Part shown: one piece after another, positions 1-64,000 of the stretch
How positions within the stretch are numbered: the stretch's first letter is position 1
Layout of the letters: every line of letters starts with the position of its first letter
Source: Lentibacillus halodurans
GTDB taxonomy: Bacteria; Bacillota; Bacilli; Bacillales; Amphibacillaceae
Length of the DNA: 64,000 nt
Direction: 5' to 3'
NCBI RefSeq assembly: GCF_900112045.1
Contig: NZ_FOJW01000009.1
Coordinates: 62,001 to 126,000 of the forward strand
Program-made: the position numbers and the translations under genes
Notes under the pieces: model-generated
Database searches by the model: none
The model's input: the letters and a program-made list of their open reading frames with translations, nothing else
What the model was told of the DNA's origin: nothing

Positions 1-90
1 CCATTCTTAAGCTATGGCGGTTCATCGTTAACACTGACGCTTTGCTCCGTGGGAATTTTATTAAATATCAGCAGGTATTCAAAGCTATAA
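1..90 (+). CDS. spoVE: SpoVE/FtsW-family glycan polymerase, C-terminal end (partial)
   Basis: Only the last 29 codons are inside the window. They read in frame from base 1 to the TAA at 88-90. The peptide contains FLSYGGSS and ends in GILLNISRYSKL, the typical end of a SEDS (shape, elongation, division, sporulation) membrane protein. In Bacillus, SpoVE polymerises spore-cortex peptidoglycan and FtsW does the same for septal wall. The LLNxSRYS ending and the position directly before divIB favour SpoVE, but FtsW cannot be excluded from so short a tail. murG and murB, which normally follow spoVE in Bacillus, are absent: divIB begins 155 bases downstream. Confidence 0.8.
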   Translation, partial: PFLSYGGSSLTLTLCSVGILLNISRYSKL

Positions 91-153
91 GATTGACATA
101 TCAAATTTTTATTGAATCTGGCGTAAGTTTACTACGTGTTCAATTGTAATATA

Positions 154-162
154 TGATATAAT
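154..162 (+). promoter_or_regulatory. Extended -10 promoter before divIB
   Basis: The sequence TGATATAAT is a perfect TATAAT with an extended TGn element. No good -35 hexamer stands at the usual distance. It lies about 80 bases before the divIB start and would allow transcription of divIB independent of the upstream dcw genes. The assignment is from consensus only. Confidence 0.4.
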
Positions 163-244
163 TTAATCAGTAGAGATAGAACGGCATTGTATGATGCCGT
201 TTTACTATTTCACTAACAATGATCAGAAAAGGGAAGAAATAGAA

Positions 245-1045
245 ATGGGGAAAAAAAATGTAGTTTCAATTGAAGATCGGATCCCTACGCTGAAACAGGA
301 GCGTAGAAAGAAGGCAAACCGCCGGCTTATATTTTATCTTTCTATTTTTTTCTTTTTAATTTCCATCATTGTTTATCTTCAGTCACCGTTAAGTCATGTA
401 CGAACGATAGAGATTTCCGGGAATTCGTTTGTTGAGGATGAAGAAGTGATTGAGGAAAGCAGTATTGAAAAGGGTATGAATATATGGACCGTCAATGAGT
501 CAGGTACAGGAAACGCCATCAGCAAAAATCCGGTCATTCAGCAGGCCGAGGTAAAACGGAAGCTGCCCTGGACAGTCCAAATCAGTATAACCGAATTCGA
601 TCACGTCGGCTATGTCCATGATGATGAACATCACTACCCAGTTTTGGGAAATGGCAAGGTTCTTGATGAACTGGAGCAAACAAACGTCAACGGTAATGGA
701 CCTTTACTGCTCGGATTTTCTGATGAAGATTTTTTACAACAAATGGCAGGAGAGCTGGCAAATCTTTCAGAAAGCATTTTGCAACTGATATCAGAAATAC
801 ATTGGCAGCCAAGTGATGATAATCAGTATAAAATTATACTTTATATGAATGATGGTTATATGGTTGATAGTACCATCAGAAATTTTGCTGATAATATGAG
901 TGTTTATCCTTCAATCGTTTCACAACTGGAATCGGGAAGTAAGGGGATTATACATATTGGTGCTGGTGCCTATTTTGAGGAGTTTAACCAGGCAGCAGAA
1001 GAGGTTTCTGATGAGACCGAAAACGGGGATGGTAATGACCATTGA
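245..1045 (+). CDS. divIB: Cell division protein DivIB (FtsQ family)
   Basis: This is a bitopic membrane protein of the divisome that, with DivIC and FtsL, links septal wall synthesis to the Z ring. The 266-residue product has a basic cytoplasmic tail (ERRKKANRR) and one membrane helix at about residues 28-45. A POTRA domain follows, starting at about residue 50 with VRTIEISGNSF, and then the beta domain and an acidic C-terminal tail. The ATG at 245 (MGKKNVVSIEDR) is chosen because a GGGAAG Shine-Dalgarno precedes it. An in-frame ATG at 191 would add 18 residues that do not resemble a DivIB N-terminus. The next gene, ftsA, is 196 bases away; no ylxW/ylxX/sbp genes are present. Confidence 0.92.
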   Translation: MGKKNVVSIEDRIPTLKQERRKKANRRLIFYLSIFFFLISIIVYLQSPLSHVRTIEISGNSFVEDEEVIEESSIEKGMNIWTVNESGTGNAISKNPVIQQAEVKRKLPWTVQISITEFDHVGYVHDDEHHYPVLGNGKVLDELEQTNVNGNGPLLLGFSDEDFLQQMAGELANLSESILQLISEIHWQPSDDNQYKIILYMNDGYMVDSTIRNFADNMSVYPSIVSQLESGSKGIIHIGAGAYFEEFNQAAEEVSDETENGDGNDH

Positions 1046-1241
1046 GGCAAATTTCCTGAATAAAAATTATGAAAATAAGAGGATTTTGCTGTTTTTTTGT
1101 AGAATTAACCAATATATATTTTCTTTTTATGTATATTCCTTTAAAATAATAGATTATAGGCTTATATAATCGAATAGAAAATTCATCTGATTAAATAAAA
1201 GGCAATATATCAGATGCTTCTGAATCAGGAGGTGCCTTTCT

Positions 1242-2522
1242 TTGAACAACAGTGAAATACTAGTGAGTCTTGATATAGGTACATCAAACATTAAAGTGAT
1301 TATTGGGGAAGTTTTAAATGATTCCCTGAATATTATTGGGGTTGGCACAGCTCAATCGAATGGCATGAAAAAAGGTGCAATTGTTGATATTGATCAAACC
1401 GTACAGTCCATACGAAATGCTGTTGAACAGGCAGAGCGAATGGTCGGTATGCAAATTGACAGTGTTGTAGTAGGTGTGAACGGGAATCATATACAACTGC
1501 AGCCATGTCACGGTGTTGTTGCCGTTCAAAGTGAAAATCGTGAAATTGGCAATGAAGATATCCAGCGGGTGATTGATGGTGCACAAGTCATCTCCATACC
1601 ACCGGAACGTGAAATTATTGATGTCATTCCGAAACAGTTTATCGTTGATGGTTTGGACGAAATAACTGATCCACGAGGAATGATTGGTGTCAGGCTGGAG
1701 ATGGAAGGGACCATCATAACATGTTCCAAAACCATTTTACATAACCTGCTCAAATGCGTAGAACGTGCAAACCTGCATATTTCAGATATTTGTTTGCAGC
1801 CTCTTGCAAGTGGTACAGTTGCTCTATCAAAAGATGAGAAGAATCTTGGTGTTACACTAATCGATGTTGGTGGAGGCTCCACGACTGTTTCCATCTTTGA
1901 AAACGACCATTTAGTCGGTACAAGTGTTATTCCTTTAGGCGGAGATAACATCACCAAGGATTTATCAATTGGACTGAGAACTTCTACGGAAGAGGCAGAG
2001 GATATCATGTTGAACTATGGACATGCATTTTTCAATGATGCCCAGGAGGATGAAACATTTAACGTATCAATCATAGGCAGTAATCATAAAGAAACGTATA
2101 ATCAACTGCAAACTTCTGACATGATAGAAGCTAGATTAGAAGAAATCTATGCTTATGCAGAACGGGAAATCAGGCGAATGGGCTATCAGCAATTACCTGG
2201 AGGTTATGTTCTGACCGGCGGTATTATGAAAATGCCGGGTGTGATGGAACTCGCGCAAGATTTATTCCAGTCTAATGTGCGGATTGCTATTCCTGACTAC
2301 ATAGGTGTAAGAGAACCACAATTTACTGCTGGAATTGGTATCTTGCAATTTGCTTATCGTAATGCGAAAATACAAGGAAAAGAGCTTTTACCTTCTGTCG
2401 TCGTAAATCAGGATGAACCGAAACCAAAACGTACCAAAAACGCAGGAAATTCGGATGCCCCAGCTAAAACAAAGAAAAAGGAATCAGGGATCGCCAATTT
2501 GTTTAAATATTTCTTTGATTAA
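1242..2522 (+). CDS. ftsA: Cell division protein FtsA
   Basis: FtsA is an actin-like ATPase that tethers FtsZ polymers to the membrane and recruits later divisome proteins. The 426-residue product shows the actin-fold phosphate motifs SLDIGTSNIKV near the N-terminus and LIDVGGGSTTVSIF at about residues 205-218. After a lysine-rich linker it ends in an amphipathic membrane-targeting helix (GIANLFKYFFD). Translation starts at TTG 1242, placed 8 bases after AGGAGGTG at 1227-1234. It lies 114 bases upstream of ftsZ, the standard ftsAZ pair. Confidence 0.96.
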   Translation: MNNSEILVSLDIGTSNIKVIIGEVLNDSLNIIGVGTAQSNGMKKGAIVDIDQTVQSIRNAVEQAERMVGMQIDSVVVGVNGNHIQLQPCHGVVAVQSENREIGNEDIQRVIDGAQVISIPPEREIIDVIPKQFIVDGLDEITDPRGMIGVRLEMEGTIITCSKTILHNLLKCVERANLHISDICLQPLASGTVALSKDEKNLGVTLIDVGGGSTTVSIFENDHLVGTSVIPLGGDNITKDLSIGLRTSTEEAEDIMLNYGHAFFNDAQEDETFNVSIIGSNHKETYNQLQTSDMIEARLEEIYAYAEREIRRMGYQQLPGGYVLTGGIMKMPGVMELAQDLFQSNVRIAIPDYIGVREPQFTAGIGILQFAYRNAKIQGKELLPSVVVNQDEPKPKRTKNAGNSDAPAKTKKKESGIANLFKYFFD

Positions 2523-2636
2523 ACAGAAAGAAAATTGCTGGAGGTTTGCGTCAGAGTGTTTTCGGGTATGTCCGACCATCATCAGAAGATCAACATTTAA
2601 AGCGTTGTAATTCAGCATATTAGGAGGAACAGATGT

Positions 2637-3770
2637 ATGTTAGAGTTTGAAACGAATATGGATCAACTGGCAACGATAAAAGTAATTGGTGTAGGCGGTG
2701 GTGGCAGCAATGCAGTCAACCGCATGATTGAACATGGTGTTGAAGGTGTTGAATTTATTGCTGTCAACACGGATGCACAAGCCTTGAATCTGGCAAAAGC
2801 AGAAACGAAACTGCAAATCGGCGGTAAATTGACACGTGGTTTAGGTGCCGGTGCGAATCCGGAAGTAGGCAGAAAAGCTGCTGAAGAGAATAAAGAACAA
2901 TTGGAAGAGGCATTGCAGGGTGCCGATATGATATTTGTGACAGCTGGAATGGGAGGGGGAACTGGTACAGGTGCCGCACCGGTTATTGCTCAAATTGCCA
3001 AAGAAATCGGTGCTCTGACAGTAGGTGTTGTGACCCGTCCATTCACATTTGAAGGCAAAAGAAGATCAACACAGGCCGTTTCGGGAATTGATTCACTGAA
3101 AACAAATGTGGATACGTTGATTGTTATTCCGAATGATCGTCTCCTGGAGATTGTTGATAAAAATACGCCAATGTTAGAAGCATTCCGTGAAGCGGACAAT
3201 GTACTGCGTCAAGGTGTACAAGGTATTTCCGACTTAATTGCCAAGCCCGGATTAATCAATGTGGACTTTGCCGATGTGAAAACAATTATGTTTGATAAAG
3301 GTTCCGCTTTAATGGGAATTGGGATTGCAACTGGTGAAAACCGTGCAACGGAAGCCGCTAAAAAAGCCATTTCCTCACCACTCCTGGAAACGTCGATCGA
3401 TGGAGCACATGGTATCCTGATGAATATTACGGGCGGTACCAATCTGAGCCTCTATGAAGTTCAGGAAGCGGCGGATCTCGTAACTTCAGCCGCTGATAAT
3501 GAAGTTAATGTTATCTTTGGTTCGGTTATTAACGAAAACCTGAAGGATGAAATTATTGTAACGGTGATTGCAACCGGTTTTGATGAAAGTCAAAAAGAGG
3601 ACAATCAGCCCCGTCAGCGACCGGTTATTAATCATAATCAGCATGCAGCGTCAAAGTCAACAGATGAGACACCGCGTGAGCAGACCCAAAATCAGCAAAA
3701 CCGTCCTAATACACAGGAAGACGAATTAGATATTCCAACCTTTTTACGGAATCGAAACCGTAATCGGTAA
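2637..3770 (+). CDS. ftsZ: Cell division protein FtsZ
   Basis: FtsZ is the tubulin-like GTPase that forms the Z ring. The 377-residue protein carries the GTP-binding signature [13 protein letters not shown] and the N-terminal [13 protein letters not shown] loop. It ends with the conserved C-terminal peptide [13 protein letters not shown] that binds FtsA and SepF, after a glutamine/asparagine-rich linker of about 50 residues. The Shine-Dalgarno AGGAGG at 2622-2627 supports a start at 2637; an out-of-frame ATG lies at 2633. Directly after the stop codon a 149-bp tandem repeat begins, with no conventional terminator until 4383. Confidence 0.98.
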
Positions 3771-3771
3771 A

Positions 3772-4302
3772 GTGAAACTTCATTCAGCGGGTGTACTACC
3801 CCGCTGAATGTTAGTTGAATAGAATCGGACATTTACGGGCAGCAGATCTTCACTTTGCCATTTCCAGTATCAGACCAAATATTGAAGTGGGATCTTGCTG
3901 CCCGTTATATGCGGGATAAAGTGAAACTTCATTCAGCGGGTGTACTACCCCGCTGAATGTTAGTTGAACAGAATCGGACATTTACGGGCAGCAGATCTTC
4001 ACTTTGCCATTTCCAGTATCAGACCAAATATTGAAGTGGGATCTTGCTGCCCGTTACATGCGGGATAAAGTGAAACTTCATTCAGCGGGTGTACTACCCC
4101 GCTGAATGTTAGTTGAACAGAATCGGACATTTACGGGCAGCAGATCTTCACTTTGCCATTTCCAGTATCAGACCAAATATTGAAGTGGGATCTTGCTGCC
4201 CGTTACATGCGGGATAAAGTGAAACTTCATTCAGCGGGTGTACTACCCCGCTGAATGTTAGTTGAACAGAATCGGACATTTACGGGCAGCAGATCTTCAC
4301 AT
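3772..4302 (+). repeat. 149-bp tandem repeat, three full copies plus a partial fourth
   Basis: Units start at 3772, 3921, 4070 and 4219, so the period is exactly 149 bp. The fourth copy stops matching at about 4302. Copy 1 differs from copies 2 and 3 by only two T/C changes seen by eye. Each unit holds a perfect 11-bp hairpin (arm CATTCAGCGGG, 8-base loop) and a second, longer imperfect hairpin whose arms begin CGGGCAGCA and end TGCTGCCCG. The period is not a multiple of three and no frame stays open, so the array is noncoding. After the partial copy, a diverged version of the unit's end (CTTACTGCCTGTAAGGCGGA) is seen at 4341-4360, suggesting an older single-copy element that was amplified. 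Confidence 0.95.
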
Positions 4303-4382
4303 TCTTTAGAGGGTATATCTATAACAGTTGAAGTAAGGAGCTTACTGCCTGTAAGGCGGAATCATAGTGAATAACGTATAGG

Positions 4383-4416
4383 AAGGCAATCAGATTTAAT
4401 CTGGTTGCCTTTTTTA
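4383..4416 (+). terminator. Rho-independent terminator after the ftsZ repeat array
   Basis: A 13-bp stem (AAGGCAATCAGAT paired with ATCTGGTTGCCTT, one wobble) is followed by six T. It is the first clear intrinsic terminator downstream of ftsZ. A transcript from ftsAZ would therefore include the whole 149-bp repeat array. Confidence 0.85.
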
Positions 4417-4721
4417 GGTAAGAGAATATACCTTTTAGCATAAAAATGTTAATTTGAAATCGGCTGATCCATCGATTTTCTCCATTCTGACCTCTGGAAA
4501 AAACCGAGTTACATCCGGATTTTTCTTATACGACAAGTTATTCGATAAGTAGTTAAAATTAGTCCCATTAAGCCTACATGAAGTGACAGACTTTGCTGTC
4601 CAATACTACTATACTTTCTTATAGCGGGCGTTTAAAAAGCAGCATATAATCAAGCGTATATTTACCGTACTCTTGAAGGATCCGCTGTAAAGGGATTATG
4701 ACAGGAAAGGAAGAACAATGT
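4417..4721 (+). promoter_or_regulatory. Upstream region of the spoIIG operon
   Basis: No gene is seen in these 305 bases. TATAAT stands at 4645-4650 without a well-spaced -35. TTCGATA at 4541-4547 matches six of seven bases of the Spo0A box (TTCGACA read on one strand). In B. subtilis the spoIIG promoter is sigma-A/Spo0A dependent with unusual -35/-10 spacing, so the context fits. The site assignment is weak. Confidence 0.35.
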
Positions 4722-5642
4722 GTGACCATTTATCTTGATGCTGTCTGGCTATTAAACTTTTTTCTGGATTTGATGTTACTCATGCTGACACAGGCACTGG
4801 CAAAAGACAGCACAAGAAAACGCAGAATCATGTTTGGAGCGTTCATCGCTTCATTATTGGTGCCACTGTCCATTTATTATCCTGATTCATTTTTTACGAG
4901 TCTGATAGGCAAGCTGATGTATTCGATACTGATCATTTTATGCAGTTTTCGAATTTATTCAATCTATCAGATGATCAAATTGCTGCTCTTATTTTACTTT
5001 ACAACATTTGCTATAGGGGGTGGATTGATCGCAATACACTTTCTATTCCAAAATCCGGTTGGTCTGTCTGCAAATGGGGTGCTTACATTTAATAGCGGCT
5101 ATGGTGATCCAATCAGCTGGCTGTTCGTCGTTATTGGCTTCCCGTTGATCTGGTATTTTACTAAATTGCGTATGGACAAGCATGCAGTGGAAAAAATCCG
5201 ATATGACCAGTTATGTTCCGTCACTATTCACATTCAACAGATCAGTAAATCAACAATGGGATATATTGATAGCGGCAACCAGCTGACAGATCCATTAACT
5301 AAAAAACCGGTGATGATTTGTGATGAGTATTTTTTAAAACAATGGTTTACGGAGCATGAATGGGAAATGCTGAAGGCTGCTCATGACAGCCTGGACTTTG
5401 ATAAGCTGCCAAATGATTGGGAAAAGCGACTTCAAATCGTCCCGTTTCAAGGTGTTGAAGGTAATCGTACATTCATGATGGCGATCAAACCGGATAATGT
5501 GACGGTTATTTATAACGGCGAGCATATCGTGACACGTAAAGTGCTGATCGGTATTCAATTTGCAGAACTGGCCAAAGACAGATCCTATCATTGTTTGTTA
5601 CATCCCAAAATTATAAAAATGGCTGCACCAGCTTCAGCTTAA
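4722..5642 (+). CDS. spoIIGA: Sporulation sigma-E factor-processing peptidase SpoIIGA
   Basis: This is a membrane-embedded aspartic protease of the mother cell that removes the pro-sequence of sigma-E after a signal from the forespore (SpoIIR). The N-terminal half has about five hydrophobic helices and opens with TIYLDAVWLLNFFLDLMLL, the usual SpoIIGA start. The C-terminal half carries the protease motif GYIDSGNQLTDPLTKKPV, whose DSGN aspartate is the predicted catalytic residue. GTG 4722 is preferred because AGGAAAGGAAG stands about 10 bases before it and the protein then begins like its homologues. An in-frame ATG at 4698 would add eight residues. It precedes sigE, its substrate. Confidence 0.93.
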   Translation: MTIYLDAVWLLNFFLDLMLLMLTQALAKDSTRKRRIMFGAFIASLLVPLSIYYPDSFFTSLIGKLMYSILIILCSFRIYSIYQMIKLLLLFYFTTFAIGGGLIAIHFLFQNPVGLSANGVLTFNSGYGDPISWLFVVIGFPLIWYFTKLRMDKHAVEKIRYDQLCSVTIHIQQISKSTMGYIDSGNQLTDPLTKKPVMICDEYFLKQWFTEHEWEMLKAAHDSLDFDKLPNDWEKRLQIVPFQGVEGNRTFMMAIKPDNVTVIYNGEHIVTRKVLIGIQFAELAKDRSYHCLLHPKIIKMAAPASA

Positions 5643-5714
5643 ACGATGCCATACCGACAATGGTGGCTTATACTGCCATTGGCTGCAAAAAAAGCGAAAA
5701 AGGAGCGACTTAAT

Positions 5715-6434
5715 TTGAAACTTATAAGACTTCGGATGCGTTTATGGTGGTATAAAATACTATTTAAACTGGGTCTCAAGACGGATGAGATATATTACAT
5801 AGGTGGCAGTGAAGCCCTTCCGCCGCCATTATCCAAAGAAGAAGAGAAACGCTTGCTGGAATTACTTCCTGAAGGGGACAAATCCGCCAGGGCGATGCTG
5901 ATTGAGCGAAATCTGCGTTTAGTCGTTTACATTGCACGAAAATTTGAAAACACCGGTATTAATATTGAAGATCTGATCAGTATTGGTACGATCGGGCTGA
6001 TTAAAGCTGTCAATACATTTAACCCTGAAAAGAAAATTAAGCTTGCAACTTACGCTTCAAGATGTATCGAAAATGAAATATTAATGTACTTAAGAAGGAA
6101 TAATAAACTAAAATCCGAAATTTCCTTTGATGAACCGCTGAATATTGATTGGGACGGCAATGAATTGCTGCTGTCAGATGTTCTCGGCACAGACGAGGAT
6201 GTGATCACAAGGGATATTGAAACCAATGTGGATAAACATTTACTGAAAAATGCACTATCACAGCTGAATGCACGCGAAAAACAAATTATGGAACTTCGCT
6301 TTGGTCTGGTTGGCAAGGAAGAAAAGACTCAAAAGGATGTCGCCGATATGTTAGGTATTTCACAATCATATATATCCCGCTTGGAGAAAAAAATTATACG
6401 GCGTCTGCAAAAAGAATTTAATAAAATGGTTTGA
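5715..6434 (+). CDS. sigE: RNA polymerase sporulation sigma factor SigE (pro-sigma-E)
   Basis: Sigma-E is the early mother-cell sigma factor, made as an inactive membrane-bound precursor that SpoIIGA cleaves. The 239-residue product has an amphipathic basic pro-sequence (about the first 27 residues, rich in K, R, W and L). Region 2 contains [15 protein letters not shown] and [12 protein letters not shown], and the region 4 helix-turn-helix is [24 protein letters not shown] 5715 is chosen because AAAGGAG lies 8 bases upstream and the length equals that of B. subtilis SigE. The upstream in-frame ATG at 5646 would extend the pro-sequence by 23 unrelated residues. Confidence 0.95.
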
Positions 6435-6510
6435 CTTATGCGCGACGTGATTTAAAGTGTTTTAGCATGTCTTATTTACCATTCAGGTTTGCATAAAAAA
6501 CCTTCTATGG

Positions 6511-6538
6511 GGAGATACTTTTCATGAACAGCATCTCC
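6511..6538 (+). promoter_or_regulatory. Small hairpin in the sigG leader
   Basis: GGAGAT at 6511-6516 pairs perfectly with ATCTCC at 6533-6538, just before the sigG Shine-Dalgarno CGGGAGGG (6541-6548). GCATA at 6491-6495 could be the -35 of a sigma-F/G type promoter, but no convincing -10 stands at the right distance. The stem could lower translation of read-through transcripts from spoIIG. This is inferred from position only. Confidence 0.35.
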
Positions 6539-6554
6539 ACCGGGAGGGTAGAAT

Positions 6555-7334
6555 ATGACAAAACATAAAGTAGAAATTTGCGGAGTTGATACATCAAAAT
6601 TACCTGTACTAAAAAACAATGAAATGCGTGAATTGTTTAAACGAATGAAAGACGGTGATTTAACAGCTAGGGAAGAATTGGTGAACGGGAATCTGCGCCT
6701 TGTATTAAGTGTTATTCAGCGCTTTAATAACCGCGGTGAATATGGTGATGATTTATTCCAGGTTGGCTGTATTGGACTCATGAAATCAATTGATAATTTT
6801 GACTTAGGACATAATGTAAAGTTTTCCACTTATGCTGTACCGATGATTATCGGTGAAATAAGGCGATATCTGCGGGATAACAATCCAATCAGGGTTTCAA
6901 GGTCATTGCGGGATACGGCTTACAAAGCACTTCAAGTCAGGGAAAAATTAATCAGTAAAACCTCCAAAGAGCCAACAGCCATGGAAATAGCCGAAGAAAT
7001 GGATGTCGACCATTCAGATATTGTATTTGCAATGGATGCCATCCAGGATCCAGTCTCGCTATTTGAACCTATTTATAATGATGGCGGTGACCCGATCTAT
7101 GTTATGGACCAGCTGAGCGATGATAAAGATAAAGATTCGCTGTGGGTTGATAAGCTTTCACTGAAAGAAGGGATGTATCAGCTCAATGATCGTGAAAAAA
7201 TGATCCTGAACAAACGCTTCTTCCAAGGAAAGACGCAAATGGAAGTGGCTGATGAAATTGGTATATCCCAGGCACAGGTCTCCCGACTTGAAAAAGCAGC
7301 CATTGACCAAATGAACAAAGAAATGTTCGAGTAG
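6555..7334 (+). CDS. sigG: RNA polymerase sporulation sigma factor SigG
   Basis: Sigma-G is the late forespore-specific sigma factor. The 259-residue protein begins KVEICGVDTSKLPVL, the diagnostic SigG N-terminus. Region 2 is LFQVGCIGLMKSIDNFD with YAVPMIIGEIRRYLRD, region 3 is EPTAMEIAEEMDV, and region 4 is TQMEVADEIGISQAQVSRLEK. The start at 6555 has a good GGGAGGG Shine-Dalgarno 6 bases upstream. It follows sigE after 120 bases, the conserved spoIIGA-sigE-sigG order. A terminator-like hairpin lies about 140 bases downstream. Confidence 0.97.
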   Translation: MTKHKVEICGVDTSKLPVLKNNEMRELFKRMKDGDLTAREELVNGNLRLVLSVIQRFNNRGEYGDDLFQVGCIGLMKSIDNFDLGHNVKFSTYAVPMIIGEIRRYLRDNNPIRVSRSLRDTAYKALQVREKLISKTSKEPTAMEIAEEMDVDHSDIVFAMDAIQDPVSLFEPIYNDGGDPIYVMDQLSDDKDKDSLWVDKLSLKEGMYQLNDREKMILNKRFFQGKTQMEVADEIGISQAQVSRLEKAAIDQMNKEMFE

Positions 7335-7474
7335 GTATGACTAGGTTGATACAAGTCGTGCCGGATGTCAGATGACTTTGATTGGGAGGGAATCAGCGAA
7401 AGAGTTACATTAAACCCTAATAAAGGAGGATTCCAGTAAAGACATAACTGCATATCTCTTCTAATTGCAATCGG

Positions 7475-7503
7475 CGCCAAATGCTATTTGGGGTCGTTTT
7501 TTT
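7475..7503 (+). terminator. Probable terminator downstream of sigG
   Basis: The arms CGCCAAAT and ATTTGGGG form an 8-bp stem with one mismatch and a 3-base loop. A tract of seven T follows after TCG. Confidence 0.6.
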
Positions 7504-7643
7504 GCGATCATTTTTTAATCGTCCATGCATGAATTTTTAGCTGCAGATCGTATCAACGGAGGCCTAAACCAACAACAGGCTGCTTAATCAGGATTTTGTA
7601 TAAAAGATCGTCTCCATTTGATAAGAAGCATGCGTTAAGCAAT

Positions 7644-7783
7644 CCGAATACGTGTAGACACCTGCGGGACATGCAATCGCCTGCGGAAAGCGACGAGTTG
7701 CACTTCCACCGAATAAGCTGCGCGTTGCGAGGAGCGGATGCTTCGTCAAAATGGCTTGCAACGCGACAAGCACGTGTGTTCGG
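7644..7783. repeat. Interspersed GC-rich noncoding repeat (type D)
   Basis: This lies in the 643-bp geneless stretch between sigG and ylmC. CCGAATACGTG on the left faces CACGTGTGTTCGG on the right as an imperfect inverted pair. The 52-base core 7683-7734 (GCGGAAAGC to GTTGCGAGGAG) aligns without gaps to 30398-30449, with 42 of 52 positions equal when counted by eye. No reading frame looks coding. The rest of the stretch (7335-7643 and 7784-7977) shows the sigG terminator and otherwise nothing I can name. Confidence 0.7.
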
Positions 7784-7977
7784 ACTATGGCTGGATAACA
7801 ACAACCATTATGAAAAAAGTTAAAAAATCCCTGTAAAAACACTGAAGTTGCACTATTATGAAATTGATTCGTCCATATCACTTTTTTGAGGACAAATTCG
7901 ATTGTATTAAACAAGAGGGATCATAATATTTTGAACATCTATCTGCATATAATCTGTAGTAAGGCAGGTGAATCTCA

Positions 7978-8250
7978 GTGGTAACATTATCCGATTTGCA
8001 AATAAAAGAAGTGATTGTAATGAGTGACGGCAAGAGGCTAGGACATATTTCTGATCTGGAAATTGACGGGGATAACGGGAAGATTACAGCATTGGTGATT
8101 TTCGCTAAAGATAAAAAATCGAGCCTTTTCGGGAAATCCGATGAGCTGATTATACCCTGGAACCACATTGAGGTGATCGGCACAGATGTCATTTTGGTCA
8201 GGGAGGTAACATCACCTTCTCTTTATCCGGATCAACAATTGCTCGAATAA
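7978..8250 (+). CDS. ylmC: PRC-barrel sporulation protein, YlmC/YmxH family
   Basis: A 90-residue single-domain protein with a PRC-barrel fold. It opens with LSDLQIKEVIVMSDGKRLGHI followed by alternating beta strands and a proline/aspartate-containing tail. The family is found almost only in endospore formers and its exact role is unknown. The GTG start at 7978 follows GGCAGGTG at 7963-7970. It heads the ylm cluster next to pgeF, as in B. subtilis, where ylmC stands between sigG and ylmD. Confidence 0.85.
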   Translation: MVTLSDLQIKEVIVMSDGKRLGHISDLEIDGDNGKITALVIFAKDKKSSLFGKSDELIIPWNHIEVIGTDVILVREVTSPSLYPDQQLLE

Positions 8251-8308
8251 TGACTGAAATATGGTAAAATGGTACAAGCACATAACGTTGATTAGGGGGA
8301 ATAACCAA

Positions 8309-9118
8309 ATGACGGAACCATTTCAGCAGGTGACAGAGACCAATTTAACCATCGAAAAATGGCAACAGCTGAACCCTGATCTGAAGGCGGGTTTTACAAC
8401 GCGAAATGGCGGATACAGTAAAGTTCCTTATGATACAATGAACCTTGGTTTACACGTACCGGATAAATCAGAAAACGTCCTCGCCAATCGACGGAGACTG
8501 GCAGAGATACTCCATGCGCCATTAGCATCATGGGTATCCGGCGAACAGACCCATCAGACAAACGTTCATGTTGTAAATGATCAGGACAGTGGAAAAGGAG
8601 CAACAGCCTATGATACGTCATTAAAAGATATTGATGGTATCATCACGAACCGCAATGGTATACTGTGTACGGCGTTTTTTGCTGATTGTGTTCCCATTTA
8701 TTTCTTCGATCCCGTTTCAGGATATATTGGTATTGCACATGCGGGATGGAAAGGAACCGTCCATCGTATCGGTCAAGAAATGGTTGAAACACTGCAATTG
8801 GCTGGTGCTGAACCGGCTGATGTTTTAGTTGCCATAGGTCCAAGTATATCTGGTAATGTATACGAGGTAGATGAGCGAATTGTCCGTCATATTCCGGATG
8901 AGCTGTTCGGAAAAACGGTGACTAAACTGGAGAATGACCGCTTTTTGCTTGATTTGAAACAATTAAACATAGAAATTCTTTTACAGCAAGGTATTTTACG
9001 TCATAATATAGACGTAACAAATTATTGCACATTTTTCGATGAATCACTATTTTTCTCGCACCGGCGTGATCAGGGGAAAACAGGAAGAATGCTGGGCTAC
9101 ATTGGTTATGAAAAATGA
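8309..9118 (+). CDS. pgeF: Peptidoglycan editing factor PgeF / laccase-domain protein YlmD
   Basis: This is a member of the YfiH/DUF152 family, copper- or zinc-dependent enzymes reported to act as purine nucleoside phosphorylases and polyphenol oxidases, and in E. coli as a peptidoglycan editing factor. The 269-residue protein shows GFTTRNGG, VSGEQTHQTNVHVV, FADCVPIYFFDP and GIAHAGWKGTV. These motifs hold the histidine and cysteine metal ligands. ATG 8309 is used because TAGGGGGAA precedes it by 7 bases; an in-frame start at 8261 lacks a site. It slightly precedes ylmE in a tight ylm cluster. Confidence 0.9.
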   Translation: MTEPFQQVTETNLTIEKWQQLNPDLKAGFTTRNGGYSKVPYDTMNLGLHVPDKSENVLANRRRLAEILHAPLASWVSGEQTHQTNVHVVNDQDSGKGATAYDTSLKDIDGIITNRNGILCTAFFADCVPIYFFDPVSGYIGIAHAGWKGTVHRIGQEMVETLQLAGAEPADVLVAIGPSISGNVYEVDERIVRHIPDELFGKTVTKLENDRFLLDLKQLNIEILLQQGILRHNIDVTNYCTFFDESLFFSHRRDQGKTGRMLGYIGYEK

Positions 9119-9143
9119 TAAAACGGGGAGGACGAAGGCTATA

Positions 9144-9815
9144 ATGGATGTAGCAACAAATTTGCGCCATATTAAACAAAACATTGAACAAGCTTGTGCA
9201 AAAAGTAATCGAAATCCTGAGGAAATTACCATAATTGGTGTCACGAAATATGTTACAATAGAACGAACAGAAGAAGCGATTAATGCCGGAATCAAAAATC
9301 TTGGTGAAAATAGGCTGGAAGGCTTTCTAGAAAAACACGACTGCATACAGGATAAAGCGTCATGGCATTTTATCGGTACATTACAGTCAAGAAAGGTCAA
9401 AGAAGTTGTCGATAAGGTTGATGCTATTCATTCATTGGACCGGATGTCACTGGCCCAAGAAATTAATAAGCGGACGGAAACCCCTGTTGATTGTTTTGTA
9501 CAGGTGAATGTCAGCGGTGAGGAATCGAAACATGGCCTTGCCCCTGACGACACACTTTCATTTATTAAAGAGCTGGAAGTGTTTGAAAACGTCCGAGTAG
9601 TTGGGCTGATGACGATGGCACCACATATTGACGATAAGGCTCATCTACGGAGCATTTTCAGACACCTGGTTTCACTGAGGGATAACATAAAGGCAGAACA
9701 ATTGACATATGCGCCATGTGAATACTTATCGATGGGCATGAGCAATGACTATCAGCTTGCTGTAGAAGAGGGTGCAACACATATCCGAATCGGATCCAAA
9801 CTGGTCGGATCCTAA
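9144..9815 (+). CDS. ylmE: YggS-family pyridoxal phosphate homeostasis protein (YlmE)
   Basis: This is a PLP-binding alanine-racemase-fold protein that buffers free pyridoxal phosphate. The 223-residue product contains IIGVTKYV, whose lysine forms the Schiff base with PLP. It also has GENRLEGFLEK, WHFIGTLQSRK and the phosphate-binding end MSNDYQLAVEEGATHIRIGS. ATG 9144 gives the normal N-terminus (MDVATNLRHIKQNI). Candidate ribosome sites are GGGGAGG at 9124-9131 or GAAGG nearer the start. Its place before sepF is conserved across Gram-positives. Confidence 0.92.
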   Translation: MDVATNLRHIKQNIEQACAKSNRNPEEITIIGVTKYVTIERTEEAINAGIKNLGENRLEGFLEKHDCIQDKASWHFIGTLQSRKVKEVVDKVDAIHSLDRMSLAQEINKRTETPVDCFVQVNVSGEESKHGLAPDDTLSFIKELEVFENVRVVGLMTMAPHIDDKAHLRSIFRHLVSLRDNIKAEQLTYAPCEYLSMGMSNDYQLAVEEGATHIRIGSKLVGS

Positions 9816-9830
9816 AAACGGGGTGAAATG

Positions 9831-10265
9831 ATGAGCTTTAAGAACAAAATCAAGACGTTTTTCACGATGGAAGACGATTATGAGTATGTGGAACAGCAGG
9901 AGGAAGTAAACAGTTACGAATCTGCGGGGACTCAACGGAGCAAAAATGGAAATGTTGTGAATTTAACAACGATGCAGGGGCCAACATCAAAAGTCGTTTT
10001 ACATGAACCGCGCAATTATAGCGAAGCACAGGAAATTGCCGATAATGTCGTGAATAAACGGGCAATTGTGATAAATATGCAGCGGGTTGATCATGAGCAG
10101 GCAAAACGTATTGTTGATTTTCTAAGTGGTACGGTGTATGCCATTAACGGAGATATTCAAAAGCTTGGTGCCGAAACATTTCTTTGTACACCCGATAACG
10201 TTGATGTTTCGGGTTCCATAACAGAATCAATTGTCGAAGAAGACGAATATAGTAAAGGATGGTAA
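9831..10265 (+). CDS. sepF: Cell division protein SepF
   Basis: SepF polymerises into rings that bundle FtsZ filaments and, through an N-terminal amphipathic helix, tethers them to the membrane. The 144-residue protein has that helix ([13 protein letters not shown]), an acidic variable linker, and then a SepF domain from about residue 55 ([39 protein letters not shown]). Two adjacent ATG codons exist (9828 and 9831). The second leaves better spacing from GGGGTGA at 9820-9826. It starts 15 bases after ylmE and ends 6 bases before ylmG. Confidence 0.94.
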
Positions 10266-10271
10266 CCAATT

Positions 10272-10535
10272 ATGCAATCACTACTCAGTTTATTATATCT
10301 GGCATTGGAGCTTTATAGCTTTGCCCTAATTATTTATATATTCATGTCCTGGTTTCCCGGGGCGCGTGAATCTTCATTTGGTGTTTTTCTGGCCAAAATA
10401 TGCGAACCATATCTTGAACCATTCCGGCGCATTATACCGCCGATTGGTATGATTGATATCTCCCCGATCGTTGCTATTTTTGTTCTCTATTTTGCCAGAG
10501 CGTTTGGTTTGCCAGTCCTGTTCAGCTGGTTTTAG
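10272..10535 (+). CDS. ylmG: YggT-family membrane protein YlmG
   Basis: An 87-residue protein with two hydrophobic helices separated by a loop. The motif [10 protein letters not shown] and the conserved [26 protein letters not shown] identify the YggT family. The role is not settled; homologues are linked to osmotic protection in bacteria and to nucleoid distribution in chloroplasts. It is in the tight sepF-ylmG-ylmH cluster, which suggests co-expression with division genes. Confidence 0.9.
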
Positions 10536-10547
10536 AGGTTTATGATA

Positions 10548-11324
10548 ATGGAAATTTACCAGCATTTCAGAAAAGATGAACACCCTTTTATTGATCAGAC
10601 ACTATCATGGATAGATCATGTGGAAAAAACATATCAGAAGAAGGTAACTGATTTCCTTGATCCGAGAGAACAGCAAATTGTTGATATGCTCACAGGAACA
10701 AGCATGGAAGAATTGAAAGTGCATCAACATGGCGGCAGCAATAATGCTGAACGAAAACGAGTTATTATTGCACCAATGTATGAAGAAATGACAGAAGCTG
10801 ATTTTCACCTGACCTTAATGCAAGGATCCTATCATGAAAAATTTGTATCACTAGGTCATCGCGATGTTATGGGTGCATTTTTGTCTTTGGGGATTAAACG
10901 TCAAAAACTCGGCGATATCCTGGTTGAAGACGGGCTGATTCAAATGATTATGGCCGAAGAAATTGCACCATATGTGCTCACTAATTTGAGGGCTATCAAA
11001 AAAACAAGCATTAAACTAGAGGAACAGCCGCTTTCATCCGTTGTAGAAAAGGAAGTCAATTGGGTCGAATCCAGTCAGATTGTATCTTCGCTTCGTTTGG
11101 ATACTGTGATAAAAGCGATTTACAATTTGTCCCGAAAAAATGCATCCGAATTGGTCACAAAAGGACTTGTGAAAGTAAACTATAAAGTGACTGTTGATCC
11201 GAAGCTGGTTTTGGAAGCAGGCGACATGCTTTCATTAAGGGGAAAAGGAAGAAGTAAACTGATCGGGATCAATGGCCGTACCAAAAAAGACAACATCAGC
11301 ATTACAACAGCTCGCTTAAAATAA
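10548..11324 (+). CDS. ylmH: RNA-binding protein YlmH (S4 domain)
   Basis: A 258-residue protein with an N-terminal YlmH domain starting EIYQHFRKDEHPFIDQ. A C-terminal S4 RNA-binding domain covers about residues 180-240 (LRLDTVIKAIYNLSRKNASELVTKGLVKVNYK). In Firmicutes YlmH binds the ribosome and has been implicated in rescue of stalled 50S subunits, alongside RqcH, which is also encoded in this window. ATG 10548 is preferred over 10542 because the AGAGG site at 10534-10538 is then 9 bases away. Confidence 0.9.
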   Translation: MEIYQHFRKDEHPFIDQTLSWIDHVEKTYQKKVTDFLDPREQQIVDMLTGTSMEELKVHQHGGSNNAERKRVIIAPMYEEMTEADFHLTLMQGSYHEKFVSLGHRDVMGAFLSLGIKRQKLGDILVEDGLIQMIMAEEIAPYVLTNLRAIKKTSIKLEEQPLSSVVEKEVNWVESSQIVSSLRLDTVIKAIYNLSRKNASELVTKGLVKVNYKVTVDPKLVLEAGDMLSLRGKGRSKLIGINGRTKKDNISITTARLK

Positions 11325-11346
11325 TTTTGATCAGATGGCAGGATTT

Positions 11347-11375
11347 TTGGACTTTATGTCGAAAATACTTATAAT
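11347..11375 (+). promoter_or_regulatory. Sigma-A promoter of divIVA
   Basis: TTGGAC at 11347-11352 and TATAAT at 11370-11375 are separated by 17 bases. The start codon of divIVA lies 55 bases downstream. This gives divIVA its own promoter inside the ylm cluster. Confidence 0.8.
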
Positions 11376-11429
11376 ATGGACTTATATACTTTAATATAAT
11401 TGGTTAAACCACTTAAGGAGGTGGCCTGT

Positions 11430-11945
11430 GTGTCATTAACACCCCTGGACATTCACAATAAGGAATTTACGAGAAGTTTTCGCGGCTACGATGAGGATGA
11501 GGTCAATGAATTTCTCGATCAGGTAATTAAAGATTATGAAATGAGCATCCGTGATAAAAAAGATTTACAGGAAAAAGTCGACCAATTAAATGAAAAGCTT
11601 GGACATTTTACGAATATCGAAAGTACTTTAAATAACTCCATTCTGATTGCACAGGAAACGGCTGAAGAATTAAAAGGAAATGCGCAGAAAGAATCCAAAT
11701 TAATCATTAAAGAAGCCGAGAAAAATGCAGATCGGATTGTGAATGAAGCATTAAACAAATCCCGCAGAATTGAAATGGAAGTTGAGGAACTGAAAAAACA
11801 GGCAAAAGTGTTCCGTACTCGTCTGAAAATGCTCGTGGAAGCTCAGCTTGATGTCATTGATGCGGGTGACTGGGACGAATTATTTGATGAGGAAATGGAC
11901 GGCGAATCGGATGAGACGCCTGACTATGCTGAAACTAAGGCATAG
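11430..11945 (+). CDS. divIVA: Cell-division initiation / polar scaffold protein DivIVA
   Basis: DivIVA binds negatively curved membrane at septa and poles. It positions MinCD through MinJ, and it anchors chromosome origins through RacA during sporulation. The 171-residue product opens with SLTPLDIHNKEFTRSFRGYDEDEVNEFLDQV, the conserved lipid-binding domain. A long coiled coil (about residues 30-150) and an acidic tail follow. GTG 11430 is used because TAAGGAGGTGG lies directly upstream. An ATG at 11400 would put that ribosome site inside the gene. Confidence 0.94.
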   Translation: MSLTPLDIHNKEFTRSFRGYDEDEVNEFLDQVIKDYEMSIRDKKDLQEKVDQLNEKLGHFTNIESTLNNSILIAQETAEELKGNAQKESKLIIKEAEKNADRIVNEALNKSRRIEMEVEELKKQAKVFRTRLKMLVEAQLDVIDAGDWDELFDEEMDGESDETPDYAETKA

Positions 11946-11948
11946 GCC

Positions 11949-11977
11949 TTGACGTCTGCCTGTATTTTACATATAAT
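11949..11977 (+). promoter_or_regulatory. Sigma-A promoter of the ileS leader
   Basis: TTGACG at 11949-11954 and TATAAT at 11972-11977 have a 17-base spacer. Transcription would begin about 11984, just before the T-box leader. The -35 starts four bases after the divIVA stop. Confidence 0.85.
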
Positions 11978-11997
11978 GACTTCTATATTAATACGTA

Positions 11998-12246
11998 ATA
12001 TGATGACGGAGACAGTATGAATGGTTACCTGTCCAGCGAATCAGGAACTGGTGTAAGCCTGATACAGTGATACATTCAGAACATCACTCCCGAGTATCCA
12101 TTCTGAACCGAGTAGGAGTAGGAAAGGACGGTTGATTCACGTTACGGATCTCGAGTGAATTTAAAATGGACTGATGAATGATTTTAAATTTATAAGGGTG
12201 GTACCGCGAGTCTTCTCGTCCCTTTTGGGAATGAGAAGGCTTTTTT
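11998..12246 (+). promoter_or_regulatory. T-box riboswitch, isoleucine type
   Basis: The leader senses uncharged tRNA-Ile. The distal stem I region (AGCGAATCAGG, GGTGTAAGCCTGA) is followed by GAAC-ATC-ACTCC, in which ATC at 12083-12085 is the probable specifier codon for isoleucine. The T-box AAGGGTGGTACCGCG stands at 12194-12208. Its UGGU pairs with an ACCA tRNA end, fitting the adenine discriminator of tRNA-Ile. The competing terminator is at 12211-12246. The next gene is ileS, but it starts 380 bases further on. Confidence 0.93.
12211..12246 (+). terminator. T-box terminator
   Basis: GTCTTCTCGTCCC pairs with GGGAATGAGAAGGC with one gap, and a six-T run follows. This is the terminator half of the ileS T-box switch; when uncharged tRNA binds, the 5' arm pairs with the T-box sequence instead. 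Confidence 0.85.
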
Positions 12247-12249
12247 ATG

Positions 12250-12610
12250 ATACTTTTTAAGGTTGATTGCAGCGGAAGATACTCGTCTTCTCCGGGCTTG
12301 CGTCAAGCCTCCATCCACATAATTTTTTGGGATGACCACTGAGTCAGTAATTGACATAAAGGAGCCTCAGAGCCCTCGCAGTGCGTACAAAGAACAAAGG
12401 CTAAGAACGCCACCGTCCTAGAAAAAGGGAAAGCTCTTTTTCTTCGTGCGATGCATCGCTGTCTCAGCTTTCCTTGTCCCCAACGCCTTTGTGACTAACA
12501 TCGTGTTGGCCTGAGATACTCGTGGGGAGCTCGCGGAAAGCGGAATGTATGTCAACTGCGTGGTGGATAACACAAAGAATATGAAAAGTTACATTACATT
12601 TTAAACAAAA
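12250..12610. other. Geneless insert between the T-box and ileS
   Basis: About 360 bases separate the T-box terminator from the ileS ribosome site. No reading frame looks coding. The stretch contains the 12-base palindrome GCGATGCATCGC and a GAAAAAG/CTTTTTC hairpin. GCGGAAAGCGG near its end resembles the start of the core of the repeats at 7683 and 30398, and GATACTCGT is repeated near both ends. It looks like another interspersed structured repeat, which would sit in the 5' untranslated part of the ileS message. Confidence 0.5.
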
Positions 12611-12626
12611 CAAGGAGGAAAACATA

Positions 12627-15383
12627 TTGGATTATAAAGATACATTACTAATGCCAAAGACGAAATTTCCGATGCGTGGGAATTTGCCGAATAAAGAGCC
12701 TGAGCGACAGAAAAAGTGGGATGAGGAACAGATTTACGAAAAAGGGCTTGAGCGGACAAAGGGACGCCCGCTGTTCATTTTGCATGACGGGCCTCCGTAT
12801 GCAAATGGTGACTTGCATATCGGGCATGCGCTTAATAAAATACTGAAGGATTTTATCACACGGTATAAATCAATGAGCGGCTATCATGCGCCATATGTTC
12901 CTGGTTGGGACACACACGGCCTTCCGGTAGAAACGGCGTTGACCAAAAAGAAAAAGGTTGACCGCAAAAAAATGAGCGTTGCCGAGTTCAGGCAAAAATG
13001 TGCCGAATATGCGATGGGGCAGCTTGATAATCAGCGAACACAATTTAAAAAGTTTGGTATCCGCGGCGATTGGGATAACCCTTATATCACACTGACCAAA
13101 GATTATGAAGCAGCACAGATCAGGGTGTTTGGCGAGATGGCCAAAAAAGAATATATCTATAAAGGGCTGAAGCCTGTTTATTGGTCTCCTTCCTCAGAGT
13201 CGGCATTGGCAGAAGCCGAAATCGAATACTATGATAAACGGTCACCATCCATCTATGTTGCTTTTGACGTGACAGACGGCAAAGATGTGCTTGATGGTGA
13301 CGAAAAAATCATCATTTGGACAACCACGCCATGGACCATTCCAGCAAATCTTGGTATTGCACTGAATCCCGAACTGGAGTATGCCGTTGTTGCCGTTAAT
13401 GGTGAAAAATATGTGATTGCTCATGAGTTATTGGAGACATTGACAGATGAACTGGAATGGGACGATCCGGAAGTTGTCAAAACGTTTAAAGGGGAGGAAG
13501 CGGACAAAGTCACTGCCAAACACCCGTTTTATGACCGTGATTCACTTGTCATGCTTGGAGACCATGTTACAACAGACGCAGGTACCGGCTGTGTTCACAC
13601 GTCACCAGGGCACGGGGAAGATGACTTTTACATGTCAAGAAGATATGGCCTGGAACCATTGTCCCCGGTTGATGAAAAAGGCTATTTCACCGATGAAGCA
13701 CCAGGATTTGAAGGATTGTTTTACGATCAGGCCAACAAAATGATCACCGAAAAACTGGAAGAAGTTGGTTCGTTGCTGAAACTGACATTCATCACACACT
13801 CGTATCCGCATGACTGGCGTACGAAAAAGCCGACCATTTTCCGGGCAACATCCCAATGGTTTGCATCCATCAAGGATTTCCGCCAGAACATTCTGGATGA
13901 AATCAATCGGATCAGCTGGTATCCTGCCTGGGGCGAAACACGGCTCTATAATATGGTGCGTGACCGTGAAGACTGGTGTATTTCCCGGCAGCGGACATGG
14001 GGAGTGCCAATTCCGGTGTTCTATGCAGAAGATCATACACCAATTATTACTGATGAAACCATTGAACATGTATCCAAATTATTTGCCGAGCACGGATCGA
14101 ACGTCTGGTTTGAACGCGAAGCCGAAGATCTCTTGCCGGAAGGATTCACTTCTGAGCATAGTCCGAATGGTAAATTCACCAAAGAAACGGATATTATGGA
14201 TGTCTGGTTTGATTCTGGATCTTCCCATGAAGCTGTCTTAATGGGACGCGCAGATCACAGACGTCCAGCCGATGTTTACTTGGAAGGGAGTGACCAGTAT
14301 CGCGGCTGGTTTAATTCATCCATTTCGACAGCAGTGGCTGTAACAGGCAGAGCGCCATATGAAACAATTATCAGCCATGGTTTTACATTGGATGGCGACG
14401 GCCGGAAAATGAGTAAATCACTCGGCAATGTGATGGATCCGTTAAAAATTCAAAAACAGCTTGGCATTGATATTTTGCGTCTGTGGGTATCATCGGTTGA
14501 TTATCAGGCAGATGTGCGGATATCCCAGGAGATTCTGAAACAGATTTCTGAGGCTTATCGTAAAATCCGTAACACAGTCCGGTTCATGCTCGGGAATTTA
14601 GCTGATTTTGATCCGGCGAAAGATGCAGTGCCTGAAGCGGAAATGGAAGAAGTCGACCGTTACATGCTGCACCGCCTGCAGAACTTATTGAAGAACGTCC
14701 GAGACAGCTATGATGTTTATGAATACTCACCAATCTATTCATACATTCATAATTTCTGTACGGTTGATTTAAGTTCATTCTATCTTGATTTTGCCAAAGA
14801 TATTTTGTATATCGAGGCAGCGGATAACCACCGCCGCAGAAGCATTCAGACAGCCTATTTTGAGATTGTCACAACATTGGTGAAACTGCTGACACCGATT
14901 ATTCCGCATACGGCTGATGAAATGTGGGAGTACATCCCAGGTATCGAGGAAGAAAGTGTTCAACTGACTGATATTCCGGAACCAAGGGGAATCACCGGCT
15001 TTGACACACTGCATGAAAAATGGGATCACTTTATGCAAGTAAGAGATGATGTCCTGAAGGCATTGGAAGAAGCACGGGAAGATAAAGTTATCGGAAAATC
15101 ACTGGAAGCAAAGATTACCGTCGTTCCGAAAGATAGTGAAACAAAGGAAGTGCTTGCCGGCATTTCCAATCTGCATCAGCTTTTCATCGTTTCAGAAGCC
15201 GATGTAACAAACAATGCATCCGATGCGAACGAATACCGGTATGTCGATGTTGAAGTTGAGAAGCACTCAGGTGAAAAATGTGCGCGCTGCTGGACGTCCG
15301 CTGAAACGGTTGGTCAGGATCAGGACCATCCGGATCTATGTTCACGATGTGCGGATATTGTGAAAGAGCATTATAATGCATAA
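12627..15383 (+). CDS. ileS: Isoleucine-tRNA ligase
   Basis: This enzyme attaches isoleucine to tRNA-Ile and edits mis-activated valine. The 918-residue class I synthetase has HIGH at residues 64-67 and KMSKS at 594-598. It has the CP1 editing domain ([32 protein letters not shown]) and [11 protein letters not shown]-terminal zinc site (CARCW and CSRC) is present, as in bacterial eukaryote-unlike IleS1. TTG 12627 follows AAGGAGGAA at 12612-12620. Expression is governed by the T-box leader upstream. Confidence 0.98.
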
Positions 15384-15399
15384 AATCAATACGTAAAAG

Positions 15400-15446
15400 A
15401 CGCCTATCCTTTTGAATGGATGATTCAGAAGGATAGGCGCTTTTAT
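15400..15446 (+). terminator. Terminator after ileS
   Basis: CGCCTATCCTT at 15401-15411 pairs perfectly with AAGGATAGGCG at 15429-15439, followed by CTTTTATTAT. It separates ileS from lspA. Confidence 0.85.
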
Positions 15447-15515
15447 TATATTTATGGTAAAATGCTAAAGGAACCCTTAAAATGTAAAAGGGATATGACA
15501 AATGGAGGAACTGGA

Positions 15516-16010
15516 ATGTACTTGTATTACATATTGGCATTACTAGTCATTGCGATCGATCAGCTGACCAAGTGGGTGATCGTTAAAACAATGGAACTTG
15601 GGGAACAGTTGACGGTCATCGGGAATTTTTTCCATTTAACGTCACATCGTAATAGTGGGGCTGCATGGGGGATACTGCAGGGCCAAATGGGTTTTTTTTA
15701 TATCATTACAATCATTGTGATGATAGGTGTCATTTATTTCATGCAAAAATATGCGAAAGAAAACAAGCTGGCTGCGATTGCTTTGAGCTTAATTCTTGGC
15801 GGTGCGATCGGGAATTTTATTGACCGGCTGTTCCGGAAAGAAGTGGTCGATTTTTTTGATTTCACGATTTTCGGGTATGATTATCCGATATTTAATATAG
15901 CGGATTCAGCACTGGTAGCTGGCGTTATATTGGTGATCATAGTAACCATCATTGATGAACGAAAGGAAAAGCGACAAAATGACAAAACAGCACACGGTAA
16001 CGGAAACTGA
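15516..16010 (+). CDS. lspA: Lipoprotein signal peptidase (signal peptidase II)
   Basis: LspA cleaves the signal peptide of prolipoproteins in the membrane after lipid attachment. The 164-residue protein has four hydrophobic helices. The two catalytic aspartates lie in [16 protein letters not shown] and [11 protein letters not shown], with the conserved [11 protein letters not shown] loop before them. ATG 15516 has GGAGG 9 bases upstream and gives the usual length. Upstream in-frame ATGs would start inside the ileS terminator. Its end overlaps the next gene by 32 bases. Confidence 0.95.
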
Positions 16011-16887
16011 ACAGAATATACGAATCGATAAACTGTTGTCAGACATGATTAATGATGTATCACGTTCACAGATTCAATCTTGGATAGCGGACGATTATGT
16101 AAGTGTTAATGCACAGCGTGTAAAGGCAAATTATAAGTGTCAGACCGGCGATGTCATTGAATGGATATTGCCTGAACCGGAATCATTAACGATCGAGCCG
16201 GAGAACATCCCATTATCGATTGTTTATGAGGATTCCGATCTGCTTGTTGTCAACAAACCAAGAGGAATGGTTGTCCATCCGTCTGCAGGTCATCAAAAGG
16301 GGACACTTGTGAATGCACTGATGTATCATTGTGATAGTTTGTCGCATGTGAATGGTGGCGAGCGGCCGGGCATTGTCCACCGCATTGATAAAGATACGAG
16401 CGGACTATTGGTTGTCGCCAAAAATGATCCGGTACATATCAGTCTTGCTGAACAGCTGTCTGCAAAAGATATCGACCGTCAATATGAGGCAATTGTTCAT
16501 GGTGTGATTGATCATGAAACAGGCCTGATTGATGCACCAATTGGCCGGGACCCAAATGACCGGAAGAAGATGGGTGTTGTTGACAACGGAAAGTCTGCTG
16601 TAACGCATTTTCGTGTTGTGAACCGGTTCGCTGATTTTACCCATGTAGTATGTCAGCTGGAGACAGGCCGCACCCATCAAATTCGTGTCCATATGAAATA
16701 TATTGGCTTTCCGATTGCCGGTGATCCAAAATACGGGCAGCGGAAAACACTGGATATCGGCGGCCAGGCCCTTCACGCAAAATCTCTTGAATTTAAGCAC
16801 CCATCAACAAATGAACAGCTCCATTTTGAAGTGGAAGCACCATGTTATTTTCAGGGTTTGTTAGCGCAATTTGAAAAAAGCAATTGA
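15979..16887 (+). CDS. ylyB: RluD-family 23S rRNA pseudouridine synthase (YlyB)
   Basis: This is a pseudouridine synthase of the RluA/RluD family acting on large-subunit rRNA. The 302-residue product has an N-terminal S4 domain ([22 protein letters not shown]) and the catalytic core [19 protein letters not shown]. The aspartate of HRIDKDTSG is the catalytic residue; [12 protein letters not shown] follows. ATG 15979 is preferred because GAAAGGAAA lies 10 bases upstream. It is translationally coupled to lspA. Its stop codon lies inside the -35 hexamer of the pyr operon promoter. Confidence 0.93.
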
Positions 16888-16912
16888 CAAGTGACAGGAA
16901 GTCTGCCATAAT
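16884..16912 (+). promoter_or_regulatory. Sigma-A promoter of the pyr operon
   Basis: TTGACA at 16884-16889 and CATAAT at 16907-16912 have a 17-base spacer. The -35 contains the TGA stop of the upstream gene (16885-16887). No alternative promoter is visible before pyrR. Confidence 0.88.
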
Positions 16913-16930
16913 GAATTGAAATAAATATGA

Positions 16931-17597
<667 letters not shown>

Positions 17598-17602
17598 TAG
17601 AA

Positions 17603-17706
17603 GGACCTTTAATTAGATCCAGAGAGATTTAAAAGGTCGCCTTAGAAAACGTGTATTCACAGGACACGTGTACCTCTTTGCGGCCTTTTGCAAAGAGGTT
17701 TTTTAA
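17603..17706 (+). promoter_or_regulatory. PyrR attenuator 2 (pyrR-pyrP intergenic)
   Basis: A second PyrR-binding loop, GGACCTTT...GATCCAGAGAGATTT...AAAAGGTC, occupies 17603-17638. It is followed by a terminator with arms CCTCTTTGC and GCAAAGAGG and a six-T tail (17672-17706). ACGTGTATTCAC...GGACACGT between them may form part of the antiterminator. It allows graded control of pyrP and the biosynthetic genes. Confidence 0.9.
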
Positions 17707-17753
17707 TGCATTTTTGGATTCGCAATATAAACGACGAATTGGAGGAAATCGAA

Positions 17754-19133
17754 ATGAACAAACAAGCAATGGTCATGGACGTTCAGGAAGTACCAAAACT
17801 GCAAAAATGGATAGTCCTCAGTCTGCAGCATTTATTTGCGATGTTCGGATCAACTATTTTAGTTCCATTTTTGACAGGATTGTCACCGGCAGTAGCACTC
17901 GTATCGAGTGGCTTTGGGACACTTGCCTATCTATTGATTACGAAAGGAAACATTCCAGCATACTTAGGTTCAAGTTTTGCCTTTATTGCACCGATTATTG
18001 GTGCCAGTGCAGCAAGTGGTCCAGCCGGGGCAATGGTCGGCAGTTTCCTGGCAGGGGTCGTGTACGGCATTGTGGCACTGTTCATCCGATTGTCAGGTCT
18101 GAATTGGTTAATGCGTATATTACCGCCGATTGTTGTCGGTCCTGTGATCATTGTAATTGGGCTGGGTCTCGCTTCAACGGCCATTGACATGTCTATGTAT
18201 GTACCGGGATTAGATGAGAATGTATACAGTGGCATGTACTTTAGTGTCGCACTGTTCACATTGGCTGTCACCATCATAGCATCCATTTTTTTCAGGGGAT
18301 TCTTTGGCTTGATTCCAATCTTGATTGGCATTTTTTCAGGCTACACATTCGCGCTTTTTCAGGGCGTTGTGGATACAGCAGAAATAAGAGCAGAATGGGC
18401 GGGGATAACTTCGGCAGGGTCACCCGGTGAATTGTTTACAGCAATCTTTAAATCACCTGACTTTATTGTACCGTTTTTAGATTATTCCCCGCTCGGCATC
18501 ATCAGTGGTGAAATTGTGCTGCTCATGGTACCTGTTGCACTTGTGACCATAGCTGAACACATTGGCGATCAGATGGTGCTCTCAAAAGTTGTGGGCAGAA
18601 ATTTCATTCAAAAGCCCGGTCTGCACAGGTCGATTTTGGGTGATGGTGCGGCAACTGTGCTCGCTTCTTTTCTTGGCGGACCGCCGAACACAACGTACGG
18701 TGAAAATATCGGTGTTTTGTCCATTACGAGGGTGTTTAGTGTGTTTGTCATCGGCGGTGCTGCCGTTTTCGCCATTTGCTTTGGCTTTGTCGGCATTGTA
18801 ACTGCAACCATCAGTTCGATTCCGTCAGCGGTGATGGGTGGTGTCTCGATTCTGTTGTTCGGGATCATTGCCTCAAATGGGCTGCGGATGCTGATTGATA
18901 ACCAGGTTGATTTGAGTGATAAACGAAATCTTGTTATAGCTTCTGTCATCCTGGTCATTGGCGTTGGTGGAGCATTTATCCAGCTGTCTGATAACCTGCA
19001 AATCGCCGGCATGGCCCTGTCAGCCATCATTGGCGTATTGCTGAACCTTGTATTGCCTGGCAAAGAAAGCGGCTATGGCAATGGCGCCATGTTTGACGAC
19101 AATGAAGGCAAACACCATGATGACGCGGCCTAG
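17754..19133 (+). CDS. pyrP: Uracil permease (NCS2 family)
   Basis: A proton-coupled uracil importer of the UraA/PyrP group. The 459-residue protein has about 12-14 hydrophobic segments. It contains QHLFAMFGSTILVPFLTGL near the N-terminus and GGPPNTTYGENIGVLSITRV, the NCS2 substrate-site signature. VALVTIAEHIGDQ carries the conserved glutamate. ATG 17754 has GGAGG 8 bases upstream. An earlier frame from 17688 would start in the attenuator. pyrB begins only 23 bases after its stop. Confidence 0.95.
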   Translation: MNKQAMVMDVQEVPKLQKWIVLSLQHLFAMFGSTILVPFLTGLSPAVALVSSGFGTLAYLLITKGNIPAYLGSSFAFIAPIIGASAASGPAGAMVGSFLAGVVYGIVALFIRLSGLNWLMRILPPIVVGPVIIVIGLGLASTAIDMSMYVPGLDENVYSGMYFSVALFTLAVTIIASIFFRGFFGLIPILIGIFSGYTFALFQGVVDTAEIRAEWAGITSAGSPGELFTAIFKSPDFIVPFLDYSPLGIISGEIVLLMVPVALVTIAEHIGDQMVLSKVVGRNFIQKPGLHRSILGDGAATVLASFLGGPPNTTYGENIGVLSITRVFSVFVIGGAAVFAICFGFVGIVTATISSIPSAVMGGVSILLFGIIASNGLRMLIDNQVDLSDKRNLVIASVILVIGVGGAFIQLSDNLQIAGMALSAIIGVLLNLVLPGKESGYGNGAMFDDNEGKHHDDAA

Positions 19134-19156
19134 ATAGTAATTGGAAAGGATGAAGT

Positions 19157-20083
19157 ATGATGCGGCATTTTATTTCAACACGGGAGCTTTCGGCTGCTTC
19201 GATTTATGACATTCTAAATACAGCTGAAAAGTTGCGGGACTCATCGGAATCTTTTTCTCAGCAGTACTTTGCTGCCAATTTGTTTTTTGAACCGAGTACA
19301 CGGACCAAAATGAGTTTTCTTGTTGCTGAGAAGAAATTGGGAATGGCGCCATTGGACTTTCAGCCGGAAAGTTCCAGTATGTCCAAAGGTGAGTCCTTGT
19401 ATGATACAGCACGAACGTATGAAGCTATCGGGGCAGACCTTCTGATTGTCCGACATTTGTCTGATCGCTGGTATGATGAACTCATTGGAAAGACATCAAT
19501 CCCGATTATTAATGCGGGTGCTGGAAAGGGAGAGCATCCGACACAATCAATGCTTGATCTTCTCACAATCTATCAGGAGTTTGGATCATTTGAAAACTTG
19601 GAAGTTGTCATAGCAGGAGACATTAAGCATAGCCGGGTGGCACGGTCCAATGCTTATGCATTGACCACCTTGGGTGCGAAGGTTTACTTTACTGCAGCAC
19701 CGGGATTTGAAGATGATTCATTGGATTTCCCTTACGTTGCAATCGAGGAGGCTTGCGCCATGTGTGATGTGCTGATGCTGCTCAGAATCCAGCATGAACG
19801 TCACGTAACACAAACGTGTGATACCTTTTCATACTTAGCCAACTACGGTCTTACGATGGAACGTGAACAAAAAATGACGGATCATGCCATTATCTTGCAT
19901 CCGGCACCTGTGAACCGTGACGTAGAAATCGATACAAGACTGGTAGAGTGCACACGTTCGAGGATTTTCAAACAAATGGAAAATGGCGTTTATGCACGCA
20001 TGGCCGTCATATCAATTTTGCTAAAGGAGTGGGGGGTCAATCATGAGAACGTTGCTGAAAAATGCCAGACAATTACGTTATGA
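19157..20083 (+). CDS. pyrB: Aspartate carbamoyltransferase catalytic subunit
   Basis: It catalyses the second step of UMP synthesis, carbamoyl phosphate plus L-aspartate to carbamoyl aspartate. The 308-residue protein has the carbamoyl-phosphate loop FEPSTRTKMSF and HPTQSMLDLLTI. It also has LRIQHERH and the aspartate-site HPAPVNRDVEI. ATG codons at 19157 and 19160 are both possible after GGAAAGGA. No PyrR attenuator stands between pyrP and pyrB, where B. subtilis has a third one. Its end overlaps pyrC by 41 bases. Confidence 0.96.
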   Translation: MMRHFISTRELSAASIYDILNTAEKLRDSSESFSQQYFAANLFFEPSTRTKMSFLVAEKKLGMAPLDFQPESSSMSKGESLYDTARTYEAIGADLLIVRHLSDRWYDELIGKTSIPIINAGAGKGEHPTQSMLDLLTIYQEFGSFENLEVVIAGDIKHSRVARSNAYALTTLGAKVYFTAAPGFEDDSLDFPYVAIEEACAMCDVLMLLRIQHERHVTQTCDTFSYLANYGLTMEREQKMTDHAIILHPAPVNRDVEIDTRLVECTRSRIFKQMENGVYARMAVISILLKEWGVNHENVAEKCQTITL

Positions 20084-21326
20084 AAACGAAACGGAGTACT
20101 GTAACATTTTAATAGAAGAAGGGAAAATCAAGGAAATCGCTTCGGACATCCATGAACATGCCGATGACATAATAGATTGCAAGAATCAAATGGTGTTTCC
20201 CGGTTTCATCGATGCCCATGTTCATTTGCGTGAACCGGGCGGTGAACATAAGGAAACCATCAAAACCGGTACAAAAGCGGCAGCGCGGGGCGGGTTTTCA
20301 ACTGTATGTGCCATGCCGAATACAAATCCTGTCCCGGATCATAAAGGTACACTTCATGAGCATCTGGTGAATATGGACCAGGACGCCTGTATACGTGTGC
20401 TGCCATACGCATCCATTACAAAGGGGCTAAGGGGTGAAGAACTGACAAACATAACGGAACTTGCCCAATCCGGTGCTTTGGCCTTTACCGATGATGGTGT
20501 GGGGGTGCAGACGGCTGACGTCATGCTCCGGGCAATGGAGGAGGCAGCTGCTAATGAAAAGCCCGTTGTCGCTCATTGCGAGGATAACTCACTTGTATAT
20601 GGCGGGGTTATTCACCAGGGACAGGTCAGTGAGCGTCTTGACCTGCCTGGAATCCCTTCACTGAGTGAATCAGTGCAAATTGCCCGGGATGTGCTACTGG
20701 CTGAAGCAGCGGGCTGTCATTACCATGTATGCCATGTCAGTACGAAGGAATCAGTAAGGGTCATTCGTGATGCCAAACGGGCAGGTATTCATGTAACAGC
20801 TGAAGTAACCCCGCACCATTTGTTATTAAATGAACAAGCAGTCAAAGTAGATGACGCCAATTTCAAAATGAATCCACCATTGCGCAGTAAAGCAGACCAG
20901 AAAGCGTTGCTGGATGGATTGCTTGATGGAACAATCGATTTTATCGCAACAGACCATGCCCCACATACGGAAGCAGAGAAAGTACCAGGCTTTCGTCAAG
21001 CGCCATTCGGCATTGTTGGCCTGGAGACCGCCTTTCCGCTTTTATACACGTACTTGGTTCAAACGGAAAAGGTAACACTGGAACAATTAATAGGTTGGCT
21101 GACAGTTAAACCGGCGAACACATTTCGTTTACCCTATGGCGTATTACAAGAGGGGGCAGCAGCTGACTTAACCATCGTTAATCTGGACAAAACAATAGTT
21201 TTGGATAAAAACACGTTTTATTCAAAAGGAAAAAATACGCCATTTCATGGTTGGCGGGTCCAAGGTATTCCGGAAGCAACCATTGTGGACGGAAAAATTG
21301 TTTACAAGGAGGATTCATATGATTGA
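20043..21326 (+). CDS. pyrC: Dihydroorotase
   Basis: It closes carbamoyl aspartate to dihydroorotate, the third pathway step. The 427-residue type I dihydroorotase has the zinc motif DAHVHLREPGGEHKETI, VVAHCEDNSL, HYHVCHVSTKE and the catalytic ATDHAPHT. GTGGGGGGTC stands just before ATG 20043 inside the end of pyrB. The stop overlaps carA by 8 bases, indicating translational coupling. Confidence 0.96.
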   Translation: MRTLLKNARQLRYENETEYCNILIEEGKIKEIASDIHEHADDIIDCKNQMVFPGFIDAHVHLREPGGEHKETIKTGTKAAARGGFSTVCAMPNTNPVPDHKGTLHEHLVNMDQDACIRVLPYASITKGLRGEELTNITELAQSGALAFTDDGVGVQTADVMLRAMEEAAANEKPVVAHCEDNSLVYGGVIHQGQVSERLDLPGIPSLSESVQIARDVLLAEAAGCHYHVCHVSTKESVRVIRDAKRAGIHVTAEVTPHHLLLNEQAVKVDDANFKMNPPLRSKADQKALLDGLLDGTIDFIATDHAPHTEAEKVPGFRQAPFGIVGLETAFPLLYTYLVQTEKVTLEQLIGWLTVKPANTFRLPYGVLQEGAAADLTIVNLDKTIVLDKNTFYSKGKNTPFHGWRVQGIPEATIVDGKIVYKEDSYD

Positions 21327-22413
21327 ACGTCAGCTGATTCTGGAAGATGGGACGGTTTTTACCGGTAAAGGGTTTGGCGCTGAAACGAGCGCAGCAGGTG
21401 AAGTGGTTTTCAATACTGGCATGACTGGATACCAGGAGGTCATAACTGATCCGTCATACTGTGGTCAGATTGTCGCCATGACTTATCCCCTCATCGGTAA
21501 CTATGGCATTAACCGGGATGATTTTGAAACAGTTACGCCATTTATCCATGGGTTGATCGTCAAAGAATCAAGCGAATTCCCGTCTAATTTTCGCAGTGAT
21601 GAAACATTGCACGATTATTTGAAAGCCAACGGGGTTCCCGGGATCTATGGCATTGATACACGAAAACTGACGAAAATCATCCGCAAGCATGGAACAATGA
21701 AGGCGATAATCATAGACGTCGGCAAGCCAGTAGATGAACTGATTGAAAATGTCAAAAAACTGCCTGACCAAATGGACCAGGTCAAGCAAACATCAACTGT
21801 TAACCCCTATGTTGTACCAGGACGGGGCATGCGTATAGTGCTGGTGGATTTTGGCATGAAGCATGGTATTTTGCGTGAATTAACGAAACGGGATTGCCAT
21901 GTAACGGTTGTTCCGTACAATTATAGTGCAGAGAAGCTATTACGGTTAAAGCCTGATGGGATCATGCTGACGAACGGTCCTGGTGATCCGAAAAATGTCC
22001 CGGAGTCCATTGAGATGGTCAAAACGGTGCTTGGACAAATTCCGCTGTTCGGCATTTGTCTCGGGCATCAGCTACTGGCACTTGCCTGCGATGCGGATAC
22101 AGAAAAAATGACATTCGGTCATCGCGGTGTCAATCACCCGGTTAAAGACCTGGAAAAAAATAAAACCTTTATGACATCGCAGAACCACAGCTATGCGGTG
22201 ACTCACAAATCATTAAGAAGGACAGATCTGGCGTTAACACAGTTTGCCTTAAACGATAATACGGTGGAAGGAATCAGGCATAAAACACATCCGGCATTTT
22301 CTGTGCAATATCATCCGGAAAGTTCGCCAGGTCCGGAAGATACGCCGCAGTTATTTGATGAATTTTTACAGATGATCTTAGAAACCAGACAGAAGGAGAA
22401 TGTATATGCCTAA
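21319..22413 (+). CDS. carA: Carbamoyl phosphate synthase small (glutaminase) subunit, pyrimidine type
   Basis: It hydrolyses glutamine and channels ammonia to the large subunit. The 364-residue protein has the CPSase small-subunit domain ([33 protein letters not shown]). The class I amidotransferase triad lies in [12 protein letters not shown] (cysteine) and [12 protein letters not shown] (histidine and glutamate). ATG 21319 follows AAGGAGG. Also called pyrAA. Position inside the pyr operon marks it as the pyrimidine-regulated enzyme rather than the arginine one. Confidence 0.96.
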
Positions 22414-25400
22414 GAAAATGACCATTGAGAGAATTCTCGTCATCGGTTCAGGTCCCATAGTGATCGGACAGGCAGCAGAATTTGACTATTCCGGATCACA
22501 GGCATGCCAGGCGCTGAAGGAGGAAGGCTATACGGTTATTCTGGCCAACTCCAATCCGGCAACAATTATGACCGACAAAACAATGGCAGATAAAATTTAT
22601 ATGGAACCGTTGACGGCTGAGTTCTTAATGAAAATTGTGCGTAAAGAACAGCCTGACGCGATACTCCCTACACTGGGAGGTCAAACGGCGTTGAACCTGG
22701 CGGTGGAATTGGAGAAATCAGGTATATTGCGTAAATACCAGGTTGAATTGCTTGGGACTCCCCTGAATGCGATTGAAAAGGCGGAAGATCGTGAAAAATT
22801 CAGGGCTTTAATGCATCAACTGGATGAACCTGTCCCAGACAGTCAAATCGTCCATTCAGTTGAAGAGGCGATGGACTTTGCCAGTGAAATTGGTTATCCG
22901 GTTATCGTACGCCCTGCTTACACACTGGGCGGAACCGGGGGCGGCATGTGTCATGACGAATCAGAACTGAAGGAAATTGCCCGCAACGGTTTGGCACTTT
23001 CTCCCGTCAACCAATGTTTGATCGAAAAAAACATTGCTGGATTCAAGGAAATCGAATATGAAGTCATGCGTGATCGACATGATCAGGCCATTGTCGTGTG
23101 CAATATGGAAAATATTGATCCGGTCGGCATTCATACGGGTGACTCTGCAGTTGTTGCTCCATCGCAAACGCTCAGTGACCGGGAATATCAGCTTCTGAGG
23201 AACGCCTCATTAAAAATCATACGTTCATTGGATATCGAAGGCGGATGCAACGTACAGCTGGCTCTTGACCCAGATAGTTTCAGCTATTATGTGATTGAAG
23301 TGAACCCGCGTGTGAGCAGATCCTCAGCGCTTGCATCCAAAGCAACAGGCTATCCGATTGCCAAAGTGGCAGCGAAAATTGCAGTCGGACTGACGCTCGA
23401 TGAAATCGTCAATCCCATTACAGGTACAACATACGCCTGTTTCGAACCGGCACTTGACTATGTCGTCACGAAAATCCCGCGTTTTCCGTTCGATAAATTT
23501 GTTAACGGTAATCGGTATCTTGGTACACAAATGAAGGCAACCGGTGAAGTGATGGCAATTGGACGAAGCTTTGAAGAGTCATTGCTGAAAGGTATCCGCT
23601 CACTGGATGTAGGAACTGAGGATGTATGGCTTCCGGGTTTGGCTGATGCAACCGTTGATGAACTCAAATCCCGCCTGCAAAAGTGCGATGATGAACGGTT
23701 ATTTGTTCTGGCAGAAGTTTTTCGACGAGGCATGACGGTAGAAGACGTTTTCCAGTTGACGAAAATAGATCGTTTCTTTCTGGTAAAATTACAACAGATC
23801 ATTGATATAGAAGTGTGGCTAAGCGAGAACAAATTTAACCCTGAAGTATTAAAGGAAGCAAAAGGATTAGGACTGTCCGACGTCCACATAGCACGGGTCT
23901 GGGAAACATCGGCTGATGACGTCTATACATTACGCCTCAAACACGCCATCACGCCAGTTTACAAAATGGTTGATACGTGTGCAGCAGAATTTGCATCCGA
24001 AACCCCTTATTTTTACAGTACGTATGAGGATGAACAGGAGTCCGTTCAATCTGACCGAAAAAAAATACTTGTCCTGGGATCAGGTCCGATCCGAATTGGA
24101 CAGGGGATTGAATTTGATTATGCGACTGTCCATTCGGTCCTCGCTATTAAAGAAATGGGGTATGAAGCCATCATTATGAATAACAACCCGGAAACGGTCT
24201 CAACTGATTTCAGCATTTCGGATAAGCTTTATTTTGAACCGCTTACCCTGGAAGATGTCATGCATGTCACCAATCTTGAGCAGCCTGAGGGTGTGATCGT
24301 CCAGTTTGGCGGTCAGACAGCGATTAACTTGGCGGAAGGGCTTGAGCGTCGAGGTGTAAACATTTTAGGAACCGATTTGGAGGCAATTGACAAGGCGGAA
24401 AATCGTGATCAATTTGAACAGCTTTTAAATAATTTGAACTTGTTGCGTCCTAAAGGAAAAACCGTATTGAAACTTGAGCAGGCAGAGGAAGCAGCTCATC
24501 AAATTGGTTATCCTGTACTGGTAAGGCCATCCTATGTCATTGGAGGCAGCCGGATGGAAATCGTTTATGATGATGATGAGCTGCATAACTATCTGGCCAA
24601 GTCCAATGGGGCAGATAGTGCACATCCGATTCTGGTTGATCAGTATATGACCGGCATTGAGGTGGAGATTGATGCCATCAGTGACGGGGAAACAGTTATT
24701 GTACCGGGAATTATGGAACATATCGAACGTTCGGGAGTCCATTCGGGAGATTCCATTGCCGTTTATCCACCAAAGCGACTCAGCGATTTGATAAAACAGA
24801 AATGTATGGACGCAACATACAAGATTAGTCGTAAATTAAACGTTAAAGGACTCATTAATATACAATTTATCATTCGCCATGACGATGTTTACGTGCTGGA
24901 AGTCAATCCGCGGGCAAGCAGAACAATTCCTTTTCTGAGCAAAATAACCGGTATGACGATGGCTAATCTGGCCACCAGATGCATTTTAGGAGAGACATTA
25001 AAAGACATGGGCTATGAGTCGGGGATTTTGCCTGAAGTGGATACCGTTTCCGTCAAAGTGCCTGTCTTCTCATTTGAAAAATTGCGCAGTGTCGATACGA
25101 TTCTCGGGCCTGAAATGAAATCGACCGGTGAAGCAATCGGTCATGACAAAACATTGGAAAAAGCATTGTATAAAGGATTAACAGCCGCCGGATTATCAGT
25201 GCCGCAGAAAGGTGCAGTGCTCTTGACGGTGGCGGATAAGGATAAACAAGAAACAGTGGAGGTTGCTGAACGCTTTCATCAACTCGGATTTCAGCTGTAT
25301 GCAACGGAAGGAACAGCAGCTTTTATGGATAAAGCAGGCATACCTGTAACAGCTGTCGCCAAGATCGGATCATTTGAACGAAACGTCCTGACAATTATTG

Positions 25401-25602
25401 AAAACGGCGACGTTCAATTTGTGGTAAATACGCTGACATCCGGCAGAAAACCTCGTTCTGACGGGTTTAGAATCCGCCGTGAAGCGGTTGAGCATGGCAT
25501 CGCATGTGTAACGAACCTGGATACAGCGAAGGCCATTCTAAATGTCATTGATTCAACAACATTCAGCGCAAAACCAATGATTAAAAGAAGAGCGATTTTA
25601 TC

Positions 25603-25606
<4 letters not shown>
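22406..25606 (+). CDS. carB: Carbamoyl phosphate synthase large subunit, pyrimidine type
   Basis: It makes carbamoyl phosphate from bicarbonate, ammonia and two ATP. The 1066-residue protein has two homologous ATP-grasp halves: the first opens [21 protein letters not shown], the second [20 protein letters not shown] at about residue 553. A C-terminal MGS-like allosteric domain covers about residues 935-1066 ([17 protein letters not shown]). ATG 22406 has AAGGAG 8 bases upstream, so an ATG at 22400 is less likely. Also called pyrAB. The stop overlaps pyrK by 4 bases. Confidence 0.97.
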
Positions 25607-27965
<2,359 letters not shown>

Positions 27966-27979
<14 letters not shown>

Positions 27980-28580
27980 TGAAATAGCAAAGGATTTACT
28001 AAGTATCAAAGCTGTTCAGATCAGGCCTGATGATTATTTCACGTGGACATCCGGTATTAAATCACCGATCTATTGTGATAACCGATTGACGATGTCGTAT
28101 CCTGAAATTCGGAATAAAATTGCGAATGCATTTGTTCAGCTGATTAAACAGATGGATCAGTTGCCGGACATCATCGCTGGCTGTGCTACAGCAGGAATTC
28201 CGCATGCAGCCTGGGTTGCTGATAAACTTGGTCTGCCTTTGGTCTATGTTCGATCTGAGCCAAAAAGCCACGGGAAAGCAAATCAAATTGAAGGTAAATT
28301 TGAAACGGGACAGCGCGTCATTGTCATCGAGGATCTAATCTCTACAGGAGGGTCTGCACTTGAAACGGCCGATGTATTGAAACGGGAGGGTGCAGATGTA
28401 ATCGGGGTCCTGGCGATTTTTACATATGGTCTGGAAAAAGCTAAACAGCAATTTTCTGAGGCCAAATGCGAGTACCGGACAATCACGAATTACGATGAGA
28501 TCCTGGAATTGCTAGTTGAGGATAGATCGATAACTTCTGCTGAGCGTCAACAACTGGAAACGTGGCGTTATAGCCTTTAA
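27966..28580 (+). CDS. pyrE: Orotate phosphoribosyltransferase
   Basis: It joins orotate to PRPP to make OMP. The 204-residue protein has the type I PRTase motif VIVIEDLISTGGSALE, FTWTSGIKSPIYCDNR at the orotate end, and the mobile loop RSEPKSHGKANQIEG. ATG 27966 follows AAAGGAG by 8 bases. It is the last pyr gene and is followed at once by a terminator; the cys genes found after pyrE in B. subtilis are absent. Confidence 0.96.
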
Positions 28581-28594
28581 TCATCCGCAACGGG

Positions 28595-28625
28595 TGACCG
28601 GTTCTGGCCGGTCATTATTTTTTTC
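28595..28625 (+). terminator. Terminator of the pyr operon
   Basis: TGACCGG at 28595-28601 pairs perfectly with CCGGTCA at 28608-28614, followed by TTATTTTTTT. Confidence 0.88.
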
Positions 28626-28693
28626 TTCTTTATCAGGTTATAACCCTTTAAACTTCCCCGAACTTTCTTCCAATTAATTAATATATGAGCATA

Positions 28694-28931
28694 ATTCTCT
28701 TCATAGAACGATACGTTCTTAAAAAAGTATAATATTGTACGAAATAACGAGTAAACAGGAGCTAATAAGCGTAAATCGTTCTTTATAACGCATAAACGGC
28801 CAATTTTGACGTTTTGCAAAGCATAGATAGAGGTTTATACTCATACATATCATTCTTAATAAAGAACAAATAGTGAATGGATTTTTGATGGAACAAGTAT
28901 ATCTAACCATTTTTTGATCTTTTTGTTCTTT
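28694..28931 (+). promoter_or_regulatory. Cluster of SinR-like boxes upstream of the matrix operon
   Basis: Three exact GTTCTTT heptamers lie here: 28778-28784, 28861-28867 (reverse strand, AAAGAAC) and 28925-28931. The SinR operator of B. subtilis is GTTCTYT. Near matches are ATTCTCT 28694-28700 and GTTCTTA 28715-28721. The middle box forms an inverted pair, ATTCTTAATAAAGAAC (28852-28867), like natural SinR sites. They flank a possible promoter at 28814-28841 and sit 80-320 bases before the first TasA-family gene. The 432-bp stretch 28581-29012 holds no gene apart from the pyr terminator. Confidence 0.6.
28814..28841 (+). promoter_or_regulatory. Possible promoter of the matrix operon
   Basis: TTGCAA at 28814-28819 and TATACT at 28836-28841 have a 16-base spacer. 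If used, the leader is about 165 bases long and contains two of the SinR-like boxes, which would suit repression. Confidence 0.45.
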
Positions 28932-29012
28932 ATAAGTAACAAATGGTCATTTTGATTTTGTCTCTCTATGCAGAGTTCAAAATAAAAAATTCTATTTTTA
29001 GGAGGAAGTCAT

Positions 29013-29630
29013 ATGAGTTTTAAAAAGAAGCTCGGTCTTGGCGTAGCATCAGCGGTACTCGGAATTTCACTAGTGGGAGGAGGGACATTTGCGTATTTTA
29101 ATGATGTTGAAACAACGAATAATACATTCGCATCCGGTACTTTGGATTTAACAGTCGATCCAACTACGATTATTGATGTCGAAAATATGAAGCCAGGAGA
29201 TAAAATGAATCGTCATTTTGAATTAGTGAATGATGGCACTCTTGATATTTCAGAAGTACTTCTGACGACTGATTATTCTGTTGAAGATGCTGTGGGTGAT
29301 AATGGTGATGAGGACTTCGGTGATCACATTCGTGTTAATTTCCTGAAGAACGAAGACAAAAACGGTCTGATCCAGGAACCGGAAAATGTGATTACTTCTG
29401 CTGCTTTATCCGACCTTAAAGGCGAAATGCCTGATGCTGTTAAAAATCAAATTGAGGCATGGTTCGGCTGGGGAGATGAAGAAAGTGGTCTGAAAGCTGG
29501 CGACTCGGATGATTTGTATGTGCAATTTGAATTTGTGGATAGTGGAGAGCCGCAAAATGAATTTCAGGGCGACGCATTAACGCTGGAATGGTCATTTGAT
29601 GCGCAACAAACAGATGGTGAATTAAAATAA
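29013..29630 (+). CDS. TasA/CalY (camelysin) family matrix protein 1
   Basis: A secreted protein of the TasA/camelysin family, whose best known member forms the amyloid-like fibres of the B. subtilis biofilm. The 205-residue precursor has a signal peptide ending GGGTFAYFNDVE. It then shows the family start NNTFASGTLDL, MKPGDKMNRHFELVNDG, and the closing NEFQGDALTLEWSFDAQQ. The mature part is strongly acidic. Such signal peptides are cut by SipW, which is encoded downstream. AGGAGGAAG precedes ATG 29013. A second family member follows 49 bases later. Confidence 0.88.
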   Translation: MSFKKKLGLGVASAVLGISLVGGGTFAYFNDVETTNNTFASGTLDLTVDPTTIIDVENMKPGDKMNRHFELVNDGTLDISEVLLTTDYSVEDAVGDNGDEDFGDHIRVNFLKNEDKNGLIQEPENVITSAALSDLKGEMPDAVKNQIEAWFGWGDEESGLKAGDSDDLYVQFEFVDSGEPQNEFQGDALTLEWSFDAQQTDGELK

Positions 29631-29679
29631 TCGTTTCCTTTTTAACATAATGGCATAAATAGAGTAAGGAGGCTGTGCA

Positions 29680-30243
29680 ATGGGTATAAAAAAGAAATTA
29701 GGGATCGGTCTTGCTTCGGCGGTGTTAGGTATTAGTTTGATCGGCGGCGGAACTTTTGCATATTTCAATGATGTCGAAGAAACCAACAATACATTTGCTG
29801 CAGGCACGCTGGATTTAAATTTAAAAGGTGTAGATGATAAAGAAGATGTGGATCTTCATTTGGAAAACATGAAACCTGGTGACTGGAAAGTCCATCAAGT
29901 TCGTTTATATAACGACGGCTCACTGACCTTTAAAGACGTGAAGTTAAATACAGCGTATGAAATCAACGATGTTACGGGTGATAACGCAAATGAAGATTTT
30001 GCAGATCACATTCTCGTAACCATCATGGATACAGGTACAAACGAAGTATATGAACGGGATGTGCCCGTAAGTGAACTTGATGAAGTTGTCGTATCCAACA
30101 ATCAAAGTCCGGGAGATCGAAAAATACTTAGAATGGATTTTAAATTCCATGACAATGGAGAAGATCAGAACAAATTCCAGGGTGATTCATTAAATTTGGA
30201 TTTGACATTTGAGGCAAGTCAGGAAGACGGAGAACTTCAATAA
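29680..30243 (+). CDS. TasA/CalY (camelysin) family matrix protein 2
   Basis: A 187-residue paralogue of the preceding gene. The first 45 residues are nearly the same (KKKLGIGLASAVLGISL, GGGTFAYFNDVEETNNTFAA), while the mature domains diverge. Family marks are ENMKPGDWKVHQVRLYNDGSL and NKFQGDSLNLDLTFEASQ. AGGAGG at 29668-29673 lies 6 bases upstream of ATG 29680. It is probably a second fibre subunit or a minor component. A 316-bp structured repeat separates it from the tapA-like gene. Confidence 0.86.
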   Translation: MGIKKKLGIGLASAVLGISLIGGGTFAYFNDVEETNNTFAAGTLDLNLKGVDDKEDVDLHLENMKPGDWKVHQVRLYNDGSLTFKDVKLNTAYEINDVTGDNANEDFADHILVTIMDTGTNEVYERDVPVSELDEVVVSNNQSPGDRKILRMDFKFHDNGEDQNKFQGDSLNLDLTFEASQEDGELQ

Positions 30244-30252
30244 GAATAAATA

Positions 30253-30568
30253 GAGGCTGGAACATAACGAAAGTAAAGTGGCTTAAAAGACAACCAATCG
30301 TCCGTTTTAGCGGAGGAAATATACGTAGATTCCAGCGGGAGGAAAGGCCTGAGTGAGACCACGAGTGTGAATGCTCGCGGAGGCTCACCAGCCGCCCGCG
30401 GAAAGCAACGAGCGAAACATCCACCGAGTAAACTACGAGTTGCGAGGAGTGCTGCTTCTCCGAAATCTCATTCAATACGACGAGCACCAAGTAGATTTCC
30501 GCAGCGGGGTATACTTTTCTTTGTTTGTTCGAATTTTTGTTTTATAAACGTTCTTTTGTCCCAGCCTC
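30253..30568. repeat. Structured interspersed repeat (copy A)
   Basis: The ends form an inverted repeat, GAGGCTGGAACA on the left and TGTCCCAGCCTC on the right (11 of 12 pairs). The same terminal sequence bounds copies B (39015-39478) and C (54640-55884). Inside, 30398-30449 matches the type D repeat at 7683-7734. An exact GTTCTTT at 30550-30556 also falls in it. It splits the matrix operon between the second tasA-like gene and tapA. The remaining bases to 30661 contain TATAAT at 30622-30627 without a clear -35. Confidence 0.75.
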
Positions 30569-30661
30569 TTCCCCCTATATATATTTATAAGTATGAAACA
30601 CGGGTTCTGTATTTATAAATGTATAATTTTCCTTCAATAAAAATTCAAGGAGGGATCACGT

Positions 30662-31537
30662 TTGCGTATGAGCCGACTTCGGAAATTTAATAGGAATAAG
30701 AAAATGATAGTGGCATGCAAAATATTAGTCATTTGTTATTTGTTAATTTTTACACTTGGATATCTGACGTCCGGAACCGGTGCTTATTTTAATTCATCGG
30801 AGGAAGATCAACAAGTCATTCAGGCCGGAACCTGGTGGGATGGAAGTGAACTTGTTTTTGTGGGGAACAATACGCAAAATATCAAAGCGTGCCCTCCTGA
30901 AGAAATAACTGTAGACATTAAAAATAGGGGATTCAGCATGATTGATTCCACTGAATATGGCGTTTATTACGTTGAAAATGGAAACCCGAAAAATAATGGG
31001 GAAAAAATAGCGGACGGAATGATTGAATCAATGGAGGAAGGCGAAACCAAATCCCTCACATTTGAAGCTGAACAAAAGGGATCTTATATGTTCACCATTT
31101 CCCAGCATCCCGAGTATGACGGGGATAACCAGAACCCCTGGAGCAAAAAAATGATGGTGAAGTGCATTGAAAATAATGAAAAAACGGAACAAGAAGAAGA
31201 TAAGCAAAATGCCAAATCAGAAGAAGCAGAGAATAAAAATGATCAGGAACATGATGGGAATAATAACGAGGACACTGACAATAAAACGGACGAACAAGCA
31301 AATGATGACCAGGGTGAAAAAACGGATAACAAAGATAATCAGGTAACAGACAAACAGCAGCCAGATGATCAATCACATCAGGAAAATAAAGAAGAGGATA
31401 CACCAAAAGATGGATCCAAGCAAATTGATAAGACAAATGACCATAACGCGGAAAGTGAAGCTCGGGACAAAGCTATAAACGATACATCAGAAAAGAAAGG
31501 CAGCGGGGAGGGTGAAACTGATGAGCAAAATGAATAG
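30662..31537 (+). CDS. tapA: TapA-like amyloid fibre anchoring/assembly protein
   Basis: In B. subtilis TapA is secreted, processed by SipW and helps TasA fibres assemble and attach to the cell. The 291-residue product has a basic N-terminus, a signal/membrane segment at about residues 17-38 and a conserved GTGAYFNSSEED start. A globular domain follows (CPPEEITVDIKNRG, GSYMFTISQHPEYDGDNQNPWSKKMMVKC) with paired cysteines. The last 120 or so residues are acidic, repetitive and rich in D, E, N, K and Q, so probably disordered. TTG 30662 is placed 7 bases after AAGGAGGG. Its end overlaps sipW. Confidence 0.75.
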   Translation: MRMSRLRKFNRNKKMIVACKILVICYLLIFTLGYLTSGTGAYFNSSEEDQQVIQAGTWWDGSELVFVGNNTQNIKACPPEEITVDIKNRGFSMIDSTEYGVYYVENGNPKNNGEKIADGMIESMEEGETKSLTFEAEQKGSYMFTISQHPEYDGDNQNPWSKKMMVKCIENNEKTEQEEDKQNAKSEEAENKNDQEHDGNNNEDTDNKTDEQANDDQGEKTDNKDNQVTDKQQPDDQSHQENKEEDTPKDGSKQIDKTNDHNAESEARDKAINDTSEKKGSGEGETDEQNE

Positions 31538-32120
31538 CAAAAAAATATTAAAATGGTTGAATAACATAGCCACCATCCTATTATTTGCCGTTTTAACCGG
31601 AATGCTGTTCGTTGTCGTATCCGCCAAAGCATCCGGCGGAGAACCCGAAATCTTTGGGTATCAATTAAAAACTGTCCTTTCCGGATCGATGGAGCCCGAT
31701 ATACAGACCGGTTCGATCATTGCCGTAAATCCTGACGGCGATATGACACGTTTTCAAAAAGGTGATGTGATCACGTACATGGAGGAGGAAGGAAAGTTAG
31801 TTACCCACCGTGTTGTGGAAGTTATAAACAGCGGTGAACATGTCATGTACCGCACGAAAGGGGATAATAATGATGCCTTTGATATCAGCCCTGTTCTTTC
31901 TGAAAATGTTGTAGCGGAGTATACCGGTTTTACAATTCCGTATCTTGGTTATTTGGTAAACCTTTCTCAGTCACAGAATGGCGCATTTTTATTGCTGATA
32001 CCTGGTTTACTGCTTCTTGGTTACTCCGGGTTTATGATTTGGAAAGCACTGAAAGAAATTGAATCTGACAACATGGCGAAACAGCATCAAGATGAAGAAC
32101 ACGAAAGCCTGTCATCTTAA
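31521..32120 (+). CDS. sipW: Signal peptidase I SipW (ER type)
   Basis: SipW is the specialised signal peptidase for TasA and TapA. The 199-residue protein has an N-terminal membrane helix (about 14-36), the catalytic serine in LSGSMEPD (Ser56) and a histidine in place of lysine as base (KLVTHRVVEV, His96). That marks the archaeal/ER type. A C-terminal helix (FLLLIPGLLLLGYSGFMIW) follows. ATG 31521 lies 9 bases after GGGGAGG; a GTG at 31512 overlaps that site. The neighbours are its expected substrates. Confidence 0.92.
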   Translation: MSKMNSKKILKWLNNIATILLFAVLTGMLFVVVSAKASGGEPEIFGYQLKTVLSGSMEPDIQTGSIIAVNPDGDMTRFQKGDVITYMEEEGKLVTHRVVEVINSGEHVMYRTKGDNNDAFDISPVLSENVVAEYTGFTIPYLGYLVNLSQSQNGAFLLLIPGLLLLGYSGFMIWKALKEIESDNMAKQHQDEEHESLSS

Positions 32121-32153
32121 ATAACGGCCTTGACCTGATGGAGGGATATAGGA

Positions 32154-32789
32154 ATGAAAAAAATTGGATGTGTAATCATTTTGCTGGCTGTTATTAGTCT
32201 GGCAGCTTTGCCGGCAGGAAGTTCAGTGGCAGCAGTTAAAACAGATTCCGGAATTGATATCAGTATTACTCCTGAAGAATATCTATTTGAGATTCCGAGT
32301 ATGAAACCTGGTGACTGGGCGCCCAGGACCATTCAAATCCAAAATAACGGTATCCATGAATTCGAGTACGTTACAACACTTCAAAACAATGGCGGTTCCG
32401 ATAAATTGTTTCATGAACTTTTACTCGAGATAGGCGATGCCCACGGAGAATTATATGATGGGAAACTAGCGGATTTCAGCGGTTTTCCGCCAAGAAGTCT
32501 GGCACCTTCAAGTGAAGAAGAATTAACGTTTACCATAAAGTTTCCGGAATATCTGGGAAATGAATTCCAAGGACTCAGTACGCACTTTACACTTACCTTT
32601 CAAGCTGAGGAGGACAACAATACCGATCAGGCGATCAGTGGAGGAATAGTCGGAGGCGGGGGTTTACCATTACCTGACACAGCGACAGATATCTTCACGT
32701 ATATCCTAATTGGAGCTACCCTTGTTGCTGCTGGAGGGATCATCTATTTTCTCAATCGGATCAGACAAAGCACGGAAAAATTTGGCTGA
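32154..32789 (+). CDS. TasA-like cell-wall-anchored protein with LPDTA sorting signal
   Basis: The 211-residue precursor has a signal peptide (KKIGCVIILLAVISLAALPAG). A domain with the TasA-type phrase PSMKPGDWAPRTIQIQNNG and a closing NEFQGLSTHFTLTFQAEED follows. It ends in a glycine linker, LPDTATD, a hydrophobic helix and a basic tail (NRIRQ). The end is a sortase sorting signal, but with alanine where most substrates have glycine, as in class D sortase (LPNTA-type) substrates. It may attach fibres to the peptidoglycan. No sortase gene is in the window. AGGGATATAGG precedes the ATG. Confidence 0.78.
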   Translation: MKKIGCVIILLAVISLAALPAGSSVAAVKTDSGIDISITPEEYLFEIPSMKPGDWAPRTIQIQNNGIHEFEYVTTLQNNGGSDKLFHELLLEIGDAHGELYDGKLADFSGFPPRSLAPSSEEELTFTIKFPEYLGNEFQGLSTHFTLTFQAEEDNNTDQAISGGIVGGGGLPLPDTATDIFTYILIGATLVAAGGIIYFLNRIRQSTEKFG

Positions 32790-32825
32790 CCTTGATCTAT
32801 AATGATACAAGGTTGGCTTATTATT
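32783..32825 (+). terminator. Possible terminator of the matrix operon
   Basis: GACCTTG and CAAGGTT form a short stem around a 13-base loop, followed by GGCTTATTATTT. The stem is short and the tail is not pure T. Confidence 0.35.
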
Positions 32826-32925
32826 TGGATAAGAAACGGTTTATATCATTTTTACATGCAATAAGCTCAGTATTGCGTTATAATAAAAAACAATCATGAT
32901 TACTTATCAAATGAGGTATCCGTTT

Positions 32926-33786
32926 ATGAAAATCGATGACTATAAATTACTGTTGAAACTGAATGAAATTGGCACTATCCGCGGTGCTGCCAAGGCGATC
33001 CTAATTTCCCAGCCTGCTGTAACCCAGCGCCTGAAATATATTGAGGAATATTTTGGCGAGCCGATCTTTATCCGTACGTCAAAAAATCTGGTGCTTACTC
33101 CTGCAGGCGAAATGATATTGGACCATGCCAATAAAATAATCACTGAAGAAAAGACGATCAAAAATGCCCTCGCCCAGTCGAGCGGCGAAGTACAGGGTTC
33201 TTTATCGATTGCTTGTTCATCGCTTGTCAGTCAGCGGTTTTTGCCTTCGATTCTGGGAGAATACACGAATGCATTTCCAAAAGTTACGATTGATCTGGTA
33301 ACTGGCATCAGTGAAGATATTAAGCGGGAGCATAAAAATTATCATGTATGTATTATCCGGGGAGAAAAACTGAAGGAAACTGTTAGTGAACTGTTGTTTG
33401 AAGATCCATTATATATTTTCGATACAGAACCGTTTCCGTCAAACAAATTAAAGGAACGTCCGCTGATTTCATTCAAGAGCGATGACAGTATGCATGAACT
33501 AGTTGATAACTGGCTTTATCATCATCAGCAGCGAATAAAGCCGATTAAAATGCTGCGTGTCGACCAGATCGAAACGTGTAAGCAATTTATGGAACAAGGG
33601 CTTGGTATGGCTGTACTCCCAAAAAGTGTTTCCGAAACCATGATGGATGAATATCCGCACATTCCCCTGCAATTAGATGGCAACCCTGTTACCCGGGATA
33701 CATGGGTTTGCTATCAGGAAGGCGTACGAAACCTACCCCAAGTCGATCAATTTTTGTCAGCCGTTTTAAATGAAAAATTCCTTTGA
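32926..33786 (+). CDS. LysR-family transcriptional regulator
   Basis: The 286-residue protein has the N-terminal winged helix-turn-helix (IGTIRGAAKAILISQPAVTQRLKYIEEYFGEPIFIR) and a C-terminal ligand-binding domain that starts near GEVQGSLSIACSSLVSQRF. It resembles the CysB/YraN-like branch of LysR proteins, but the ligand cannot be told from sequence. ATG 32926 follows GAGGT by 10 bases; an ATG at 32896 has no site. It lies between the matrix operon and ohr on the same strand and could control either or an unlinked gene. Confidence 0.85.
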   Translation: MKIDDYKLLLKLNEIGTIRGAAKAILISQPAVTQRLKYIEEYFGEPIFIRTSKNLVLTPAGEMILDHANKIITEEKTIKNALAQSSGEVQGSLSIACSSLVSQRFLPSILGEYTNAFPKVTIDLVTGISEDIKREHKNYHVCIIRGEKLKETVSELLFEDPLYIFDTEPFPSNKLKERPLISFKSDDSMHELVDNWLYHHQQRIKPIKMLRVDQIETCKQFMEQGLGMAVLPKSVSETMMDEYPHIPLQLDGNPVTRDTWVCYQEGVRNLPQVDQFLSAVLNEKFL

Positions 33787-33850
33787 ATGTTTAATACTTA
33801 TACAAAAAAGGAAAACATGATATAAGAGATACTTAAAGAGGTGATAGCAT

Positions 33851-34282
33851 ATGAGTGACGTTATTTTTACATCTAAAGCTACTGCTAAAAACGGTCGTGA
33901 TGGACGAGTGAAGTCAGATGACGGATTAATCGATCTGAAATTGGTCAATCCGGCAAATAATAAGGAGGACAAAGGCTCTAATCCAGAACAGCTTTTTGCG
34001 GCTGCATATTCTGCATGTTTTGACGGTGCCCTTAACCTGGTTGCATCAAAACAAAATAAAAAAATTAATTCGGTAACGACCGCAGAAGTTAGTTTTTTAA
34101 AGGATCCGGAAGATGGTGGTTTTAAGATAGCTGCCACCCTGAATATCCAGATTCAAGGGGTTAACCGGGAAGAAGCGGAAGAACTCACGCAGGAAGCACA
34201 TCAGGCATGTCCATATTCGAAGGCGACCCGCGGTAATATTGATGTAACGCTAAACCCTAAAGCAGTTGAAGAGCCCAGCTAA
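33851..34282 (+). CDS. ohr: Organic hydroperoxide resistance protein (Ohr family)
   Basis: A thiol peroxidase that reduces organic and lipid hydroperoxides. The 143-residue OsmC-fold protein has the two redox cysteines in AAYSACFDGAL (Cys56) and HQACPYSKATRGN (Cys120). The N-terminal FTSKATAKNGRDGRVKSDDG is typical of Ohr. AAAGAGGTG precedes the ATG. It stands 64 bases after a LysR gene; the usual OhrR (MarR family) regulator is not nearby. A bidirectional terminator separates it from convergent rqcH. Confidence 0.94.
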   Translation: MSDVIFTSKATAKNGRDGRVKSDDGLIDLKLVNPANNKEDKGSNPEQLFAAAYSACFDGALNLVASKQNKKINSVTTAEVSFLKDPEDGGFKIAATLNIQIQGVNREEAEELTQEAHQACPYSKATRGNIDVTLNPKAVEEPS

Positions 34283-34290
34283 TACGGACT

Positions 34291-34330
34291 AAAAGACGGA
34301 TGATCCTTGTAGAAAGGTCATCCGTCTTTT
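34291..34330. terminator. Bidirectional terminator between ohr and rqcH
   Basis: AAAAGACGGATGATCCTT and AAAGGTCATCCGTCTTTT form a long, nearly perfect stem with A-rich and T-rich flanks. It therefore serves both convergent genes. It covers the rqcH stop codon region. Confidence 0.88.
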
Positions 34331-36024
34331 AACTTTTCTGCCGTATCTTTTTCGGGCGTTACAAATAATGTTTTCTGGTTGTCGTATGTGACATAACCGG
34401 GCTTTGTACCATTTGGCTTTTTCACATGTCTTATTGTCGTGTAATCCACAGGTACGGACGATGACTGGTGTGACTTACTGAAAAAGGCGGCCAGTTGTGC
34501 AGCTTCCAGTAATGTCTCCTCACTCGGATCTTTAGAACGTATGATGACGTGGGATCCTGGAATATCTTTCGTATGCAGCCAAATGTCATCGCGGTGTGCC
34601 AGTTTCATCGTCAAGTATTCATTCTGTTTATTATTTTTGCCGACTAAGATGACAGTGCCATCGGACGCCATAAATTTTTCCGGGCTCGGTTTTGCCGGTT
34701 TTTTCTTATTTTTTCCCTGCTTTTGTTTTTTCAGATATCCTTCTTCCCTCAGTTCATCCCGAATTTCATCTATGTCAGCTTCACGTGCTGTATCGATTTG
34801 CTGGAGTAGCTGTTCCAGATAGGTAATTTCACGATGGGCCTTGGCTATTTCGTTTTGAACTTTCTCTTTCGATGTTTTTAATTTTTGATACGTTTTGAAA
34901 AATGCTTGTGCATTTTCACTTGGTGTTTTATTCGGGTTTAGTTCGATGGTGATTTCGTTTTGTACGGGATCATAATAATCGATGACTTTTGCCGTCCTAT
35001 CTCCTTGTTGGACCTGGTGCATGCTGGCTGTCAAAAGTTCACCGAGACGCTGATAGGTTACGGCGTTGTCCGCTTTTTGCAGCGTTTTTTCGTGTTTCTT
35101 CAGTTTGCGCGTATTCTTGTCTTTTTCATTCTTAATAAATTGATACAAATCCTTTGCCTGTTGTTGAACCCGATCACGTTCGGCTTTTCCGGAATAGAAC
35201 GCATCAAGCATAGTGTTTGTATCAGCGAACGTTTTCGATTCCCCATTTGTATGTGTGATCGGCAGTACATGAAAATCTTCTTTGTCATTCCGGTAAATGC
35301 CCGGTGTGTAACTGTCATCTTTCATTAGTTCCTGGATGTTTTCAAACATTTCCTGATACGTTTTAATTGATCCAAGCTTGGCCCGGTGAACGATTTCGCT
35401 GGCAATGAAGGGGGAGAAGCCAACTAATGTCCGGACGATCTGCATGGTCATTTTTCCACTGTTAAAGTCGAGTTTGCGGATCAATGTTTCACTGTCTATC
35501 TGCAATGGATCCAGTTTGTTCTGACTTGGCGGTAGTTTATATTCATGAGCAGGCAAAATGGTCCTGTGCCGGTTTTGTGACATGGGAACATGTTTCAGAC
35601 TGTCAAGAATATGCTCTTTTTCTCCGTCGACGAGCATCACATTGCTATGTTTGCCCATCAGTTCGATGATCAGTTTTTTAGTCGTTGCATCCCCGATTTC
35701 ATTGTATGACTGGACATTAATCGTGACGATCCGTTCCATCCCGTATTGTTCAATTGAATCGATGACTGCCCCTGACAGATATTTCCGCAGCAGCATGCAA
35801 AACATCGGTGGTTCCTTTGGATTTTGATAGGAATCTTCTGTTAAGTGCATGCGTGCATACACTGGATGTATAGATAGCAGAAGTGAGTGATTCTGTCCCC
35901 GGCTGCGTATCGTGAAAACCAATTCTGTATCTGTCGGCTGATATATCTTGGCAATTTTTCCTGGTATAATTTTTTCATTCAGTTCGGATGTTACAGCGCG
36001 GGTAACAATTCCATCAAATGGCAT
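34318..36024 (-). CDS. rqcH: Rqc2/NEMF homologue RqcH (YloA, formerly FbpA family)
   Basis: RqcH binds stalled 50S-peptidyl-tRNA complexes and recruits tRNA-Ala to add C-terminal alanine tails that mark nascent chains for degradation. The 568-residue protein begins MPFDGIVTRAV and has an NFACT-N domain (YQPTDTELVFTIR), a central coiled-coil region and a C-terminal NFACT-R domain (EKFMASDGTVILVGKNNKQNEYLT, DIWLHTKDIPGSHVIIRS). It has been called a fibronectin-binding protein in older annotation. The gene faces ohr and diverges from the P-type ATPase gene. Confidence 0.93.
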   Translation of the reverse strand: MPFDGIVTRAVTSELNEKIIPGKIAKIYQPTDTELVFTIRSRGQNHSLLLSIHPVYARMHLTEDSYQNPKEPPMFCMLLRKYLSGAVIDSIEQYGMERIVTINVQSYNEIGDATTKKLIIELMGKHSNVMLVDGEKEHILDSLKHVPMSQNRHRTILPAHEYKLPPSQNKLDPLQIDSETLIRKLDFNSGKMTMQIVRTLVGFSPFIASEIVHRAKLGSIKTYQEMFENIQELMKDDSYTPGIYRNDKEDFHVLPITHTNGESKTFADTNTMLDAFYSGKAERDRVQQQAKDLYQFIKNEKDKNTRKLKKHEKTLQKADNAVTYQRLGELLTASMHQVQQGDRTAKVIDYYDPVQNEITIELNPNKTPSENAQAFFKTYQKLKTSKEKVQNEIAKAHREITYLEQLLQQIDTAREADIDEIRDELREEGYLKKQKQGKNKKKPAKPSPEKFMASDGTVILVGKNNKQNEYLTMKLAHRDDIWLHTKDIPGSHVIIRSKDPSEETLLEAAQLAAFFSKSHQSSSVPVDYTTIRHVKKPNGTKPGYVTYDNQKTLFVTPEKDTAEKLKDG

Positions 36025-36350
36025 ACGATCACTTCTCCTTGTATTCTCCTAGGTATCGATGCTAGTGCAGGCGTTGTCACAGAACCAGGAAAGCTTCGGC
36101 AACGATAAATCGTACGAAGTGTTAATCCTTTTCGGGGATGAACTGTTTTTAGCCTGCTTTCCTTTTTCGTCCTCATTATAGCATTTTTTCGGACAAGTCT
36201 GCATAGGTATTGGTATATGGAATGACGTTCAAAAAGCTTTTCCTGCAGATAGGATAGTTTTATACTTTCCGATCTGCATAATGTAACGAAGCTTTCGCCA
36301 CAAGACTGGTGATAAGCCAAGTTTTCTAAGGAATCTGGAGGGAATGCAGG
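36025..36350. other. Divergent intergenic region rqcH / Ca2+-ATPase
   Basis: No gene is seen in these 326 bases. On the minus strand TGCTATAAT (36175-36183) is an extended -10 for rqcH, giving a leader of about 145 bases. On the plus strand no clear promoter was found for the ATPase gene; only its ribosome site GGAGGG at 36337-36342 is plain. Confidence 0.45.
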
Positions 36351-39005
36351 ATGAAATGGTATCAGATGGACGCAGATGTAGTCGAGCAAAAATTACATGT
36401 AACGACAAAACATGGCCTGACAGATAGACAGGTTGAACAGCGCCGAAAACAGTATGGGCCAAACCGACTGGAAACGGAAAAAAACACATCGAAGTGGCTG
36501 ATTTTTTTGAAACAATTCCAGGATTTTATGGTGCTAATTCTGTTGGCTGCAACGCTAATCGCCGGTATGCTGGGTGAATACGTAGATGCTATAGCTATTA
36601 TGATTATTGTCCTGGTGAATGGTTTCCTTGGTTATTTCCAAGAACAAAAAGCAGAAAAATCACTTGCGAAATTAAAAGAAATGTCTGCACCGGTTGCCGT
36701 TGTGCTGCGCGATGGTACGTGGGAAAAAGTTCCATCAACAGAAGTGGTTGTAGGAGATGTCGTACGGATAAATAGTGGTGACCGGATTCCTGCAGATATC
36801 CGAATAACCCAAGCAAATAGTCTGGAAACCGAAGAATCGGCATTAACCGGAGAATCACTCCCGGTAATGAAACACGCGACAAGCATTTCGCAGGACAGGC
36901 TTGATGCCCAGGATCAAGTGAACATGGGGTTTATGAATACATTAGTCACACGCGGTTCCGGGACAGGAATTGTTGTCGGTACTGGTATGAATACTGTAAT
37001 GGGGCAGATCGCCTCGTTAATGGTGAAAACGGAGAAAACAACCACCCCGCTTGAACATAAACTTGCCGAATTGGGAAAAATTTTAATTGCCGTTGCACTG
37101 CTTTTGACCGCTTTAGTTGTACTGGTCGGTGTATACCAGGGTCATCCGGTATACAATATGTTTCTTGCAGGCGTCTCGCTGGCAGTTGCTGCCATACCAG
37201 AGGGACTGCCAGCTATTGTAACCGTTGCTCTGTCACTTGGTGTTCAGCGTATGATCAAAAAGAAGGCCATCGTCAGGAAACTGTCGGCAGTCGAAACCTT
37301 GGGATGTGCCTCGGTTATTTGTTCGGACAAGACGGGAACAATGACCGAAAATCAGATGACAGTAAAAGAAGTGTTTCTGAATGGAAAGTTTTTATATGTA
37401 ACCGGTGACGGCTATGATGTGAAGGGGAACGTGTTTTTAAATAAAAATAAGGTGGACAGGGATTTTCCCAATCTGGAACCGATGTTTTTGTATGGAATGC
37501 TGTGTAATCATGCATCTTTAATGGTCAAAAAAGGGAAGAATTATGTTGATGGAGATCCTACAGATGGAGCACTGCTTGTGGCAGCGCGAAAACTGGGGCT
37601 ATCGCATCAGCTGCATGACAATTACCGTATTATTAAGGAACTGCCATTTGATTCCGATCGAAAGCGGATGAGCATGGTTGTGGAAGATGAAAATAAAATG
37701 CGTTTTTTGATTACAAAAGGGGCACCGGATGTTCTGTTGCCGCGCTCCAATTACGTTATGAAAGAACATGGCAGGAAACTGATGCGATCTGAGGATAAAC
37801 AGGCGTTTGATCAGGCTATTGACAATATGGCGGACAAAGCATTGCGGACACTGGCGATAGCTATGAAACCTCTGGCAAAAGATGAATCATTGAATGCTGC
37901 AACTTTAGAAAAAGACTTATCACTCATAGGTTTATACGGGATGATGGATCCACCGAGAAAAGAAGTGAAAACAGCTATTGAGGAATCTCGTGATGCTGGC
38001 ATCAAATCGGTTATGATAACCGGTGATCATGAAAAAACCGCCCGTGCAATCGCAACAGAGCTGAACCTCCTCCCTGAAAACGGAAGGGTATTGAATGGAT
38101 ACCAGTTGAATAATATGCCGATTGCAGAGCTTCGGGATATCATCGATCAAGTCTATGTTTTTGCCAGGGTAACACCTGAACATAAATTGAAAATTGTGAA
38201 GGCATTTCAGGAAGAAGGTCATATTGTAGCCATGACCGGTGATGGTGTGAACGATGCTCCGGCGATTAAAGCAAGTGATATCGGCATCAGTATGGGTGAA
38301 AGTGGAACAGATGTGACAAAAGAAGCCGCTTCACTCGTTTTAATGGATGATAATTTTGCGACTATTAAATCGGCTATTATTGAAGGTCGCAACATCTATG
38401 AAAATATCAGGAAATTTATCCGTTATTTACTGGCCTCCAATGTCGGTGAAATCTTGGTGATGCTGCTGGCGATGCTAATGGCTATGCCGCTGCCGCTTGT
38501 GCCGGTGCAAATATTGTGGGTGAATCTGGTGACAGACGGACTGCCTGCCATGGCGCTTGGGTTGGATAAGTCAGAAGAAGATGTCATGAAACGGGGGCCA
38601 AGGAATCCGAAAGAAGGTATTTTTGCCAGGGGGCTGGGGTTTAAAGTCGTCAGCCGCGGTATTCTGATTGGTGTTGTGGCACTAATTGCTTTTATGCTGG
38701 CATACGAGGGGAATCCGGATAACTTGATTTACGCCCAGACCATTGCATTTACGACATTGGTCATGGCACAGTTGATTCATGTATTTGACTGCCGGAGTGA
38801 ACAGTCCATTTTCGCACGGAACCCGTTTGAAAATAAATACCTTGTTCTGGCAGTCCTGTCATCGGTTTTATTGCTTTTAGTTGTTATTTATTGGGAACCT
38901 TTACAACCTATATTTCATACGACAGCCTTAGGATTAAGGGATTGGATGCTGATTCTTATCTTTAGCTTTCTGCCAAGCGTTTTCTTCGGTTTTTCCAAAA
39001 AGTAA
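36351..39005 (+). CDS. yloB: Cation-transporting P-type ATPase, calcium type (YloB/PacL-like)
   Basis: A P2A-type ATPase that probably exports Ca2+. The 884-residue protein has the N-terminal cation-ATPase domain, an actuator loop TGESLPV, and the membrane ion site AAIPEGLPAIV. The phosphorylation motif is CSDKTGTMTENQMT, and the hinge is MTGDGVNDAPAIKASDIGISM. The second ion-site helix reads ILWVNLVTDGLPAMALG. Ten membrane helices are expected. The PEGLP and NxxTD motifs fit calcium rather than heavy metals. It is followed by a structured repeat where yloC would be in B. subtilis. Confidence 0.92.
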   Translation: MKWYQMDADVVEQKLHVTTKHGLTDRQVEQRRKQYGPNRLETEKNTSKWLIFLKQFQDFMVLILLAATLIAGMLGEYVDAIAIMIIVLVNGFLGYFQEQKAEKSLAKLKEMSAPVAVVLRDGTWEKVPSTEVVVGDVVRINSGDRIPADIRITQANSLETEESALTGESLPVMKHATSISQDRLDAQDQVNMGFMNTLVTRGSGTGIVVGTGMNTVMGQIASLMVKTEKTTTPLEHKLAELGKILIAVALLLTALVVLVGVYQGHPVYNMFLAGVSLAVAAIPEGLPAIVTVALSLGVQRMIKKKAIVRKLSAVETLGCASVICSDKTGTMTENQMTVKEVFLNGKFLYVTGDGYDVKGNVFLNKNKVDRDFPNLEPMFLYGMLCNHASLMVKKGKNYVDGDPTDGALLVAARKLGLSHQLHDNYRIIKELPFDSDRKRMSMVVEDENKMRFLITKGAPDVLLPRSNYVMKEHGRKLMRSEDKQAFDQAIDNMADKALRTLAIAMKPLAKDESLNAATLEKDLSLIGLYGMMDPPRKEVKTAIEESRDAGIKSVMITGDHEKTARAIATELNLLPENGRVLNGYQLNNMPIAELRDIIDQVYVFARVTPEHKLKIVKAFQEEGHIVAMTGDGVNDAPAIKASDIGISMGESGTDVTKEAASLVLMDDNFATIKSAIIEGRNIYENIRKFIRYLLASNVGEILVMLLAMLMAMPLPLVPVQILWVNLVTDGLPAMALGLDKSEEDVMKRGPRNPKEGIFARGLGFKVVSRGILIGVVALIAFMLAYEGNPDNLIYAQTIAFTTLVMAQLIHVFDCRSEQSIFARNPFENKYLVLAVLSSVLLLLVVIYWEPLQPIFHTTALGLRDWMLILIFSFLPSVFFGFSKK

Positions 39006-39014
39006 ACCTGACTT

Positions 39015-39478
39015 GAGGCCCGACACAATGAAAACGTTCCACGCTAAAGACGAACACTACAGGGCAGGAAGTGCAGCATTTTACTTTGAACGAGTGACAA
39101 TTGTTGAAAGAAAAGCACACACGGAACAATATTCATTGAACTTGCTGTCACCTTGAGAACACGATTCTAAGCTGCGGAAAAATGCGACACGCCTGGGAGA
39201 ACAGCGCGAGCCGAAGATCCACTTTGCCAAGTGGTTTTCTTGGCAAAGTTAGCTGAGGCCGTGCCCCCGGAAAGGGCGTATTTTTCCGCAGCGACCATCA
39301 TGCACTCACCAACAAAAGCATGGAAGCAAGCAAATCTAAGAGCAAGTTACTTCTCCGTTGATGGATCATGCGCAACAAATGTTCAACAATACCTCAAAAG
39401 ATACATCCGAACTGTTCCCATCATAGTGGAATCATCGTTCGTATGTATCTTTGGCTAATATCCTTTTGTCTCAGCCTC
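39015..39478. repeat. Structured interspersed repeat (copy B, intact)
   Basis: A 464-bp noncoding element nearly identical to the two flanks of copy C (54640-55884). The ends GAGGCCCGACAC and TGTCTCAGCCTC form an imperfect terminal inverted repeat. Internal stems include GCTGCGGAAAAAT with ATTTTTCCGCAGC (13 bp), ACTTTGCCAAG with CTTGGCAAAGT (39221-39231 and 39239-39249), and AAAGATACATCCGAAC with GTTCGTATGTATCTTT (39397-39412 and 39437-39452). It fills the gap between the ATPase gene and remA together with the remA promoter. Short open frames inside it are not believed to be genes. Confidence 0.85.
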
Positions 39479-39634
39479 TTTCATTTTCAGCTTAAGTTGC
39501 TATAATGAGGGGAGGCTGATTTAAATAGCCGTATTGGATCGGACACTTCATTGCAATTACTGTCTACAAATCTGGATAATGGGAACAAAAAGCCGAGAAA
39601 AACAAAGAATAAGCCCAAAACAAACAGTAAATGG

Positions 39635-39664
39635 TTGTATTTTGGCATATATTTACCCTATAAT
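39635..39664 (+). promoter_or_regulatory. Promoter of remA-gmk-rpoZ
   Basis: TTGTAT at 39635-39640 and TATAAT at 39659-39664 have an 18-base spacer, 50 bases before the remA start. Confidence 0.55.
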
Positions 39665-39714
39665 AGATGTACTATACATAGAATAATAGCAGACAGACTT
39701 TCTAAGGGGGAGCA

Positions 39715-39984
39715 ATGTTGAGTTTACGATTAATTAATATTGGTTTCGGGAATGTTGTTTCAGCAAACAGGGTTATTTCGATTGTGTCACCGGAATCAGC
39801 TCCGATCAAGCGAATTATTACAGTAGCACGTGATAATAATAAATTAGTGGATGCCACTTATGGACGGCGGACACGTGCTGTTATCATTACGGACAGTGAT
39901 CATGTTGTACTGTCAGCTGTCCAGCCGGAAACTGTCGGACAACGTGTGATCAGTCACGAGGAAGTTATAGATGAGAATAACTAG
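39715..39984 (+). CDS. remA: Extracellular matrix regulatory protein RemA (YlzA)
   Basis: RemA is a small ring-forming DNA-binding protein that in B. subtilis activates the eps and tapA matrix operons and osmoprotection genes. The 89-residue product contains the family sequence [52 protein letters not shown] and [15 protein letters not shown] 39715 follows AAGGGGGAG; a TTG one codon later is the alternative start. It precedes gmk by 11 bases, the conserved order. The matrix operon at 29013-32789 is a plausible target. Confidence 0.93.
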
Positions 39985-39995
39985 GAGGAGACGTT

Positions 39996-40610
39996 TTGAT
40001 TGATGAAAATGGCATTTTATTCATTTTATCCGGGCCTTCAGGTGTCGGTAAGGGTACCGTCAGAAAGGAACTTTTCAACCGGGCAAATGACCTGGCCTAT
40101 TCCATTTCCATGACCACCAGAGAAAAACGTCCTGGTGAAGCTGAAGGTGCTGATTATTTTTATAAAACCAATGAGGAATTTGAAAAACTGATAGAAGCCG
40201 GTCAGCTTTTGGAATACGCCCGTTTTGTCAATAATTATTATGGTACACCGCGAAAATATGTAGAAGACACATTACAGGACGGCAAGGACGTGTTTCTAGA
40301 AATAGAGGTACAGGGTGCTATGCAGGTGAAAGAGAATTTTCCGGAAGGGGTGTTCATCTTTTTATTCCCGCCCAGCCTGGAAGAATTGAAAAACCGGATT
40401 ATCGAGAGGGGTACAGAATCACAGGAATTAGTGCTGAAGCGGCTGAAAGAAGCTCAGAACGAAATTGACATGATGGATGCCTATGATTATGTCGTTGTCA
40501 ATGATGATGTGGATGCAGCCGTTACCAAAATTCAATCAATCATACAAAGTGAACATTGCAAGCGTGAGCGAATTGCAAAACAATATAAACAATTATTGAA
40601 GGAGGAATAA
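39996..40610 (+). CDS. gmk: Guanylate kinase
   Basis: It phosphorylates GMP to GDP. The 204-residue protein has the Walker A loop [16 protein letters not shown] and the GMP-binding [34 protein letters not shown] and the lid ([17 protein letters not shown]) follow. Translation starts at TTG 39996, 5 bases after AGGAGGAG. The following rpoZ starts one base after its stop, so the two are coupled. Confidence 0.96.
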
Positions 40611-40611
40611 T

Positions 40612-40818
40612 ATGACGATGCTGGAACCGTCTATCGACGATCTACAGACAAAAATAAAATCCAAGTATACACTTGTCACAATAGCTTCCAAACGTGCTCG
40701 TCAAATCCGGGAAACGAATAAAGTGCTGGTTGAAAACCCGAAATCAAATAAGTATGTTGGGCAGGCACTCGAAGAAATTATGGCGGATAAACTGTTTGTA
40801 AAAGAAGATAGTAACTGA
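40612..40818 (+). CDS. rpoZ: DNA-directed RNA polymerase omega subunit
   Basis: Omega helps assemble and stabilise RNA polymerase by holding beta-prime. The 68-residue protein has the family core [29 protein letters not shown] and [18 protein letters not shown] 40612 has AAGGAGG 5 bases upstream; ATG 40618 would begin exactly like the B. subtilis protein but is farther from the site. It lies in the usual gmk-rpoZ-coaBC order. Confidence 0.93.
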
Positions 40819-40826
40819 TCCTGATG

Positions 40827-40866
40827 ACCCTCGCTGTTTCTTCATTTGCGGGGGTTTACGTTTTGA
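40827..40866 (+). terminator. Weak hairpin after rpoZ
   Basis: ACCCTCGC and GCGGGGGT form an 8-bp stem with one G-T pair around a 13-base loop. The following TTTACGTTTTG tail is poor, so partial read-through into coaBC is likely. Confidence 0.35.
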
Positions 40867-40900
40867 AGAAAATGCTGTTATGTAAAGGAAGGGACGACCT

Positions 40901-42109
40901 ATGAACCGGAATAAAAATATCCTGTTGGGTGTTACAGGTGGCATCGCTGCATATAAGGCGTGTGCGTTAACAAGCAAGTTAACCCAGCAAGGTGCAAATG
41001 TGCAAGTGATCATGACCGAAAATGCTGCAAAATTCGTATCCCCGCTGACATTTCAGGCTTTATCAAGGAACCCCGTTTATACCGATACGTTTGATGAAAA
41101 AGACCCGGCCAGCATCGCACATATTGACCTGGCTGACTGGGCTGATGTAACCGTACTGGCACCGGCCACGGCGAATATAATCGGAAAATTGGCGGGAGGC
41201 ATTGCTGATGATATGCTTTCAACTGTATTGCTTGCCACACAGTCTGCTGTTTATATTGCACCTGCTATGAATGTACATATGTATGCACACCCAGCTGTAA
41301 TGGATAATATGAAAAAGCTGGAATCCTGGGGGTACCATTTTATCGAACCAGGCGAGGGATATCTTGCATGCGGATATGTCGGCAAGGGGCGTTTGGAGGA
41401 ACCGGAAAGCATTATTACCGCAATCGAACAGCATCAAGCAAAAAAAGCTTTATTTTCCGGAAAAAAAATGCTGGTTTCGGCAGGGCCTACACAGGAAAAG
41501 GTGGACCCAGTCCGGTTTTTTACGAATCGATCCTCAGGAAAAATGGGTTTCGCGCTGGCTGAAGCGGCGGCAAAATTGGGTGCAGAGGTCGTATTAGTTA
41601 CCGGTCCGGTCAGTCTGGAGACGTCGAATAAACAAATTAAACGAATCGATGTCGTCACAGCTGAGGAAATGTATCAGACGATGCATGATCATTTCCCAGC
41701 AAGTGATATTGTGGTCAAAGCAGCTGCTGTTGCTGATTACCGACCGAAACAAGTTTATGAGGAAAAGCTGAAAAAACAGCCTGATGATTGGTATGTTGAG
41801 ATGGAACGGACAAAAGATATCCTGCAATCACTCGGTGAAAAAAAAGAGCACCAGTTTTTGGCAGGGTTTGCGGCTGAAACAACCAACCCGATTGAATATG
41901 GCATGGCCAAATTAGATCAAAAAAATCTGGATGCGATCATCGTCAATAATGTAGCAGCTGATGGAGCCGGATTTGGCGGTGACACGAATATCGTCACGTA
42001 TGTGAATAAATTTCAGCAAAAAAAAGAGATTTCACTGGCTTCTAAACAGGATATTGCTGATAAACTGCTATTATTAATTTCTCATGATATGAAGGATGAA
42101 CCAAATTGA
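40901..42109 (+). CDS. coaBC: Coenzyme A biosynthesis bifunctional protein CoaBC
   Basis: It makes phosphopantothenoylcysteine (CoaB) and decarboxylates it (CoaC). The 402-residue protein has the FMN-binding CoaC half (LLGVTGGIAAYKACAL, APAMNVHMY, EPGEGYLACGYVGKGRLEEP with the catalytic cysteine). The CoaB half follows (VSAGPTQEKVDPVRFFTNRSSGKMG, ADYRPK). GGAAGGG precedes the ATG. The stop overlaps priA by 4 bases. Confidence 0.95.
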   Translation: MNRNKNILLGVTGGIAAYKACALTSKLTQQGANVQVIMTENAAKFVSPLTFQALSRNPVYTDTFDEKDPASIAHIDLADWADVTVLAPATANIIGKLAGGIADDMLSTVLLATQSAVYIAPAMNVHMYAHPAVMDNMKKLESWGYHFIEPGEGYLACGYVGKGRLEEPESIITAIEQHQAKKALFSGKKMLVSAGPTQEKVDPVRFFTNRSSGKMGFALAEAAAKLGAEVVLVTGPVSLETSNKQIKRIDVVTAEEMYQTMHDHFPASDIVVKAAAVADYRPKQVYEEKLKKQPDDWYVEMERTKDILQSLGEKKEHQFLAGFAAETTNPIEYGMAKLDQKNLDAIIVNNVAADGAGFGGDTNIVTYVNKFQQKKEISLASKQDIADKLLLLISHDMKDEPN

Positions 42110-44514
42110 ATATTGCAAAAGTGATTGTTGATGTCCCGGCCAGTTCTATCAATCAAACATTCGATTACCAGATACCGGAACGTTTTCAGGAAATGTTGAA
42201 GCCGGGAATGCGTGTCATGGTTCCATTTGGTCCCAGAAAAATAATGGGGTATGTTGTCGGGAGAACGAATGAGTCTTCTTTTGATCAACTAAAGGAAATC
42301 ATCGACGTATTTGATTTAACGCCAATCCTGACGACGGAATTACTAGATCTAGGCAAATGGCTGGCAGAAGAGACGCTGAGTTTATATATCACCACTTTCC
42401 AGGCAATGCTCCCCCAGGTGCTGAAAGCCAATTATAAAAAAGAGCTGGAACGGTTAACATCCGCCTCTCTTTCAGATCAGCTTGAGGCATTTTTTGACCG
42501 CAGGGATGTTGTTCCTTACGAAGAGGTGGAGAATAGTGGAGTCAGTTTTTATCAGATCCAAAAGGCGATACAGGATGGCGATATAGCTGTTCATTATCTT
42601 GTCAAATCAAGGGTAACAAAAAAGCATGTTACATTTCTGAAACCTGCACGCGACATTCATTTGCTGGAGGAAGCACTCCGGGACATGCCAAACAGAGCCA
42701 GGAAACAACAGGAAATGCTTACTTTTTTTATTGATCACCCACAGGAGATTGAATTGAACAAGCTCATAAAAGAGTTTGGAACAACAAGATCTACTGTCAA
42801 CGCGTTACTGAAAAAAGAATTGATTACCTCATTCAGGAAAGAGGTTTTCCGTAATCCGTATGATGATAGTGTGTTTGAACAGACAACTTCTTTGGAATTG
42901 ACCGAACAACAGCGGGAAGCAATTGAACCGATCAAACAGCATATTCAGGAGAACCGGCATGATGTGTTCCTGATCCACGGTGTGACAGGCAGCGGGAAAA
43001 CGGAAATCTACTTGCAGGCCATTCAAGACGTGATTGATAAAGGAAAAGAGGCAATTGTACTTGTTCCGGAAATTTCTCTAACCCCCCAAATGGTCAAACG
43101 GTTCAAGGGACGGTTTGGATCCAATGTAGCTGTATTACATAGTGCATTATCATACGGGGAAAAATACGATGAGTGGCGACGGATTCATCGTAAAGAGGTA
43201 CAAGTTGTCGTCGGTGCCCGGTCAGCTGTCTTTGCTCCGTTTGAAAATCTTGGGATCATCATTATTGATGAGGAACACGAAAACAGCTATAAACAAGAGG
43301 ACCAGCCACGCTATCATGCGCGTGATGTTGCCATCCACCGAGGAGAGTACCATCGATGTCCGGTCATCCTCGGCAGTGCCACACCGACGCTGGAGTCCTA
43401 TGCCAGGGCACAAAAAGGCGTCTACAAACTGGCCACCTTGACGAAACGAACCAATGAAAAGGCAATGCCTGAGGTCAATATTGTTGATATGCGGGATGAA
43501 CTGCATGCAGGTAATCGTTCGATGTTTTCACGGAATCTGAAGGAGAACATGGAACAACGGATTCGCCGCGGTGAACAAATTGTTCTCTTATTAAACAGGC
43601 GGGGCTATTCAACCTTTGTCATGTGCAGGGAATGCGGCTATGTTAAGGAATGTCCGCACTGTGATATTGCCCTTACATTCCACAAGCATCAAAATCAATT
43701 AAAATGCCATTATTGCTCGTATGAAGAATCAATGCCAATGTATTGCCCTTCCTGCAGCAGTGATTTAATCCGTTTTTTTGGAACTGGAACACAGCGAATA
43801 GAGGAAGCACTGACCCAGCTGATTCCTGAGGCAAGAGTGCTGAGAATGGATGTGGATACAACACGAAGGAAAGGAGCTCATGAAAAGCTGCTGAACCAGT
43901 TTGCCAACAAGGAAGCAGATATATTGCTGGGCACTCAAATGATCGCGAAAGGGCTTGATTTTGAAAATGTAACGCTTGTCGGTGTACTGACAGCTGATTC
44001 TATGCTCCACTTACCGGATTTCCGCTCATCGGAAAAAACATTTCAGCTTCTGACACAGGTGAGTGGACGGGCGGGAAGACATGATTTGCCAGGTGAAGTG
44101 ATTGTCCAGACATATACACCGGAGCATTACAGTATAGAACTGGCAAGCCGCTACAATTATTTACGATTTTATCAACAGGAAATGCAAACACGGAAAAAAT
44201 TTCAATATCCGCCATATGTATTTTTGACATTAATAACGGTATCCCATCAAAATCATGTAACGGCAGTACAAACGACACAGCAGATTGTCAAAAATCTATG
44301 GAAACATGTCCAGTCGGATACAGTCATTTTAGGACCAACGCCGTCACCGATACCTCGGATGAAAGATAGATTTCGCTATCAATGCATGATAAAATACAAG
44401 CACGAATCCGATCTGCAGAGATTAATCCAAAAAATGATCCATCAATTTGATGATGAGGTACGTAAAAATGATTTACAAATTACAGTGGACATGCAACCTT
44501 ATCAGTTAATGTAG
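42106..44514 (+). CDS. priA: Primosomal protein N' (replication restart helicase PriA)
   Basis: A 3'-5' DNA helicase that reloads DnaB-type helicase at stalled forks. The 802-residue protein has the 3'-DNA-binding domain (VIVDVPASSINQTFDYQIPE) and the Walker A loop IHGVTGSGKTEIYLQ. The Walker B box is IIIDEEHENSYKQ. A zinc-binding module with eight cysteines begins at MCRECGYVKECPHC, and GTQMIAKGLDFENVTLVG is helicase motif V/VI. It starts at TTG 42106, with GAAGGA 9 bases before. In B. subtilis def follows; here fmt follows directly. Confidence 0.96.
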   Translation: MNIAKVIVDVPASSINQTFDYQIPERFQEMLKPGMRVMVPFGPRKIMGYVVGRTNESSFDQLKEIIDVFDLTPILTTELLDLGKWLAEETLSLYITTFQAMLPQVLKANYKKELERLTSASLSDQLEAFFDRRDVVPYEEVENSGVSFYQIQKAIQDGDIAVHYLVKSRVTKKHVTFLKPARDIHLLEEALRDMPNRARKQQEMLTFFIDHPQEIELNKLIKEFGTTRSTVNALLKKELITSFRKEVFRNPYDDSVFEQTTSLELTEQQREAIEPIKQHIQENRHDVFLIHGVTGSGKTEIYLQAIQDVIDKGKEAIVLVPEISLTPQMVKRFKGRFGSNVAVLHSALSYGEKYDEWRRIHRKEVQVVVGARSAVFAPFENLGIIIIDEEHENSYKQEDQPRYHARDVAIHRGEYHRCPVILGSATPTLESYARAQKGVYKLATLTKRTNEKAMPEVNIVDMRDELHAGNRSMFSRNLKENMEQRIRRGEQIVLLLNRRGYSTFVMCRECGYVKECPHCDIALTFHKHQNQLKCHYCSYEESMPMYCPSCSSDLIRFFGTGTQRIEEALTQLIPEARVLRMDVDTTRRKGAHEKLLNQFANKEADILLGTQMIAKGLDFENVTLVGVLTADSMLHLPDFRSSEKTFQLLTQVSGRAGRHDLPGEVIVQTYTPEHYSIELASRYNYLRFYQQEMQTRKKFQYPPYVFLTLITVSHQNHVTAVQTTQQIVKNLWKHVQSDTVILGPTPSPIPRMKDRFRYQCMIKYKHESDLQRLIQKMIHQFDDEVRKNDLQITVDMQPYQLM

Positions 44515-44548
44515 CCAATGTCGCTTTATATAGAAAGGAGCACCGGCG

Positions 44549-45490
44549 ATGAAACGAATTGTTTTTATGGGTACACCAGATTTTGCTGTGCCAATCCTGG
44601 AAGCACTTATCCAGATGGAATATAACATTGATCTTGTCGTAACGCAGCCGGACCGTCCCAAAGGCAGGAAAAAAATCATCACACCGCCTCCTGTTAAAAA
44701 AATGGCTGTTAAACATGATATTCCTGTACTGCAGCCGGAAAAATTAAAAGACGAATATAAGAAAATTCTCGCCTATGAACCTGATATCATTGTAACAGCG
44801 GCCTATGGACAAATATTGCCGAAAGAATTGCTCGAAACGCCTGAATTCGGCTGCATTAATGTACATGCATCATTACTTCCTGAACTCAGAGGCGGCGCTC
44901 CGATCCATTATGCCATTTTACAGGGGAAACAGGAAACAGGAATCACGATCATGTATATGGTTGAGAAGCTTGATGCCGGTGATATTATCGCACAGCAGAC
45001 CGTACCGATTACGCCCGGTGACCATGTCGGGACATTGCACGATAAATTATCCGAAACAGGTGCACGGCTATTAACGGGTACGTTGCCCAGATTGTTCGCC
45101 CGGGAAATAACGCCTGTCAGTCAGGATGAGAATCTTGCAACCTTCGCTTATAATATCAAGCGTGATCAGGAAAAAATAGACTGGCACAAGCCCCATGAAG
45201 TTATCTATAATCATATCAGGGGACTGCACCCTTGGCCGGTCGCATTTACAACGTATGACGGTGATGTCATAAAGATCTGGTGGGGTGAAAAGGATGACGC
45301 TGTCTATGAAGGAATCCCCGGTGAAATTGTTCACGTTACAGATAAAGAATCCTTTGTGGTCGTTTGCGGCAATCAAAAGGGAATCCGGGTTACGGAGATA
45401 CAGCCTGCAGGGAAAAAACGCATGACTGTTAAACAATATTTGCAAGGGTCTCCCGATCGGATTAAAACAGGGGTTGTAATGGGTGATTAA
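44549..45490 (+). CDS. fmt: Methionyl-tRNA formyltransferase
   Basis: It formylates initiator Met-tRNA with 10-formyl-tetrahydrofolate. The 313-residue protein has [18 protein letters not shown], the catalytic [21 protein letters not shown], and [16 protein letters not shown]. The C-terminal tRNA-binding domain is seen in [17 protein letters not shown] precedes the ATG by 9 bases. The gene ends directly against rsmB. The deformylase gene (def) that normally pairs with fmt is missing here and must be elsewhere. Confidence 0.96.
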
Positions 45491-46837
45491 ATGCAAAATT
45501 TTCTAGTGAGGGAAACAATCGTTGATCTGCTCTTGCGTATTGAACAGGACAGCGGTTTCAGTCATTTACTGATAGATCATGAGATAAAATCCCGAAACAT
45601 ACCGCCCAAAGATGAGGCACTTATGACAGAGATCGTCTATGGCACTATCCAGCGCAAATTAACAGTGGATTACTATTTGAAGCCGTTTATCCATTCAGCA
45701 AAAAAATTGCAGCAATGGGTACGTATGCTGCTGCGGATGTCTGTTTATCAAATGAAATTTCTTGACAAGGTTCCGGATCATGCCATCATTCATGAAGCGG
45801 TTGAAATCGCTAAACACCGCGGTCATAAAGGGATCGCTTCATTTGTAAATGGTGTGCTTCGAAGCATGCAGCGAAGAGGCGTCCCGGACACAGCTGAGAT
45901 TGAAGATGAGGCAGAGCGGCTTGCCATTGAAACCAGCCATCCGCAGTGGCTCGTTAAACGCTGGATAGATATGTATGGCTATGAAATGACGAGGGATATG
46001 TGCCATGCCAATCTTGAACGAAAACCGGCATCCATTCGTATTCAACCATTAAAGATCACCCGTGAAACAGCGATGGACGAGCTTCAGGAACTTGGATTTG
46101 AATTAAGGAAGTCCCATTTTTCGAATCAAGGCATTTTGATTGATCAAGGCAATATTTTACGGACAAGACTTTTTGAACAAGGTTATGTCACCATCCAGGA
46201 TCAAAGCTCGATGCTGGTAACGGAAATGTTGAATGCCAAGCCTGGCATGACTGTCCTGGATGCCTGCAGTGCACCCGGCGGCAAAGTGACACACACCGCT
46301 GAAAAAATGCAAAATGAAGGCCTGATTGCTGCTTACGATCTTCATGCCAAAAAGGCAAAACAAATTCGCAAAAAAGCTGCGGAACTGGATTTAACGATAA
46401 TCGATGCCAAACCTGGGGATGCCCGGAAATTGCAAGAACAGCATGAAAAGGAGAGCTTTGACCGCATATTGGTTGATGCCCCGTGTACAGGCTTTGGTGT
46501 GATCCGCGGAAAACCGGATATTAAATATCATAAGGAAAAAGAGGATATTGACCGGTTAGCCAGGATTCAGCTTGATATACTGGAACATGTTGCACCATTA
46601 TTGAAAAAAGACGGACGATTGATATACAGTACCTGCACCGTCGATAGAGCGGAGAATAACGAAGTGGCAGAAAACTTTTTAGCACGCAACCCTGATTTTC
46701 ATGTAGACCCAGACTTTTTTGAACAATTGCCGGCCATGATTCAAGATTCACCAGGATGTTCTGAAATCGGTTTGCAGTTATTTCCACAAACGTTTTCGAC
46801 TGACGGGTTTTTTCTGACAAGGATCAAACGCGTGTAA
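45491..46837 (+). CDS. rsmB: 16S rRNA (cytosine-967-C5)-methyltransferase RsmB
   Basis: It methylates C967 of 16S rRNA with S-adenosylmethionine. The 448-residue protein has an N-terminal NusB-like RNA-binding domain (about residues 1-135). The methyltransferase core is VTIQDQSSMLVTEML, LDACSAPGGKVTHTAE and ILVDAPCTGFGVIRGKPDIK (catalytic PC cysteine), then YSTCTVDRAENNEV. The ATG follows the fmt stop by two bases. In B. subtilis rlmN follows; here prpC does. Confidence 0.95.
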   Translation: MQNFLVRETIVDLLLRIEQDSGFSHLLIDHEIKSRNIPPKDEALMTEIVYGTIQRKLTVDYYLKPFIHSAKKLQQWVRMLLRMSVYQMKFLDKVPDHAIIHEAVEIAKHRGHKGIASFVNGVLRSMQRRGVPDTAEIEDEAERLAIETSHPQWLVKRWIDMYGYEMTRDMCHANLERKPASIRIQPLKITRETAMDELQELGFELRKSHFSNQGILIDQGNILRTRLFEQGYVTIQDQSSMLVTEMLNAKPGMTVLDACSAPGGKVTHTAEKMQNEGLIAAYDLHAKKAKQIRKKAAELDLTIIDAKPGDARKLQEQHEKESFDRILVDAPCTGFGVIRGKPDIKYHKEKEDIDRLARIQLDILEHVAPLLKKDGRLIYSTCTVDRAENNEVAENFLARNPDFHVDPDFFEQLPAMIQDSPGCSEIGLQLFPQTFSTDGFFLTRIKRV

Positions 46838-46888
46838 CCAGCTTTACACGTTAAAAAGCGGATGGTTTACCGTTGAGGGGTGAAAAAG

Positions 46889-47644
46889 ATGAAAGCACAT
46901 TTTCAGACAGACCAGGGACAAATCAGACATCACAATGAAGATGCCGGGGGAGTATTTTATAACGAGTCTGGCCAGCTGCTCGCAGTTATTGCCGATGGTA
47001 TGGGCGGCCATCAGGCGGGAGATGTAGCCAGTCAGATAGCAACCTCCTTTATCCGGGATCAATGGGAGCAGACTGATGAGTTCGATCAACCTGAAGAAAC
47101 AGAAGTATGGTTAAAAGAAAATATCCAGGAAATGAACCGTTCTATACTGGAGCATGCTCAGGATCATGAGGAGTGTGCAGGTATGGGGACAACTGTTGTT
47201 GCTGCTATTTGCACAGAAGCGTTTATTGCTGTCGGACATATCGGTGACAGCCGGTGTTATATTCTGAGCGAGGACGAGTTCAGGCAAATAACAGAGGACC
47301 ACTCGCTGGTGAATGAGTTGGTTCGTTCCGGACAGATCAGTAAAGATGATGCCGAACAACATCCCCGCAAAAATGTTTTACTGAAGGCACTTGGAACAGA
47401 AGCGGATATAACCGCCGATGTCCAGTCAATCGAATGGAACTTCGAAAACCAGCTTCTGTTATGTTCTGATGGATTGACCAATAAGCTATCAGATGATGAA
47501 CTCTTATCACTCATTCAAAAAGATCAAGATCTTGAAACAACGTGTAATGAGATGGTTGATTTTGCCAATGAACGGGGCGGCGAGGATAACATATCTCTTA
47601 TTATTGTACATCATGATGGCGCTATGGAAGAGGGTGATGCATAA
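46889..47644 (+). CDS. prpC: Serine/threonine protein phosphatase PrpC (PP2C family)
   Basis: The manganese-dependent phosphatase that reverses phosphorylation by PrkC. The 251-residue protein has all PP2C motifs: GQIRHHNEDAGG, ADGMGGHQAGDVAS, GHIGDSRCYIL, LCSDGLTNKLSDDEL and GGEDNISLIIV. ATG 46889 (MKAHFQTD) is chosen since GAGGGGTG lies 7 bases upstream; a GTG at 46880 overlaps this site. Its stop overlaps the prkC start by one base. Confidence 0.94.
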   Translation: MKAHFQTDQGQIRHHNEDAGGVFYNESGQLLAVIADGMGGHQAGDVASQIATSFIRDQWEQTDEFDQPEETEVWLKENIQEMNRSILEHAQDHEECAGMGTTVVAAICTEAFIAVGHIGDSRCYILSEDEFRQITEDHSLVNELVRSGQISKDDAEQHPRKNVLLKALGTEADITADVQSIEWNFENQLLLCSDGLTNKLSDDELLSLIQKDQDLETTCNEMVDFANERGGEDNISLIIVHHDGAMEEGDA

Positions 47645-49674
47645 TGTTGGATGGTCACCTGCTGAATGAGCGTTACAAGATAAAAGAAGCGATTGGTGGG
47701 GGTGGTATGGCCGATGTATATCTGGCAAAAGATACCATTCTCGATCGTGACGTGGCTATTAAGGTTTTGCGCATGGACTATGCCAATGATGAGGAGTTCA
47801 TTGCCCGCTTTGACCGGGAGGCACAATCAGCAGCAAGTCTGGCCCATCCGAATATTGTCAACATTTATGATGTAGGGGAAGAAGACCGAATTTTATTTAT
47901 GGCAATGGAGTATGTGGATGGGATGACCTTGAAAGAATACATACAACGTTATGCTCCGCTTGACGTACAGGAAGCACTTGACATCATGAAACAAATCGCA
48001 TCAGCTATAGCTCATGCCCATGCCAACGACATTATTCACCGGGATATCAAACCACAAAACATTTTGATTGATACATATGGTCAGGTAAAAGTGACGGATT
48101 TTGGAATTGCAATGGCCTTAAGTGCGACGGCATTGACACAAACCAATTCCATCCTTGGATCTGTGCATTATTTATCCCCTGAACAGGCCCGCGGTGGTAC
48201 AGCAACCAAAAATTCAGACATATATTCCCTCGGAATTGTTCTGTTTGAATTATTGACAGGTCGGCTTCCTTTTTCGGGTCAGTCACCTGTGTCAATCGCC
48301 CTAAAACACCTGCAGCATGATACACCGTCTGTAAAACGGTTTAACCCGGATATTCCGCAAAGTGTTGAAAATATAGTATTACAGGCAACTGCTAAGGATG
48401 CGTTTCACCGGTACGACACGGTATATGATATGGAAGATGATTTGGGAACAGCACTTGACCCAGGCAGGATGGACGAAGAAAAATTTATGCCGCCAGCCGA
48501 AGAGGGAGAAGAGACGAAAGCCATTCCGATTATAACCGACAACCAAGTACAGCAAAATACGAATAACGATACGATTGTCGGCCAGCCTGACGAGGATACG
48601 AAAACATATGCGAATGAAGAGAAAAGTAAGAATGAAAAGGGAACAAAAAAGGGTAAAAGTAAAAAGGGAGCGAAGACCGGTAAACAGAAACGCCGAAAAA
48701 AATGGCTGATCATACTTGGTTTCTTATTGATATTGCTGGCTGCATGTGTCGCCGCATTCTTTATAATGCAGCCCAAAGATGTTGATGTCCCTGACGTGAG
48801 CGACATGGAGTATGAGGAAGCAGTAGATGAATTACGCGCATTAAATTTGAATACCGAGCGGGAAGTAGAGAATTCCGACGATGTAGCGGAAAATATCGTA
48901 ATCGGTACCGATCCGGAAGCTGGCAGTACTGTGAGCGAAGGGGATACGGTAACGTTGATTGTCAGTCAGGGAAAAGAGACAGTCGCATTTGAGGACTATG
49001 TTGGTGAAAACTTTGACCAAGTTAGACGCATATTGGAAAATAAAGGATTTGAGAATATTACCGCAGACGAGGAATATTCAAGCGAGTATAGCGCAGGTGA
49101 AATCATAGCACAGGTTTATCCTTCTCCTGGTACAGAGGTCATTCCAGATGAGACAGAAGTGATCTTTGACATCAGTATGGGACCTGCTCCCATTAGTTTG
49201 AACAATCTGGCAGGCATGAGTGAACAACAGGCTATTGATACGTTGGAAGCTCAAGGATTGAATGCGTCCATCAGAGAAGAAAGTTCAGAAAACACAACTG
49301 AAGGCAACGTTATTCGACAGGATCCCGAAGCCGGTACCGAATTGGAGGCAGGCGATACAGTCGATGTATATATTTCTACAGGACCTGAGGAAAAACCGCC
49401 AGTCAATTATGAGGAAACATTCACGGTTTCCCATAATCCGAGTGGGGAAGCAGAAGACTCAGATGAACCGATTGAACAGACTGTTTCCATTTATATCGGG
49501 GATAATAACCGTTCGATTTCGGAAGTATATGATGAATATACTATTACGGAGGATAGAGAGTTTACGATTACGCTAAACATAGCGCCAGGTAATGTTGCAA
49601 ATTACAGGGTTATCCGTGATGATGAAGTGATTATCGATAAATCGATCCCATATGAAGAAGCGGCAGGTGAATAA
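47644..49674 (+). CDS. prkC: Serine/threonine protein kinase PrkC with PASTA repeats
   Basis: A membrane kinase that senses peptidoglycan fragments and controls germination, wall metabolism and stationary-phase functions. The 676-residue protein has a Hanks-type kinase domain (about 10-270) with GGGGMADVYLAKD, HRDIKPQNILID and VTDFGIAMA. A lysine-rich juxtamembrane segment precedes one membrane helix at about 353-376. Outside are three PASTA repeats (about 380-590, each with a DPEAG/YPSPG-type turn) and a C-terminal Ig-like domain. It is coupled to prpC upstream and rsgA downstream. Confidence 0.95.
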   Translation: MLDGHLLNERYKIKEAIGGGGMADVYLAKDTILDRDVAIKVLRMDYANDEEFIARFDREAQSAASLAHPNIVNIYDVGEEDRILFMAMEYVDGMTLKEYIQRYAPLDVQEALDIMKQIASAIAHAHANDIIHRDIKPQNILIDTYGQVKVTDFGIAMALSATALTQTNSILGSVHYLSPEQARGGTATKNSDIYSLGIVLFELLTGRLPFSGQSPVSIALKHLQHDTPSVKRFNPDIPQSVENIVLQATAKDAFHRYDTVYDMEDDLGTALDPGRMDEEKFMPPAEEGEETKAIPIITDNQVQQNTNNDTIVGQPDEDTKTYANEEKSKNEKGTKKGKSKKGAKTGKQKRRKKWLIILGFLLILLAACVAAFFIMQPKDVDVPDVSDMEYEEAVDELRALNLNTEREVENSDDVAENIVIGTDPEAGSTVSEGDTVTLIVSQGKETVAFEDYVGENFDQVRRILENKGFENITADEEYSSEYSAGEIIAQVYPSPGTEVIPDETEVIFDISMGPAPISLNNLAGMSEQQAIDTLEAQGLNASIREESSENTTEGNVIRQDPEAGTELEAGDTVDVYISTGPEEKPPVNYEETFTVSHNPSGEAEDSDEPIEQTVSIYIGDNNRSISEVYDEYTITEDREFTITLNIAPGNVANYRVIRDDEVIIDKSIPYEEAAGE

Positions 49675-50556
49675 ATGGCTGAAGGCAGAATTACTAAAGC
49701 AGTAAGCGGATTTTATTATGTGCAATCAGGGGACAACGTGTTCCAGTGCCGGGGAAGGGGGGTATTCCGCAAACAAAACATTACCCCGCTTGTCGGTGAT
49801 TTTGTGGAATTTGATGGTGATAATCCCGAGGAAGGATATATTCGTTCCATCAAGCCAAGAGAAAATCAACTGATTCGCCCACCGGTAGCGAATGTTGATC
49901 AGGCAATCATCGTCAGTTCTGCTGCCATGCCTGATTTTAACCCGCTATTGATGGACCGATTTCTTGTGATGATTGAATCGAAGGACATCGAACCGATTAT
50001 ATTCATTACGAAGAGCGATTTGATCAACCAAACAGAACTGAAATCCATTATTCGTTATCAAACGTTATATGAGCAAATCGGTTATAAGATCAAACTGATT
50101 TCCGTCCGACAACCAAAAGATTTAGAGGGGTTAAGCCATTATCTGTCTGATCAGGTATCTGTCATTGCCGGTCAGTCCGGTGTCGGCAAATCATCGTTAT
50201 TGAATGGACTGAACCCGTCACTACAACTAAAAACGGATGATATTTCCACAAGTTTGGGCAGAGGAAAGCACACAACCAGACACGTCGAACTGGTAGAAGC
50301 AGGTGGAGGGCTGGTTGCGGACACTCCAGGATTCAGCACACTTGATTTTCAAGATATTACCGCTGATGAATTGGCCGATTGTTTTCCGGAGATCAGTGAG
50401 CGGCAGGGAGATTGCAAGTTTCGTGGCTGTTTTCATAACAAAGAACCGAAATGTGCTGTGAAACAAGCAGTAGAAGAAGGAGAAGTTGCTAAGATTCGCT
50501 ATGAACATTATCTTCGTTTTTTAGACGAAATCAATTCAAGAAAGCCGAGGTATTGA
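49675..50556 (+). CDS. rsgA: Ribosome small subunit-dependent GTPase RsgA (CpgA)
   Basis: A GTPase that helps late maturation of the 30S subunit. The 293-residue protein has an OB fold (GRITKAVSGFYYVQ), then a circularly permuted GTPase domain in the order G4 (ITKSDL), G1 (GQSGVGKSSLLNGL), G3 (DTPGFSTLDF). A C-terminal zinc site with C-x(n)-C-x4-C follows (DCFPEIS, GDCKFRGCFHNKEPKC). The ATG comes directly after the prkC stop, with GCAGGTGA upstream. Confidence 0.95.
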   Translation: MAEGRITKAVSGFYYVQSGDNVFQCRGRGVFRKQNITPLVGDFVEFDGDNPEEGYIRSIKPRENQLIRPPVANVDQAIIVSSAAMPDFNPLLMDRFLVMIESKDIEPIIFITKSDLINQTELKSIIRYQTLYEQIGYKIKLISVRQPKDLEGLSHYLSDQVSVIAGQSGVGKSSLLNGLNPSLQLKTDDISTSLGRGKHTTRHVELVEAGGGLVADTPGFSTLDFQDITADELADCFPEISERQGDCKFRGCFHNKEPKCAVKQAVEEGEVAKIRYEHYLRFLDEINSRKPRY

Positions 50557-50557
50557 T

Positions 50558-51220
50558 ATGACTAAAATCGCACCTTCCATTTTATCAGCAGATTTTTCCA
50601 GATTGGGTATTGAAATTCAGGATGTTGAAAGAGGTGGCGCAGATTATATACATGTTGATGTGATGGACGGCCATTTTGTTCCGAACATCACGATTGGCCC
50701 ACTCATTGTCGAATCGATCAGACCACATACCGAGTTGCCATTGGATGTGCATTTGATGATAGAAAATCCCGACCATTATATTCCGGCCTTCGCTGAGGCG
50801 GGCGCATCATTCATCACGGTTCATCAGGAAACCTGCCCTCATCTGCACCGGACTATCCAGCTGATCAAGGATAACGGGGCCAAAGCCGGAGTGGTGATTA
50901 ATCCGGCAACACCTGCAGAAATGATCAGGGATATTCTAAACGAAGTCGATCTTGTATTGCTCATGACCGTTAACCCGGGATTCGGCGGTCAAACATTTAT
51001 CAGTGAAGTTGTTAAAAAAATAGAGCAGGTTGCTGAGTGGCGTGAGAAACGTCAATTATTATTTGAGATTGAAGTTGACGGCGGCATAAATGGTGACACA
51101 GCAAAACTATGTACAAATGCCGGTGCCGATGTCCTTGTTGCCGGAAGTGCTGTTTTTAAACAGGCCGACCGGAAGCAGGCAATCCGTGAAATTGTCCAGG
51201 CAGCAGGAAAGGCGGATTAA
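50558..51220 (+). CDS. rpe: Ribulose-phosphate 3-epimerase
   Basis: It interconverts ribulose 5-phosphate and xylulose 5-phosphate in the pentose phosphate pathway. The 220-residue TIM barrel has IAPSILSADFSRLG, HVDVMDGHFVPNITIGP and DVHLMIENPDHYI (metal ligands). It also has LLMTVNPGFGGQTFI and EVDGGINGDTAKL. It starts one base after the rsgA stop. thiN follows from a TTG five bases after the stop. Confidence 0.96.
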   Translation: MTKIAPSILSADFSRLGIEIQDVERGGADYIHVDVMDGHFVPNITIGPLIVESIRPHTELPLDVHLMIENPDHYIPAFAEAGASFITVHQETCPHLHRTIQLIKDNGAKAGVVINPATPAEMIRDILNEVDLVLLMTVNPGFGGQTFISEVVKKIEQVAEWREKRQLLFEIEVDGGINGDTAKLCTNAGADVLVAGSAVFKQADRKQAIREIVQAAGKAD

Positions 51221-51224
51221 TGCC

Positions 51225-51872
51225 TTGTCATATGTGGCCATAATGGGAAACGGACCGCAAGAACTCATTCCTGACCTTTCCCGCTACGAAGCTGTGATAG
51301 ACGTTTGGATCGGTGCCGATCGGGGTTCCTTGACATTAGTGAAACATAACATGACGCCACACTATGCCGTGGGTGATTTTGATTCGCTGGATGAAGCAGA
51401 AAGAGAAACTGTACGAAATCGCGCAACAGTATTTGATCAGTATCCCTCTGAAAAGGATGAGACTGATCTCGAAATTGCGATCAAAACAGCATATGCTCTC
51501 AATCCTGAAAAAATTTATTTATTCGGCGTGACAGGCGGGCGTCTTGACCATGCCCTCATCAATATTCAGCTGCTTTATTCAATGATGGAACAAAATATTC
51601 AAGGGATCATCGCCGATCAACAAAACCAGCTTCAATTAACAGAACCGGGACAGCATGAAATCAGCCATGATTCACATTATCCAATGATTTCGTTTATTCC
51701 GTATACCAAGGTTGTGAAAAGGCTAACGCTCGAGGGTTTTTATTATCCACTGATCGATGAAATCATTTCTTGGGGTTCGACACGCTGTATTTCAAACAAG
51801 CTGATTTCAAATTTTGGTACTTTTTCGTACAAAGAAGGCATACTATTAGTAATAAAGAGTCGTGAAGCTTAG
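51225..51872 (+). CDS. thiN: Thiamine pyrophosphokinase
   Basis: It transfers pyrophosphate from ATP to thiamine. The 215-residue product has WIGADRGSLTLVKHNM, AVGDFDSLDEAERE, FDQYPSEKDETDLEIAI and the binding motif LFGVTGGRLDHALINIQLL. TTG 51225 is chosen because AGGAAAGGCGG precedes it by 9 bases and the length matches B. subtilis ThiN. Longer frames reach back into rpe. It is followed by spoVM, as in B. subtilis. Confidence 0.92.
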   Translation: MSYVAIMGNGPQELIPDLSRYEAVIDVWIGADRGSLTLVKHNMTPHYAVGDFDSLDEAERETVRNRATVFDQYPSEKDETDLEIAIKTAYALNPEKIYLFGVTGGRLDHALINIQLLYSMMEQNIQGIIADQQNQLQLTEPGQHEISHDSHYPMISFIPYTKVVKRLTLEGFYYPLIDEIISWGSTRCISNKLISNFGTFSYKEGILLVIKSREA

Positions 51873-51925
51873 TCCATACGATTTTATTGAAAGCTTTGTT
51901 TGTAAACAGAGGAGGCGGGGAACTC

Positions 51926-52009
51926 ATGAAATTTTATACTATTAAACTCCCAAGGTTTATCGGCGGATTTATCCGGGTTGTTGCAGGCGTTTTTAAAAAA
52001 GATAAATGA
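51926..52009 (+). CDS. spoVM: Stage V sporulation protein SpoVM (27 residues)
   Basis: A tiny amphipathic helix that recognises the positively curved forespore membrane and anchors SpoIVA, the base of the spore coat. The peptide begins MKFYTIKLPRFIGGFI and ends FKKDK. This matches the 26-residue B. subtilis protein in the MKFYTIKLP start, the conserved proline at position 9 and the basic end. GAGGCGGGG precedes the ATG by 6 bases. Position between thiN and rpmB is conserved. It is easily missed because of its size. Confidence 0.95.
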   Translation: MKFYTIKLPRFIGGFIRVVAGVFKKDK

Positions 52010-52020
52010 ACATGATCAAT

Positions 52021-52057
52021 CGGCTTTTGTCATTTAATTGACAGAAGCTTATTTTTT
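52021..52057 (+). terminator. Terminator after spoVM
   Basis: GGCTTTTGTCA and TGACAGAAGCTT pair around TTTAAT, followed by ATTTTTTC. Confidence 0.8.
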
Positions 52058-52066
52058 CAAAATATG

Positions 52067-52099
52067 AAAAAAAGCATCCTGAATACGGGATGCTTTTTT
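52067..52099. terminator. Bidirectional terminator between spoVM and rpmB
   Basis: AAAAAAAGCATCC and GGATGCTTTTTT form a perfect stem with A and T flanks on each side, so it also ends rpmB transcription on the minus strand. Confidence 0.85.
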
Positions 52100-52122
52100 C
52101 GTTATTCGCGAATGCTCGTTAT

Positions 52123-52311
52123 CTATACGCGCTGCACTTTGCCTGATTTCAGGGCACGAGCAGACACATAAACTTTTTTTGGTTTGCCGTCTACCATAAT
52201 ACGAACTTTTTGCACATTAGCTTTCCAGTTACGTTTATTTGCATTCATAGCGTGGGAACGATTATTTCCGCTGCGGGTTTGTCGTCCGGTCACGGTACAT
52301 TTTCTGGCCAT
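52123..52311 (-). CDS. rpmB: 50S ribosomal protein L28
   Basis: A 62-residue basic ribosomal protein. It begins [27 protein letters not shown], the standard L28 start; CTVTG is the family mark, here with a single cysteine rather than the four of zinc-binding L28 forms. It closes [12 protein letters not shown]-like ([16 protein letters not shown]). The start codon ends at 52311 with AGGAGGGA just upstream on the minus strand. A longer frame would begin before this ribosome site. It diverges from yloU. Confidence 0.96.
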
Positions 52312-52541
52312 GGTAATCCCTCCTGTTAACACTTATATCCTATAATCACTTATTCAATTTATCATAAATGGACTGGTAATGCAATTGTTTCCGGGCAAAT
52401 GCAAAGAAAAATAACTTGACACAACAATGTAAATCATTCATTGTAATAAGGGATTATCATCCAATGATTCAGTAATGCTTTTATTAAGTGTATGAGTATA
52501 GTAAAATGTTCTTATAATTCGGGTGTCAAAGGAGGATACTC

Positions 52542-52904
52542 ATGTCCATAGAACTGAACACAAACGATGGTCAGGTGACGATCACAAATGAAGTAATATC
52601 CACAATTGCTGGTGGTGCAGCCGTTGAATGCTACGGGATTGTCGGAATGGCATCAAAAAGTCAAATAAGGGATGGAATTGCGGAAATTCTCAGGAGAGAG
52701 AACTTTTCAAAAGGTGTTATTGTCAGACAAGAAGAAAACCACCTCCATATTGATATGTATATCATTGTCAGTTACGGCACGAAAATATCGGAAGTTGCAC
52801 ATAACGTACAATCACAGGTGAAATACACGTTAAGTAAGTCATTAGGCCTTGAGATTGATTCGGTGAATATTTATATTCAAGGTGTCCGGGTAGCCAAGGA
52901 CTAA
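52542..52904 (+). CDS. yloU: Asp23/Gls24-family envelope stress response protein YloU
   Basis: A 120-residue protein of the Asp23/Gls24 family, membrane-associated proteins linked to alkaline and envelope stress. It has ISTIAGGAAVECYGIVGMASK and the central IDMYIIVSYGTKISEVAHNVQSQVKYTLSK. AAAGGAGG precedes the ATG. TTGACA at 52416-52421 may be its -35, although the nearest -10-like sequence is 20 bases on. It pairs with fakA (yloV) downstream, as in B. subtilis. Confidence 0.92.
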   Translation: MSIELNTNDGQVTITNEVISTIAGGAAVECYGIVGMASKSQIRDGIAEILRRENFSKGVIVRQEENHLHIDMYIIVSYGTKISEVAHNVQSQVKYTLSKSLGLEIDSVNIYIQGVRVAKD

Positions 52905-52962
52905 TCACAAATACCCGGTTTAATTGCTTTTGTCTATTGTTGTTATGAAGGAGGAAAGTATT

Positions 52963-54627
52963 GTGGCGTCAGAAAAATTAAATGGCACGATGTTTAGCCA
53001 AATGGTGCTGTCAGGTGCACATCATTTGAAAAACAATGCCGAAAAAATAGATGCATTAAACGTTTTCCCTGTTCCGGACGGGGATACCGGTACGAACATG
53101 AATTTATCGATCACGTCTGGAGCAGATGAAGTCAAAAAGCTGAGCAGTGACAATATTTCGGAAGTGGCGGGTGCTTTTTCAAAAGGATTACTGATGGGCG
53201 CACGAGGCAATTCCGGTGTCATATTATCCCAGCTTTTCCGTGGGTTTGCAAAAGGGATGGAAAAGAAAGAAACATTATCAGCCGAAGATTTGGCCAACGC
53301 ATTTGACAGTGGCGTGAACACAGCTTATAAAGCGGTTATGAAGCCTGTTGAAGGCACCATTTTAACGGTTGCCAAAGATGCTGCAGAAACTGCGATCATT
53401 GAATCGGAGGCAGAGAATGATGTAACCGCTTTAATGGAAAGGGTTGTCAAGGAAGCAAAGGCTTCATTGAAGCGTACACCGGATCTTTTGCCTGTATTGA
53501 AGGAAGTAGGTGTAGTTGATTCAGGTGGACAAGGCCTTGTAACGATTTATGAAGGTTTTCTGGCGGCGCTGAAAGGTGAAGAGGTACCGGAACAGGATAC
53601 AGACAAAATTGAAATGGAAGAAATGGTCAATGCCGAGCACCATAAGATTGCCCAGGATTTTATGGATACGTCGGAAATCGAATATGGCTATTGCACGGAA
53701 TTCATGGTCAGATTTGAAGCAGACAAGCTAAAAGATCATCCATTTGATGAGGAAGCCTTCCGTCAAGAATTAAGCGAACATGGCGACTCACTGTTGGTAG
53801 TTTCAGATGATGATCTCGTTAAAGTTCACGTCCATGCGGAATACCCTGGTGAAGTCATGACGCTGGGGCAACGGTTTGGCAGCCTTACCAACATGAAAAT
53901 TGAAAACATGCGTGATCAGCATACAGCGATTGTCGGAGAAAATGATAACAAGGAAGCATCAAAAGAAAAAGCTGATTACGCGATTGTGACAGTAGCAATG
54001 GGTGGTGGCATAAAGGAATTGTTTGAAAGCCTGGGGGCAACGGTTGTTATTGAAGGCGGACAGACGATGAACCCAAGCACACAGGACATTGCCGAAGCTA
54101 TCAAGGAAGCGAATGCAAATAATGTACTGATCCTGCCGAACAATAAAAATATTGTCATGGCAGCAGAACAGGCGGCAAAGCTGGCTGAAGTAAGTACGGC
54201 AGTTGTCCCGACTAAAACAATTCCACAAGGGATCGGTGCACTGCTGGCATTTCATCCGGCGGCAGCAATTGACGCGAACCGTGAAGCAATGGAAGCTGCA
54301 GGCAAAGAGGTCAAAACCGGACAAGTTACATATGCGGTCCGTGATACACAAATTAATGGCATGACCATCGAAAAAGATCAATTTATGGGCATAGCCGATG
54401 GAAAAATCAAATCTTCAAATAAAGATTTACTGGAAACTGTTAAATCACTGCTCAATGACATGATTGTCGAGGACGATGAGATTCTTACCATTTTACAGGG
54501 CGAAAGTGCCAGTGATGAGGATGTGAAAGCCATTGAGCAATATGTGGAAGAAAAATTTGAAGACGTTGAAATAGAAGTTCATAAAGGTAATCAGCCGATT
54601 TATTCGTTTATTTTTTCAGTGGAATAA
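52963..54627 (+). CDS. fakA: Fatty acid kinase FakA-like protein (DAK2 domain, YloV)
   Basis: The kinase subunit that phosphorylates fatty acids held by FakB to acyl phosphates, which enter phospholipid synthesis through PlsX/PlsY. The 554-residue protein has an N-terminal DhaL/DAK2 domain (NVFPVPDGDTGTNMNLS with the Mg-binding aspartates, GARGNSGVILSQLFRGFA). A middle domain (CTEFMVRFE) and a C-terminal DegV-like domain (LPNNKNIVMAAEQAA) follow. GTG 52963 lies 6 bases after AAGGAGGAAAG. The partner FakB is not in the window. Confidence 0.9.
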   Translation: MASEKLNGTMFSQMVLSGAHHLKNNAEKIDALNVFPVPDGDTGTNMNLSITSGADEVKKLSSDNISEVAGAFSKGLLMGARGNSGVILSQLFRGFAKGMEKKETLSAEDLANAFDSGVNTAYKAVMKPVEGTILTVAKDAAETAIIESEAENDVTALMERVVKEAKASLKRTPDLLPVLKEVGVVDSGGQGLVTIYEGFLAALKGEEVPEQDTDKIEMEEMVNAEHHKIAQDFMDTSEIEYGYCTEFMVRFEADKLKDHPFDEEAFRQELSEHGDSLLVVSDDDLVKVHVHAEYPGEVMTLGQRFGSLTNMKIENMRDQHTAIVGENDNKEASKEKADYAIVTVAMGGGIKELFESLGATVVIEGGQTMNPSTQDIAEAIKEANANNVLILPNNKNIVMAAEQAAKLAEVSTAVVPTKTIPQGIGALLAFHPAAAIDANREAMEAAGKEVKTGQVTYAVRDTQINGMTIEKDQFMGIADGKIKSSNKDLLETVKSLLNDMIVEDDEILTILQGESASDEDVKAIEQYVEEKFEDVEIEVHKGNQPIYSFIFSVE

Positions 54628-55040
54628 AGTTAAAAAATAAGGCTGAGACACATTAAAACGTTTCACGCTAAAGGCGACGATTACAGGGCAGGAAGTGCAG
54701 CATTTTACTTTGAACGAGTGACAATTGTTGAAAGAAAAGCACGCACGGAACAATATTCATTGAACTTGCAGTCACCTTGAGAACACGATTCTAAGCTGCG
54801 GAAAAATGCGACACGCCTGGGGGAACAGCGCGAGCCGAAGATCCACTTTGCCAAGTGGTTTTCTTGGCAAAGTTAGCTGAGGCCGTGCCCCCAGAAAGGG
54901 CGTATTTTTCCGAAGCGACCATCATGCACTCACCAACAAAAGCATGGAAGCAAGCAAATCTAAGAGCAAGTGACTTCTTCGTTGATGGATCATTCGCAAC
55001 CAATTTTCAAACATACCTCAAAAGATAAATCCGAACCGTT

Positions 55041-55261
55041 TGAACTGCCCCCTGTTAAGTAGACAGTGGAAATAATAAAAAGGATTTACGCGGCCTTCTT
55101 CCCTATACTCCATAGGACTGAGGCCGTTTAATCTTTGTTGGTATCGCTCAAAATTATAGAAATGGATGTATTCCTCAATTGCTTGAACTAATTGCTTATA
55201 TGTTTGATACTCGTTCTGATGCAAATAATACTTCTCACATTTTAATGTTCCCCAAAACGAT
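55041..55261 (-). pseudogene. IS3-family orfB (transposase) C-terminal remnant
   Basis: The minus strand from 55261 reads ESFWGTLKCEKYYLHQNEY, which holds the last acidic residue of the DDE triad, then QLVQAIEEYIHFYNFERYQQRLNGLSPMEYR, the usual end of IS3-type transposases. The upstream catalytic part is absent and stops lie between it and orfA. Confidence 0.8.
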
Positions 55262-55384
55262 TCTATTGGTCATTATCAATGCATCTTCCTACTCTCGACA
55301 TACTGTGTTTCATATGGGTTACCGCTGTTTTTTAGGTAATCCTTCTCATTGTCTAAGGCTGCTTGCACAATTTCTATATGTTCC

Positions 55385-55772
55385 TACCACGTTGTTTTTC
55401 TCCCTTTGTTCATAGCGTTTCTCCTTCCTCCCGATCCTTGTATTTCTTTATGACCATTATAATCTCTTATCCACTTTCGCAAAACAGATGTACTGGATAT
55501 GCCGTATTTTTCGATCACATCTTTAAGTGAGTAGTGTTTGGATAGATAATCAGAAATAGCTGCCAACTTCACTTTTTTGTATACACTTTCTTCTTAGAAG
55601 AGGTTCTCTTTAAACCTTCTCATCCATATTTGGTTACGGATTTCTTCCAATCCATAAGCGCTGTATGATGTACACCATACTTTTGATAAATACCTTTTAA
55701 GCTAAAACCTTTATGTTCATATGCATCCAATACTATTTGTTTAAATTCAATCGTATAATTCTTTCTTGGCAT
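55385..55772 (-). pseudogene. IS3-family orfA remnant
   Basis: Translation on the minus strand from 55772 begins MPRKNYTIEFKQIVLDAY and HHTALMDWKKSV. It meets an in-frame TGA after about 50 codons and a TGA near AGTGAAG. It then continues as a second helix-turn-helix segment, ISDYLSKHYSLKDVIEKYGI with SSTSVLRKWIRDYNGH. This is the usual two-HTH OrfA of IS150-like elements, broken by stops. Confidence 0.8.
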
Positions 55773-55889
55773 AAAAATAGCTCCCCTCAAAGTAGCAGAT
55801 TTTATTTTTTCATCTGTCTACTTAGAAGGGAGCATATCACATCGTTGGGATTTATCTTTAGCTAATATACTTTTGTCTCAGCCTCTTTA

Positions 55890-57173
55890 TTAAATTCCGG
55901 CGATTTTCATGATAAAGTAAAACAAAAACAAGGCTGAAATCATGATGAGTACAACAGGTAAGTCTTTTTGTTTACCCATTGCAATTTTTACAACCGGATA
56001 TGCAATAAACCCGAACGCCATGCCATCAGCAATGCTGTAAGTGAATGGGATCATGGCGACAATCATAAAAGCCGGCAATGCTTCAGACAGATCATTCAGC
56101 GGTACATTCCGAAGATTTTGTGCCATTAATACACCAACGATAATCAGGATCGGACTGATCGCTGTATTCGGGATCATGGAAATCCATGGAATGATAAACA
56201 GCGTTGCCAGAAACAACAATCCTGCTGTCACAGCAGCTTTGCCCGTTTTGCCGCCGGAGGTAATGACAGCAGCATTTTCTGCAGCTGAGACAGTCGGCGA
56301 TGTGCCGAAAAACGCACTCATCAATGATGAAAAAGCTGTAGCCTGATAGGCTCTATTGTAGCTGTTCTGTCGTTTAAGCATATGAAGCTGACCGTGCAGC
56401 AGACCCATGTTTTCGAAAATAAGAATAATGGCCAGCGGAAAAACAGCGAGCCAAAACTCAAAATCACCTGCTGCTGCGAATGAAGGGGTGAAAATCATAT
56501 CGCCCGCATTGATATGGATGGAACGCTTGGTTGTGTCCATCACTCCAAACAGATAAGCGAGCATCGTTCCGGCTGCCATTGTCACAAGGAAGTTGGCCGG
56601 GATATTTTTCATAAATAAAAATATCGCCATAAATAACGTCAGCAGACTGGTGATAAATACAGGCGATGTAAAGTCACCGACAGCGATGATTGTTTGTTCG
56701 CCACTGACGACAAGACCGCTTTTTTCCAGACCGATCAGGATCAGGAAAAAGCCAAGTCCTACGGTAATCGCATGTTTCAATGATTCAGGGATGGCCTCTT
56801 TTAATACAGCTCCCAATTTCGTGAAAGCTGTCATCAGAAACAGTACTGATGCGACCAGAATAACCGCCAGGCCTTCCTGAAATGAAAGCCCAGTATTTTC
56901 GACGATTGAATAGGCAAACAGTGCATTGATACCCATACCAGGAATCAGGATCAATGGCAATCTGGCAAACAATCCCATCACGATGGTTCCAGCAAAACTA
57001 GCAAGGATAGTAGCGATCATCCCAGCCTCCAGTGCAAGGCCGGCCTCACTCAAGATGGATCCGTTCACTGCCACAATATAGACTGTTGTCAGGTAGCCAA
57101 TTAACCCGGCTGTCATGTCAGTAAGCCATGTTCCTTTGGTATTTTGCGAAGTCATATTGCCTTGATCGGACAT
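55890..57173 (-). CDS. NCS2-family purine permease (AzgA-like)
   Basis: A 427-residue transporter with about 12-14 membrane segments, of the AzgA/PbuG subgroup (adenine, guanine, hypoxanthine with protons). Marks are TWLTDMTAGLIGYLTTVYIVAVN, LIPGMGINALFAYSIV, LIFENMGLLHGQL and FGTSPTVSAAENAAVITSGGKTG, which is the NCS2 substrate motif. The exact substrate cannot be told. The gene is not at this place in B. subtilis, where fakA is followed directly by sdaAB. It lies against the repeat/IS segment, so it may be an insertion. No purine riboswitch was seen upstream. Confidence 0.88.
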   Translation of the reverse strand: MSDQGNMTSQNTKGTWLTDMTAGLIGYLTTVYIVAVNGSILSEAGLALEAGMIATILASFAGTIVMGLFARLPLILIPGMGINALFAYSIVENTGLSFQEGLAVILVASVLFLMTAFTKLGAVLKEAIPESLKHAITVGLGFFLILIGLEKSGLVVSGEQTIIAVGDFTSPVFITSLLTLFMAIFLFMKNIPANFLVTMAAGTMLAYLFGVMDTTKRSIHINAGDMIFTPSFAAAGDFEFWLAVFPLAIILIFENMGLLHGQLHMLKRQNSYNRAYQATAFSSLMSAFFGTSPTVSAAENAAVITSGGKTGKAAVTAGLLFLATLFIIPWISMIPNTAISPILIIVGVLMAQNLRNVPLNDLSEALPAFMIVAMIPFTYSIADGMAFGFIAYPVVKIAMGKQKDLPVVLIMISALFLFYFIMKIAGI

Positions 57174-57309
57174 GTGTATTCACCAAATATTTCTGTCCCT
57201 CTCCCGCCCGATCATACATCAATAATGTACAATCCACGAGTGATTATTATAGCGTTTTTTGTTATAATTAGCAAAGGAAGAATACTTATAATATAGGCGG
57301 TGTTGTGTT

Positions 57310-57972
57310 GTGAAGTATCATTCGGTATTTGACATTATCGGACCGGTCATGATTGGTCCGTCAAGTTCACATACAGCAGGAGCAACAAGAATCGGAAAAG
57401 CAGCACGTAATCTATTTGGTCAAGAACCAAAATGGGCGCATATCCATTTATATGAATCATTTGCCAAAACATATAAAGGTCACGGAACGGATTTTGCTTT
57501 GGCTGGCGGTCTGCTTGGATTTGAAACGGATGATCCAAGAATGAATCAAGCGCTGGAGATTGCCAAAGAAAGAAACCTTGACATTGAATTTATTGAAGAC
57601 AGTGCCGGTGTTGACCACCCGAACACTGCAAGGCTGATTATTGGTGATGATACAGATCAGATCGAACTGGTCGGTATTTCCATTGGCGGCGGTAAAATTG
57701 AAATTACGGAATTGAATGGATTCGAATTAAGGCTGTCCGGAAATCACCCAGCCATTTTGATTATGCACAATGACCGGTTCGGAGCGATTGCATCTGTTAC
57801 GAAAATTTTAGCCAAACACGAGATCAATATCGGTCATATGGAAGTGAATCGGAAAGATGTCGGGAAGGAAGCACTGATGGTCATTGAAGTGGATCAGAAT
57901 GTGGATGACAATGTTTTGAAGGAAATGGAAATTGCAGATCATATTGATCAGGTTGCCAAGATTGTCAGTTAG
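57310..57972 (+). CDS. sdaAB: L-serine dehydratase, iron-sulfur dependent, beta subunit
   Basis: With the alpha subunit it deaminates L-serine to pyruvate using a 4Fe-4S cluster. The 220-residue protein has FDIIGPVMIGPSSSHTAGATRIG at the N-terminus and an ACT regulatory domain from about residue 148 (NDRFGAIASVTKILAKHEINIGHMEV). GTG 57310 follows TAGGCGGTG. TATAAT sequences at 57263-57268 and 57287-57292 mark a promoter region. The alpha-subunit gene is 252 bases downstream, unusually far. Confidence 0.93.
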   Translation: MKYHSVFDIIGPVMIGPSSSHTAGATRIGKAARNLFGQEPKWAHIHLYESFAKTYKGHGTDFALAGGLLGFETDDPRMNQALEIAKERNLDIEFIEDSAGVDHPNTARLIIGDDTDQIELVGISIGGGKIEITELNGFELRLSGNHPAILIMHNDRFGAIASVTKILAKHEINIGHMEVNRKDVGKEALMVIEVDQNVDDNVLKEMEIADHIDQVAKIVS

Positions 57973-58224
57973 CGAGTCGATGATCAAGAAATGCGCTGCG
58001 AACGGTTGAATTCCATGTGATAGGCAGATGAATCGTACGATAAACTGGATAAATCGCATGAGAAATGGAAACAACACACAACAGCCATCAAATCGTTATC
58101 GTATACGGTTGAATGGGTGCACTTAAATTCGAGCAGTTCCAAACTTAAGAAGGCGCACCAAATTTATGCCCGATAGCGTGCACAATCAATAATGCCTGCC
58201 CGTGATCAGGAGAGGAGTTTTCAT

Positions 58225-59100
58225 ATGTTTCGCACAGTTGCTGAATTAGTGGAAATAGCTGAAAAGGATCATATATTAATCTCGGAAGTTATGATACAAC
58301 AGGAAATGGAAATGAAGGAGAAATCACGGGAAGAGATATTTTCCGAAATGGAAAAGAACCTTGATGTGATGGAGAAGGCGGTGGAAGATAGTCTGAAAGG
58401 TGTTGAGTCTGTCACCGGGCTGACCGGTGGCGACGCTGTCAAAGTCCAGGAATACATGAAAGAAAACACGCCATTGTCCGGCCATGTTGTCATGGATGCT
58501 GTCAGTAAAGCGATGGGCACTAACGAGGTCAATGCTGCGATGGGAACGATCTGTGCTACACCGACAGCAGGCAGTGCGGGCTGTGTTCCCGGTACACTAT
58601 TCGCTGTTAAAAATCAGCTGAATCCGACGCGTGAACAGATGGTGCATTACTTATTCACTTCAGGAGCATTCGGGTTTGTCGTTGCCAATAATTCATTTAT
58701 TTCCGGAGCTGCTGGCGGTTGCCAGGCTGAGGTGGGTTCAGCAGGGGCCATGGCATCGGCTGCAATCGTGGAAATGGCCGGCGGAACACCACAGCAATCA
58801 GCCGATGCATTTGCCATGACACTGAAAAATATGCTTGGGCTCGTCTGTGATCCGGTTGCCGGTCTTGTCGAAGTGCCATGTGTCAAACGGAACGCAGGGG
58901 GATCGACACTTGCGATCGTATCAGCCGACATGGCGCTTGCCGGTGTAACAAGCACAATCCCGTGTGATGAAGTAATTGGTGCCATGTACCGGATTGGCAA
59001 ACAGATGCCTTCCAGCCTGCGTGAAACAGGAGAGGGCGGTCTGGCCGATACACCAACAGGACGCCTCTTAAAGGAGAAAATATTTGGAATGTCGGTTTAG
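58225..59100 (+). CDS. sdaAA: L-serine dehydratase, iron-sulfur dependent, alpha subunit
   Basis: The catalytic subunit. The 291-residue protein has the cluster cysteines in GTICATPTAGSAGCVPG and GLVCDPVAGLVEVPCVKRN. FVVANNSFISGAAGGCQAEVGSAGAMAS is the serine-site region. ATG 58225 lies 6 bases after AGGAGAGGAG and starts FRTVAELVEIAEK. The preceding 252 bases carry no gene and include several near-repeated AAATCG/ATCG segments. recG follows after 18 bases. Confidence 0.95.
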   Translation: MFRTVAELVEIAEKDHILISEVMIQQEMEMKEKSREEIFSEMEKNLDVMEKAVEDSLKGVESVTGLTGGDAVKVQEYMKENTPLSGHVVMDAVSKAMGTNEVNAAMGTICATPTAGSAGCVPGTLFAVKNQLNPTREQMVHYLFTSGAFGFVVANNSFISGAAGGCQAEVGSAGAMASAAIVEMAGGTPQQSADAFAMTLKNMLGLVCDPVAGLVEVPCVKRNAGGSTLAIVSADMALAGVTSTIPCDEVIGAMYRIGKQMPSSLRETGEGGLADTPTGRLLKEKIFGMSV

Positions 59101-59118
59101 GAAAGAGTGATCTGAATA

Positions 59119-61152
59119 ATGTTGAGCGACCCAGTAACAGTAATTAAAGGTATTGGAGAAAAATTTGCTGAAGATTTGGGGGAAATGGGCATCCATACCG
59201 TGGAAGATCTGCTTTATTATTTCCCCTCCCGCTATGATGTATTTGAAATCAAACCGCTTAATGAATTAATTCATGAGGATAAGGTCACCATCGAGGGAAG
59301 GATTGTCCATGAGCCTTCCCTTACTTTTTATGGAAAGAAAAAATCAAGGCTTTCATTTAATGTAGAAGTGGAGCATGTTGCAGTTAAGGCAGTCATGTTC
59401 AATCGGGCATTTGCCAAAAAGCAGCTGAGTTCCGGAGACACTGTAACATTAACGGGAAAATGGGATGCGCACCGACTGCAAATAACGGTAAGCAATTATA
59501 AAAAAGGCCCGGCAAATGAACTGGCAGCCATCCAGCCGATGTATTCACTGAAAGGTGATGTGACCAATTACAAGCTGAAGAAAGCAGTCGGAAACGCCCT
59601 CAAAACATATCAGCATGAAATAGATGAGCTTCTCCCGGATCGCTACTTGGAGTCCTATAAATTGCCGGATCGTTCCACTGCAGTCAGCACTATGCATTTT
59701 CCTGAAAGCAGAATGGATCTGAAACATGCCAGACGGCGATTTACATATGAGGAGTTTTTACTGTTCCAGCTTAAAATGCAGTTATTAAGGAAAATTAAAC
59801 GGGAATCAACCAGTGGGAATGCCCAGCATTATGAATCGGCGACCCTTAACGAATTTGTGAACAGCTTTCCTTTTTCCTTCACAACTGCTCAGCAGAAGGC
59901 ACTGAACCAGATATTGGCCGATATGAAATCACCATACAGGATGAGCCGCTTGCTGCAGGGAGATGTAGGATCAGGTAAGACAGCCGTTGCAGAGGTATGC
60001 CTTTATGCCTCTATTACAGCAGGCAAGCAGGGAGCTTTGATGGTGCCGACCGAAATATTGGCTGAACAACATTTTCAATCATTGCAGGAAACATTCGGTG
60101 AAAGAGCCATGATCGTTTTGTTGACCGGATCCGTTAAAGGAAAAAAGCGGAAAGAGACACTTGCCACTATTGAAAATCATGAAGCAGATATTGTGGTAGG
60201 CACGCATGCACTCATCCAGGACGATGTATTTTTTGATGATCTCGGCTTTGTAATTGTTGATGAGCAGCACCGATTCGGGGTTGAACAACGCCGGGTATTA
60301 AGGGAAAAAGGGCTTCACCCTGATGTATTGTTCATGACAGCAACTCCGATCCCGAGAACTTTGGCGATTACCGCATTTGGTGACATGGACGTATCCGTCA
60401 TCGATGAAATGCCATCAGGCCGAAAAGCAATTGAAACATATTGGGCGAAGGAAAATACATTCGATCGTATCCTGCAATTTATTGGTAAACATGTCCGGCA
60501 AGGTGAACAGGCTTATGTAATCTGTCCGCTGATCGAGGAGTCGGATAAGCTCGATATCCAGAATGCGGTTGATTTGTATCATCAGCTGGAACATTTTTAT
60601 CAGGGTTCCGTAAAAATAGGACTTTTGCATGGACGGCTTTCAACTGATGAAAAGGATCAGGTTATGAAACAGTTTGCCGAAGGAGTTATGGATGTCCTCG
60701 TATCAACGACCGTTGTTGAGGTCGGTGTGAATGTAACCAATGCAACCATTATGGTCATTTATGATGCAGAGCGTTTCGGCCTTTCTCAGTTGCATCAGCT
60801 CAGAGGCCGGGTTGGCCGCGGTGAAAAACAAAGCTACTGTATTTTGATTGCTGATCCAAAGGGTGAAACAGGGAAAGAGCGGATGCGGATTATGACCGAA
60901 ACAAATAACGGCTTTGCGTTATCTGAACAGGATCTTAAATTGCGTGGGCCAGGGGATTTTTTCGGAAAAAAACAGAGTGGAATGCCTGAATTTAAGGTAG
61001 CAGATATGATCCATGATTACCGGGCACTGGAAACCGCTCGTCAGGATGCAGAGGAAATCATTGAACATAATATGCTGGAAAATGATCCGGCTTTTCAGCA
61101 TTTACAGATGGATTTGGAAAATAATTCGGTTTTTTATGAGAAATTAGACTAA
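59119..61152 (+). CDS. recG: ATP-dependent DNA helicase RecG
   Basis: A branch-migration helicase that regresses stalled forks and processes Holliday junctions. The 677-residue protein has the N-terminal wedge/OB domain (VTIEGRIVHEP), Walker A RLLQGDVGSGKTAVAEV, the DEQH box VIVDEQHRFGVEQR, MTATPIPRTLAI and the TRG motif region (QLHQLRGRVGRGEKQSYC, LRGPGDFFGKKQSG). It follows sdaAA and precedes fapR as in B. subtilis. Confidence 0.97.
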   Translation: MLSDPVTVIKGIGEKFAEDLGEMGIHTVEDLLYYFPSRYDVFEIKPLNELIHEDKVTIEGRIVHEPSLTFYGKKKSRLSFNVEVEHVAVKAVMFNRAFAKKQLSSGDTVTLTGKWDAHRLQITVSNYKKGPANELAAIQPMYSLKGDVTNYKLKKAVGNALKTYQHEIDELLPDRYLESYKLPDRSTAVSTMHFPESRMDLKHARRRFTYEEFLLFQLKMQLLRKIKRESTSGNAQHYESATLNEFVNSFPFSFTTAQQKALNQILADMKSPYRMSRLLQGDVGSGKTAVAEVCLYASITAGKQGALMVPTEILAEQHFQSLQETFGERAMIVLLTGSVKGKKRKETLATIENHEADIVVGTHALIQDDVFFDDLGFVIVDEQHRFGVEQRRVLREKGLHPDVLFMTATPIPRTLAITAFGDMDVSVIDEMPSGRKAIETYWAKENTFDRILQFIGKHVRQGEQAYVICPLIEESDKLDIQNAVDLYHQLEHFYQGSVKIGLLHGRLSTDEKDQVMKQFAEGVMDVLVSTTVVEVGVNVTNATIMVIYDAERFGLSQLHQLRGRVGRGEKQSYCILIADPKGETGKERMRIMTETNNGFALSEQDLKLRGPGDFFGKKQSGMPEFKVADMIHDYRALETARQDAEEIIEHNMLENDPAFQHLQMDLENNSVFYEKLD

Positions 61153-61189
61153 AGAAAATGTTCAAACGTCCGATATAATTTGTGATAAC

Positions 61190-61234
61190 TTGCATATTCA
61201 GACTTGGTATTATATATTACTATTAGTACCAAGT
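61190..61234 (+). promoter_or_regulatory. fapR promoter with FapR-type operator
   Basis: TTGCAT (61190-61195) and TATATT (61213-61218) have a 17-base spacer. ATTAGTACC at 61222-61230, just downstream of the -10, matches the half-site of FapR operators. It lies in an inverted repeat, ACTTGGTA (61202-61209) and TACCAAGT (61227-61234). FapR represses its own operon in the absence of malonyl-CoA, so autoregulation is expected. About 100 bases of leader follow. Confidence 0.65.
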
Positions 61235-61334
61235 CATAGGAATACGATATACCATTAATTAACTAAGGGAAAACAATGTTGCCGCCACCATAACTTGGCA
61301 AATACCGTGCTTTTCCTATTGGACGGTGCTGTAT

Positions 61335-61928
61335 ATGAAAATCAGTAAAGTGGAACGACAGCGATTATTAAAAGAAACCATTGAAGCGACACCATTTATA
61401 ACCGACGAGAAATTAGCGGAAAAATTCAATGTCAGTATACAGACGATCAGGCTTGACCGGATGGAACTTTCCATACCGGAACTCCGTGAGCGAATTAAAT
61501 CTGTAGCCGCATATCAGTGGAACGAGACTGTAAAAGCACTCTCCCTGGATGAGGTGATCGGAGAAATTATCGATCTGGATCTCGACAGGCGAGCCATTTC
61601 GATACTGGAAATTAAAAAAGAACACGTTTTTTCACGGAATAAAATTGCCCGCGGGCACCATTTATTTGCGCAGGCAAATTCATTGGCTGTAGCAGTCATT
61701 AATGATGAACTTGCGTTGACGGCCAAATCAGAAATTAAGTTTACCAGACAGGTTAAAGCCGGTGAGCGAGTTGTTGCCAAGGCATTGGTTAAAGATGTGG
61801 ATGATAAAGGAATGACAGTGGTTCAAGTGAACAGTTTTGTCGACAACGAGAAAGTGTTTACCGGATTATTTCATATGTATCGTTCGAACGATCCAAAAGG
61901 GGATATTGGAAATGAAGATAGCAATTGA
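61335..61928 (+). CDS. fapR: Fatty acid and phospholipid biosynthesis repressor FapR
   Basis: A global repressor of lipid synthesis released by malonyl-CoA. The 197-residue protein has an N-terminal DeoR-like helix-turn-helix ([32 protein letters not shown]). A hot-dog fold effector domain follows ([38 protein letters not shown]). ATG 61335 gives the usual MKISKVERQ start. The end overlaps plsX by 17 bases. Confidence 0.95.
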
Positions 61929-62913
61929 TGCAATGGGAGGCGATCATGCACCAGAGGCGATTGTAAAAGGTGCTGAACAAGCTGTACCCGAGATTGACAA
62001 TTTGAACATAGCGCTGGTCGGTGATGAAAGTAAAATCAAACCCTATTTAAACGACCATGATCAGATTGATATAATCCATACAGATGACATCATTACCGCT
62101 GATGACGAACCCGTGCGTGCAGTGAGAAGCAAGAAGAATTCGTCACTAGTAAGGATGGCCAGGGAAGTAAAAGAGAATCGTGCTGATGCCTGTATTTCAG
62201 CAGGAAATACCGGTGCCTTGATGAGCGCAGGCTTATTTGTCGTCGGAAGAATTCGTGGGATCGATCGTCCGGCACTGAGTCCGACACTCCCAACGGTTGA
62301 CGGAAAAGGCTTTTTGCTGCTGGATGTCGGAGCGAATGTTGATGCGAAGGCCCACAACCTTGTTCAATACGCTATCATGGGGTCCATTTATACGAAAAAG
62401 GTGCGGTTGGTTGAAAATCCGACTGTAGGACTCCTGAATGTTGGAACTGAAGAAGGAAAAGGAAATGACCTCACCAAAAAAACATACAATCAATTAAAAG
62501 AAGCCCCGGTCAATTTTGTTGGCAATGTGGAAGCACGTGATATTTTGACCGGTCCTGCAGATGTAGTCATTACTGATGGGTTCAGTGGAAATATCGCACT
62601 GAAAACGATTGAAGGAACAGCAATGACCATGTTTTCGATGCTAAAAGAAACATTTATGTCATCGGTCAAAACAAAGATTGCTGCCGGCATGGTAAAGTCT
62701 GATTTAAAAGGGTTGCAAAGCCAACTGGATTACTCGGAGTATGGCGGAGCAGGTCTGTTCGGTCTTGCGGCTCCTGTCATTAAAGCACATGGATCATCGA
62801 ATAGTCGCGCCGTATTCAATGCCATCAAACAAGCATCGCATATGGTTGAAAACGATGTGACTGGCACGATTAAAACAACGGTTGAATCGATAGATTGGAA
62901 TAAGGGGGACTGA
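61912..62913 (+). CDS. plsX: Phosphate acyltransferase PlsX
   Basis: It converts acyl-ACP to acyl phosphate, the substrate of PlsY. The 333-residue protein has [57 protein letters not shown] and [19 protein letters not shown] 61912 gives the standard start and overlaps fapR, so it is coupled. fabD follows after two bases. Confidence 0.96.
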
Positions 62914-62915
62914 AC

Positions 62916-63857
62916 ATGGCACGTGTCGTATTTTTATTTCCCGGCCAGGGCTCACAAGCAGTCGGTATGGGAAAAGTATTGTACGATGAATACCCGGAAG
63001 TACGGGAATTATTCCGGCGGGCAGATCAGCTTCTGGGAAAAGAATTGACTAACCTGATGTTTGAAGGTCCGAAAGAAGAGCTTACCGAAACAGAGAATGC
63101 ACAGCCGGCATTATTATTGTCTGGAATTGCTGTGCAAAGGCTTCTCGAAAAGGAAAATATTAAGCCCGTGATGGCTGCAGGCCATAGCCTCGGAGAATAC
63201 AGTGCACTTGTTGCTGCAGGGGCTATTTCGTTTGAGGATGCCATACCGCTCGTTGCTACCCGTGGAAGGTTAATGGAAGAAGCTTTTCCTAAAGGGAAGG
63301 GTTCTATGGCAGCGGTGCTGGGCATGTCGCAAGCTGATATCGAACAGACACTGGATCAGTTAAATGATGATGAAATTGTTGATATCGCCAATCTGAACTG
63401 CCCAGGACAGATTGTTATTTCTGGTTCAAAAGAAGGCATTGATGCAGCTGCGGGTCTTTTAAAAGAAAATGGTGCCAAACGGGTTTTACCTTTGAATGTG
63501 AGCGGTCCTTTCCATTCCAGATTGATGAAACCGGCTAATGAGGAATTTGCACAAGAACTGGACGGGGTAACATTCAATAGTAACGACTTCCCGGTTTATG
63601 CCAACGTGACGGCTGAACCTGTAACGGATAAGAATGACGCAAAAGATTTGTTAATCCGACAGCTGTACTCACCAGTCCGGTTTGAGGAATCTATCCGTCA
63701 TATGCTGAATGAAGGTGTTGATGCCTTCGTCGAGCTCGGAACAGGAAAAGTATTGAGCGGCCTTGTGCGGAAAATTGATCGCAAAGCCAAAACATTTGCT
63801 GTACAGGATTTGGATTCATTGAATGAGTTTTTAACATGGTATAGGGAGGAATCCTAA
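62916..63857 (+). CDS. fabD: Malonyl-CoA-ACP transacylase
   Basis: It loads malonyl groups on acyl carrier protein. The 313-residue protein has [16 protein letters not shown], the nucleophile elbow [17 protein letters not shown] with the catalytic serine, and [11 protein letters not shown] with the catalytic histidine. GGGGGACTG precedes the ATG. Its stop overlaps the fabG start by one base (TAATG). Confidence 0.96.
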
Positions 63858-64000
63858 TGCTCAAAGGAAAAAATGCACTCGTAACCGGTGCCTCTCGCGG
63901 AATCGGCCGTGCGATAGCCCTGGAACTTGCAAAGCAGGGAGCAAATGTCGCGGTCAATTATTCGGGCAGTGAAGACAGGGCACAATCCGTTGTTGAAGAA
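63857..64000 (+). CDS. fabG: 3-oxoacyl-ACP reductase FabG, N-terminal part (cut by window end)
   Basis: The first 48 codons show the Rossmann-fold NADPH motif [24 protein letters not shown] and [14 protein letters not shown] of a short-chain dehydrogenase. GGGAGGA lies 6 bases before ATG 63857. The position after fabD is the conserved fapR-plsX-fabD-fabG order, so beta-ketoacyl-ACP reductase is the likely function. Confidence 0.93.

Follow-up and report, generated by a model that had tools for sequence, protein, structure and literature searches.

The locus and its features

The window, that is, the whole 64,000-nucleotide stretch of Lentibacillus halodurans DNA analyzed here, carries a structured repeat between a P-type cation ATPase gene and a RemA-like gene. 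This repeat, named copy B, occupies positions 39015–39478, as the first-pass annotation had stated. Its 5′ start, GAGGCCCGACAC, is a decayed terminal repeat, and its 3′ end is TGTCTCAGCCTC. Two further copies, A and C, lie in the window. The features are as follows.

36351–39005, + strand: P-type cation ATPase gene upstream of copy B
39006–39014, + strand: 9-nt spacer from the ATPase stop codon to copy B
39015–39478, + strand: copy B, a non-autonomous IS1182-family element (MITE) in an internally deleted form, from sequence and genome search
39015–39036, + strand: left terminal repeat and subterminal sequence, partly decayed (GAGGCCCGACACAATGAAAACG)
39171–39292, strand unassigned: palindromic cassette (module 2) of copy B
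39397–39452, strand unassigned: subterminal hairpin of copy B, adjoining the right end
39467–39478, + strand: right terminal repeat TGTCTCAGCCTC, the exact reverse complement of GAGGCTGAGACA
39479–39488, + strand: T-tract TTTCATTTTC directly 3′ of copy B
39715–39984, + strand: RemA-like gene downstream of copy B
30253–30568, strand unassigned: copy A, with ends as in B and the body of a second subfamily
54639–55885, + strand: copy C, of the subfamily of B, interrupted at about 55041–55839 by an IS3-like insert

When up to 2 mismatches are allowed, the window contains 10 occurrences of GAGGCTGAGACA, a number reached in 1 of 100 shuffles. The long stems attributed to copy B are real: arms of 35 nt (71% complementary) lie in 39171–39292 and arms of 16 nt (94%) in 39397–39452. 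Copy B contains no transposase gene, and no ORF of 80 or more residues is listed within 39015–39478.

The repeat family and its modules

A genome search with copy B, its listed matches clustered by hand, gave at least 40 matching places; 40 of the 58 candidates were scored. The near identity proposed for B and C was borne out, at 95% over copy B query positions 13–407. The long span of copy C is due to the decayed IS3-like sequence inside it. The ends said to be common to A, B and C are indeed shared by all three, but the body of copy A is different and belongs to a second subfamily that has only its ends in common with B and C. Seven complete copies of this second subfamily were read, ranging from 87 to 316 nt.

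Alignment of 26 copies revealed many fuller copies of about 640–720 nt and several others that are differently deleted. A middle stretch of about 130–250 nt that other copies have, whole or in part, is missing from B and C. The middle module absent from B is palindromic and resembles an inverted relative of module 2, the cassette kept in B. The gain and loss of modules differ from copy to copy. Large palindromic cassettes like those in A and B were also seen in genome G007 (locus L093) without recognized terminal repeats, and these may be a separate repeat family.

Folding and comparison with RNA families

Copy B folds better than its shuffles on both strands, with z of −3.66 and −2.99. Good folding on both strands is a general property of palindromic DNA. 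The first-pass annotation had considered a family of large noncoding RNAs, and this reading was not supported. An Rfam scan of copy B returned no family at its gathering score, and five permissive matches were far below theirs. No excess of pair changes was observed either. In module 2, none of the 28 predicted pairs was kept with both sides changed (22 copies). In the 3′ hairpin, both sides changed in 2 of 20 pairs, a count equalled by 197 of 500 shuffles (25 copies). These tests covered 22 of 25 module-2 copies and 25 of 26 3′ ends, all from a single genome. An RNA family for copy B was rejected on the Rfam results, at both gathering and permissive thresholds, together with the pair counts.

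The module missing from B, present in the fuller copies, resembles Rfam tsr24 (RF02577), an S. aureus sRNA, with an E value of 3e-4 and 33.1 bits, below the gathering score of 50; the resemblance, likewise below threshold, was found in L008 and L010. Module 2 itself gave 14.5 bits (E 0.83) against the same model. Stems like tsr24, all below the cut-off, were found in 39 of 60 genomes sampled from the family versus 0 of 14 control genomes. At a locus separate from copy B, window 12385–12509 matches Rfam Bacillaceae-1 (RF01690) with 37.7 bits (gathering score 35).

Autonomous elements with the same ends

The family ends, GAGGCTGGGACA/TGTCCCAGCCTC, are common to autonomous insertion sequences of the IS1182 family (IS1272-like). 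A PF05598 profile search of 12 genomes of the genus yielded 30 loci, and 8 of these, in three sister genomes, are elements of 1837–1839 nt with these ends, both being exact in 6. A wider scan of named genomes detected 380 relatives of the transposase and kept 80 loci, 72 of them with full flanks. Allowing up to 2 mismatches, the left end was found in 66/72, the right end in 70/72 and both in 65/72 of these loci, and the elements with these ends are 1.82–2.04 kb long. The transposase of an insertion sequence with the same ends is NF033551, IS1182 family, at 449.9 bits (cutoff 270). The right subterminal sequence TTTGGCTA is common to copy B and the sister-species elements, which also carry a subterminal hairpin at the position corresponding to the right-end hairpin of copy B.

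The profile search gave no match to PF05598 in the window genome. Transposase search detected one fragment there, with two in-frame stops, which belongs to a truncated IS relic, 87% identical over 460 columns and ending in a decayed terminal repeat. Because an intact transposase was not found in this 31-contig draft, mobilization is either past or unseen; the draft could hide an autonomous copy.

These data show that the other first-pass reading, a non-autonomous mobile element, was the right one, as the ends belong to autonomous IS1182-family elements. Copy B is a MITE: it shares its ends with an autonomous element, has no transposase, and is one of many dispersed copies. It is filed here as a derivative of the IS1182 family and not as a member, since it carries no IS1182 transposase gene.

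IS110-family and IS3-like elements in the repeats

An IS110-family element (PF02371) sits inside the MITE terminal repeat in the window genome (G000). Its junctions, given as contig and position, are:

Left junctions: C12:326, C16:220502, C18:126390, C23:38280, C17:235432
Right junctions: C13:312, C15:337, C6:20176, C17:234381

Four of the five left junctions read GAGGCT|AACTATATAAAGTC, the exception being C17 with GAGACT, and all four right junctions read ...TTAATATAC|AAGG(C/T)TG(G/A)GACA. The non-coding end of the IS110 element carries the target-like sequence GTAGGCTGGGTTAC, in the way that a bridge-RNA guide might. A flank common to L018, L025, L135 and L005 was tried as an rRNA operon end; it had no Rfam match and turned out to be the end of the IS110-family element.

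Several B-type copies (window 55041–55839; L148, L022, L137) contain a decayed sequence in the 3′ hairpin, which we take to be of an IS3-like family. In L014, 7 extra bases are found at the IS3-like insertion point, perhaps an excision footprint.

Insertion junctions and flanks

A target-site duplication is usual for a MITE, though not universal; direct repeats of at least 3 nt flank 0/22 of the MITE copies and 1/65 of the autonomous elements. Direct repeats of 2 nt are in slight excess, at 3/22 MITEs (expected 0.7) and 7/65 autonomous elements (expected 2.4). Inverted flanks of at least 4 nt were observed in 6/22 MITEs (expected 1.7) and 19/65 autonomous elements (expected 6.8), exceeding all 300 re-pairings in both sets. 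Over 8 nt, the left flanks are A-rich (54% for 20 MITEs, 64% for 64 autonomous elements) and the right flanks T-rich (61% and 64%, respectively). L002, L012, L022, L023, L025 and L018 were left out of the flank sets, and L001, L016, L017 and L024 additionally out of the composition set; the flank-repeat set kept 22 MITEs.

IS1272 is described in the accessible text of its report as targeting hairpins without a sequence consensus, some of them terminators, and as deleting the stem-loop with no target duplication (PMC4923244). This mode has been named an inverted-repeat-replacing mechanism (PMC5678879, accessible part). The lack of duplication and the inverted, A/T-rich flanks seen here fit the published account, as far as those two texts were available (PMC4923244, PMC5678879). 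The IS1182 family does not always insert without duplication, because 4-nt duplications have been described for other IS1182 elements; a Paracoccus element, for instance, is listed with apparent ones in the available portion of PMC3281130. According to the part of PMC9208149 that was accessible, IS1182 elements are overrepresented between convergent genes.

Terminator-like hairpins at the orthologous sites of relatives

Near 30 copies, 31 gene 3′ ends versus 2 gene starts lie within 60 nt, by a hand count on mechanically called ORFs. One hairpin detector was applied to 150-nt stretches of two site sets whose loci overlap but are not identical. A hairpin with a T-tail was detected at 39/52 orthologous sites of relatives, in 18/22 loci (dinucleotide shuffles, 4.4%), and at 1/27 sites of the window genome with the element removed in silico (dinucleotide shuffles, 3.5%). 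Slightly longer stretches gave 42/53 relative versus 1/28 own sites, copy B being counted twice in the latter set. Replacement of the target hairpin by the element, which characterizes IS1272-type insertion, is thus the pattern found, in comparisons between species. A hairpin need not coincide exactly with the position of the element to be detected; at B, C, L147 and L019 this coincidence was assessed by eye.

For the relatives, 41 of the 57 ortholog matches were followed, none of them for L003, L006, L007, L008 and L020 (5/23 loci); B is represented by 7 of its 11 fetched sites, L147 by G011 only and A by G007 only. From the own sites, L018, L022, L023 and L025 were dropped, and L001 and L002 were replaced by the window copies B and C. 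At 4 of the 22 loci (A, L024, L026 and L029) no relative was above the detector threshold, and that at locus A was narrowly under it (−7.9 vs −8).

At the copy B site, a terminator-like hairpin is present in 7/7 congeners examined (11 fetched). In G011, G002, G007, G008 and G005, a short spacer leads from the stop codon to a CCCTTCTG..AAGGG hairpin, behind which lies a T-tract. Two hairpins are present in G006, and the hairpin of G004 is a related one. In the window genome, the stop codon is followed by a short spacer, the element, TTTCATTTTC and then TTGCTATAATGAG, which matches G011. The TTTCATTTTC after copy B is taken to be the remnant T-tract of the replaced terminator, which reads TTTTTATTTT in relatives. 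The terminator behind the P-type cation ATPase gene is very probably the one that copy B replaced.

At the copy C site, GCCTCCCT..AGGGAGGC in G007 and GACCCTCC..GGAAGGTC in G011 occur with A- and T-tracts at the position of the element. For L147, whose right end is missing, G011 shows GGGTAACGG..CCGTTACCC after a similar A-rich spacer, and at the L019 site G006 has an A run, CGATCCT..AGGATCG and a T run. All these before-and-after comparisons are between species and not strains, the relatives being about 73–84% identical to the window genome in the flanking genes, and at that distance terminators could have been turned over by other routes.

L176 in G011, the ortholog of L012, holds an A-type element; the window genome carries a B-type element there, and in G007 the site is a plain hairpin. 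The terminator at L012/L176 was apparently hit twice.

Origin of copy B and alternative explanations

We propose, with a probability of roughly nine in ten, that copy B is a MITE, derived from an IS1272-type insertion sequence (IS1182 family), which replaced the hairpin of the ATPase terminator and may now act as a new terminator. A transposase supplied in trans would recognize the ends shared by the MITE and the insertion sequence, and would target the intrinsic terminator hairpin behind the ATPase gene. The element would be joined at the feet of the hairpin, so that the hairpin is deleted with no target duplication, and the A-tract and T-tract of the target would stay behind. With the old T-tract behind them, the paired ends of the element would then enclose a folded body and make up a very large new terminator. 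Replacement in one step by an IS1182 transposase is suggested by analogy with the mode reported for IS1272.

Alternatively, the MITE may insert next to terminators because insertions are tolerated at gene 3′ ends, with the old terminators decaying later. The location at gene ends, taken alone, would fit this course as well; yet the A- and T-rich edges are retained up to the element while the hairpin is absent at 26/27 own sites, and inverted flank remnants exceed re-paired flanks, for the autonomous elements too. IS1272 is moreover reported to delete the stem-loop (accessible text of PMC4923244 and PMC5678879). Insertion with later decay is unlikely. Still less probable is that the copies are large structured noncoding RNAs of one family, spread by duplication and maintained for a function as RNA. 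The strong predicted folds, the likeness of the missing module to tsr24 and the spread of tsr24-like stems among the family genomes speak for RNA, against which stand pair changes that do not exceed shuffles, module content that varies across copies, ends that belong to a transposon and positions that are accounted for by target choice.

Mobilization of the MITE by the IS110-family or IS3-like elements that touch it is hardly credible. The IS110-family element does abut the terminal repeat at several copies, and the IS3-like relic lies within the 3′ hairpin, but the junctions are those of insertion into the repeat, with GAGGCT left of the IS110 element and AAGGCTGGGACA or a near form right of it.

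Possible function as a terminator

Replacement by the MITE would leave a structure that resembles a giant terminator, with paired ends and an inherited T-tract. The ends of the element pair in the predicted folds of 22/25 copies on the plus strand and 21/25 on the minus strand, in a set without L002, L012, L022, L023 and L025. As in an intrinsic terminator, the stem is closed beside a T-tract in predicted folds (22/25), with T-rich 3′ flanks. A consensus terminator scan of the copy B region found two terminator-like sites versus a mean of 0.9 in shuffles, and no site at the closing stem of copy B; the scan permits loops of 3–8 only, a limit that shuts out the closing stem. Judging from these folds, the element may stop transcription.

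A hairpin-replacing MITE may even have rewritten a whole set of terminators, with dozens swapped for mobile modules of about 90–720 nt that halt transcription from either side by means of their paired ends and inherited T-tracts; the odds for this fall slightly short of even. If so, many genes would have a common, transposon-derived and highly structured 3′ end.

Relation to known systems

IS1272 and TnSha1 of staphylococci belong to the IS1182 family, as does the transposase of the MITE's partner, and in the accessible text they resemble the present element in hairpin targets, some of them terminators, and in a deleted stem-loop without target duplication (PMC5678879, PMC4923244). They carry a transposase, whereas the element here is gene-less, has large palindromic cassettes and occurs at no fewer than 40 places in one genome. 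The autonomous IS1182 elements of Lentibacillus, Virgibacillus, Thalassobacillus, Evansella and others share the terminal repeats and the A-rich/T-rich flanks, and those from the window's own genus also the right subterminal motif and hairpin; they are about 1.8–2.0 kb with a transposase gene, which copy B lacks.

MITEs with an IS1182-family partner are known in Methanosarcina acetivorans, of 160 and 169 bp in 14 and 7 copies, one with 4-nt direct repeats and one without, and the accessible portion of the report makes no mention of terminators or hairpin replacement for them (PMC3852290). The pneumococcal repeats SPRITE, BOX and RUP are likewise MITE-like. SPRITE resembles a terminator and is located close to gene 3′ ends, but it ends in AAAA/TTTT and its authors found no comparable empty site, according to the available text (PMC3049150).

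Stem-loop-replacing insertion and IS1182 MITEs have thus each been published already; the novelty lies in a MITE taking the place of hairpins at many host terminators. No report of MITEs replacing terminators was found among titles and abstract openings, subscription papers being mostly unsearchable. If the proposal is true, the stem-loop-replacing transposition reported for IS1272 is not confined to autonomous elements and takes in many chromosomal terminators, and natural before/after pairs for terminator replacement exist across species. It can then be tested directly whether mobile DNA is able to take over from host terminators. Hairpin-replacing MITEs may also account for structured intergenic repeats with the appearance of RNA families.

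The end sequence is also frequent in another genome of the same class: this 2.1-Mb genome (G351, locus L105) holds 53 exact GAGGCTGGGACA words, and the single one that was read precedes GTCCTAGCCTC, a short hairpin.
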